This document shows, piece after piece, positions 1 to 39,526 of a stretch of 39,526 nucleotides of DNA; the first letter of the stretch is position 1, and every line of letters begins with the position of its first letter. Both the position numbers and the translations under genes were made by a program. The DNA is taken from positions 1 through 39,526 of the forward strand of contig MNVD01000010.1 in the NCBI GenBank assembly GCA_001871445.1. The letters run 5' to 3'. The notes beneath the pieces were generated by a model. It was not told the DNA's origin. It saw nothing but the letters and a program-made list of their open reading frames with translations, and did not search any database. This DNA is from Candidatus Magasanikbacteria bacterium CG1_02_41_34. Lineage in GTDB: Bacteria; Patescibacteriota; Patescibacteriia; Magasanikbacterales; UBA922.

Positions 1-144
1 TTTAAAATCATCAATTTCTTGTTGTAAACTACGACGCTCTTCATCGAGTGTCAAAAAGCGATCAATATCGACAGATACGTTTCTATTTTTACAGTTCTCC
101 TTTACCAACGCTACATTTTCTCGAATGAATTTTATATCTAACAT
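1..144 (-). CDS. serS: Seryl-tRNA synthetase, N-terminal fragment (runs off the left edge)
   Basis: Reverse-strand translation from ATG at 144: MLDIKFIRENVALVKENCKNRNVSVDIDRFLTLDEERRSLQQEIDDFK, typical SerRS N-terminal coiled-coil arm. Confidence 0.88.
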   Translation of the reverse strand, partial: MLDIKFIRENVALVKENCKNRNVSVDIDRFLTLDEERRSLQQEIDDFK

Positions 145-162
145 ATGAACAATTAACTACAA

Positions 163-1233
163 CTATAAATTATTTTTCGATATCGCATCATGTATCATTC
201 CTAAAAATTCAGACACCATATTTTCATCATCTGGAAATAATTTGAGAGAAGGAATTTCTTCTGGCGTATACCACTTCATTTCCAACACTTCATCATCGCT
301 AAATACACCGTCTCCACCGATCACTTTGCACAATATGGGAATAAGGTAGATCTGATAGCTAAATCGTTCTATATGACGTGTTTTGACGCGAATAAAGGGT
401 AATTGCTCGAGTATCTCGACGTCATATCCTGTTTCTTCCTTACATTCACGAACCACATTTTCAAAAATATTTTCGCCTATTTCTACAGTGCCACCTGGAA
501 ATTCCCACACTTCGTGAAATTGTGGATTGTGTGGGTCATTTCGTTTATTCATCAAAATCTTTCCGTCCCTGATTATCATAGCGACAGGTACGACAAAATG
601 TTTACCACCGTATTGATTTTGGAGGAAGTATTTTACGTTGTGAAGTGCAACGGATCGATGGTGTTTATTTTCTTCACGTTCCTGATACGTAAGTTCCGAT
701 GCGCGCTTATCGATATCAGTATGATGAAAAATACGGTTATATCCAAACGTATGTCCTATACTCTTTTTATGAACATCAGTAACCTCAGCAATATCAGTTG
801 CTATCTCTCCTCGCTTTTCACCAGTACTCAAAAAAATACTGTTGTCAGTTGGGTCATACACGGCAACAACACTTTTGAACGTTGCACCTCTTTGCCCTTG
901 AGGAACATCCTTCATTTTTTCAAGTGTTAAGGTACATTGATCGTCGCTTATGTCCGCAACGCGTGCCGAATAGACGCCGGGCCATCCATTCAAAGCATCA
1001 ATAAATAAGCCCGTATCTTCAGCAAGTGTAAGCATTTTCATCGCATCTCCATACGCTTTTGCTTTCAGGATGGCATTTCCTTCTAGTGTATCAGCATCCT
1101 CATCTGGTGCAGGCATTTTTTTTTCAAGATCATCTAGAAAAATAAGTTTTAATGGTGAACTACCCAGTGTATGCTTTATCTGAGCTTGCTTTCTTTTATT
1201 GGTTGTGGCAATAAGCAATGATTGACGTTTCAT
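163..1233 (-). CDS. Fusion of RdgB/HAM1-like non-canonical purine NTP pyrophosphatase (N-term) and NUDIX hydrolase (C-term)
   Basis: N-term MKRQSLLIATTNKRKQAQIK...LAEDTGLFIDALNGWPGVYSAR (HAM1 signature); C-term GGTVEIGENIFENVVRECKEETGYDVE (Nudix box). Start at MKRQ; ATGA overlap with the upstream gene. Confidence 0.88.
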   Translation of the reverse strand: MKRQSLLIATTNKRKQAQIKHTLGSSPLKLIFLDDLEKKMPAPDEDADTLEGNAILKAKAYGDAMKMLTLAEDTGLFIDALNGWPGVYSARVADISDDQCTLTLEKMKDVPQGQRGATFKSVVAVYDPTDNSIFLSTGEKRGEIATDIAEVTDVHKKSIGHTFGYNRIFHHTDIDKRASELTYQEREENKHHRSVALHNVKYFLQNQYGGKHFVVPVAMIIRDGKILMNKRNDPHNPQFHEVWEFPGGTVEIGENIFENVVRECKEETGYDVEILEQLPFIRVKTRHIERFSYQIYLIPILCKVIGGDGVFSDDEVLEMKWYTPEEIPSLKLFPDDENMVSEFLGMIHDAISKNNL

Positions 1234-1646
1234 AGAGCGAGCGATTCTTTTATCTTGCTTGATGTTGTTTCTCCATTTTTGTATGCAGGAAGTGTTACAC
1301 ATTTCGTCATATACTTGTGTTCGACAATAAACGTTTCAACATCTTCTTTTAGTGCATCTTGATCATACCCAAGTGCAATTATATCAGGAAAAAATTTTTC
1401 AAAAAATGAATACACACCAAGTTTTTCATCACCAAGAAATGCATCTTCGACAATATTGATATGATTCACAAGTGCAAGTCGTTCTTCTTCCGAATGCAGT
1501 GGCTTTTTGCCTTTTATCGTTTCAATTGCTATATCTCTTGCTACTGATACGACAAGAACGTCACCCAACTTTTTTGCTTCTTCGAATGTAAAGATATGTC
1601 CACTATGGAGAAAATCAAATGTTCCAAAAAGCAATACTGTTTTCAT
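1230..1646 (-). CDS. Cytidylyltransferase-like nucleotidyltransferase (TagD/RibL-type)
   Basis: MKTVLLFGTFDFLHSGHIFTFEEAKKLGD...: nucleotidyltransferase GTFDxxHxGH motif. Confidence 0.85.
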   Translation of the reverse strand: MKTVLLFGTFDFLHSGHIFTFEEAKKLGDVLVVSVARDIAIETIKGKKPLHSEEERLALVNHINIVEDAFLGDEKLGVYSFFEKFFPDIIALGYDQDALKEDVETFIVEHKYMTKCVTLPAYKNGETTSSKIKESLAL

Positions 1647-1647
1647 A

Positions 1648-3117
1648 TTATTCATCATCTTTTTCTTCAATAGGTTTTACCAGTGGAAACAAGGTGACTT
1701 CACGAAGTGGTTTATCCACGAGAAATGCAAACAATCGTTCACCAAATCCAAACCCACAGGTAGGTGGCATACCATGTTCGAGCATTTCAACAAATTCCCA
1801 ATCTGGCATCATTGCTTCCGTGTCTCCAGCATTGATAAGTTCTTGCTGTTTTTCAAAACGTGCTCGCTGCTCTATTGGATCATTCAATTCTGAATAGCCA
1901 TTCCCGATTTCACTTCCTGCAATAATAATCTGAAAACGTTCAGTCAACTCTGGATGTTGTCGATGTGTTTTTGCAAGTGGCGAAACCAATTTTGGATGAT
2001 TGACGAGGAATGCAGGCCCTGCAATATTTTTTCGACAAAATTTCCAAAGTGTATCTGTCAGGCGTTCTCTATTCGTTCCCTCATAGATAACATGTAATTG
2101 GTCAAGCTTTTTCTTCATGTCATCTTCACTCGCGGTAATAACATCAATGCCTGTTTGTTTTTTCACTTCACTGACATAATCAATCTCTGACCATTCACCA
2201 GAAAGGTCATAGTCCATCCCCTTTGTCGTGAATTTAGTTTTTCCAAATACATCGATCGCAATTTTTTGATAGAGTTCTTGGACGAGCGCCATGCCTTTGT
2301 TGTAATCAGCATATGCCCAATAAAATTCCATATTGGTGAATTCTTGTAAGTGGTCTGGACTGGATCCTTCATTGCGGAACACACGACCAATTTCAAATGT
2401 TTTTTCAAAACCTGCAGCCATGAGACGTTTTTGCCACAGCTCGCCAACAGAAATGCGCAAAAACATATCCATATCAAAATCATTGTGGTGTGTGGCAAAC
2501 GGTGTTGCCTCCGCTCCCCCAGTGGTTGTTTCAAGATACGGTGTTTCTACTTCAAAAAATCCATTGTCTTTCAAAAATGTTCTGGTGACATCCCAAAAGT
2601 GTGCGCGCTTTACAAAAATCTCACGAAGTTCTGGATTGGTAAGCAAATCAAGATACCGTTTTCTCATTCTGAGTTCTTCATCTTGCAACCCGTGAAATTT
2701 ATCTGGGAGCGGAAGAAGTGCTTTTGTAAGAACGGTATATGTTTTTACCAAAAGAGAGTCTTCTCCTGTTTTGGATTGGAATCTTTCCCCTGTTACATCA
2801 AGAATGTCCCCAGCATCAACTTTTTTTACAAACAATTTATACTGTTCTTTATCCATGTCATCTTGTTTGAATATCAGCTGAATACTTCCACTTGCATCTT
2901 CAAGACGACAAAACGTAAGCTTCCCGATTTCTCGTTTTGACATGATTCTCCCTGCTGTCACAACAACACTTCCTTCTGTAATGAGTACAGCTTCGGCAAC
3001 AGTATGTTGCTTCTCAGAATGCGCTGGAAAAGAAGGATTGCCGGCATCACTCAAGGCAGTAAGCTTTGCAAGGCGTACTGTACGTTCGTCATTAATATCG
3101 ATATCTTGTTTTGGCAT
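1648..3117 (-). CDS. lysS: Lysyl-tRNA synthetase, class II
   Basis: Full-length 489 aa; OB-fold N-term (GRIMSKREIGKLTFCRLEDASGSIQL), class II motifs (FRNEGSSPDHLQEFTNMEFYWAY; GFGFGERLFAFLVDKPLREVTLFP). Confidence 0.95.
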   Translation of the reverse strand: MPKQDIDINDERTVRLAKLTALSDAGNPSFPAHSEKQHTVAEAVLITEGSVVVTAGRIMSKREIGKLTFCRLEDASGSIQLIFKQDDMDKEQYKLFVKKVDAGDILDVTGERFQSKTGEDSLLVKTYTVLTKALLPLPDKFHGLQDEELRMRKRYLDLLTNPELREIFVKRAHFWDVTRTFLKDNGFFEVETPYLETTTGGAEATPFATHHNDFDMDMFLRISVGELWQKRLMAAGFEKTFEIGRVFRNEGSSPDHLQEFTNMEFYWAYADYNKGMALVQELYQKIAIDVFGKTKFTTKGMDYDLSGEWSEIDYVSEVKKQTGIDVITASEDDMKKKLDQLHVIYEGTNRERLTDTLWKFCRKNIAGPAFLVNHPKLVSPLAKTHRQHPELTERFQIIIAGSEIGNGYSELNDPIEQRARFEKQQELINAGDTEAMMPDWEFVEMLEHGMPPTCGFGFGERLFAFLVDKPLREVTLFPLVKPIEEKDDE

Positions 3118-3227
3118 ATTTTTCGCTTATTTACGGTATTTATCTTATCAAATATATACAAAAAGGGCAACTTTGCATGTAACAGATAATTTTTAGCTTA
3201 TTTTAGATAAAAAAGTGTGTTGTCCCC

Positions 3228-3256
3228 TTGACAAAATATACTATTTGTGCTATATT
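3228..3256 (+). promoter_or_regulatory. Sigma70-like promoter of GC-rich cassette 1
   Basis: TTGACA (3228-3233), 17-nt spacer, TATATT (3251-3256). Confidence 0.8.
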
Positions 3257-3273
3257 TTTCTGTCTTTGTGCCT

Positions 3274-3307
3274 GGAAGAAAGTTGTTGAGCATAACACTT
3301 TTCTTCC
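3274..3307 (+). promoter_or_regulatory. 5' leader hairpin 1
   Basis: GGAAGAAA-gt-TGTT-gagcat-AACA-ct-TTTCTTCC inverted repeat. Confidence 0.6.
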
Positions 3308-3312
3308 ATGTG

Positions 3313-3334
3313 CAACGCGCAATCCAGCGCGTTG
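3313..3334 (+). promoter_or_regulatory. 5' leader hairpin 2, 10 nt before the SD
   Basis: CAACGCGC-aatcca-GCGCGTTG, perfect 8-bp stem; then AGGAGG at 3345-3350 and ATG at 3355. Confidence 0.75.
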
Positions 3335-3354
3335 ACAGTCTATTAGGAGGTCAC

Positions 3355-3729
3355 ATGGATACGCCGACCCAGCTCCCGAAGTGGAGCTACACCGCCAATG
3401 GGCTTCCCGAGGCCCCTACGATGGAGTGCGTCCTGTACGTGCTCCACCGCAACACAACCCTCAGGGAGCAGACTGGGGCGGAGAGCATGTGGGACTTCTG
3501 CTACGACAACAGCCCCACATTCATCACGAACTGCCTGCAGGTGGCAGGGGTTGCCTACACCAGGATCAAAAACGCGCGGAAATCAAGCCCAACCCGAACG
3601 CTGTTGGGAGTGATGATCATCGCGATCATCCAGGCTGTCATCTACGAGATGGCTCCGGATGAGTACCTCCAGATGCAGAACGATTTCATGCAACGCAAGA
3701 TCAAGGAGCTGGCCAGTACGACGTCCTAG
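3355..3729 (+). CDS. Hypothetical 124-aa protein with one hydrophobic segment, encoded in a GC-rich island
   Basis: ATG preceded by AGGAGG; MDTPTQLPKWSYTANG...TLLGVMIIAIIQAVIYEMAPDEYLQ...; consensus promoter upstream and stem-loop downstream. Family not recognised. Confidence 0.75.
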   Translation: MDTPTQLPKWSYTANGLPEAPTMECVLYVLHRNTTLREQTGAESMWDFCYDNSPTFITNCLQVAGVAYTRIKNARKSSPTRTLLGVMIIAIIQAVIYEMAPDEYLQMQNDFMQRKIKELASTTS

Positions 3730-3757
3730 GTCATCAGCGTCCGCGCCGACCCCGCCC

Positions 3758-3798
3758 GTGAATGCCCGCCCGATCAGTCAACACGGGTGGGCATTCAC
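3758..3798 (+). other. Long stem-loop 3' of GC-rich cassette 1
   Basis: GTGAATGCCCGCCCG-11 nt-CGGGTGGGCATTCAC; 15-bp stem with one G-U; no T-run immediately after. Confidence 0.8.
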
Positions 3799-3812
3799 AT
3801 TTCTTATATATT

Positions 3813-3842
3813 AAAAAAACACGCTCGAAGGCGCGTTTTTTT
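3813..3842. terminator. Bidirectional intrinsic terminator between cassette 1 and greA
   Basis: AAAAAAACACGC...GCGCGTTTTTTT, A-run and T-run flanking a short GC stem. Confidence 0.7.
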
Positions 3843-3853
3843 GTTATGTAATT

Positions 3854-4321
3854 TTACTTTACAGAAATAATTTTATATTCCTGCATCCCAGCAGGTACTT
3901 TCACTTCTACGACGTCTCCTTTCTTTCTTCCAATAAAGGCCCCGCCAAGCGGCGACTCATTGGAAATCTTCCCAGCAAGAGGATCGGCTTCTTGAACTCC
4001 TACGATAGTATATTCTTTTTCTTTTCCATTGACTTTCACGACTACTGTTGCTCCAAGGTCCACAAAGCCATCGTCAGATCCTGTTGCGGTAATAACTTCT
4101 GCATTGTGCAAAATAGCTTCAACCTCAAGTACTCGACTTTGTGCCCAAGCCATTTGATCGCGCGCATCATGATACTCTGCGTTTTCAGATAAATCTCCCA
4201 TTTGTTTCGCTTCATCAATGCGCCCAGCAATTTCTGGAATTTTTGTTGATTTGAGTTGCACCAATTCCTGTTCAAGATCAACTTTTTTTTCTTGTGAAAG
4301 ATATTGTGTTGTGTCTGTCAT
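3854..4321 (-). CDS. greA: Transcription elongation factor GreA
   Basis: 155 aa; LSQEKKVDLEQELVQLKSTKIPEIAGRIDEAKQMGDLSENAEYHDARDQMAWAQSRVLEVEAIL and C-term ISNESPLGGAFIGRKKGDVVEVKVP. Confidence 0.95.
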   Translation of the reverse strand: MTDTTQYLSQEKKVDLEQELVQLKSTKIPEIAGRIDEAKQMGDLSENAEYHDARDQMAWAQSRVLEVEAILHNAEVITATGSDDGFVDLGATVVVKVNGKEKEYTIVGVQEADPLAGKISNESPLGGAFIGRKKGDVVEVKVPAGMQEYKIISVK

Positions 4322-4354
4322 ATAGGTTCCTTAATCTCTGCTACAAAATGGATA

Positions 4355-4380
4355 AAAATACCCGCTCCTAGAGCGGTTGT
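4355..4380 (-). terminator. Intrinsic terminator of the mre/PBP2 operon
   Basis: Minus strand CCGCTC-TAG-GAGCGG followed by GTATTTTTAT. Confidence 0.6.
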
Positions 4381-4403
4381 ATAGAGTATAACCAAGAGCT
4401 CTT

Positions 4404-6395
4404 CTACTCGTCAAGGGATATATCCCCAGTTATTTTGTACTTCCACCACCATTTGTAAAATTCGTATGCAGCAGGCGTCGCTGTTTCACTTCCTCCTTTT
4501 CCTTCTTCGATCAAAATAGTAAGTACAATTTCTGGATTGTCGTAAGGGGCAAATGAGGTAAACCAGGCATGTGGTTCTTTGACACTGCTCCACTGTGCCG
4601 TTCCTGTTTTCCCAGCAGTTTCGAACGGGAGCAATGATAACCGTCGACAGGCACCGTAGTCGACACAGTCTTTCATTCCGAGACGAACCGTGTTCAAGTT
4701 TTCACTCGAGATAGGCACGGTATCGAGTATTTCTGGCTCCACGACATATTCGTCACCTGTGGCGATGTCTATTGTTTTTTCTACCACGTGCGGTTTGAAT
4801 ATTGTACCACCATTCGCAATCGTCGCGATGTATGAGGTGATCTGTAGTGGCGTCACCAGAATATCTCCCTGACCAATCGACACATTGTATGTATCTCCGA
4901 CATACCACCGCTCCCCTTTTGACTGCTCTTTCCATTCTTTTGAAGGAAGAAAACCCACAACCTCACCAGGAATATCTATACCTAACTTCTGGTCAAACCC
5001 AAAATATCTCAAATATTCCATCATTTTTTCTACACCCATTCCGACAAAATCTCCAAATCCTCCGCCAATATAGTAATAAAATGTATTTACAGACCATGCA
5101 AGTGATCTTCTAACATTGGTAATACCGTGACCACCTGCCTGCCAATCTGGAAAAAACCACTGACCAACAGCCAGACCACCTGTACTTCGGAAGGTAGTCT
5201 GTGGTGTAATAATACCTTCTTGAAGTGCAGCAGCTGCAAATGCAGGTTTTATACTTGATCCTGATGGAAATGCACCTGAAATCGCTCTGTTAAAAAGAGG
5301 TTGATTTTCATTTGAGAGATATGACTGGTACGTATCATTGTCAATGCCACCAGAAAAATCATTGCTATCAAAACTAGGCAGACTAACCAATGCGCGAATA
5401 GAACCGTCACGAGGATCCATAGCAATGGCAGATGCTCTAAAAAATCCACCTTTGTCTAGCGCTTTTTGCAAATAATGCTCGAGTGCAACTTGTATATGTA
5501 TGTCGATACTCAACACAACATGACTACCTGGTGAAGGAGGATCTTCAGTCAACACTTTTTGTTCTTTTCCAAATGAATCAACTTCAATTCTTTTTACGCC
5601 GTACACGCCTCTTAAAAATGGTTCATATGCTTTTTCTACACCACTTTTTCCAATAGTATCAGAAGGAAGATACCCTGCATCATAGAGCATATCGAGCTCT
5701 TCTGGACTCAACTTTCCTTGATACCCAAGAATATGTGACATACTCAAAGGGAGGTCGACTTCTCCTTTAGGAGCCTCTTCTACATAAAGTCGTTTACTCC
5801 CTCTCTGAATATGAATACCAGGAATATCAGCTGCAGCAATATAAATATTCATGGCAGTATCGTAATCCAAATCATCTTGAATAATAATAGACTCATAACT
5901 ATAAGATCCATATTTTTTTATTGTTTCAGCAATTTTCTCAACGGGTGTATTTGTAAGCATCGCAACACGAGAAATAACATTATTTCTTTCTGATTCATTT
6001 CGGGGAAGATCTTGTGGCACGAGAGCAAGTGCAAAATTTGGAATATTTTTAGTAAGTTGTACTTCATTGGTATCAAAAATAAGCCCTCGTTCGGCAGGAA
6101 TAGGAAGAAAACGTTGTCTATTCCCTTCTGCAGCCTCCCTGTATGCCACACCCCTTACTACTTGCAGATATCCAACACGCAAAATCAAAAACAAAAAAGT
6201 AAAACTTACAAGCAAAATAAATGCAAAAATACGTCGTGCTCGTATACTCTCACTTATGAAATTACGAGTACCAAAATTACCATCGCCAGCAGTAGGATGA
6301 GCATCCTCTATCCATGACGTATCTGACATGATAGGCACGGAAAGTGAATCATCTAAAGGAGCGTGAAATAATGGTGTTTGTTCTTTTTTTAGCAC
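4404..6395 (-). CDS. mrdA: Penicillin-binding protein 2 (peptidoglycan D,D-transpeptidase)
   Basis: N-terminal TM helix, PBP dimer domain, SxxK (FPSGSSIKPAFAAAAL), SVN (WSVNTFYYYIGG), KTGT (AGKTGTAQWSS). Confidence 0.93.
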   Translation of the reverse strand: MLKKEQTPLFHAPLDDSLSVPIMSDTSWIEDAHPTAGDGNFGTRNFISESIRARRIFAFILLVSFTFLFLILRVGYLQVVRGVAYREAAEGNRQRFLPIPAERGLIFDTNEVQLTKNIPNFALALVPQDLPRNESERNNVISRVAMLTNTPVEKIAETIKKYGSYSYESIIIQDDLDYDTAMNIYIAAADIPGIHIQRGSKRLYVEEAPKGEVDLPLSMSHILGYQGKLSPEELDMLYDAGYLPSDTIGKSGVEKAYEPFLRGVYGVKRIEVDSFGKEQKVLTEDPPSPGSHVVLSIDIHIQVALEHYLQKALDKGGFFRASAIAMDPRDGSIRALVSLPSFDSNDFSGGIDNDTYQSYLSNENQPLFNRAISGAFPSGSSIKPAFAAAALQEGIITPQTTFRSTGGLAVGQWFFPDWQAGGHGITNVRRSLAWSVNTFYYYIGGGFGDFVGMGVEKMMEYLRYFGFDQKLGIDIPGEVVGFLPSKEWKEQSKGERWYVGDTYNVSIGQGDILVTPLQITSYIATIANGGTIFKPHVVEKTIDIATGDEYVVEPEILDTVPISSENLNTVRLGMKDCVDYGACRRLSLLPFETAGKTGTAQWSSVKEPHAWFTSFAPYDNPEIVLTILIEEGKGGSETATPAAYEFYKWWWKYKITGDISLDE

Positions 6396-6405
6396 ACAAA
6401 AATAG

Positions 6406-6918
6406 TTAAAACGTTTTTTTTCTTTTTAACAAAAAAAATATAATAATAAATAATCCAAACTCTGTCATCAAAAATTCTATACCAAATACTTGCAATGACC
6501 ATGATGGCAACACAAGAATTCCCTTTTTACTCAATATGTCGAACATGACAACATAGGCCGCCGTGAGAAATCGATACGAAAGAAGGGTAATCGTTCCCAA
6601 AAGCATTGCTGTGTAGAGTGATTGGTTGGTAAATAAAAATCTGTAACACCAGTATGCGACAAAGGCACTAAGCACACCAGGTACAAGCATATCACCAAAG
6701 ATAGGTGATGGAACAAGAATTTCTAACAAAAAAAACAATCCAAACATATACCACACAATATGTCTTTTTTCTTGTAGAAACAGATATACAACAATAATGA
6801 CCGTAGGCACATGTGTGGCAGAGAAAGGAAACGGAAAAACATAGCTAACGACAAATTGTGTAAATACCAGCATTACAAGAAAAAATGCACGTTGTAATAT
6901 GTTGAAAAATGATTTCAT
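6406..6918 (-). CDS. mreD: Rod shape-determining protein MreD-like membrane protein
   Basis: Hydrophobic 170 aa between mreC and PBP2; 4-nt overlap with mreC. Confidence 0.75.
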   Translation of the reverse strand: MKSFFNILQRAFFLVMLVFTQFVVSYVFPFPFSATHVPTVIIVVYLFLQEKRHIVWYMFGLFFLLEILVPSPIFGDMLVPGVLSAFVAYWCYRFLFTNQSLYTAMLLGTITLLSYRFLTAAYVVMFDILSKKGILVLPSWSLQVFGIEFLMTEFGLFIIIFFLLKRKKTF

Positions 6919-7733
6919 GTTTGTGACGTATCAACGATAATGGAAAGTATTTGCAAACTATTTGGCGTAGCAAGTGGTGATAAGACAGCACTTTGAAATG
7001 GTTCGTACGGTTCTTTTTCTACCGCTTCTACCGTACCTATTGGTAGCCCATACGGGACCTCAGGTGTAAGCCCTGAGGTTACAACAATATCACCTGCCAC
7101 TACTTTTTCATTTTGTGGGATAAAATTCATACGAATACTTTTGCCAAATCCCCCTTCGGCAATACCGATAGTCTTTTCTTCATTGAGGAGCGCTGCGCCT
7201 ACTTTTGTTCGTCCATCATCCAGAAGTCTGACAGTTACAGTACTTCGTTCGACAGCAACGACGATGCCAACAAATATACCACCTTGCGTAATTGCAGGAG
7301 ATCCCAATGGTATCGTATCATCTGCATGTTCAAAATATAACAGAACGGTACTCTCAAAAGGATCTATTTGTTTGCCAGTAACGCGTCCTGTGTAGTAGGT
7401 CAACTGTTTGTCAGAAAAAAATTGAAGTTGACGTACAAGATTTTGATTTTCTTGTTGTAATTGTATCATCTCAGATCGATCGACCACTTGTTTGGTATAC
7501 ATCTCCTGCAGTGTAATATATGCATTGCGCAGTTCCTCCCCTGTGAGTGATGTACTAATTGATTTTTCTCCCTGCGAGAGATGTACTGCGTACAGTACAC
7601 CACTTCCTTTATAAAAGAGTTTTGTGACAGGGCCTTCTATAAAACCGAATGCACCGACAACGTGCAATACTATTACAATGAGGAGTATAGTACTCAACAA
7701 AAAAAGTGATCTAAAAAAACGAACATTCTGCAT
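6915..7733 (-). CDS. mreC: Rod shape-determining protein MreC
   Basis: N-term TM, coiled coil, beta domain (PAITQGGIFVGIVVAVERSTVTVRLLDDGRTKVGA...GDIVVTSGLTPEVPYGLPIGTV). Confidence 0.92.
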   Translation of the reverse strand: MQNVRFFRSLFLLSTILLIVIVLHVVGAFGFIEGPVTKLFYKGSGVLYAVHLSQGEKSISTSLTGEELRNAYITLQEMYTKQVVDRSEMIQLQQENQNLVRQLQFFSDKQLTYYTGRVTGKQIDPFESTVLLYFEHADDTIPLGSPAITQGGIFVGIVVAVERSTVTVRLLDDGRTKVGAALLNEEKTIGIAEGGFGKSIRMNFIPQNEKVVAGDIVVTSGLTPEVPYGLPIGTVEAVEKEPYEPFQSAVLSPLATPNSLQILSIIVDTSQT

Positions 7734-7755
7734 AATAAAAAAATAATGTTATGCA

Positions 7756-8799
7756 TTAAACGGCTCTTGCAGAAGGAAGTTCTATCTCTTTCAAGAGTTC
7801 GCGCTCTTCAAGAAGTATTCCTGTACCACGAACAACATCAGTGAGAGGGTCACTCGACACGCGCACGGGAATTTCAATTGCACGTGCAATGATGGTATCA
7901 AATCCTCGAAGCATAGCTCCGCCACCCGTCAACAATACACCACGTTCGTGGATGTCTGCTGTCAATTCTGGTGGAGTTTGCTCCAGCGTTGCTTTGATAA
8001 GACTAATAATAGTATTGACAGAACGTTCGAGAGCCTCGTGAATATGTTCGTTTGTCACCATGATCTCTCGTGGCAAACCACTGACAACATCTCGTCCCCT
8101 CATTGGAAATTCCATACGTTCTGGAGAAAGAATCGCTGAACCAATTTTTATTTTCATCTGTTCTGCATACGTTTCTCCGATGAGAAGATTAAATACTTCA
8201 CGTGCGTACTGAACGATATTTTTATTCATTTCATCCCCTGCTGTCTCCGTTGATTTCCAGGTGACAATACCGCTCAGTGAAATAACAGCGACATCAGTAT
8301 TTCCACCACCAATATCAATGATCATATTTCCAATAGGATCCTGAATAGGCATACGCACTCCAATGGCTGCTGCCATTGGTTCTTGGACAACATGTACTTC
8401 CTTTGCACCTGCAGCGACAGCGGCATCTTCCACAGCCTTTACTTCCACTTCTGTTACTTCAAGAGGAACACAAACGACGACACGTGGACGTGTCATGAAC
8501 GATCTACTATCTTCATGTACTTTATCAATAAAGTATTTTAACATTTTTTCCGTCACTTCGTAATCAGAAATAATACCGTGTGACAATGGTCTTGTCACTG
8601 TAATGTGTGGTGGTGTTTTACCGAGCATGTATTTGGCTTCATTGCCGACAGCAAGAATCTGTCCTGTTTTATTGTGAATCGCAACCACTGACGGTTCATC
8701 AATGACAATTCCCTTTTCAGGAATATACACCAGTGTATTTGCCGTTCCAAGATCAATACCAATATCACGACTAAATCGTTGTGTGAGTTTTTTGAACAT
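7756..8799 (-). CDS. mreB: Rod shape-determining protein MreB
   Basis: DIGIDLGTANTLVYIPEKGIVIDEPSVVAI...MIIDIGGGNTDVAVISLSGIV...VLLTGGGAMLRGFD. Confidence 0.97.
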   Translation of the reverse strand: MFKKLTQRFSRDIGIDLGTANTLVYIPEKGIVIDEPSVVAIHNKTGQILAVGNEAKYMLGKTPPHITVTRPLSHGIISDYEVTEKMLKYFIDKVHEDSRSFMTRPRVVVCVPLEVTEVEVKAVEDAAVAAGAKEVHVVQEPMAAAIGVRMPIQDPIGNMIIDIGGGNTDVAVISLSGIVTWKSTETAGDEMNKNIVQYAREVFNLLIGETYAEQMKIKIGSAILSPERMEFPMRGRDVVSGLPREIMVTNEHIHEALERSVNTIISLIKATLEQTPPELTADIHERGVLLTGGGAMLRGFDTIIARAIEIPVRVSSDPLTDVVRGTGILLEERELLKEIELPSARAV

Positions 8800-8804
8800 A
8801 ATGA

Positions 8805-10049
8805 TTACATTTCTTTCATGACCTCCATATATGAAACAAGTTTTTCTTCACCTGACTTTCGATATTTGAACTCAACTTGATTATTTTCAAGTGATCGTGG
8901 ACTGACAACAATACGAAGAGGAATACCAATCAAATCACTGTCTGCAAATTTTTCACCTGGTCGCGCATCTCTGTCATCATACAACACCTCGATGCCAGAC
9001 GTTTGCAATATTGCATACAACGTATCTGCTTTTTCGATATCTGAAGGTTCTTTACAGAGTGACACGAGATGGACTTGAAATGGTGCCACTTCTTCTGGCC
9101 AGACGATACCTTTATCGTCTGAAAAATGTTCCACTAAAACACCCATAAGTCTTGTAATACCTATACCATATGATCCGAGGTGTACAGGAATAGATTTTCC
9201 TTCTGTATCTACAATGGATAATCCAAGTTGTTCACATTTGACTGTACCAAAATTGAATATGTTTCCAACTTCAGCGGTCTTCACTTTTTCAAGTTCGTCC
9301 ATGGTGACACCAAGTTCTTTGAGAACGGTGTCACTAAGTACTTCTTCATTTATTGCAATGTGTTTTTCACGATTGACGTAAATAACATCTTCTCCAGCAT
9401 CGGTGATTGTTTGAAATTCATGACTAAATTGTGTAAACGCGCCTCCTGCAGCAAAAGTAACATACGTTTCTTTCTCAAGCCCGACACGAGCAAACACTTT
9501 CAAATACGCGGCAATGACCTCATCATAAAATTTCTGATGCTGTTCTGCGTTCAAGGAATATGAATACATATCCTTCATGATGAATTCTCTCCCGCGCATG
9601 ATACCACTTTTTGCCCTCAATTCATTACGAAGTTTTGTCTGAAATTGATACACGTAGGTAGGCAGATCACGATAACTGGTCAAATATTGTTTCATCAAAT
9701 CTGTAATAGGCTCCTCGTGTGACCATCCAAATCCAATTTCTGTGCCATTTTTTAATGCAGACTTAAACCACACATCAACAGTATCATCGCTCCATCGGTC
9801 GGTTTTTTCCCAGAGTTCTTTTCGTTGAATGGCGGTCATAATGAACTCCTGTCCACCTATAGCATCCATTTCTTCACGAACAATCTGTTTTATTTTTTCA
9901 AGAACGCGTAACCCAAGTGGCAGGTATGCATATACCCCAGCCATTTCTTTATAAATAAACCCTGCCTTAATGAGTAGCTGTGCATTTTTTGATGCTTCAT
10001 CTTTTGGTACCTCTTTCTTTGTTTTTGTAAAAAGGTGAGATTGTTTCAT
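8805..10049 (-). CDS. proS: Prolyl-tRNA synthetase, short form lacking the INS editing domain
   Basis: MKQSHLFTKTKKEVPKDEASKNAQLLIKAGFIYKEMAGVYAYLPLGLRVLEKI...; class II motifs; direct run from GAFTQFSHEF to VGNIFNFGTVKCEQLGLSI without the usual large insertion. Confidence 0.93.
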   Translation of the reverse strand: MKQSHLFTKTKKEVPKDEASKNAQLLIKAGFIYKEMAGVYAYLPLGLRVLEKIKQIVREEMDAIGGQEFIMTAIQRKELWEKTDRWSDDTVDVWFKSALKNGTEIGFGWSHEEPITDLMKQYLTSYRDLPTYVYQFQTKLRNELRAKSGIMRGREFIMKDMYSYSLNAEQHQKFYDEVIAAYLKVFARVGLEKETYVTFAAGGAFTQFSHEFQTITDAGEDVIYVNREKHIAINEEVLSDTVLKELGVTMDELEKVKTAEVGNIFNFGTVKCEQLGLSIVDTEGKSIPVHLGSYGIGITRLMGVLVEHFSDDKGIVWPEEVAPFQVHLVSLCKEPSDIEKADTLYAILQTSGIEVLYDDRDARPGEKFADSDLIGIPLRIVVSPRSLENNQVEFKYRKSGEEKLVSYMEVMKEM

Positions 10050-10063
10050 ACTAAAATATATCA

Positions 10064-10465
10064 TTATGCTTCATAGGTAGGAATATAGGGTCGTCGTTTT
10101 GATAACTTGAGCGAAAGAACAAATGCTGCAATGAGTACAAGAAGTGACATGCTCCACACATTGAGCAGACTGAACATATGAGCAAGAAGGAGTACTACAA
10201 GGACAGAAGCTGCACTGAGCCCATAACCCATGCTGCGTTGGACATATCGAAAAACTGGTATCTGCACATCACCAAAAAAGTGATATACAGTGTAAAGCGC
10301 TGTCGAGATAGTTCCTGTCAACGCTAAAAAGAGTGTAATATAAAAAAACATGAAACTCACTATTCCTGCTTCGTAGGGATCAATATTCCAAAGCACAACT
10401 CCCCATCCAGCCCAGCACATGAGAGTCCCAAAGATCATGATTGTTATAAATTGACGGATAGTCAT
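10064..10465 (-). CDS. Hypothetical multi-TM membrane protein
   Basis: 133 aa with about four hydrophobic segments; adjacent to proS. Confidence 0.6.
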   Translation of the reverse strand: MTIRQFITIMIFGTLMCWAGWGVVLWNIDPYEAGIVSFMFFYITLFLALTGTISTALYTVYHFFGDVQIPVFRYVQRSMGYGLSAASVLVVLLLAHMFSLLNVWSMSLLVLIAAFVLSLKLSKRRPYIPTYEA

Positions 10466-10534
10466 ATGTATTCATTCTAACGAAAAAAAACCTTTTCGGC
10501 AAGGGTGTCTTATTCTACAAAAATCGAAGTTCGT

Positions 10535-10834
10535 TTATGCCAAATACCGAATCCGATCTACTTCACTCTTCCCCATTTTTTTATTCAGTGCATCTACGAT
10601 TTTTGCTTGGTTGAGGCGAATTTCATTTGCCATAGTGGAACTCGTGCAAGAAACGGTCAGTGTTCTATTTTTCAAAAAAAGCGGTTTTGCCTCTTTTGCC
10701 ATATCTTCTCCAAACAGTTCCAAAAAAACTTCCGTTGCAATATCAACAGCCTCAGACCCATCAACCTGATTTTGTAGTGATGGATTCTCTTTCATTTTGT
10801 CGTGGAGTGCATCCCCAAGTGGCGTAAATGACAT
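10535..10834 (-). CDS. DciA-like (DUF721) protein
   Basis: VFLELFGEDMAKEAKPLFLKNRTLTVSCTSSTMANEIRLNQAKIVDALNKKMGKSEVDRIRY pattern typical of DUF721. Confidence 0.7.
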   Translation of the reverse strand: MSFTPLGDALHDKMKENPSLQNQVDGSEAVDIATEVFLELFGEDMAKEAKPLFLKNRTLTVSCTSSTMANEIRLNQAKIVDALNKKMGKSEVDRIRYLA

Positions 10835-10887
10835 GTAAAAAATTTCTAACCTTGACTGAATACACTATAGCACACTCAAAATCAATA

Positions 10888-11403
10888 TCACAACAGGTAC
10901 AATCGAACACCATCCTTTTCCTCACGTGGTTTCCATGTAGAAAACTTAAATCCATTTGACACTACTCGAGCGCCAGGCTTCATTTCTTTTTTTACTTTTG
11001 CTTCAAGACGATTCATTTTGTGATCAATGCAATACACAAAGAGTACGTCAACATCACTCAGATCATAATGCCAAAAATCTGCACATCGGATTTCCACATT
11101 CTTTTTGTGTTGTAGAGTGTTAAATACTTTTGAAAGAAGTGCGAGAGAAGGGTTAATTTCAATGCCACGCGCATTTTTCACAAACGGAGCTACACGTCTG
11201 ACAATTCTTCCATCGCCAGAACCAAGGTCGAGAAGCACGTCTGTTTTTTGCAAGTTAGCAATTGAGATCATTGTCTGTACTCGTTTTTTTGCGGAAGGGA
11301 CAAAAGGTGCACCTCGAATAATGGCATATACATTCCATATAGAGAATGCCGCAAGAAAAAGCATGAAAAAAAGTAAGAGCGTACCAACAATGAAATATGT
11401 CAT
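10888..11403 (-). CDS. Membrane-anchored class I SAM-dependent methyltransferase
   Basis: N-term TM; KTDVLLDLGSGDGRIVRRVAPFVKNARGIEINPSLALLSK. Confidence 0.85.
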   Translation of the reverse strand: MTYFIVGTLLLFFMLFLAAFSIWNVYAIIRGAPFVPSAKKRVQTMISIANLQKTDVLLDLGSGDGRIVRRVAPFVKNARGIEINPSLALLSKVFNTLQHKKNVEIRCADFWHYDLSDVDVLFVYCIDHKMNRLEAKVKKEMKPGARVVSNGFKFSTWKPREEKDGVRLYLL

Positions 11404-14333
11404 ATAAGTGACGTACAGACATCACACCGTCCGCAACCATCTTCGCGTGTGATATTTCTAAAATCTGTTCCATGCATCTGATCGAGTGTCTTCATAACTT
11501 TATCTTCAAATGTTTCTAGTTCTTTTTGTGTTCCAAGAAAAGAGGTCGCTACATCATCTGCTACATAATAATACGTCAAATTGCTCACAATACCAATGTT
11601 TCTATATTGCGGTAACTCAGAAGCTGCTTTTTGATAAAGAAGAAGTTGCTGTTTGCCATCTGTATCAAGTGTATCCTTTGGTGCACCTGTTTTATAGTCG
11701 ATAATAGCAAGTGAACCATCAGCACACTGATCTACACGATCTATCTTCCCTGTAATAATATACGTTCCAATCTTGATTCGAAACCCACCTTCGAGCGCAA
11801 CTGGAATGGTCCAATTGTTTTTATTTTTTTTATAAAACGTTTTCAAGAGTTCTTTCCCTTTTTCATGATATCCTTTTCTTTGATGTTCATCTCTATACCA
11901 GTCCCCTATCCATGCCCCTTCATACATTTCAAGCAACTCATCCTGCAAAGGAACCAATATTTCTCCCTCTTTTTTTTCTGGTGTAGGTTTGAGATCAAAC
12001 AGAGATCCTTGTGTGACACTATTGAGTTGCTGAACCCGTTCGTAAAATCGTTGCATGGTCAAATGAATGGTATTTCCAAAACTAAAATAATGAGATCCTT
12101 TCATTGGTATTTTGAGAATATAGGAAATTTTGTACTGATATGGACAGACTTGAAATGCTCTGATTTGAGAAAAAGAAAACGTCTTTGGAAGTTTGTACAA
12201 GCCATCAAAAATAGGTTGTTCATCATTTTGTGTTGTCTGGTCTACCTTGAATGATTGGAAATTGGAAATTGGAAATTGCCCTAACGAAATTGTATTTTCT
12301 AATTCTGCAACAAATCTCGATACTTTCTTTTTTCTACTTCCGCCATAATCTTCTGCGCTGGTGAGAAAGAGCTGTTTTTTTGCGCGGGTCATGGCGACAT
12401 AAAAAAGGCGGCGTTCTTCTTGATAGTGATAATCTCCCTCTGGCAATACTTCTTTTACCAGTTCATCTGGCAGGTCGATATCTCCTCCTTTGCGACGTGT
12501 TGGAAAACGCTCTTCTACGCAATTTACGACAAACACATACGAAAATTCCAATCCTTTTGATCCATGCACTGTCATAATATTGACCGAATCTGGTGTGTCA
12601 CTTGACTGATAGACTTTGCCATTGTCACCACTTTCGAGCACATCTGAAAAATAGTCGAGAAATCCTCGAACATCAACATGTCCACCAGTCAATTCATACG
12701 CATGGACATAGTCAAAAAATTGTTTGAGATGTGCAATAGATCGCATGACTTCCCTATTTCCCGTTTGTTCCTCACTCGTCAAATATTTGAAATAGCCACT
12801 TTCTTCAAAAAAATGATGCAACACTGTGGTTGGCTTTTCAAAACGTGCTTTCTTTATACTCGACGTGACGATCGTCACAATCTTTTTACAAATGTCTTTT
12901 CCCTCGTTTGAAAGGAATATTTCATCACTTCGCTTTAGTGCTTCGTAATATGGTAATGATGCTTTTTTTGCAAAGTTTAAAAACTCGTGCATGTCTCGTT
13001 CTGAAAAATGAAAACAAGGAAACTGCAACATTCTATATATTGCAGCCGAATCTTTGTACGAATCCATGACTTTGAACACGTTGATTGCATCGATGACGAT
13101 GTCCTGTCGGTACAACCCGCCCGAACTGAGATATTCATATGGAATACCTACCATATCAAGTGCTTCCATAAACAATGTTGCGTGATTGTTTGCCCGCACG
13201 AGAATAGCGATGTCATCCCATGGTATGTCTTTATTATTTTTCTTGAGTTCAGAAATTTTTTGTACCACAGACGCAACTTCCTGATCTAGTGTTTGTGAAT
13301 GAAGATGAGTTACATTCGCATCAAACGTATTTGCAGCATGTAATTTTTTTTCAATACCAAGTTTTACTTCCAATCTATCAGGGTTATTATGTTGAATAAG
13401 TGTGTACGCGCTATCGAGGATTGCCTGACCAGAACGATAATTTTCTGTCAGTACAACTTCTTTTGCATCTGGATAATCATCCTTGAATCTGAGAATATTG
13501 CTGACACTCGCACCACGAAAGGCGTAGATACTCTGGTCATCATCCCCTACTACGGTGAGTTGGACATCAGGACTATCGGTGAGCAGTTGCACGAGTTCGT
13601 ATTGTGCATAGTTTACATCTTGAAATTCGTCGATCAGGACGTATGTAAACTGTTTCTGCAATTGCTTTTTTATCTGTGGGCGTTCACGAAGAAGTTTTAC
13701 AGTATAAAAAATTAAATCACCAAAATCCATGGCTTGATTATCGAGAAGCAATTGATTGTATGCATGATATGTATTGGCAAGTTCCGTGAGGCGAGATTTT
13801 TCATCATGCTCAGTGACATCAGCATCGAGCGTCATACCCTCTGCATAGGCAAGATAATCTTCAGGTGCTATAAGCTCGTCTTTACATTTACTAAAGTGCG
13901 TGAGGAGTGCATGAATATGACGGGATGGATTGCCAAGTGGTCTATAATAATCAAGTTTCAGATCATACAGATGCTTCTTCATGAGAAGCCAGGCATCTGT
14001 TTCTGTCATCAACTTGAATCTATTTGGGAGACCAATTTCCAAGCCGTACTGTTCCAAAATCTTCTGACAAAAACTATGGAATGTACTGATATGCATTTCT
14101 GTATACCCCAGAGAGACAAGGTCGTCCACTCTCTCCTGCATCTCTGCTGCTGCTTTTTCTGTAAAAGTAAGGGCAAGAATGTTTTCTGGATCTGAAAGTT
14201 TTTCACGAATAAGTTTTGCGATTTTTTCTGTCACGACAGTCGTTTTCCCCGTCCCTGCCCCAGCAACAATCAACAACGGTCCGTCGATATAGTCGATGGC
14301 CTCTTGCTGGGCTTTGTGGAGCGTTTTTTTCAT
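11400..14333 (-). CDS. UvrD/Rep-family helicase with C-terminal PD-(D/E)XK nuclease and probable Fe-S cysteines
   Basis: Walker A VAGAGTGKTTVVTEKIAKLI; DEFQDVNYAQYELV; GDDDQSIYAFRGA; VHGSKGLEFSYVFVVN; C-term GKIDRVDQCADGSLAIIDYKTGAPKD (RecB-like nuclease), CPYQYK...CGRCDVC. Confidence 0.93.
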   Translation of the reverse strand: MKKTLHKAQQEAIDYIDGPLLIVAGAGTGKTTVVTEKIAKLIREKLSDPENILALTFTEKAAAEMQERVDDLVSLGYTEMHISTFHSFCQKILEQYGLEIGLPNRFKLMTETDAWLLMKKHLYDLKLDYYRPLGNPSRHIHALLTHFSKCKDELIAPEDYLAYAEGMTLDADVTEHDEKSRLTELANTYHAYNQLLLDNQAMDFGDLIFYTVKLLRERPQIKKQLQKQFTYVLIDEFQDVNYAQYELVQLLTDSPDVQLTVVGDDDQSIYAFRGASVSNILRFKDDYPDAKEVVLTENYRSGQAILDSAYTLIQHNNPDRLEVKLGIEKKLHAANTFDANVTHLHSQTLDQEVASVVQKISELKKNNKDIPWDDIAILVRANNHATLFMEALDMVGIPYEYLSSGGLYRQDIVIDAINVFKVMDSYKDSAAIYRMLQFPCFHFSERDMHEFLNFAKKASLPYYEALKRSDEIFLSNEGKDICKKIVTIVTSSIKKARFEKPTTVLHHFFEESGYFKYLTSEEQTGNREVMRSIAHLKQFFDYVHAYELTGGHVDVRGFLDYFSDVLESGDNGKVYQSSDTPDSVNIMTVHGSKGLEFSYVFVVNCVEERFPTRRKGGDIDLPDELVKEVLPEGDYHYQEERRLFYVAMTRAKKQLFLTSAEDYGGSRKKKVSRFVAELENTISLGQFPISNFQSFKVDQTTQNDEQPIFDGLYKLPKTFSFSQIRAFQVCPYQYKISYILKIPMKGSHYFSFGNTIHLTMQRFYERVQQLNSVTQGSLFDLKPTPEKKEGEILVPLQDELLEMYEGAWIGDWYRDEHQRKGYHEKGKELLKTFYKKNKNNWTIPVALEGGFRIKIGTYIITGKIDRVDQCADGSLAIIDYKTGAPKDTLDTDGKQQLLLYQKAASELPQYRNIGIVSNLTYYYVADDVATSFLGTQKELETFEDKVMKTLDQMHGTDFRNITREDGCGRCDVCTSLI
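12254..12278. repeat. Heptamer tandem repeat (ATTGGAA)x3.6 inside the helicase-nuclease CDS
   Basis: ATTGGAA ATTGGAA ATTGGAA ATTG read directly. Confidence 0.9.
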
Positions 14334-14441
14334 AATTAGTTTTGCTTACAGCGTACCATGTTCCTATCTATTCCTGCAATCCAACAAAGTTTGCATTTTT
14401 ATCTAATTTACGCTAACCTAAGAGCAGTTTTAGTAATATAT

Positions 14442-14939
14442 ATGATACTACCACTTACAAAAATCCCAACCCCAAGTTTACATGAACCTTCTCAGGCACT
14501 TACAAAGGACGAAATCCTTTCTCCAAAGATTCAAAAACTTATTCAAGATATGATCCCAACCATGTATAGAGAGAAAGGGATAGGTCTCGCGGCACCTCAA
14601 GTAGGAGTAAATGTAAAACTCTGTGTTATCGGAAAAGAAGCGATTCCAGAGGATTTCTTTCCAAAAGATTCTACCAAGGACCTTGTTCTCATCAATCCTA
14701 CCTACAAACGGACAGGAAAACGTGTTGTTCAGGAAACAGAAGGGTGCCTTTCTGTACCAGGAAAGCAAGGGAAGGTAAAACGTTACCGGCAAGTCCATGT
14801 AGACGCGCTTGATGAACAGGGTAATCCTCTTAGCTTTGAAGCAGGTGGATATCTTGCCCATGTTGCTCAGCACGAGACAGATCATCTCAATGGTATTGTC
14901 TATATTGATAAGGCAGAAACGATTTGGGAAATTGAATAG
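14442..14939 (+). CDS. def: Peptide deformylase
   Basis: GIGLAAPQVGVN, EGCLSVPG, QHETDHLNGIVYID. Confidence 0.95.
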   Translation: MILPLTKIPTPSLHEPSQALTKDEILSPKIQKLIQDMIPTMYREKGIGLAAPQVGVNVKLCVIGKEAIPEDFFPKDSTKDLVLINPTYKRTGKRVVQETEGCLSVPGKQGKVKRYRQVHVDALDEQGNPLSFEAGGYLAHVAQHETDHLNGIVYIDKAETIWEIE

Positions 14940-14942
14940 TAT

Positions 14943-15866
14943 ATGATACATACCATCTTTTTTGGAACAAACCATGTTGCAAAAACTGTTTTGCAGGCAT
15001 TGATTGATGCACCACAAATTTCTGTTGATCTTGTCATTACCCAGCCAGACAAACCTGTTGGGAGGAAGAAAGTTCTCACCCCTACGCAAGTCGCAATTCT
15101 TGCAGAGACATACAAAATTCCGGTCCAAAAACCTAAAACGCTTAAGAATTATCCAATCGCAACATTTCCTAGTTGCCAAGTCGCCCTCCTCGCTGACTAT
15201 GGGCTTATTATTCCACAAGCTATTATTGACGCCTTTCCAAAGGGTATTTTAAATGTTCACCCTTCTCTTCTTCCAAAGTATCGTGGCGCAACACCAGTTC
15301 CTTCTGCAATCCTGCATGGGGAAACAATCTCAGGTGTCACTATCATGCAGGTAGAAAAACGTATGGATGCAGGTCCTATTGTGGCACAGCAGACATACGG
15401 ACTTGCACCTGATGAAATGGCACACGATGCACTCATGGCTCTTGCAAAGATAGGAGCCGATTTGCTTGTAATCAAACTTCCAGCATATTTAAATGATAAA
15501 ATTACATTACAAAAACAAGACGATGCAAAAGCAATTTTTTGCAATCAGTTTACCCGAGATGATGGACATGTTGATTGGAATACCTCAACTCTAAAAATAT
15601 ACAATCAATATCGTGCGCTCATGCCATGGCCAGGAATATGGACCATGTGGAATGAAACACGACTAAAGCTATTACACATTAGCCCAGCTTTAATATCTAC
15701 ACATTTGAATAATGGTCAGGTGCATGTAGAAAGTGATACACTGTATGTAGGAACAAGTGATGGAGCAGTACATATACACGAATTGCAACTCGAAGGAAAA
15801 AATGCCATAGATGCAAAGACGTTTGTAAAGGGATGTAAACAGATTGATGAAGCACAATTTTCTTAA
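14943..15866 (+). CDS. fmt: Methionyl-tRNA formyltransferase
   Basis: MIHTIFFGTNHVAKTVLQALIDAP...QPDKPVGRKKVLTPTQVAILAETYKIPVQKPKTL...LNVHPSLLPKYRGATPVPSAILHGETISGVTIMQVEKRMDAGPI. Confidence 0.95.
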   Translation: MIHTIFFGTNHVAKTVLQALIDAPQISVDLVITQPDKPVGRKKVLTPTQVAILAETYKIPVQKPKTLKNYPIATFPSCQVALLADYGLIIPQAIIDAFPKGILNVHPSLLPKYRGATPVPSAILHGETISGVTIMQVEKRMDAGPIVAQQTYGLAPDEMAHDALMALAKIGADLLVIKLPAYLNDKITLQKQDDAKAIFCNQFTRDDGHVDWNTSTLKIYNQYRALMPWPGIWTMWNETRLKLLHISPALISTHLNNGQVHVESDTLYVGTSDGAVHIHELQLEGKNAIDAKTFVKGCKQIDEAQFS

Positions 15867-15874
15867 CACTAAAA

Positions 15875-15949
15875 TGGAGTGGCGAATTGCGGAACGAAAT
15901 TCGTTATGCACAGATAACAGATTTTGCTTTGGCTCAATCTGTCACTCCA
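15875..15949. repeat. 75-nt four-helix (cloverleaf-like) palindromic intergenic element
   Basis: TGGAGTG/CACTCCA closing stem (7 bp) enclosing CGAATT/AATTCG, TTAT/ATAA, CAGATT/AATCTG hairpins placed back to back. Confidence 0.75.
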
Positions 15950-15962
15950 ATCATTTAAAAGT

Positions 15963-16226
15963 ATGAATATTGTGACTATTATAGGACTTCTCGCTGCAAC
16001 AGGGACGACTATTTCTTTTCTTCCACAAGCAATAAAAACAATCAAAACGAAAGAAACAAAAGACTTGTCTGTCGGCATGTACGTTGTCCTTACAACAGGT
16101 GTTTTTCTTTGGTTGGTCTATGGCATTATTCTCAATGATATACCTCTCATTGCAGCAAACGCAGTAACATTTATTTTTACTTCAACAATTCTCATACTTA
16201 TCATAAAGTACAAAAACGTCTCATAA
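15963..16226 (+). CDS. SemiSWEET/PQ-loop family transporter
   Basis: 87 aa, three TM; ISFLPQAIKTIKTKETKDLSVGMYVVLTTGVFLWLVYGI (PQ-loop). Confidence 0.85.
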   Translation: MNIVTIIGLLAATGTTISFLPQAIKTIKTKETKDLSVGMYVVLTTGVFLWLVYGIILNDIPLIAANAVTFIFTSTILILIIKYKNVS

Positions 16227-16239
16227 TTTAGGCACATCT

Positions 16240-17739
16240 ATGCCAGTCAACCTCATGAAACAATCCATCTTTGTCAATAAACAGACAGCCTGGCTACTAA
16301 GTCTTTTCTTTGCATTACGCATTGCATCTTTTCTCCTCATGGGGCATGCAATCATCCAAGGAATTCTTGTCTTTGGTGTTATCATGATTTTTGCTGTCTT
16401 ATATTTTCTCGAAACGCACTATGGATGGTATTTACTTCTTGGGGAATTCTTTTTAGGTGGGTCAGGGAGTTTTCTTGAATTTTTTGGATTGTCCATTAGA
16501 TCTCTTCTTTTGATCACGTTTCTTTTCCTCTGGATTGTACAACACATCGTACAAAAAAAGAGACGTTTTCGTCTTCGTATAGATCATAAAATCGGATATG
16601 CACTCCTGGTATTTGGTGCGTTTGTCATCTTTGCGGCAGGGAGGGGTATATACCTAGGACACGGATTCACACAAGTCATGCGTGATGTGATTCCGTTTAC
16701 ATATTTTGTCCTCTTGTTGCCTTTTTATCACTATTTCTATAAAGAAAAAACGCAAGAATATTTTGTTCGGTTATTGTTTGTATTTTTACTTGGTAGTGCA
16801 CTCTTTTCACTTATTACGTTTTTCATTTACTCGAGTGGCCTTGGTGTCATACATGATACATTTTACACCTGGTTTCGAGATGTCGCCATGGGAAAAATTA
16901 CCGATGTAGGCCATGGTTTTTTTCGTATTGTAACACCTGAACATCTGCTCATAGTACCATCTGTTCTCATGATATCATCTCTCCTCATGCGTGATGAAAA
17001 ACATCATCGCAACTGGTATGTTTTTTTGGCCCTTGGTCTCTTGATACTTGTTCTTGAACTTTCACGAACCTATCTACTTGCACTCTTTGTGGGGATGATC
17101 GTATTGAAATACACACACGACACTGTAAACTGGATAAAAGTTTCTGCTATGAACCTCGCTATATTTCTTGCGTTATTCGTAAGCATGAGTCTTCTGGCAA
17201 GTGGATTTTCCACCACAGGGCTTGGTCTTCTTGGTTTGCGTTTTGCTGGAATTGCCCAACCAGTTCTCGAAACCAGTGCATACACACGTGCAGCACTTTT
17301 GAAACCAATCAGTCAGATCATCATGCAGCATCCATTTTTTGGCAATGGTCTCGGGGCAACTATTACATTCATGAATCCAGACACCTTTCAATTTGTAACT
17401 ACAGGACAATTTGATTGGGGATATCTGGAGCTTCTTGCTGAATTTGGCGCGTTCGGAGTACTGTCGCTCTTGTTCTTGCTTATGCTTGTGGGATATGAAC
17501 TAATACAAAAAATAGCCACGTTGTCGGACTATCATGATTTTTATGTGGGACTTTTTGGTGGATTCGTAGCACTGTTGGTAATGACTGTCACGGCGCCAGT
17601 ACTCTTTCATATACTTGGTATACTGTATTTTGTACTTATTTTATCATTTGTAATGAAACCAATCACCGTGTTTGATGAAACACTTACACTCATATATCGC
17701 ATTTTTAATCGCTCGAAAGATGATGCTTCTTCTGAATAA
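16240..17739 (+). CDS. O-antigen ligase/polymerase-like multi-TM protein
   Basis: About 12 hydrophobic segments; QHPFFGNGLGATITFMNPD...NSYLELLAEFG-like loop (FDWGYLELLAEFGAFGVLSLLFLL). Confidence 0.78.
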   Translation: MPVNLMKQSIFVNKQTAWLLSLFFALRIASFLLMGHAIIQGILVFGVIMIFAVLYFLETHYGWYLLLGEFFLGGSGSFLEFFGLSIRSLLLITFLFLWIVQHIVQKKRRFRLRIDHKIGYALLVFGAFVIFAAGRGIYLGHGFTQVMRDVIPFTYFVLLLPFYHYFYKEKTQEYFVRLLFVFLLGSALFSLITFFIYSSGLGVIHDTFYTWFRDVAMGKITDVGHGFFRIVTPEHLLIVPSVLMISSLLMRDEKHHRNWYVFLALGLLILVLELSRTYLLALFVGMIVLKYTHDTVNWIKVSAMNLAIFLALFVSMSLLASGFSTTGLGLLGLRFAGIAQPVLETSAYTRAALLKPISQIIMQHPFFGNGLGATITFMNPDTFQFVTTGQFDWGYLELLAEFGAFGVLSLLFLLMLVGYELIQKIATLSDYHDFYVGLFGGFVALLVMTVTAPVLFHILGILYFVLILSFVMKPITVFDETLTLIYRIFNRSKDDASSE

Positions 17740-18403
17740 TCGCTGTAGCATCTTCGTATTTTTTTACTTTGGAAACAATCCCCGGTAGCCATTTGAACGG
17801 TGCATGATATGCGATACGTGGTAACCATTGACTCACGGTTCCCCCACTCTCAAAACGGAACAGATATTCATCTATCCATACACCACTTTTCCCTGCTTCC
17901 ATCAACGATAAAAAGAAATCCCAATCTTGAAATTTTTGGATTGATTCATCCCAAACAATAACCGCATCGCGTCGAATAAGACTCGTCGTGTGAATATAAT
18001 TTCTCTGCTGAAGTGTTACTGTATTGAATGCCTGTGCTGGCATTTTTTTCTTGCCAAAATAAACATTGCTGTAAGAAAAACTTGAAGTTTCATGTTGTTC
18101 CAAAGCCTGTACCATCTTTTCAAGCATGTCAGAATTTGCGATGACATCCGCATCCCAAAAAATAACAAACTCACCTTTGGCATGCTTAAAACCAGTATTC
18201 CTTGCTGCCGGTGCACCTGCATTTTTTTGTCGAAAAATTTGAAATGAAAACGGAAATAAAGATACATCTAACGTAATGAGTGGTGTACTTCCATCATCAA
18301 CAAGTATAACCTCAATATCTTTGTATGTCTGAGCCTTCAGAGATATTAATGATTGGTGCAAAACATCACTTCGATTGTATACAGGAATAATAACACTAAT
18401 CAT
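17705..18403 (-). CDS. Glycosyltransferase family 2
   Basis: MISVIIPVYNRSDVLHQSLISLKAQTYKDIEVILVDDGS...NAGAPAARNTGFKHAKGEFVIFWDADV. Confidence 0.93.
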   Translation of the reverse strand: MISVIIPVYNRSDVLHQSLISLKAQTYKDIEVILVDDGSTPLITLDVSLFPFSFQIFRQKNAGAPAARNTGFKHAKGEFVIFWDADVIANSDMLEKMVQALEQHETSSFSYSNVYFGKKKMPAQAFNTVTLQQRNYIHTTSLIRRDAVIVWDESIQKFQDWDFFLSLMEAGKSGVWIDEYLFRFESGGTVSQWLPRIAYHAPFKWLPGIVSKVKKYEDATAIIQKKHHLSSD

Positions 18404-18406
18404 ACA

Positions 18407-19552
18407 TTACTTTTCTTGAAGCCATGGATCGAGCATGTTTACTTGATTTTCCCAAACAAACTCTGTCTTGATGCGATCTTGAGCATTCTTTCCTAATTCG
18501 TCAGCATAGGATGTATTTTTGAGCATGTCCACAATAGTGTCAATCACACTCGGATCGCCCTGATAGAGGTCAACGAGAATCCCAGTCTCTGCATGAAGTA
18601 CTGCCTCCTCTACCCCCCCACTCTTTCCTGCTACAACAGGCAGTGCCGCTGCTGCAGCCTCGAGGAATACAAGTCCGAGCCCTTCTTCTCTTCCTTCATC
18701 TGGATGTGTGAGCAAAACAAACAGATCGGCAAGGTAGTAAAACTTTTTCAATTTATCGTGAGGGATTTCTCCTACATAGCGAACGATGTTTTGAAGATTA
18801 TTTTTTTGAACTTGTTCAAGAATATACTCTTTTTTTGGTCCGTCTCCAATGAGCATCCAAACAAGATGAGGTACTTGCTCAAGAATTTTTGGCATCATAC
18901 GAAGCAGATGAGGAAATCCTTTCCCTTCATCAAATCGCGATACCGTCAGTATGACTTGCTTGCCATGGAGTGCATAGGTATTTTTTAATTCTTCTATAAC
19001 AGCATTGCCTGGTGGCGTGAGAAATGTTTTTTCTGGGCATGGATACATGACAAGTGTACTTGATTCAAACTGAGGAAAGAGTTGAACGTATCTATTCTTG
19101 AGTGATTCACTATTAAAAATAATTTTTGTGGCATATTTTGATACCCCAGCAATCCGTTTTCTCTTCCATGACGATTTGCTGGCAGCAAGGAGATCTGTAC
19201 CATGTGAAAAAAGAAGAAATGGCACCTTGGTAAACTTGCTCGCAATACTTGCCGCATAGCCGACGGGCAAGACATGATGCACCATGATGAGTTCAATCTT
19301 TTCTTTCTTTACAATGCGCCATACTTGCCACACAAGACGAACCCATCGTGGCCATACGAATCTTGGAAAGAGTAGATTTTTTCGAATAATATAGTAAAGT
19401 TGTTTTTCATCCCATTCTTTCATGCCTTTCATTTTTGGAGCAAGTACTACTGTTTTTTTGGGATCAAGTGTATTGGCAAGATCATGTACATATGTCGCAA
19501 TACCACCAACTTGTGGTGGATATTCGAGTGTGATAATGAGTGTTTTTTTCAT
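18407..19552 (-). CDS. Glycosyltransferase family 4 (GT-B)
   Basis: LEYPPQVGGIATYVHDLA...ILTVSRFDEGKGFPHLLRMMPKIL...GREEGLGLVFLEAAAAALPVVAGKSGGVEEAV. Confidence 0.93.
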   Translation of the reverse strand: MKKTLIITLEYPPQVGGIATYVHDLANTLDPKKTVVLAPKMKGMKEWDEKQLYYIIRKNLLFPRFVWPRWVRLVWQVWRIVKKEKIELIMVHHVLPVGYAASIASKFTKVPFLLFSHGTDLLAASKSSWKRKRIAGVSKYATKIIFNSESLKNRYVQLFPQFESSTLVMYPCPEKTFLTPPGNAVIEELKNTYALHGKQVILTVSRFDEGKGFPHLLRMMPKILEQVPHLVWMLIGDGPKKEYILEQVQKNNLQNIVRYVGEIPHDKLKKFYYLADLFVLLTHPDEGREEGLGLVFLEAAAAALPVVAGKSGGVEEAVLHAETGILVDLYQGDPSVIDTIVDMLKNTSYADELGKNAQDRIKTEFVWENQVNMLDPWLQEK

Positions 19553-19553
19553 A

Positions 19554-20981
19554 TTATTTTCGAATCAATTGCAGTGCCTCTTTCAATTCTACCATACATA
19601 CAGAGCGTGTGAGGAAAAGCAATATTGGATATATGACTGCGCCGACAAGTATAGCATAGAAAAAATTGACTTGGGTATTCACGGCATACACCGCAAGAGC
19701 CATGCCTCCAGCTGAAAACAAAATTTGAAAAAATGTCTTTGCTATATAGCCATGTGATACATGTGTAATCTTTGGAACGATAAAATAGCCAAAGACTGTC
19801 AGCAGTACATTGCCAACGAGTGCGGCTACCGCAGCACCAGCCACACCGAGACGAGGAATCAAAATTATATTTAAAAATATATTTACTACCATTACTGTAC
19901 CGACTATAGCAGTCTGTGCTTTTTGTTTGTCACAGGCATTGAGAAATGCGCCAATCGGAAAACTCAGATATGAAAAAATGAGGCTGATAATCAAAATTTG
20001 AAGTGGCAGTACAGAAGGCAAATATTCATCTGTGTAGAGAAGAAGAACGATATCTTTGGAAAGTACGGCAATACCAAACGCAATCGGCATTGCAATAAGC
20101 AGTAAATACTTCACACCCTGCTCAAACACTTGCGAAAGCTTTTTTTTGTCGTGTGCAAAATATTCGCTAAACTTTGGATACAGCGCTGCGATGAGTGCGA
20201 GAGGGATGAATTGGAATGCGTATGTGATTTTGTATGGAATACTATAAAATCCAACTGCTTCGTTTCCCATCATTTTGGAAAGCAAAATAGAATCGATATA
20301 TGAATACACGCGCGCAAAGACAGCCGCAAGGGCAAACGGAATCGCAATACGTGCAATATGCTTTGCCACATCAGATTTGTACGATGGCTTAAGAGTAAGA
20401 TGATGTTTTATTTTGAGTATTGCAATAACAAATATCACGTTTGCTGCACTGGAGACGGTAAACGCAAAAATAAGGTAAATAAGTGGAAAACCTGCATACA
20501 AAAAAAACGTCCCCAAAATTAATGTAAGAAGCTGACTGCCAATAATACTCATTGCTTCGTATTTGAGCTCTCCTAGGGCTCTGAGTGACCCGTAGAGGGT
20601 AAGGTGGAGAGAATCAAGGAGCATCGTTACAGCCGAAAGATAGACAAGATGTCTTGTCTCTATATCGTACCCTATCAGATTGATCACTATCACTGCAGCA
20701 AGATAGCTGAGAAGCCCAAGTCCAATCTTGATTGACAAAATAGTACTAAGATATTCACCAAGTTTTTCTTTTGCTTTTGAAGATTCTCGAATAAAGACAT
20801 TTGTCAATCCAAGATCAACGAATACGACAAACACTGTGGTAAATGACAATGCAAAAAAATATGTCCCAGTACCAGATACCCCGATCTTCCTAGCAATGAG
20901 AGTGAAGTACGCAAAAGCAATGACTTTCTGAAACACAGAAGCCACAGTCATGAACAAAGTATTTTTTGCAGTAGAAGCCAT
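19554..20981 (-). CDS. Polysaccharide flippase (Wzx/MATE-like)
   Basis: 475 aa multi-TM; NTLFMTVASVFQKVIAFAYFTLIARKIGVSGTGTYFFALSF. Confidence 0.9.
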   Translation of the reverse strand: MASTAKNTLFMTVASVFQKVIAFAYFTLIARKIGVSGTGTYFFALSFTTVFVVFVDLGLTNVFIRESSKAKEKLGEYLSTILSIKIGLGLLSYLAAVIVINLIGYDIETRHLVYLSAVTMLLDSLHLTLYGSLRALGELKYEAMSIIGSQLLTLILGTFFLYAGFPLIYLIFAFTVSSAANVIFVIAILKIKHHLTLKPSYKSDVAKHIARIAIPFALAAVFARVYSYIDSILLSKMMGNEAVGFYSIPYKITYAFQFIPLALIAALYPKFSEYFAHDKKKLSQVFEQGVKYLLLIAMPIAFGIAVLSKDIVLLLYTDEYLPSVLPLQILIISLIFSYLSFPIGAFLNACDKQKAQTAIVGTVMVVNIFLNIILIPRLGVAGAAVAALVGNVLLTVFGYFIVPKITHVSHGYIAKTFFQILFSAGGMALAVYAVNTQVNFFYAILVGAVIYPILLFLTRSVCMVELKEALQLIRK

Positions 20982-21039
20982 GAAATCAATTCAAAATGCT
21001 TCTTCAGTATACGCTAGATTTAGCGAAGAAACAAGATTA

Positions 21040-21081
21040 AAAAAAAAACCTTGTCATACATAAAAATTATCGAGACAAGGT
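21040..21081 (-). terminator. Intrinsic terminator downstream of 21106-22038
   Basis: Minus strand ACCTTGTC...GACAAGGT followed by TTTTTTTT. Confidence 0.75.
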
Positions 21082-21105
21082 CTTCATTTTTATAGTGATT
21101 TTTTG

Positions 21106-22038
21106 CTATTTACTAATGGGCACTTCTGGGAATGCTTTATCGAGCAAGGGAGTATTTTTTGCAAAACAATATTCTCCTGCTGGATGTTGCCAATCTTTAC
21201 TTGCTATTGCACTCTCATCTTTTCGTGATGTATCTTCGGTATTGGTATCAAAAGTTGCACAAAGCATGTAGTTGTCTCCCTCACCGACTTTATATCCATA
21301 CTGATCACCAGTTGAAGGATCAACAAAATTGTTTATACTTTGATCATACGGTGAGGTAACTCTCAGTGCGTCTAATGACTCGGGAAGTACTTTATTTGTT
21401 GTATAATAAGATTCTATTTGATACTGAATAGACTGCAACGCAGAAACACGTTCATTATCCAGTCTTTGCAGACGTGCCTGTGTAGGAGAGCCAACAACAA
21501 AAAATGTAAGTACAATAAGCGCAACACTAACAACCGTGGTAGACCAGAGATAGATACTTCGTTTTTGCTTTGTAAGTCCATCTTTTATATCGAGAAGATA
21601 GTATGAAAAGACCAACGCAGCAACAGCAATAGTAGCGAGCGCTTTCAAAATAAATCTGCTCGAAATTTCACCTGAAAGAAATGTATTGACAATCATGATA
21701 AGCGTCACTATGACGATGATTGCTGCCACAAAAAGCGTCAGATACATGAGCCACTTTCGCATTTTGAACGCTTTTCTCTCTGGCTCTTTTGTATACATTT
21801 TTGCCAAAAATATTCTACTGCCTAGGAATACTGGCAGTGTAATAATGAGCATGGAGAGACCTGTACGGAGGATGCCACTAGAATAATCATAGCGCCACAT
21901 ATCAGCACTCACCTCAGGAAAGAGATAATTTATCAGCTGAAAGGTGACCATGAGGAAGGCAATTGCACTCAAGTAGAGTGTAATACTGCTGAGAAGATGA
22001 AGAAAAAAATCCTTTGCTCCTGTGTCATGCTGTGTCAT
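21106..22038 (-). CDS. Multi-TM protein (DUF5671-like N-term) with soluble pseudopilin-like C-terminal domain
   Basis: TM N-half; C-half RLDNERVSALQSIQYQIESYYTTNKVLPESLDAL...FVDPSTGDQYGYKVGEGDNYMLCATFDT. Confidence 0.65.
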   Translation of the reverse strand: MTQHDTGAKDFFLHLLSSITLYLSAIAFLMVTFQLINYLFPEVSADMWRYDYSSGILRTGLSMLIITLPVFLGSRIFLAKMYTKEPERKAFKMRKWLMYLTLFVAAIIVIVTLIMIVNTFLSGEISSRFILKALATIAVAALVFSYYLLDIKDGLTKQKRSIYLWSTTVVSVALIVLTFFVVGSPTQARLQRLDNERVSALQSIQYQIESYYTTNKVLPESLDALRVTSPYDQSINNFVDPSTGDQYGYKVGEGDNYMLCATFDTNTEDTSRKDESAIASKDWQHPAGEYCFAKNTPLLDKAFPEVPISK

Positions 22039-22070
22039 ATGGACAGAGTTAAGAAATAAGAAGGGAGAAA

Positions 22071-22646
22071 TCACTTTTTATGCGTCTGTAATTCAGTAGC
22101 CACTCCTTCCAATCTTTTCATATACAAGACGAGTGCATCGATTGTTTTTTTTATTCTTGAAAGATATTCATCTTTGCGAGTGACATTTCCCTTTTCGTCA
22201 AGAAATGTCTGTACATTGTCAAAACGAAGACTAAATGGGAGAAATATCATCCCTATTTCACTCAACACTGGCTGGATGTGCTCAATGAGTCGAGAGCCAC
22301 CAAGGATACCTGCTGAGACGGCCGCAACAATAACAGGCTTACCTCTATATGCATCATGCTCTTGATCTAGGAGTATTTTCAATTCTCCCGGATAGCCGTG
22401 ATTATATTCAGGACTCACAATAATAAATCCATCAGTTTTTGCTACGATATTTTTCCATACTTTTGTGTCATCATTTTCTTCCCATGGTGGAATAGTTCTT
22501 CCAGACAGATGATCCTTCACATCAACGAGCTCAATAGTAACATCCTCACGTGAAGCTATTTCTGTATACAAAAAGTTTGCAATATGTTCAGAGAGTCTTC
22601 CCTCTCTCGCTGTCCCAAGAAGAATTGTAATATGTAGTTTTTTCAT
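22071..22646 (-). CDS. NAD(P)H-dependent FMN reductase family protein
   Basis: ILLGTAREGRLSEHIANFLY...GFIIVSPEYNHGYPGELKILLDQEHDAYRGKPVIVAAVSAGILGG. Confidence 0.9.
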   Translation of the reverse strand: MKKLHITILLGTAREGRLSEHIANFLYTEIASREDVTIELVDVKDHLSGRTIPPWEENDDTKVWKNIVAKTDGFIIVSPEYNHGYPGELKILLDQEHDAYRGKPVIVAAVSAGILGGSRLIEHIQPVLSEIGMIFLPFSLRFDNVQTFLDEKGNVTRKDEYLSRIKKTIDALVLYMKRLEGVATELQTHKK

Positions 22647-22728
22647 ATATTAGAAGTATAGCAGAGTACACTACGATGAACTAGGGACTGATCTCAAATA
22701 TGTACATTAGAGTTAAAAAAATGGAGTA

Positions 22729-22881
22729 TTAAAACTCCATTTCTTCGTCTTCTTCAAGTTCATCAATTTCTTCGATCTCATCGAGATCCCCTTGGATACA
22801 TTCACATGTACCACAGACATCACATCCTCCACAGATGAGACAGAGAGCTGACTCACAAGTAGGACATACTGCGTCGGTCAT
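22729..22881 (-). CDS. Cysteine-rich mini-protein (50 aa) with acidic tail; putative metal-binding
   Basis: Manual translation MTDAVCPTCESALCLICGGCDVCGTCECIQGDLDEIEEIDELEEDEEMEF*; own promoter and terminator; below the ORF-track size cutoff. Confidence 0.7.
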   Translation of the reverse strand: MTDAVCPTCESALCLICGGCDVCGTCECIQGDLDEIEEIDELEEDEEMEF

Positions 22882-22911
22882 AAATATATACTACATTGCT
22901 AATACTACAAA

Positions 22912-22941
22912 AGTATACGAAGGAACACCACTTCTCGTCAA
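22912..22941 (-). promoter_or_regulatory. Sigma70-like promoter of the Cys-rich mini-protein gene
   Basis: Minus strand TTGACG (22941-22936), 18-nt spacer, TATACT (22917-22912). Confidence 0.7.
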
Positions 22942-22956
22942 CATGCACTGTGGATA

Positions 22957-23373
22957 CTACTTCACGTCTCTGTACTTTTTTGCAACACCAATACGAGCTG
23001 TTTCTCGTTCTATCATAGCCTGAATACGAACAAAATCTACATCTGCAAGTGCATCTTTTTCTTTCATCATTTTTTCTGCTCGTGCTCGAGCGGCTTCCGC
23101 ACGTTCTACATCAATATCTTCCGCACGTTCAGATGTATCTGCCAGGAGGTAGACTTCAGAATTTGGTCTAATTTCTAAAATTCCTGTTGATACCGCAAGA
23201 TGAACAATTTGACCATTTTTGTGTACAAAAACAGCGCCTGGTACAAGTGTTGATACGAGTGGCGCATGATTTTCAAGAACTGTAATTTCCCCATCTCCTG
23301 TGGGGATAGTAACTTTTTCTATTTCGTCTTCGTATGTAACACCATTTGGTGTCACAATTTTGAAGGTAATCAT
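22957..23373 (-). CDS. atpC: ATP synthase F1 epsilon subunit
   Basis: MITFKIVTPNGVTYEDEIEKVTIPTGDGEITVLENHAPLVSTLVPG. Confidence 0.93.
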   Translation of the reverse strand: MITFKIVTPNGVTYEDEIEKVTIPTGDGEITVLENHAPLVSTLVPGAVFVHKNGQIVHLAVSTGILEIRPNSEVYLLADTSERAEDIDVERAEAARARAEKMMKEKDALADVDFVRIQAMIERETARIGVAKKYRDVK

Positions 23374-23381
23374 ATGTTAGA

Positions 23382-23696
23382 TTATTCGTTGATTTGTTGA
23401 ATGGAATCTATTTGTTCTCTTAATGCCTGTGCATAGCTTATGAATGTCGATTTGTATGAACTATCTGCAAATTTTGGAATTCTTTTCGATATAGCATCTT
23501 GAATTATATTTGCTAAGGCTTTCTCAGACATACCAGATATTTCAGTTCTCTGTTCTTGAGAAATTTTATTTAATATGGTTTGGGCAACCACCTCAGCGGA
23601 GACACTCCCGCATTCATTCAATGAATGGAATATATGGCTATCAAAAGCATTTGGATCACCTGGATATATATCAATTGTATGGTGCTTTTCTGACAT
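23382..23696 (-). CDS. Hypothetical 104-aa protein inside the atp operon
   Basis: ORF MSEKHHTIDIYPGDPNAFDSHIFHSLNECG..., tightly spaced between atpC and the cyclophilin gene. Confidence 0.65.
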   Translation of the reverse strand: MSEKHHTIDIYPGDPNAFDSHIFHSLNECGSVSAEVVAQTILNKISQEQRTEISGMSEKALANIIQDAISKRIPKFADSSYKSTFISYAQALREQIDSIQQINE

Positions 23697-23698
23697 AA

Positions 23699-24415
23699 TT
23701 ATTTTACCAATTCAACGCTCTCCACCACAATAGGTATCAATGGTCGATCTTGTGGTCCTGTCGATACTTTTTCAATAGTTTCAACAACATTCATTCCTTC
23801 TACCACCTCACCAAAGTTTGTATGTTTTCCATTGAGCCACGGAGTTTCTGGAGCAGTAACTATGAAAAACTGTGATCCATTTGTATTTGGTCCAGCATTT
23901 GCCATAGCAAGGCTTCCACGAACAAGTGGTTCATCGTTAAATTCATCTTCAAATCGATAGTTTGGTCCACCCGTTCCCCACATCGCTACTTTACTATCAT
24001 CTTTTGAAAGCAAATCTCCTCCCTGAATCATGAAGTCTACAATGATACGATGAAATTTTGTTCCGTCGTACTCCCCTGCTTTTGCAAGATTGAGAAAATT
24101 ATTTACAGTCTTTGGAGATTTGTCTACAAACAATGCTACCGTAATATCTCCAAGATTAGTATGGAGTACGGCTCGTGAATATTCAATAGCAAGATCTTCT
24201 TGTCCATTGATTGTTCTGTTTGAATTTGTCATAGGTGGAAGTTCTGTTACAGTAGCACTTGGTGCTGCAGAAGATGATACTGGTTCTTCTATTACGACAT
24301 CACTTTGCTGATCCATTTCCTGATCATTCACAGGCAATGTTGTATGTTGTTGCTGTGGTATAGAGACACATCCTACACCGATAATAAGAAAAACAAGGGG
24401 AAGAAAAAATTTCAT
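23699..24415 (-). CDS. Cyclophilin-type peptidyl-prolyl isomerase, lipoprotein
   Basis: LIIGVGC lipobox; GEYDGTKFHRIIVDFMIQGGDLLSKDDS...SLAMANAGPNTNGSQFFIVTAPETPWLNGKHTNFGEVVEGMNVV. Confidence 0.95.
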   Translation of the reverse strand: MKFFLPLVFLIIGVGCVSIPQQQHTTLPVNDQEMDQQSDVVIEEPVSSSAAPSATVTELPPMTNSNRTINGQEDLAIEYSRAVLHTNLGDITVALFVDKSPKTVNNFLNLAKAGEYDGTKFHRIIVDFMIQGGDLLSKDDSKVAMWGTGGPNYRFEDEFNDEPLVRGSLAMANAGPNTNGSQFFIVTAPETPWLNGKHTNFGEVVEGMNVVETIEKVSTGPQDRPLIPIVVESVELVK

Positions 24416-24449
24416 AATTCAATATATTGAGAAGACTCTGCATCGAAAC

Positions 24450-25859
<1,410 letters not shown>

Positions 25860-25875
25860 TTACGAGTTTATGTTG

Positions 25876-26835
25876 TTATTCCAACGCTGCTGCACCACCG
25901 GCGATTTCAGCAATTTCTTGCGTAATAGCCGCTTGACGCGCTTTGTTGTAGGTAAGATTCAACTCAGTTATCATGTCACCCGCATTTTCACTCGCATTTT
26001 TCATTGCAACCATTCGCGCACTATGCTCACTTGCTGACGATTCCAAAATTCCTTGATACAATTGCATTTCAACAAGGCGCGGTAGCACTTCTTCGACAAT
26101 CGTATCCAATCCAGGCTCAAAAAGATATCCTTCAATCGGATACTCGTCTTCGACAACATCCTCTTTGATCTCATGCTTTGCTATTTCAGCAGTCATTTTC
26201 TCCAATTCTCTTGATGAAAATGGCAACAGTTGTCGTACCTTAGCATCCTGCGAAAGGCTTGATTGATATTCTGTAAATGCGATAACAACCTTGTCATATG
26301 TTTTACCTATAAATCCTTCCATTGCCATATTTGCAATCGGACGAATGTCATCATAGGATGGTTTTTCTGAGAGTTCATCAAAAACAGCGACAACAGTGTA
26401 TCCTTGTTTTTTTGAAAAACTCACACTTTTTTTCCCAACCGCAAGTACATCGATCTCTACATCTTTCTCCTGTGAAGGAATGATTCCTTGTTCACTACGA
26501 AAAGAAGTCAAACTTTCTATATCAGCAAAAATAGTTTTTGTTTTTTTAAACAAATTTGCATTAAAGCTTCCACATTGTCCACGATTTGAACTGATAATAA
26601 TTGCAAGTACTTTTTTAACTGGTCGCTGCTCGAGTAATGGTACATTTGGTTCATTGAGATGCGCGAGATGTTCCATAAGCTCACGACCAAGTCGTGCATA
26701 CAAGCGCGTATTCAAAACAGTCTCAACAGCCTTACGCATTTTGACAGCAGAGATCATTTCCATCGCCTTAGTCATTTTCTTCGTATTCGTGACCGATTTG
26801 ATGCGACGTTTAATTATTTTGGCGTTTACTGCCAT
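25876..26835 (-). CDS. atpG: ATP synthase F1 gamma subunit
   Basis: KIIKRRIKSVTNTKKMTKAMEMISAVKMRKA; C-term ITELNLTYNKARQAAITQEIAEIAGGAAAL. Confidence 0.96.
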   Translation of the reverse strand: MAVNAKIIKRRIKSVTNTKKMTKAMEMISAVKMRKAVETVLNTRLYARLGRELMEHLAHLNEPNVPLLEQRPVKKVLAIIISSNRGQCGSFNANLFKKTKTIFADIESLTSFRSEQGIIPSQEKDVEIDVLAVGKKSVSFSKKQGYTVVAVFDELSEKPSYDDIRPIANMAMEGFIGKTYDKVVIAFTEYQSSLSQDAKVRQLLPFSSRELEKMTAEIAKHEIKEDVVEDEYPIEGYLFEPGLDTIVEEVLPRLVEMQLYQGILESSASEHSARMVAMKNASENAGDMITELNLTYNKARQAAITQEIAEIAGGAAALE

Positions 26836-26857
26836 ATATTCAACTAACTACAATCAA

Positions 26858-28354
26858 TTATTGAGCTTTCTTCCATTCATCACAAGCATCTTTTACAGAG
26901 GCTTTTGTTTCATCATTCCAATCACCTTTTGCAATTGTCTCAAGAAGTGTTGATTTACTTGCACAAAAAAATGAAAGTAATTTTTCTTCAATTTCTTTCA
27001 TCGTTTCAAGTGCAAAACTGTCAAAATAACCTTCTCCCATAGCAAAAAGTGATACAACTTGTTCCTCAACAGGCATTGGAGAAAACTGTGGTTGTTTCAA
27101 CAATTCTGTCATACGACGACCTCGCTCAATTTGTCTCTTTGTTTCAGGATCAACGTCTGAACTAAACTGTGCGAATGCTTCGAGTTCACGAAATTGTGCA
27201 AGACCAAGTTTCAAACTCCCTGCAACTTTTTTCATTGGTTTTGTTTGTGCTGATCCTCCCACACGTGATACAGAAAGTCCTACGTTCAATGCCGGACGAA
27301 TACCACGATAGAACAAATCTGTTTCAAGGAATATCTGCCCATCTGTAATAGAAATAACGTTTGTTGGAACGTATGCAGAAATATCTCCTCCTTGTGTTTC
27401 AATAATAGGAAGTGCGGTAATAGATCCACCACCGTATTTTTCATTCAAATTGCATGCACGTTCGAGAAGACGTGAATGGAGATAAAAAACATCTCCAGGA
27501 TACGCTTCACGTCCTGGTGGACGACGCAAAAGAAGAGACATTTCGCGGTATGCCCATGCTTGCTTTGTTAGATCATCGTAAATAATAAGAACATCTTTTC
27601 CTTTGTCAGCAAAGTATTCTGCAATTGCACAACCAGTGTATGGAGAAAGGTACGACATAGGTGCTGGTTCACTTGCTCCTGCGGAGACTATCACCGTATA
27701 TTCCATAGCACCTGCTTCTTGCAGTTTACTTGCGATACGTGCAACCTTTGACTCTTTTTGTCCGATAGCAACGTACACACAAATCATATTCTGTCCTTTT
27801 TGATTCAAAATTGCATCAATGGCAATAGCTGTTTTTCCTGTCTGACGATCGCCGATAATGAGCTCACGTTGTCCACGACCGATTGGAATAAGTGCATCGA
27901 TAGCCTTGATACCTGTTTGCATTGGCGTGTCAACAGGTTGGCGTGTCATGACACCTGGAGCAACACGTTCTACAGGATAAAATTCTTTTGTAGAGATATC
28001 ACCATGTCCATCAATAGCAACACCCACGGCATTGACCACACGCCCAATCATAGCATCCCCGACAGGGACAGACATGACACGACCAGTGCGCTTTACTTCA
28101 TCACCTTCTTTGATATGCGTATAATCTCCCAAAATAACAGCACCAACAGTTTCTTCTTCAAGGTTGAGTGCAATACCAAAAACACCACCTGGAAACAGAA
28201 GCATTTCTTGAGATTGACAGTTGGTAAGTCCGGTCATACGAGTGATACCATCCTTTACCTCAATGACAGTTCCGACTTCTTCTGTCTGTACTGTTTTTTC
28301 AAATTGTTCTATGTTTTTCTTGAGCGTCGCGATGACATTGTCTGTATATGACAT
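26858..28354 (-). CDS. atpA: ATP synthase F1 alpha subunit
   Basis: [20 protein letters not shown]; full length. Confidence 0.98.
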
Positions 28355-28363
28355 ACGGTAATG

Positions 28364-28750
28364 TTATGAAAGTTCTTTTTGTAATTGTTCAAGTTGTGAT
28401 CTGACACTTGCATCTAATATCGTATCACCGGTTCGGACGACTACGCCACCGATGAGTGCTTTGTTGATATTTGTTTCCACTTCAATTTTTTTTCCAAAGA
28501 GTCCTGCTATTTCATCGATCATTTTTTGTGATAATTCTCGTGCACTGGTGATCACAATTTTTTGAATACCTTGTTGCAATTTTGCGTACTCTTTGAACGC
28601 TGTCATGAGATATTCTTTTTTACTCAACGCCCGCTGGTCGATGAGAAACTTTACAAATTCTTCTACTGCCCGTTCCAAAGCTGAACCAGACTTTCCATCG
28701 GTCAATTCAAATAATATTTTGGCGTATTGTTTTGGAAGCAAATTTGCCAT
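28364..28750 (-). CDS. atpH: ATP synthase F1 delta subunit
   Basis: C-term VETNINKALIGGVVVRTGDTILDASVRSQLEQLQKEL; operon position. Confidence 0.9.
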   Translation of the reverse strand: MANLLPKQYAKILFELTDGKSGSALERAVEEFVKFLIDQRALSKKEYLMTAFKEYAKLQQGIQKIVITSARELSQKMIDEIAGLFGKKIEVETNINKALIGGVVVRTGDTILDASVRSQLEQLQKELS

Positions 28751-28754
28751 ACAA

Positions 28755-29261
28755 TTATTTCAAGGATGAAAGGATATCTTTAATCATTTTCCCATCTTTT
28801 TTCTCATCAAGACGTTCTGTTATAATTTTTTCTACAGCCATCACAACAAGCTCTACAGTTTCTTTTCGGAGCATTTCCTTCATTTCTTTTTTATCAATAT
28901 CAATATTTCGCTTTGCTTGAACGATCAACATCTCAATTTCTTTTTTTGCTTTGTCTTTCATCTGTTCTCCGGCTTCTTTTGCTTTTTGATGTGATTGTTC
29001 AATATTTTTATTTGCTTCTACCTTCGATGCATCGATAAGATCTTGTGCTTTTCGTTCTGCCATCTGTAATTCTGTTTTTGCTTGTGTAAAATTATCAATA
29101 GCATCTTTTGCCTTTTGTTGACGATCATCGACCATCTTCATCACTGGCCCAAACGCATATCGTTTTAATAACCAAAAAACAACGAGAAAGTTTATAAGAT
29201 TAAACAATCCCATTCGCCAATCAAACCCAATTTTTCCAAGTATGCCTAATAAATAATCCAT
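28755..29261 (-). CDS. atpF: ATP synthase Fo b subunit
   Basis: MDYLLGILGKIGFDWRMGLFNLINFLVVFWLLKRYAFGPVMKMVDDRQQKAKDAID; start trimmed from the ORF track. Confidence 0.92.
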   Translation of the reverse strand: MDYLLGILGKIGFDWRMGLFNLINFLVVFWLLKRYAFGPVMKMVDDRQQKAKDAIDNFTQAKTELQMAERKAQDLIDASKVEANKNIEQSHQKAKEAGEQMKDKAKKEIEMLIVQAKRNIDIDKKEMKEMLRKETVELVVMAVEKIITERLDEKKDGKMIKDILSSLK

Positions 29262-29288
29262 AAAATAGTACAACGAATATATGAGTAC

Positions 29289-29355
29289 TCTCCTAGTAGG
29301 AGAAGTTTGACAGAGAACAGTATGTTCATCTACCAAACTCCCCCTATGAGGGAGT
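29289..29355. promoter_or_regulatory. Cluster of competing hairpins between atpE and atpF
   Basis: TCTCCTA-G-TAGGAGA; AGTTTG...CAAACT; ACTCCC-7 nt-GGGAGT; the latter two share nucleotides 29337-29339. Confidence 0.6.
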
Positions 29356-29360
29356 GTCTA

Positions 29361-29576
29361 TTATACGATGAAGAATGCAACGAATGCGTAGATCGCAGTC
29401 GATTCTGCAAGTGCAACGCCAATGATCATCTTTGAAAAGATGCTTCCTTCCATCTTTGGATTACGACCGATTGCTTCGAGCGCTTTTCCAATAAGATATC
29501 CTTCACCTATACCAGAGCCTCCCATGGTAATGGTGCAAAGTCCCTTTGCAATAAGACGAGCTGAGTCAACGTCCAT
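29361..29576 (-). CDS. atpE: ATP synthase Fo c subunit
   Basis: 71 aa; GGSGIGEGYLIGKALEAIGRNP loop and ALAESTAIYAF ion-binding helix. Confidence 0.95.
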   Translation of the reverse strand: MDVDSARLIAKGLCTITMGGSGIGEGYLIGKALEAIGRNPKMEGSIFSKMIIGVALAESTAIYAFVAFFIV

Positions 29577-29593
29577 ATGTGTATATTAATTAA

Positions 29594-29654
29594 TTAGCGA
29601 TTAGCAATCCACAACTGGTAAACACTTTTCCAATTATGCATTGCTACCCGCTAA
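29594..29654. promoter_or_regulatory. Long-arm inverted repeat upstream of atpE
   Basis: TTAGCGATTAGCAAT (29594-29608) and ATTGCTACCCGCTAA (29640-29654) pair with one 2x2 mismatch. Confidence 0.6.
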
Positions 29655-30445
29655 TGAGCGAGTACTTCGTCTGGTTTTTCAATTGCAAGTGTATAGTATG
29701 CTGCTGTCAGTGACCCAAAGACCATCGCTTGCAGGACACCGACAAGGAGATTCATTGCTAGCCATGGCACTGGAACAATAGCGGCGAATGCGCCAAGCAA
29801 AATGGCAGCAAGCACGTCTCCTGCATACATATTTCCAAACAAACGAAGTGACAGAGAAACTACCTTTGCGACTTCCGAAACAATATCAAGCAGACCAATC
29901 AAAAAATCAATAATAGAAAGAAATCCTGCTCCAACACCTTTTTTAAATCCATGATAGACATCTTTAAACTTAAAATATTTTCCAAGATGTCCAAAAAAGC
30001 CCCACGCTCGCATACTTGCAAGCTGCGTCAACAATACCATAGCCAGTGCAATACTAAAGGTCATGTTAAAATCATTTGTTGGGGTACGAAAAACTGAGAT
30101 ACCTTTATATGTTATGGCTGTTAATCCTGGCAATAATGCAAAAAGATTACCAAATCCTAAAAATAAGAACAGCGCGCCTATCAATGGAAGAAGTTGTATT
30201 GCTGCTTTTCTATTTCCTGTAATTTGTTCAATAAGACTGGCAAAACCGGTAAAAACTATTTCAATAATCATTTGAAATTTCGAAGGTACGAGTCGCAGTG
30301 ATCTGCGCGTATACAATGCCAACACACAAAAAATAACCGTCATAAATATCCCCATAAACATGGCGTTGGTGACAGGAAGCGAACCAACTGAAAAGATAAT
30401 TTCTGGTTGGACTCCTGATTGTTCTGACTGTACTTGAAAAAACAT
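29651..30445 (-). CDS. atpB: ATP synthase Fo a subunit
   Basis: SLSLRLFGNMYAGDVLAAIL; multi-TM. Confidence 0.95.
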   Translation of the reverse strand: MFFQVQSEQSGVQPEIIFSVGSLPVTNAMFMGIFMTVIFCVLALYTRRSLRLVPSKFQMIIEIVFTGFASLIEQITGNRKAAIQLLPLIGALFLFLGFGNLFALLPGLTAITYKGISVFRTPTNDFNMTFSIALAMVLLTQLASMRAWGFFGHLGKYFKFKDVYHGFKKGVGAGFLSIIDFLIGLLDIVSEVAKVVSLSLRLFGNMYAGDVLAAILLGAFAAIVPVPWLAMNLLVGVLQAMVFGSLTAAYYTLAIEKPDEVLAH

Positions 30446-30450
30446 AAAGA

Positions 30451-30753
30451 TTATTGTTGTTTGTGTGTTTTCTTTTCGTTTTCATCATTCTCTCGCGCCT
30501 CCTGCTTTTGTCGAAGTTCTCGAAAAGCTCTGTCTATTTGAAAATACATGCGTATAGTAAGAGTCCAAGAAAGCAAGAAAGCAACACCGAGAACAGAGAG
30601 GGTGCCGTACGGCTTCATATCATACGTCGTATCAATCCATCCTCCGAGAAAATATGACACAATAGCTGGAATACCAAAGATCAACAGAATACGGAACATC
30701 GAAAGAAACGTCTTGTGTCTCAATTGTTCTTGCTCTAGATCAATGGAATCCAT
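30451..30753 (-). CDS. AtpZ/AtpI-like small membrane protein
   Basis: Two TM, FGIPAIVSYFLGGWIDTTYDMKPYGTLSVLGVAFLLSW; first gene of the atp operon. Confidence 0.75.
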   Translation of the reverse strand: MDSIDLEQEQLRHKTFLSMFRILLIFGIPAIVSYFLGGWIDTTYDMKPYGTLSVLGVAFLLSWTLTIRMYFQIDRAFRELRQKQEARENDENEKKTHKQQ

Positions 30754-30773
30754 ACTAATTTTGAAGCGTCGAT

Positions 30774-30802
30774 AGTATAGAGGACTACTGTATCCTTGTC
30801 AA
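30774..30802 (-). promoter_or_regulatory. atp operon proximal promoter
   Basis: Minus strand TTGACA, 17-nt spacer, TATACT. Confidence 0.8.
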
Positions 30803-30867
30803 TCTATTTTTTGCTTTTAAATGTGGACAATTTTAGCTAAACCTAGCCAAAAATTTAAAAATCAAAT

Positions 30868-30896
30868 AGTATACACAAAATAAGAAGATTCGTCAA
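30868..30896 (-). promoter_or_regulatory. atp operon distal promoter
   Basis: Minus strand TTGACG, 17-nt spacer, TATACT. Confidence 0.75.
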
Positions 30897-30925
30897 TATA
30901 GTTTTTTGTTTTTTGGCTGGGTAGA

Positions 30926-30955
30926 GAAAAAAAGTTGTCCACTGAACAACTTTTT
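30926..30955 (-). terminator. Intrinsic terminator of tatD, overlapping its stop codon
   Basis: Minus strand AAAAAGTTGT-TCAGTGG-ACAACTTTTTTT. Confidence 0.7.
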
Positions 30956-31793
30956 ATATAATATTTGGAAATAATTTTCTGGAATTCTGTTCCAAGATAT
31001 TTTCAACTTCGGTGACGCTCATGTTTCTGACGGTCGCAATTCGCTTCACAACTTCCTCGACGTGCCATGGTTCATTTCGTTGTCCACGAATCACGTGTGG
31101 AGCAAGATATGGCGAATCTGTTTCCACAACAATACGGTCAAGTGGCACCTTTTCTATAACTTCATTGAGCCATTTCTGTGGTTTTGGATCTGTTTTCTTT
31201 GGGGGATAGGTAATCACACCCGTGAATCCAAGAAAAAAACCAGCTTTCAAGTACTCTTGCGCGTATTCCCAGTTCCCTGTGTAGCAATGAATCACACCAC
31301 TATTTTCTTTCAGCTGAGATAACAAAGGCATCATATCTTCGTGCGCATCACGAATATGGATACTCAAAGGCTTACTGACCTCACGAGCCAATGTTGCATG
31401 CTGAAAAAACGTTTCCTTTTGTTTATTCATGACTATCTCTGGATCGATATTTTTTGGAATATGAAATCGATCAAGCCCCGTCTCCCCTATGCCGATTGTT
31501 TTTGGATGCAGTGCCAGTTTTTTATAATATTCATACTCAAATTGCTCACCGCGTGTAATGAATGTATCGGCTTCTTCTTCAACAAATGTTTTGTATTCTT
31601 GAATAGGATGAAGACCTACCGATGCGTACATCCAATCATATTTTTCCGCCCACTCAACAGCCCTTTTACTCGTCTCGGCTTGAGTACCAACAAGATTGAG
31701 AATCATGTTCTTTTCTTTGCATCGCGCGACAACGTCGTCGACATCATCATAGAATGCTTTGAATTGGATATGGCAGTGGGTATCTATGAGCAT
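30954..31793 (-). CDS. tatD: TatD family hydrolase (metal-dependent DNase)
   Basis: MLIDTHCHIQF...IGIGETGLDRF...IHIRDAHEDM...VIHCYTGN...VVETDSPYLAP. Confidence 0.95.
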   Translation of the reverse strand: MLIDTHCHIQFKAFYDDVDDVVARCKEKNMILNLVGTQAETSKRAVEWAEKYDWMYASVGLHPIQEYKTFVEEEADTFITRGEQFEYEYYKKLALHPKTIGIGETGLDRFHIPKNIDPEIVMNKQKETFFQHATLAREVSKPLSIHIRDAHEDMMPLLSQLKENSGVIHCYTGNWEYAQEYLKAGFFLGFTGVITYPPKKTDPKPQKWLNEVIEKVPLDRIVVETDSPYLAPHVIRGQRNEPWHVEEVVKRIATVRNMSVTEVENILEQNSRKLFPNII

Positions 31794-31811
31794 GATAGAA
31801 TAACTTGTAGC

Positions 31812-31829
31812 TCAGGTCTTTAGACCTGA
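31812..31829. repeat. Palindrome TCAGGTC-TTTA-GACCTGA
   Basis: Perfect 7-bp inverted repeat next to tatD. Confidence 0.7.
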
Positions 31830-31846
31830 TGCTGACTGTCATCCAG

Positions 31847-31866
31847 TCCTCCCGATTGAATCGGGA
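31847..31866. repeat. Palindromic repeat copy 1 (TCCTCCCGATTGAATCGGGA)
   Basis: 18/20 identical to 32615-32634; contains TCCCGAT...ATCGGGA. Confidence 0.8.
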
Positions 31867-31943
31867 TCAGGATCTCTCTTATTGAGTATATTTTTATTGT
31901 TACAACTGTTGCATTAGAAAATACGTATCTCCATCATACAACA

Positions 31944-31972
31944 AAAAAAACACCTTTCATAGTGTATTTTTT
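31944..31972. terminator. Bidirectional terminator-like hairpin
   Basis: AAAAAAAACAC-CTTTCATA-GTGTATTTTTT. Confidence 0.6.
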
Positions 31973-31976
31973 GACA

Positions 31977-32023
31977 GCAGTAGCCGAGCAAGTCGCGTGA
32001 GGACGCGCCTTGTCGGCCACTGC
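31977..32023 (-). other. Long GC-rich imperfect stem-loop 3' of GC-rich cassette 2
   Basis: GCAGT/ACTGC, GCCGA/TCGGC, CAAG/CTTG, CGCGT/ACGCG stacked with single mismatches or bulges. Confidence 0.75.
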
Positions 32024-32045
32024 ATTAGACGTTCAGACCGGAAGA

Positions 32046-32444
32046 TCAGGAAGCAAACTTACGGCTTCGAAGAGCGTCGTCCGCGTTCTTCGTCGGATCG
32101 TAGGTGACCCAGGAGATACTGACGCTGTCACCATCCTCCAGGACGTCATCCCAAGGGGAATGCTGCGGCGTCCTGCCGTTCCAGGTGACCACGGGGTAGA
32201 CCTGATGCTCATGATCCATGTAGCTCGCGTCTTGCCCAGCAGGCAGACACACACGGGGGTTCTCACCAACCTTGTTCTTCCGCCATGCAGAAGTATATGT
32301 GATGATCTTGAAGCCGTTCGCCTCAAGCACCTCACCCAACGTCTGTCCGCTTCGCCCGATGTAGGTGCATGCCTGACCGAGCACACCCGTGCTGATGAGG
32401 ATGGAGCCACAACCCAGAATCTTCAGAAAACTTCGTCTGTTCAT
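32046..32444 (-). CDS. Hypothetical exported protein (132 aa), Tat-like signal, encoded in a GC-rich island
   Basis: ATG after GGAGGG SD; MNRRSFLKILGCGSILISTGVLGQACTY (RRSFLK Tat-like motif); later NGRTPQHSPWDDVLEDGDSVSISW weakly resembles DUF4430/beta-grasp proteins. Confidence 0.7.
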   Translation of the reverse strand: MNRRSFLKILGCGSILISTGVLGQACTYIGRSGQTLGEVLEANGFKIITYTSAWRKNKVGENPRVCLPAGQDASYMDHEHQVYPVVTWNGRTPQHSPWDDVLEDGDSVSISWVTYDPTKNADDALRSRKFAS

Positions 32445-32466
32445 CCGCTTCCCTCCAAGAAAGCAA

Positions 32467-32487
32467 AACCCGCCGAGTTGGCGGGTT
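32467..32487 (-). promoter_or_regulatory. 5' leader hairpin of GC-rich cassette 2
   Basis: Minus strand AACCCGCC-aactc-GGCGGGTT followed by U-rich TTGCTTTCTT and then GGAGGG. Confidence 0.75.
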
Positions 32488-32614
32488 GGTTGAAGAAATG
32501 TGCCATGCCTGCTGAATACACAAAAATAGTCAGAATGCACTGCACATCTCTATCACCTCACCACTCCTGCTCGGGAGTTTGCTGTGACTTAGATATCATC
32601 TTTGACGATCGGAC

Positions 32615-32634
32615 TCCTCCCGATTCCATCGGGA
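32615..32634. repeat. Palindromic repeat copy 2 (TCCTCCCGATTCCATCGGGA)
   Basis: 18/20 identical to 31847-31866. Confidence 0.8.
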
Positions 32635-32722
32635 GTTTACCGTTGCGGCACAGTGAGGGGATGAACCTTGTCCGACCGAAGTCTTGACGAAGGTGGAACC
32701 CTACTTCCACAAAGAGATATCT

Positions 32723-32762
32723 ACTAAAAAAGAACAACAGGTGCATTGTAGCACCTGTTGTT
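32723..32762 (-). terminator. Strong intrinsic terminator of the 36.7-32.8 kb operon
   Basis: Minus strand AACAACAGGTGC-TACAAT-GCACCTGTTGTT followed by CTTTTTT. Confidence 0.85.
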
Positions 32763-32791
32763 TGGCTATCCAAATTCTGTTGTGGACAAGG

Positions 32792-34840
32792 TTATTTCTT
32801 TTCTAGTACGCCACCCCACTCAACAACCGTAAATCCTTTTCGTTCAAATCCTCTGAGTAAAAGGGGTTCAACTTTTTTATACGTATCAAGCGATTTGAAA
32901 TTCATAAACACACGGAGCACACTGTCTGGTCGTGGTGTGATCGTAAGTGGGGCTGAAAATTCAAACGCACTCTGATTTGCAAACGTCACAAAGACATATG
33001 GCTTTTCTTGCATCTTTGGCAGCCAGAATTCGAGGAAGTCTTTTGTTTCTTGTTTGTTCAGTCCTGTCTTTGCCAAGAGATCTGTCATTTCTTGTTCAAG
33101 TGTATCACGCGAAAAAACAAATCCTTTGTCAGAAAATCCAAATCCATCAGCATGCCCTTCCCAAAAGAGATATGGATATGATGCCTTATCAGAATAGGAA
33201 TAGAGTTTCCCTTCTGGCGTTGCATTCACAAACCACCCACTCTCAGGATAGACAGGATCTGTGTAGGTAAAGCCACCGTTTGGTGCGACTTGTACGTTTA
33301 CATCCATGGCTTTTTCTGGATAGAGATAGATGACAGGCTTGCCACATTCTGCAAGTGATTGATATTCAGATTTAAAATACACACGCCAACGATCCTTGTG
33401 ATCTTTCCAAAAAACGACTGGATCATTCGCAAAAAATTCTGCAAGCCTCATTTTTTCCGGCACTTTTTGTTCCTCGCCAAACGGTACGTCTGGATGTGCA
33501 ACCATGTATGCAGCTTGTCCGCCAAATACAAATAGTTCCTTATACATTTGATTTTCTTCTGGATTTTTCATAGTGAATACACCATCACCATTTTTTGCTG
33601 TACCAACTTTTTCAAGATTTACTTCATCAAACCAAGGTTTATTGCTCACGACATTTGTACCTGGTTCAATGCCAGCATTACACCCACCTGTGATAATATC
33701 ACCACCAAGAAGATACATATTGTTACTCTGAGAAAAATCCTTATTCCACGTCACATCGGTTGTATATCCGAGACCATACATTTGTTTTTCTTGTGCATCA
33801 TCAGGCTTCTTCAAAAATGATGGTAACAACTCGTATTCTTGTACAGAACCATCTTTCAATATAATTCGATACGCTCCATCAACAAAATATACATCAGTAC
33901 CATCATCCATAGTGAATTCTCTTGCACTCGTCGGATACCCCATCAAAATATTGCCTGTTACAATATTGGCAATACCGCCTGCATTATTCGGTGCACCATA
34001 ATACGAGAAAGCATTTCTATTCTCAGCATATGCACCAGTATGAAACAGCATTTCATCGGTTCCTGGAATAGCTATTTCTTCTGGGTAAGAGATATCAGAA
34101 CGATATGTGACAATACCTCCAAGATATGTAGAAATATCTACAACAAAATTTGGAATACCATAAAATTGCTGTGTATCTTCCTGTAAAACAATAAACTTAT
34201 GCAGAGTTTCCACATATACAACATACTGCGACTCAACACCGACGCCCATTCCAGCTACAGGGTAGGAAAAGAGATATACTGATTCTCCCTGCAATTGATT
34301 TGGAGCATGTACAGTTCCAAGTTTGTACAAAAAGAGACTATATACCTTGGCATCATCGCCTGTAATATTTTCTTGTGTAACGGTTGTCGCAAACGCCAAT
34401 GTATCTAAGGAATAGTTTGAATTTATCTCAGTCAACAATCTTTCCTTTATCGCGTCAGGAACTTCCATAGCATGTGAAAACCAATCGACACGAATAGGAT
34501 CCGAAGCAAACATATTTGAATAATCTTTTGGTGCCTCCTCCGTCATACGAACAAACTGTCCAAATGCATCCTCTCCTTTTTCAAAAACCTCGCCATCAAT
34601 CATGTCAGGCGTGGTACTTGCCTGATCGTTGAGTACCGTAGTATCTCCTTGTACAGTACCAACTTGCACAGGCTGATATCGTGATATATTGTAATATACC
34701 AAAAAAACATATCCCAATACAGCGACCAGCAAACCTCCGCCTAAAATACTCATCACAACAATACCCCAAGTTGGCATTCCCTTTTTTTTAGACAGCGGAT
34801 TTTGAGTAGACGTTACTATCGGTTGAATTTCTTCATTCAT
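32792..34840 (-). CDS. Large membrane-anchored surface protein with CGKPVIYLYPE motif
   Basis: N-term TM (WGIVVMSILGGGLLVAVLGYVFLVYY); 682 aa; C-term CGKPVIYLYPEKAMDVNVQVAPNGGFTYTDP... Confidence 0.7.
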   Translation of the reverse strand: MNEEIQPIVTSTQNPLSKKKGMPTWGIVVMSILGGGLLVAVLGYVFLVYYNISRYQPVQVGTVQGDTTVLNDQASTTPDMIDGEVFEKGEDAFGQFVRMTEEAPKDYSNMFASDPIRVDWFSHAMEVPDAIKERLLTEINSNYSLDTLAFATTVTQENITGDDAKVYSLFLYKLGTVHAPNQLQGESVYLFSYPVAGMGVGVESQYVVYVETLHKFIVLQEDTQQFYGIPNFVVDISTYLGGIVTYRSDISYPEEIAIPGTDEMLFHTGAYAENRNAFSYYGAPNNAGGIANIVTGNILMGYPTSAREFTMDDGTDVYFVDGAYRIILKDGSVQEYELLPSFLKKPDDAQEKQMYGLGYTTDVTWNKDFSQSNNMYLLGGDIITGGCNAGIEPGTNVVSNKPWFDEVNLEKVGTAKNGDGVFTMKNPEENQMYKELFVFGGQAAYMVAHPDVPFGEEQKVPEKMRLAEFFANDPVVFWKDHKDRWRVYFKSEYQSLAECGKPVIYLYPEKAMDVNVQVAPNGGFTYTDPVYPESGWFVNATPEGKLYSYSDKASYPYLFWEGHADGFGFSDKGFVFSRDTLEQEMTDLLAKTGLNKQETKDFLEFWLPKMQEKPYVFVTFANQSAFEFSAPLTITPRPDSVLRVFMNFKSLDTYKKVEPLLLRGFERKGFTVVEWGGVLEKK

Positions 34841-36687
34841 AGAGCAGATAAAAAAGGAATAAAGAGATGATTTTTCTTATCTAGAGTATATGACCCAAGC
34901 CGGCTTCTGTCAACAAATTTTGCTAAAAATACGTCTTCTTCTCTTGGTGTCATTTGCCTCAAAACGCTTTGTTCTGAAACGATCGGAAAAAGGTACAATG
35001 AGATGCCATCATCATGAAAGACTGTTCCAACAGCAAGTTCTTGCTGAGTAGGAATGGAAAAATACTGATCAAATATAAAATTTCCAAGCGAATAAAAAAT
35101 TGGTCTGTTGTTGTATATTTCCATTTCTTGCACCACATGAGGATGGTGTCCAATAATAAGATCAACACCATGATCAATAAATGTATGTGCAAGATATTGT
35201 TGCCTTGGGTATGAAGATTCTTGATACTCCACTCCCCAATGAATATTCAATACAACAACATCACTTTGTTCTTTTGCCTCTTCAACCAATGCAATAGCGG
35301 TTGCTTCATTGAGTGAATTGAACGTATCATTGAATCCCAAAAATGCAATCGTCTTGCCATGAATTTCTTTGTAGAACAATGAACTTGATGAAACAACGTA
35401 TGCATCCCCATAAAAATCTATACCAGAATGTTTCAACACTTGTTCTGTTTCAGGAACACCAGCCCTGCCCATGTCGAGCATATGATTGTTTGCAAGCGTG
35501 ACCATATTGAATCCGTAGGAACGCAATTGAGGCGCAAGCCGTGGATCAAATCTGAATGCTATTTCTTTTGACGTTTCTATTCTCTTTTGGACAAACGGTC
35601 CTTCGAGATTTCCAGAAATAATATCAATGCCTCTAAAAAATCTTCCTTCATTGCCTGCCAACGTATCAAGCACCAGAGAAAGCCCTGTACTGCCCATCTT
35701 TAGGGCAACCGATCTATCGAGCATGATATCCCCTACTGACAACAACGACACGGTCTTTGTTTCAACCGGTTTTCCAGATACAAAGTATGGCGTGTAATAG
35801 CTCGTAATATTTTGTGCATTAGGATCTCCAACAAGTTCTGCAGCATTGAGAGATGTTTCATACGCAACTTTTTGCGTACCATACAATTCCATGAGTGTCA
35901 TAACTAGTCGGACACTCGGTGGCGAATCTATTTCAAGCGAATCTAGTCGTGCAAAATTAAACGAACGAATAATGTCCGTTGTCCGTTCATCATGAAAGCT
36001 TGCAACAGGAGATGTCTGGTAATGCGAAAAATCTACCGAAGAAACAATGACTGCATCTTTTGGAAGCACATCTTCCAGAAGTTGGGCAAGCGAGGTAATA
36101 TCTGCTTCTGTCATGTCTACTTTCAATGTGAGAGGGATTACATGTACCTGTGGCAGTGATTTTGCAATAAACGGCATGATACCGTAAATACCATGTTCTT
36201 CTGAAAGCACATCTTCTCGTATAGTAATAGTACTAGTTGTTGACATTTTTTTTACAAGTGCAACATCGGCATACACTTTTCCATACGGCGTGTTCCAAGT
36301 GGCGGAGGCGGTAGAAACAGCACTATTCCCTCGAGAAAAATGATCCGGAGAAATAAGAACAATGGTCGAAGGATGTTGTTTTTTTAATGATTCGAAAAAC
36401 TGTGCAACGAGATATCCTCCAAGCAAATGATGTGGCACAATACCGCCTTTTATTTTCTCGGTTACTTCTACCGGTGAGAGCGCTGCTCTCGTATAAAAAG
36501 AATCATATAATGCGATATCCCACGGTGCGGAAGTTAACATGTTTTGCGAATCATCATTTTTAGTATGATACACAATGAATGGAACAACGGATGTTATATC
36601 GGTGAAAAGAAATGCAAAACAAACAGAAAGCACTGACAAAACAATGATACCAAAAAATAATGTGCTGTAGACGACAATTTTTTTCAT
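34837..36687 (-). CDS. Fusion of Memo/AmmeMemoRadiSam-B-like domain and CapA-type metallophosphatase
   Basis: N-half KGGIVPHHLLGGYLVAQFFESL...VLISPDHFSRG...VIVSSVDFSHYQ; C-half SVGDIMLDRSV...NLEGPF...TLANNHMLDMG...VVLNIHWGVEY...GHHPHVVQEMEIYNNRPIFYSLGNFIFDQ (CapA). Confidence 0.85.
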   Translation of the reverse strand: MKKIVVYSTLFFGIIVLSVLSVCFAFLFTDITSVVPFIVYHTKNDDSQNMLTSAPWDIALYDSFYTRAALSPVEVTEKIKGGIVPHHLLGGYLVAQFFESLKKQHPSTIVLISPDHFSRGNSAVSTASATWNTPYGKVYADVALVKKMSTTSTITIREDVLSEEHGIYGIMPFIAKSLPQVHVIPLTLKVDMTEADITSLAQLLEDVLPKDAVIVSSVDFSHYQTSPVASFHDERTTDIIRSFNFARLDSLEIDSPPSVRLVMTLMELYGTQKVAYETSLNAAELVGDPNAQNITSYYTPYFVSGKPVETKTVSLLSVGDIMLDRSVALKMGSTGLSLVLDTLAGNEGRFFRGIDIISGNLEGPFVQKRIETSKEIAFRFDPRLAPQLRSYGFNMVTLANNHMLDMGRAGVPETEQVLKHSGIDFYGDAYVVSSSSLFYKEIHGKTIAFLGFNDTFNSLNEATAIALVEEAKEQSDVVVLNIHWGVEYQESSYPRQQYLAHTFIDHGVDLIIGHHPHVVQEMEIYNNRPIFYSLGNFIFDQYFSIPTQQELAVGTVFHDDGISLYLFPIVSEQSVLRQMTPREEDVFLAKFVDRSRLGSYTLDKKNHLFIPFLSAL

Positions 36688-36729
36688 GAACAATAAATAT
36701 ATTCTCGCTTCAATACAACATCGGTATTG

Positions 36730-37272
36730 CTATGACGCACTCTGCAACTTTCCTAAAATATCAATTGTTGATTTCAATTGTGTGATAGCGTCGGGAAGAA
36801 GTGGAAGTAAAATTTCTGCGCTATGCAAAGTATATGGCACGACGACTGACGCACTCACCCATCCCATAAAGATGTCACCGACAGGAAACTTATCAATAAA
36901 ATAAAATATCAATCCAAGTGTGATCATCCCTTCAAAAAAACCAAGGACCAGTCCAAGAAATCTATTAATGGACCCGATGAACGGCAAACTGCTCAAAGGA
37001 TGAAAGAAACGTTCAATCAGCCAAAAGAGAAATCCTATCACTCTGTTTGCAACCACAAACACGATGGTCAACGCAATAACATTGCTAAGATTGTCACTCC
37101 ATCCGGTAATATGCGTAATCCATGTCGCAAGCCACAGATAGTACCGACTGGATACATACGCCCCGACAACAGTACCCAAAAGCGATCCGAGTGTATGAAT
37201 AAATCCAAACCAAATGCCAAACATGGCAAATACGGCAATGATGATAAGGAGAACAATATCAAACAGGCCCAT
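36730..37272 (-). CDS. CvpA family membrane protein
   Basis: MGLFDIVLLIIIAVFAMFGIWFGFIHTLGSLLGTVVGAYVSSRYY; start trimmed. Confidence 0.8.
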   Translation of the reverse strand: MGLFDIVLLIIIAVFAMFGIWFGFIHTLGSLLGTVVGAYVSSRYYLWLATWITHITGWSDNLSNVIALTIVFVVANRVIGFLFWLIERFFHPLSSLPFIGSINRFLGLVLGFFEGMITLGLIFYFIDKFPVGDIFMGWVSASVVVPYTLHSAEILLPLLPDAITQLKSTIDILGKLQSAS

Positions 37273-37290
37273 AGAGTAAAAATTATATAC

Positions 37291-37319
37291 TTGAAAAAAA
37301 GGTGAATTTTTGCTATGCT
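37291..37319 (+). promoter_or_regulatory. Promoter of the ATP-grasp gene; predicted leaderless or near-leaderless transcript
   Basis: TTGAAA, 17-nt spacer, TATGCT; ATG at 37328 is 8 nt after the -10 hexamer. Confidence 0.65.
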
Positions 37320-37327
37320 TGGTCAAT

Positions 37328-38539
37328 ATGAATGACAGTCTACAAACACCAATCATCTACATCGCTCGAGATATCGAACGAGCACTTGGTTTGCCAAAAA
37401 ATACTGTTAACTATGCCATTATCTCAAATAATAGCACTTTTGCCAAAGATACTGTGCACAGTTACAACGTTACCCTTGTAGAAAGTGATAAAACACTCAG
37501 TACACAAGAGCTGTTACACAACGCAACGATTGAAGAAGGAACACATATTCTTGTTTTCAAAAATACTACAGCGATCGAACGAGTCGCAACAGAAAAAAAA
37601 CTTAAGTTATTAAATCCTCCGGCAATACTGGCAGGAAAGATAGAAGAAAAAATATCTCAGATTGCATGGCTTGGCGAGCTGAGCAAATTTTTGCCAAAAC
37701 ATGATATCAAGACATGCAAAGAACTAACATTTGATACAACACCCTACATTGTACAGTTCAACCATGCACACAGCGGTGAAGGAACACGATTGATTACAAA
37801 AGAAGATGATATTACAGATCTCAAAAAAAACTTTCCTGAACGACCTGTTCGCGTCACTCAGTTTATCGAGGGACCAGGCTACACAGTCAACGCTGTTGTA
37901 CATACTGGAGGTATCCTTGTCAGTAGCCCGAGCTATCAGATCACCGGTCTTCCCCCTTTTACCGACAATCAGTTTACTACTATTGGAAATGACTGGGGTG
38001 CTGCACATACCATGCTTTCTGATAAACAAAAAGAAACCATTCAAAAAATGACAGAAAAGATTGGAGAAAAAATGAGACTTGATGGCTGGAAAGGATTGTT
38101 TGGCATAGATATCGTTGTGGAAGAAAAAACAGGCACTGTATATTTGATAGAAATTAACGCACGCCAGCCGGCTTCTACAACGTTTGAAAGCAGTATTCAA
38201 TATACAAATATTCAAAAAAACAAAGAACATGTATTGTCTACATTCCAGGCACATATACGAGCATTACTTGGAGAGAATCTTTCTGAGTATACACTTGCAC
38301 GCGTTACTTCTGGCTCACAAATTTTGCAACGCCTCACGAAGGATATTGAAGATGTATCTGATAGCCAAGTAAAAGCAATTCGTGAGCTTGATTGTAATGT
38401 TATAGAATATGACGAAAAAAAACCTGGAGCTGAATTACTTCGTATTCAATCCATAAAATCATTTATCAAAAATCACAACGTATTTACAGAAAAAGCATTT
38501 CACATTGTACACATCCTACATAAAAAACTTTATGAATAG
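37328..38539 (+). CDS. ATP-grasp family ligase-like protein
   Basis: PYIVQFNHAHSGEGTRLI...VRVTQFIEGPGYTVNAVVHTGGI...GLFGIDIVVEEKTGTVYLIEINARQPAST. Confidence 0.85.
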   Translation: MNDSLQTPIIYIARDIERALGLPKNTVNYAIISNNSTFAKDTVHSYNVTLVESDKTLSTQELLHNATIEEGTHILVFKNTTAIERVATEKKLKLLNPPAILAGKIEEKISQIAWLGELSKFLPKHDIKTCKELTFDTTPYIVQFNHAHSGEGTRLITKEDDITDLKKNFPERPVRVTQFIEGPGYTVNAVVHTGGILVSSPSYQITGLPPFTDNQFTTIGNDWGAAHTMLSDKQKETIQKMTEKIGEKMRLDGWKGLFGIDIVVEEKTGTVYLIEINARQPASTTFESSIQYTNIQKNKEHVLSTFQAHIRALLGENLSEYTLARVTSGSQILQRLTKDIEDVSDSQVKAIRELDCNVIEYDEKKPGAELLRIQSIKSFIKNHNVFTEKAFHIVHILHKKLYE

Positions 38540-39266
38540 TACACTTTCACAATCATCATTAGCTATTATCAAAGCATACGAAACACTTACATTCGGAAAG
38601 AGTGAAATTGTCTGTCCATATTATAATAATAAACGCCAAAAAGTACGTGGGGCACTTCGTGTGCTCATAGGAAAAGGATCACCAAAAGAAATTACTGAGG
38701 AGGCAACAATCATGGCCCTTCGTAAACATATCGATCTGCGTACAACAAATGCTAAAACGATTACACAATTTCTTGTTGATAACAATCTTGGAATAGACTG
38801 CTCGGGTTTTGTCTATCATGTTCTCGATGCTGAGACGAAAGCAACAAAAGGGAAACATTTGAAATCAGCTCTTTCATTTCCACTTGTTTCATCCCCTATT
38901 AGAAAACTGCTCACAAAACTTCGTCCAGTAGAAAATATCAATGTCAAAACACTAGCGCATAAAAAAAATTCTTCTCTTATTGCACTTTCAGATATTAAAG
39001 CTGGAGATTTCATCACAATGATTGGGAGCAAGAAAATTGGAAATCCTGACCATATACTTTTGGTAACGTCTACGGACAAAAATACAATACATCTTGTCCA
39101 CTCATATAAACTTCCGAAGGATGGAAAATATAATCATGGGATAAAACATTGTACAATAACTCTGTATGATCCAAAGAAATCCCTTGTTGAGCAAGATTGG
39201 AATGATACAGAGATGAGTAATGTAGTGAAAGAAGCTGAAATTTTGGAAATGAGGAGATTACACTAA
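38532..39266 (+). CDS. NlpC/P60-like cysteine peptidase/amidase (tentative)
   Basis: NNLGIDCSGFVYHVLD, then DIKAGDFITMI...NPDHILLVTS; overlaps the ATP-grasp stop. Confidence 0.65.
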   Translation: MNSTLSQSSLAIIKAYETLTFGKSEIVCPYYNNKRQKVRGALRVLIGKGSPKEITEEATIMALRKHIDLRTTNAKTITQFLVDNNLGIDCSGFVYHVLDAETKATKGKHLKSALSFPLVSSPIRKLLTKLRPVENINVKTLAHKKNSSLIALSDIKAGDFITMIGSKKIGNPDHILLVTSTDKNTIHLVHSYKLPKDGKYNHGIKHCTITLYDPKKSLVEQDWNDTEMSNVVKEAEILEMRRLH

Positions 39267-39279
39267 TTAATAATGAATT

Positions 39280-39302
39280 ACCCCGCAGCAAGCTGACGGG
39301 GT
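39280..39302. mobile_element. IS200/IS605-type terminal hairpin with bulge
   Basis: ACCCCG-CAGC-AA-GCTG-A-CGGGGT (10-bp stem, bulged A), immediately 3' of the transposase stop. Confidence 0.65.
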
Positions 39303-39310
39303 CTCATCAC

Positions 39311-39526
39311 TTACATAAGTAGTTTAAGCTGCTTTTCACGATGTATCTCTTGATACGTTTTTCCTTGGTTTTTTACGTAATTCTTTATTACGGTCTCGTT
39401 TGCATAGGCGCCCACCGTATTCAAATAGTAACTACTACTCCAAAATGTTCCTCCCCACAACATCGTCTTTACGCCTGGGTGTTTTCTAAATATCTCTCGT
39501 GCTGTGATACTTTTTGTTATTTGTGC
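39311..39526 (-). mobile_element. IS200/IS605-like (TnpA, Y1/HUH) transposase, C-terminal part, truncated by the window edge
   Basis: Minus-strand translation AQITKSITAREIFRKHPGVKTMLWGGTFWSSSYYLNTVGAYANETVIKNYVKNQGKTYQEIHREKQLKLLM*. Confidence 0.88.

Follow-up and report, generated by a model that had tools for sequence, protein, structure and literature searches.

Phage morons are autonomous units of promoter, gene and terminator, of odd base composition, that are inserted between core genes, and integron gene cassettes are small units, each made of one gene and a 3' inverted repeat, whose coding part varies between relatives. In a window of 39,526 nucleotides of Magasanikbacteria DNA (contig MNVD01000010.1) we analysed a GC-rich unit between lysS and greA, here called cassette 1, that resembles both. 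Like a moron, it is a single gene of odd composition with its own promoter and a 3' hairpin that probably ends the transcript, it is located between conserved genes, and it is present or absent among relatives. It differs from morons in its location in a bacterial chromosome contig, flanked by lysS and greA without surrounding prophage, and in that members of its class keep their high GC over long divergence and have long, structured leaders. With integron cassettes these units share the compact one-gene layout, the 3' inverted repeat and a coding part that differs between relatives; however, each of them has its own promoter and occupies an ordinary intergenic gap, singly or with a few others in a row, and no attC-like site is shared. 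In 44 genomes the 3' hairpin of cassette 1 occurred nowhere outside the greA–lysS site of its own genome (G000) and of one of three sister genomes from the same genus (G003; the others are G001 and G002). Since the hairpin is unique to this site, a 3' end acting as a dispersed recombination element was ruled out.

Two further kinds of gene offer a comparison. Like ORFans, or taxonomically restricted genes, the cassette genes are short, fast-evolving and without a family match, but they form a class that is defined by composition and architecture, and their signals for transcription and translation are strong and conserved. Like effector or venom-type genes, they combine a conserved shell with proteins of approximately 35% identity beside neighbours of approximately 95%, and the class is enriched in cysteine and N-terminal hydrophobic segments; however, no N-terminal signal was seen in the 124-aa product of cassette 1, and every estimable pair gave an omega below 1. 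The relaxation of composition expected of a recently acquired foreign gene failed in nine class members, which kept a GC3 above the decay ceiling. The likeliest description of cassette 1 is an accessory unit of one gene, similar to a moron, whose product changes quickly while its transcript is kept folded and rich in GC.

The promoter of cassette 1 (3228–3256, plus strand) consists of the −35 element TTGACA (3228–3233), a 17-nt spacer with an extended −10 TGC, and the −10 element TATATT (3251–3256). A pattern scan matched 11 of the 12 consensus positions, and the region is an exact match to the motif TTGACAAAA-N9-TGTGCTATAKT. Folding of the leader on the same strand gave a first hairpin at 3273–3308 and a second, CAACGCGC / GCGCGTTG, at 3313–3334, which is also evident from the sequence; the whole leader had an MFE of −35.4 kcal/mol (z = −4.3 versus dinucleotide shuffles). 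The Shine–Dalgarno sequence AGGAGG (3345–3350, plus strand) precedes the 124-aa ORF (3355–3729, plus strand; ATG at 3355, stop TAG at 3727–3729), and the probable transcript end is a stem-loop on the same strand (3758–3798; z = −5.0), conserved at the site in G003, with a 15-bp stem (3758–3772/3784–3798) that includes one G-U pair. Because the stem is not followed by a canonical T-tract, we infer its role as a terminator. A second hairpin with T-runs and AT-rich flanks, located between cassette 1 and greA (3813–3842) and kept in G003, is probably the greA terminator and may act bidirectionally. Judged by these signals, cassette 1 is an autonomous unit with its own predicted promoter, leader, Shine–Dalgarno sequence, ORF and 3' hairpin. 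No Rfam family matched cassette 1 at gathering score; a tRNA was the only such match in the window and three loci of the class, and weak matches below that score were taken as chance.

The original prediction had named the promoter, the two leader hairpins, AGGAGG, the 124-aa ORF and the 15-bp stem-loop, all of which we found where it had placed them, and its hand count of 41 G or C among the 60 nucleotides of 3361–3420 was exact. The ORF has a GC content of 0.58 (GC1/2/3 = 0.48/0.42/0.83), and its codon usage differed from that of its neighbours as claimed: five other genes of the window (lysS, greA, the PBP gene, atpD and atpA) have a GC of 0.40–0.42 and a GC3 of 0.25–0.31. One more GC-rich unit lies in the window, on the minus strand (32046–32444), with a 132-aa ORF of GC3 0.68 and a Tat- or lipoprotein-like N-terminus. 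A GC island covers about 31948–32527 here, and the cassette (31948–32687) is located between tatD and a 682-aa ORF; it is absent in G002, where the junction genes are about 70 bp apart.

The 124-aa protein had been described as belonging to no recognised family, in agreement with our searches of Pfam, NCBIfam, PHROGs, PADLOC and PDB, which gave no match; weak PDB profile matches (E 0.05 or worse) were taken as chance. No homologue was detected in phage, plasmid, IMG/VR and GTDB-contig searches, in which mainly close relatives are detectable. The sole homologue, of 33% identity, is encoded in G003 away from greA–lysS, adjoining a recO-like gene, and a profile search of 46 family genomes added no other. 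The residues common to the two proteins include W10, Y12, H31, W46, C49, C60 and M99-A100-P101. The homologous gene has a GC3 of about 0.92 and the same promoter type as cassette 1, with a different 3' hairpin; RdgC matches to its product (E 0.004–0.009) were taken as chance. Of the single hydrophobic segment that had been predicted, the segment itself stood, since a hydropathy scan placed it at residues 80–96, but it is not hydrophobic in the homologue, which makes a packed helix more likely than a membrane span. A simple hydropathy scan detected no N-terminal hydrophobic segment or export signal. An AlphaFold model built from the two sequences was all-helical at low confidence (pLDDT 63), with no significant structural fold match in PDB. 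The product is probably a small helical intracellular protein.

We compared the greA–lysS gap across Patescibacteria. The two genes adjoin, greA upstream, in 63 retrieved loci, where the median distance between them is 56 bp; only in this genus did any of these loci contain a GC-rich insert (150-bp GC of at least 0.6). Between the sister genomes the gap varies: it measures 155 bp in G002 and contains one small cassette in G001 and two in G003. Besides the counterpart of cassette 1, the G003 gap contains a GC-rich unit (L025:1440–2010) with two ORFs, of 50 and 101 aa, the shorter of which resembles the sole ORF at the G001 site. The G003 counterpart of cassette 1 matches it in position and orientation. 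Its upstream flank is 85% identical, the TTGACAAAAT part of the promoter is kept at the same site, the last nine nucleotides of the ORF, GACGTCCTA, are common to both in the same reading frame, and the 3' hairpins are 82% identical; the two proteins showed no similarity (BLASTP, E 100). Relative to this sister, cassette 1 appears to have undergone either replacement of the ORF, its coding part being swapped within a kept shell, or extreme divergence to the point of complete dissimilarity, and the two readings stand side by side because some cassettes retain only about 35% identity where their neighbours retain about 95%. Similar turnover was observed at an ABC-transporter site, where promoter and 3' hairpin are common to three species, the proteins are at most 35% identical, and the fourth species is empty. 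From these comparisons cassette 1 appears to be young, a lineage-specific unit gained in the greA–lysS gap within this genus. The gene is genus-restricted and patchy, and is not inherited vertically as an ordinary conserved gene.

Cassette 1 is one of many such units. In a 312-kb sample of G000, the GC content over 200 bp peaked mainly at 0.40, with another shelf at 0.58–0.70 that is made by many units resembling cassette 1; the class statistics cover about a third of the genome, and since contigs were partly chosen for promoter-like matches the frequency of the class may be overestimated. Windows exceeding the median by 0.15 GC made up 0.1–5.6% of sampled sequence in this genus and 1.0–4.6% in five other genera of the family, compared to 0.16% in 77 lysS neighbourhoods of other, mostly distant Patescibacteria, which are housekeeping regions and serve as a rough control only. 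The original prediction had proposed a look for the same cassette type in related genomes, and sister species do have comparable units at matching loci. The promoter and leader of cassette 1, used as a DNA query, matched six other places in the genome, four of them followed by a GC-rich stretch (L004–L007). Across the four genomes we compared 75 GC-rich ORFs, which were called mechanically so that some may have the wrong frame or strand, with 386 native ORFs. Shine–Dalgarno sites were present in 81% of the GC-rich and 40% of the native ORFs. The pattern TTGAC-16..19-TRnnnT occurred within 300 nt upstream of 45% of the 75 cassettes, 8.5% of the 386 native ORFs and 4% of shuffles, a contrast that partly reflects monocistronic layout, as many native ORFs sit within operons. 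Cysteine accounted for 2.7% of residues in GC-rich ORFs versus 0.7% in native ORFs, and N-terminal hydrophobic segments were found in 38% versus 13% (p = 3e-6). The best matches to the promoter motif in the sample mostly precede GC-rich units; however, the motif was present in 16 of the 16 Patescibacteria genomes tested. It is thus the clade's general strong promoter, which indicates that the cassettes use native signals and weakened the idea of a promoter private to a cassette regulon.

Some class members belong to known families (a PRPP synthetase-like protein, a methyltransferase and a TSP3-repeat protein). The PRPP-synthetase-like gene (L012:12740–13789), which scores below the curated TIGR01251 cut-off, has a matching locus in G002 (83% identity) and adjoins the same neighbour in another genus (G028), with a GC3 of 0.66–0.73 throughout. 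The same locus contains two related tandem small membrane proteins with the common tail INKKDNMTYVVQLHEMNPNIDRVL (L012:3844–4432), which are also in tandem in G003 (L092/L098). A GC-rich gene standing by itself (L024:11521–12138) weakly resembles the LeuA regulatory (dimerisation) domain and is found at the corresponding locus in each of the four species of the genus. Longer runs were also seen. On contig C34 of G000 (about 18996–25369; L016:18996 to L017:5369) four GC-rich ORFs of GC3 0.78–0.91 follow one another; two encode proteins with a membrane segment and then long helical-looking tails, and the run includes a 714-aa thrombospondin type 3/MopE-repeat lipoprotein-like protein. On contig C19 (L021:9947–14887) there are three large GC-rich ORFs of 519, 610 and 172 aa, and the two large ones gave no Pfam match. 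None of 10 class proteins matched a PADLOC model of anti-phage defence, and open-licence papers yielded no account of this class.

The foreign origin that had been suggested for cassette 1 was assessed at the level of the class. In its ordinary form, high-GC ORFs of bacteria or mobile elements would have been captured behind native promoters and would not yet have ameliorated, the shared loci reflecting repeated capture or replacement. The GC-rich codon usage that sets these genes apart from the rest of the genome, the patchy, genus-restricted distribution of the 124-aa gene and the different ORF inside the same shell in G003 are what such a history would leave. Homologues in other genera, which for some class members have a low GC3, also fit; in three of the compared families it is 0.15–0.25, which indicates that the composition is not imposed by the protein family. 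Cassette 1 lacks an ortholog for a direct test of its GC history; nine other cassettes were compared between sister genomes, eight of them with at least one flank shown to be collinear. In all nine, both copies had a GC3 of 0.63–0.93 with heavily diverged synonymous sites. Amino-acid identity fell to 35–36% where most measured flanking proteins were at 92–98%, and omega was about 0.1–0.9 in cassettes versus 0.02–0.17 in flanks, below 1 in every estimable pair. Cassette dS was of the same order as that of the flanks, apart from one pair with saturated dS, which argues against ordinary acquisition. Using native genes to gauge synonymous S/W randomisation, and assuming vertical descent and flank-like mutation pressure, we calculated that neutral decay from a GC3 of 1.0 would leave at most 0.66 (G001), 0.62 (G002) and 0.71 (G003). 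The pooled cassette GC3 observed was 0.81/0.73, 0.75/0.73 and 0.83/0.83, respectively. High GC was thus maintained in the nine cassettes compared. Polarised S/W counts by parsimony were discarded in favour of this ceiling, as minority-state polarisation is biased at skewed composition. The database searches, sensitive mainly to close relatives, revealed no donor homologue in GTDB contigs, phages, plasmids or IMG/VR. The choice between C and G at fourfold sites correlated with that of native genes (r = 0.73, n = 8), which is weak evidence because an unrelated GC-rich phage correlates nearly as well (r = 0.61). The high GC3 kept at matching loci and the use of the clade's own promoter give the class no support for a simple recent, un-ameliorated foreign origin, which may nevertheless apply to the particular ORF of cassette 1, and we regard ordinary acquisition as unlikely, although it deserves serious weight.

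GC-biased gene conversion would lift GC without selection if the cassettes were recombination hot spots. It has been proposed as widespread in bacteria and can oppose preferred AU-ending codons (PMC4450053), and the turnover and replacement of cassettes point to recombination. Conversion tracts should spill over into the surroundings, but the elevated GC was confined. It is still low around the promoter and begins to climb in the leader; the mean for GC-rich ORFs was about 0.55 just before the start and about 0.6 within the ORF, and past the stop it remained at 0.55–0.6 over 60 nt before returning to background, just past the 3' hairpin. The explanation also has to contend with RNA folding. 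Coding regions had a z of −1.20 in cassettes, compared to −0.47 in both native genes and a GC-rich phage control, when codon-preserving shuffles were used (p = 0.003 for both), and gene conversion leaves this excess unexplained. We consider it improbable as the cause of the class composition.

The folding excess in coding regions is modest: with dinucleotide shuffles no difference between the cassettes and the phage control was seen (p = 0.23). The ORF of cassette 1 had a z of −1.9. Leaders with a recognisable promoter had a mean z of −4.8, versus −1.9 for native leaders. Stronger folding than in controls, seen in leaders and more weakly in coding regions, points to selection on RNA. One leader of about 180 nt (L010:12983–13166), belonging to a conserved cassette, is kept in three species; its two long hairpins carry compensatory changes, six pairs being doubly compensated, and it matched no Rfam family. 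It is a candidate cis-regulatory RNA.

Special selection for expression, the alternative offered by the original prediction, persists in a changed, RNA-level form and does not fit the codons. If the cassettes were the organism's most highly expressed genes and used its optimal codons, strong promoters and Shine–Dalgarno sites would be expected, as was observed, and rpoB, rpoC and atpA, the markers used, do shift mildly toward TTC, TAC and AAC. Yet these markers prefer GAA (0.85), GCA, CCA and CGT, whereas the cassettes prefer GAG (0.78), AAG (0.84), GCC/GCG and CCG. This opposite choice argues against ordinary translational optimisation, and we give translational selection a slim chance. Adaptation to expression in a high-GC partner cell after transfer of DNA or RNA would suit the mismatch with the cell's own preferred codons, the near-consensus signals and the epibiotic life of cultivated Patescibacteria (Saccharibacteria on Actinobacteria; PMC10633639), but the promoter type is common across Patescibacteria and this explanation is very improbable.

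The comparisons showed the anatomy of cassette 1, its membership of a class, the persistence of high GC in the nine cassettes, the extra folding of leaders and, to a modest extent, of coding regions, the fast change of the proteins, and units gained or lost and ORFs turned over from one sister species to the next. We tentatively favour, at somewhat below even confidence, the explanation that cassette 1 belongs to a class of accessory units that turn over fast, each an autonomous single gene, and that the transcripts of this class are maintained in a GC-rich and structured state. Transcription from a sigma-70-type promoter, the strong type native to the clade, would yield a short mRNA whose leader folds tightly and which has a strong ribosome-binding site and a stable hairpin at its 3' end. 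High GC in the transcripts would be preserved by selection for mRNA that is folded and long-lived, the units would be highly expressed, and their products may serve a variable, conflict-type role toward host cells, competitors or phages.

Odd GC content is usually taken as a sign of recent gene transfer; here it appears stable over deep divergence and confined to the transcript, and such a signal may identify a functional class of genes. It is possible, though doubtful, that the Magasanikbacteria chromosome holds two composition regimes, an AT-leaning housekeeping regime and scattered autonomous, fast-evolving units whose transcripts, a distinct class of mRNA serving cell interactions, are actively maintained in a GC-rich, folded state. 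Should odd GC indeed mark a functional class, GC content by itself would point to candidate interaction genes in a very large uncultured group with few known partners, and the class would provide a test case for whether RNA-level selection or biased gene conversion can keep genes off the composition of their genome.
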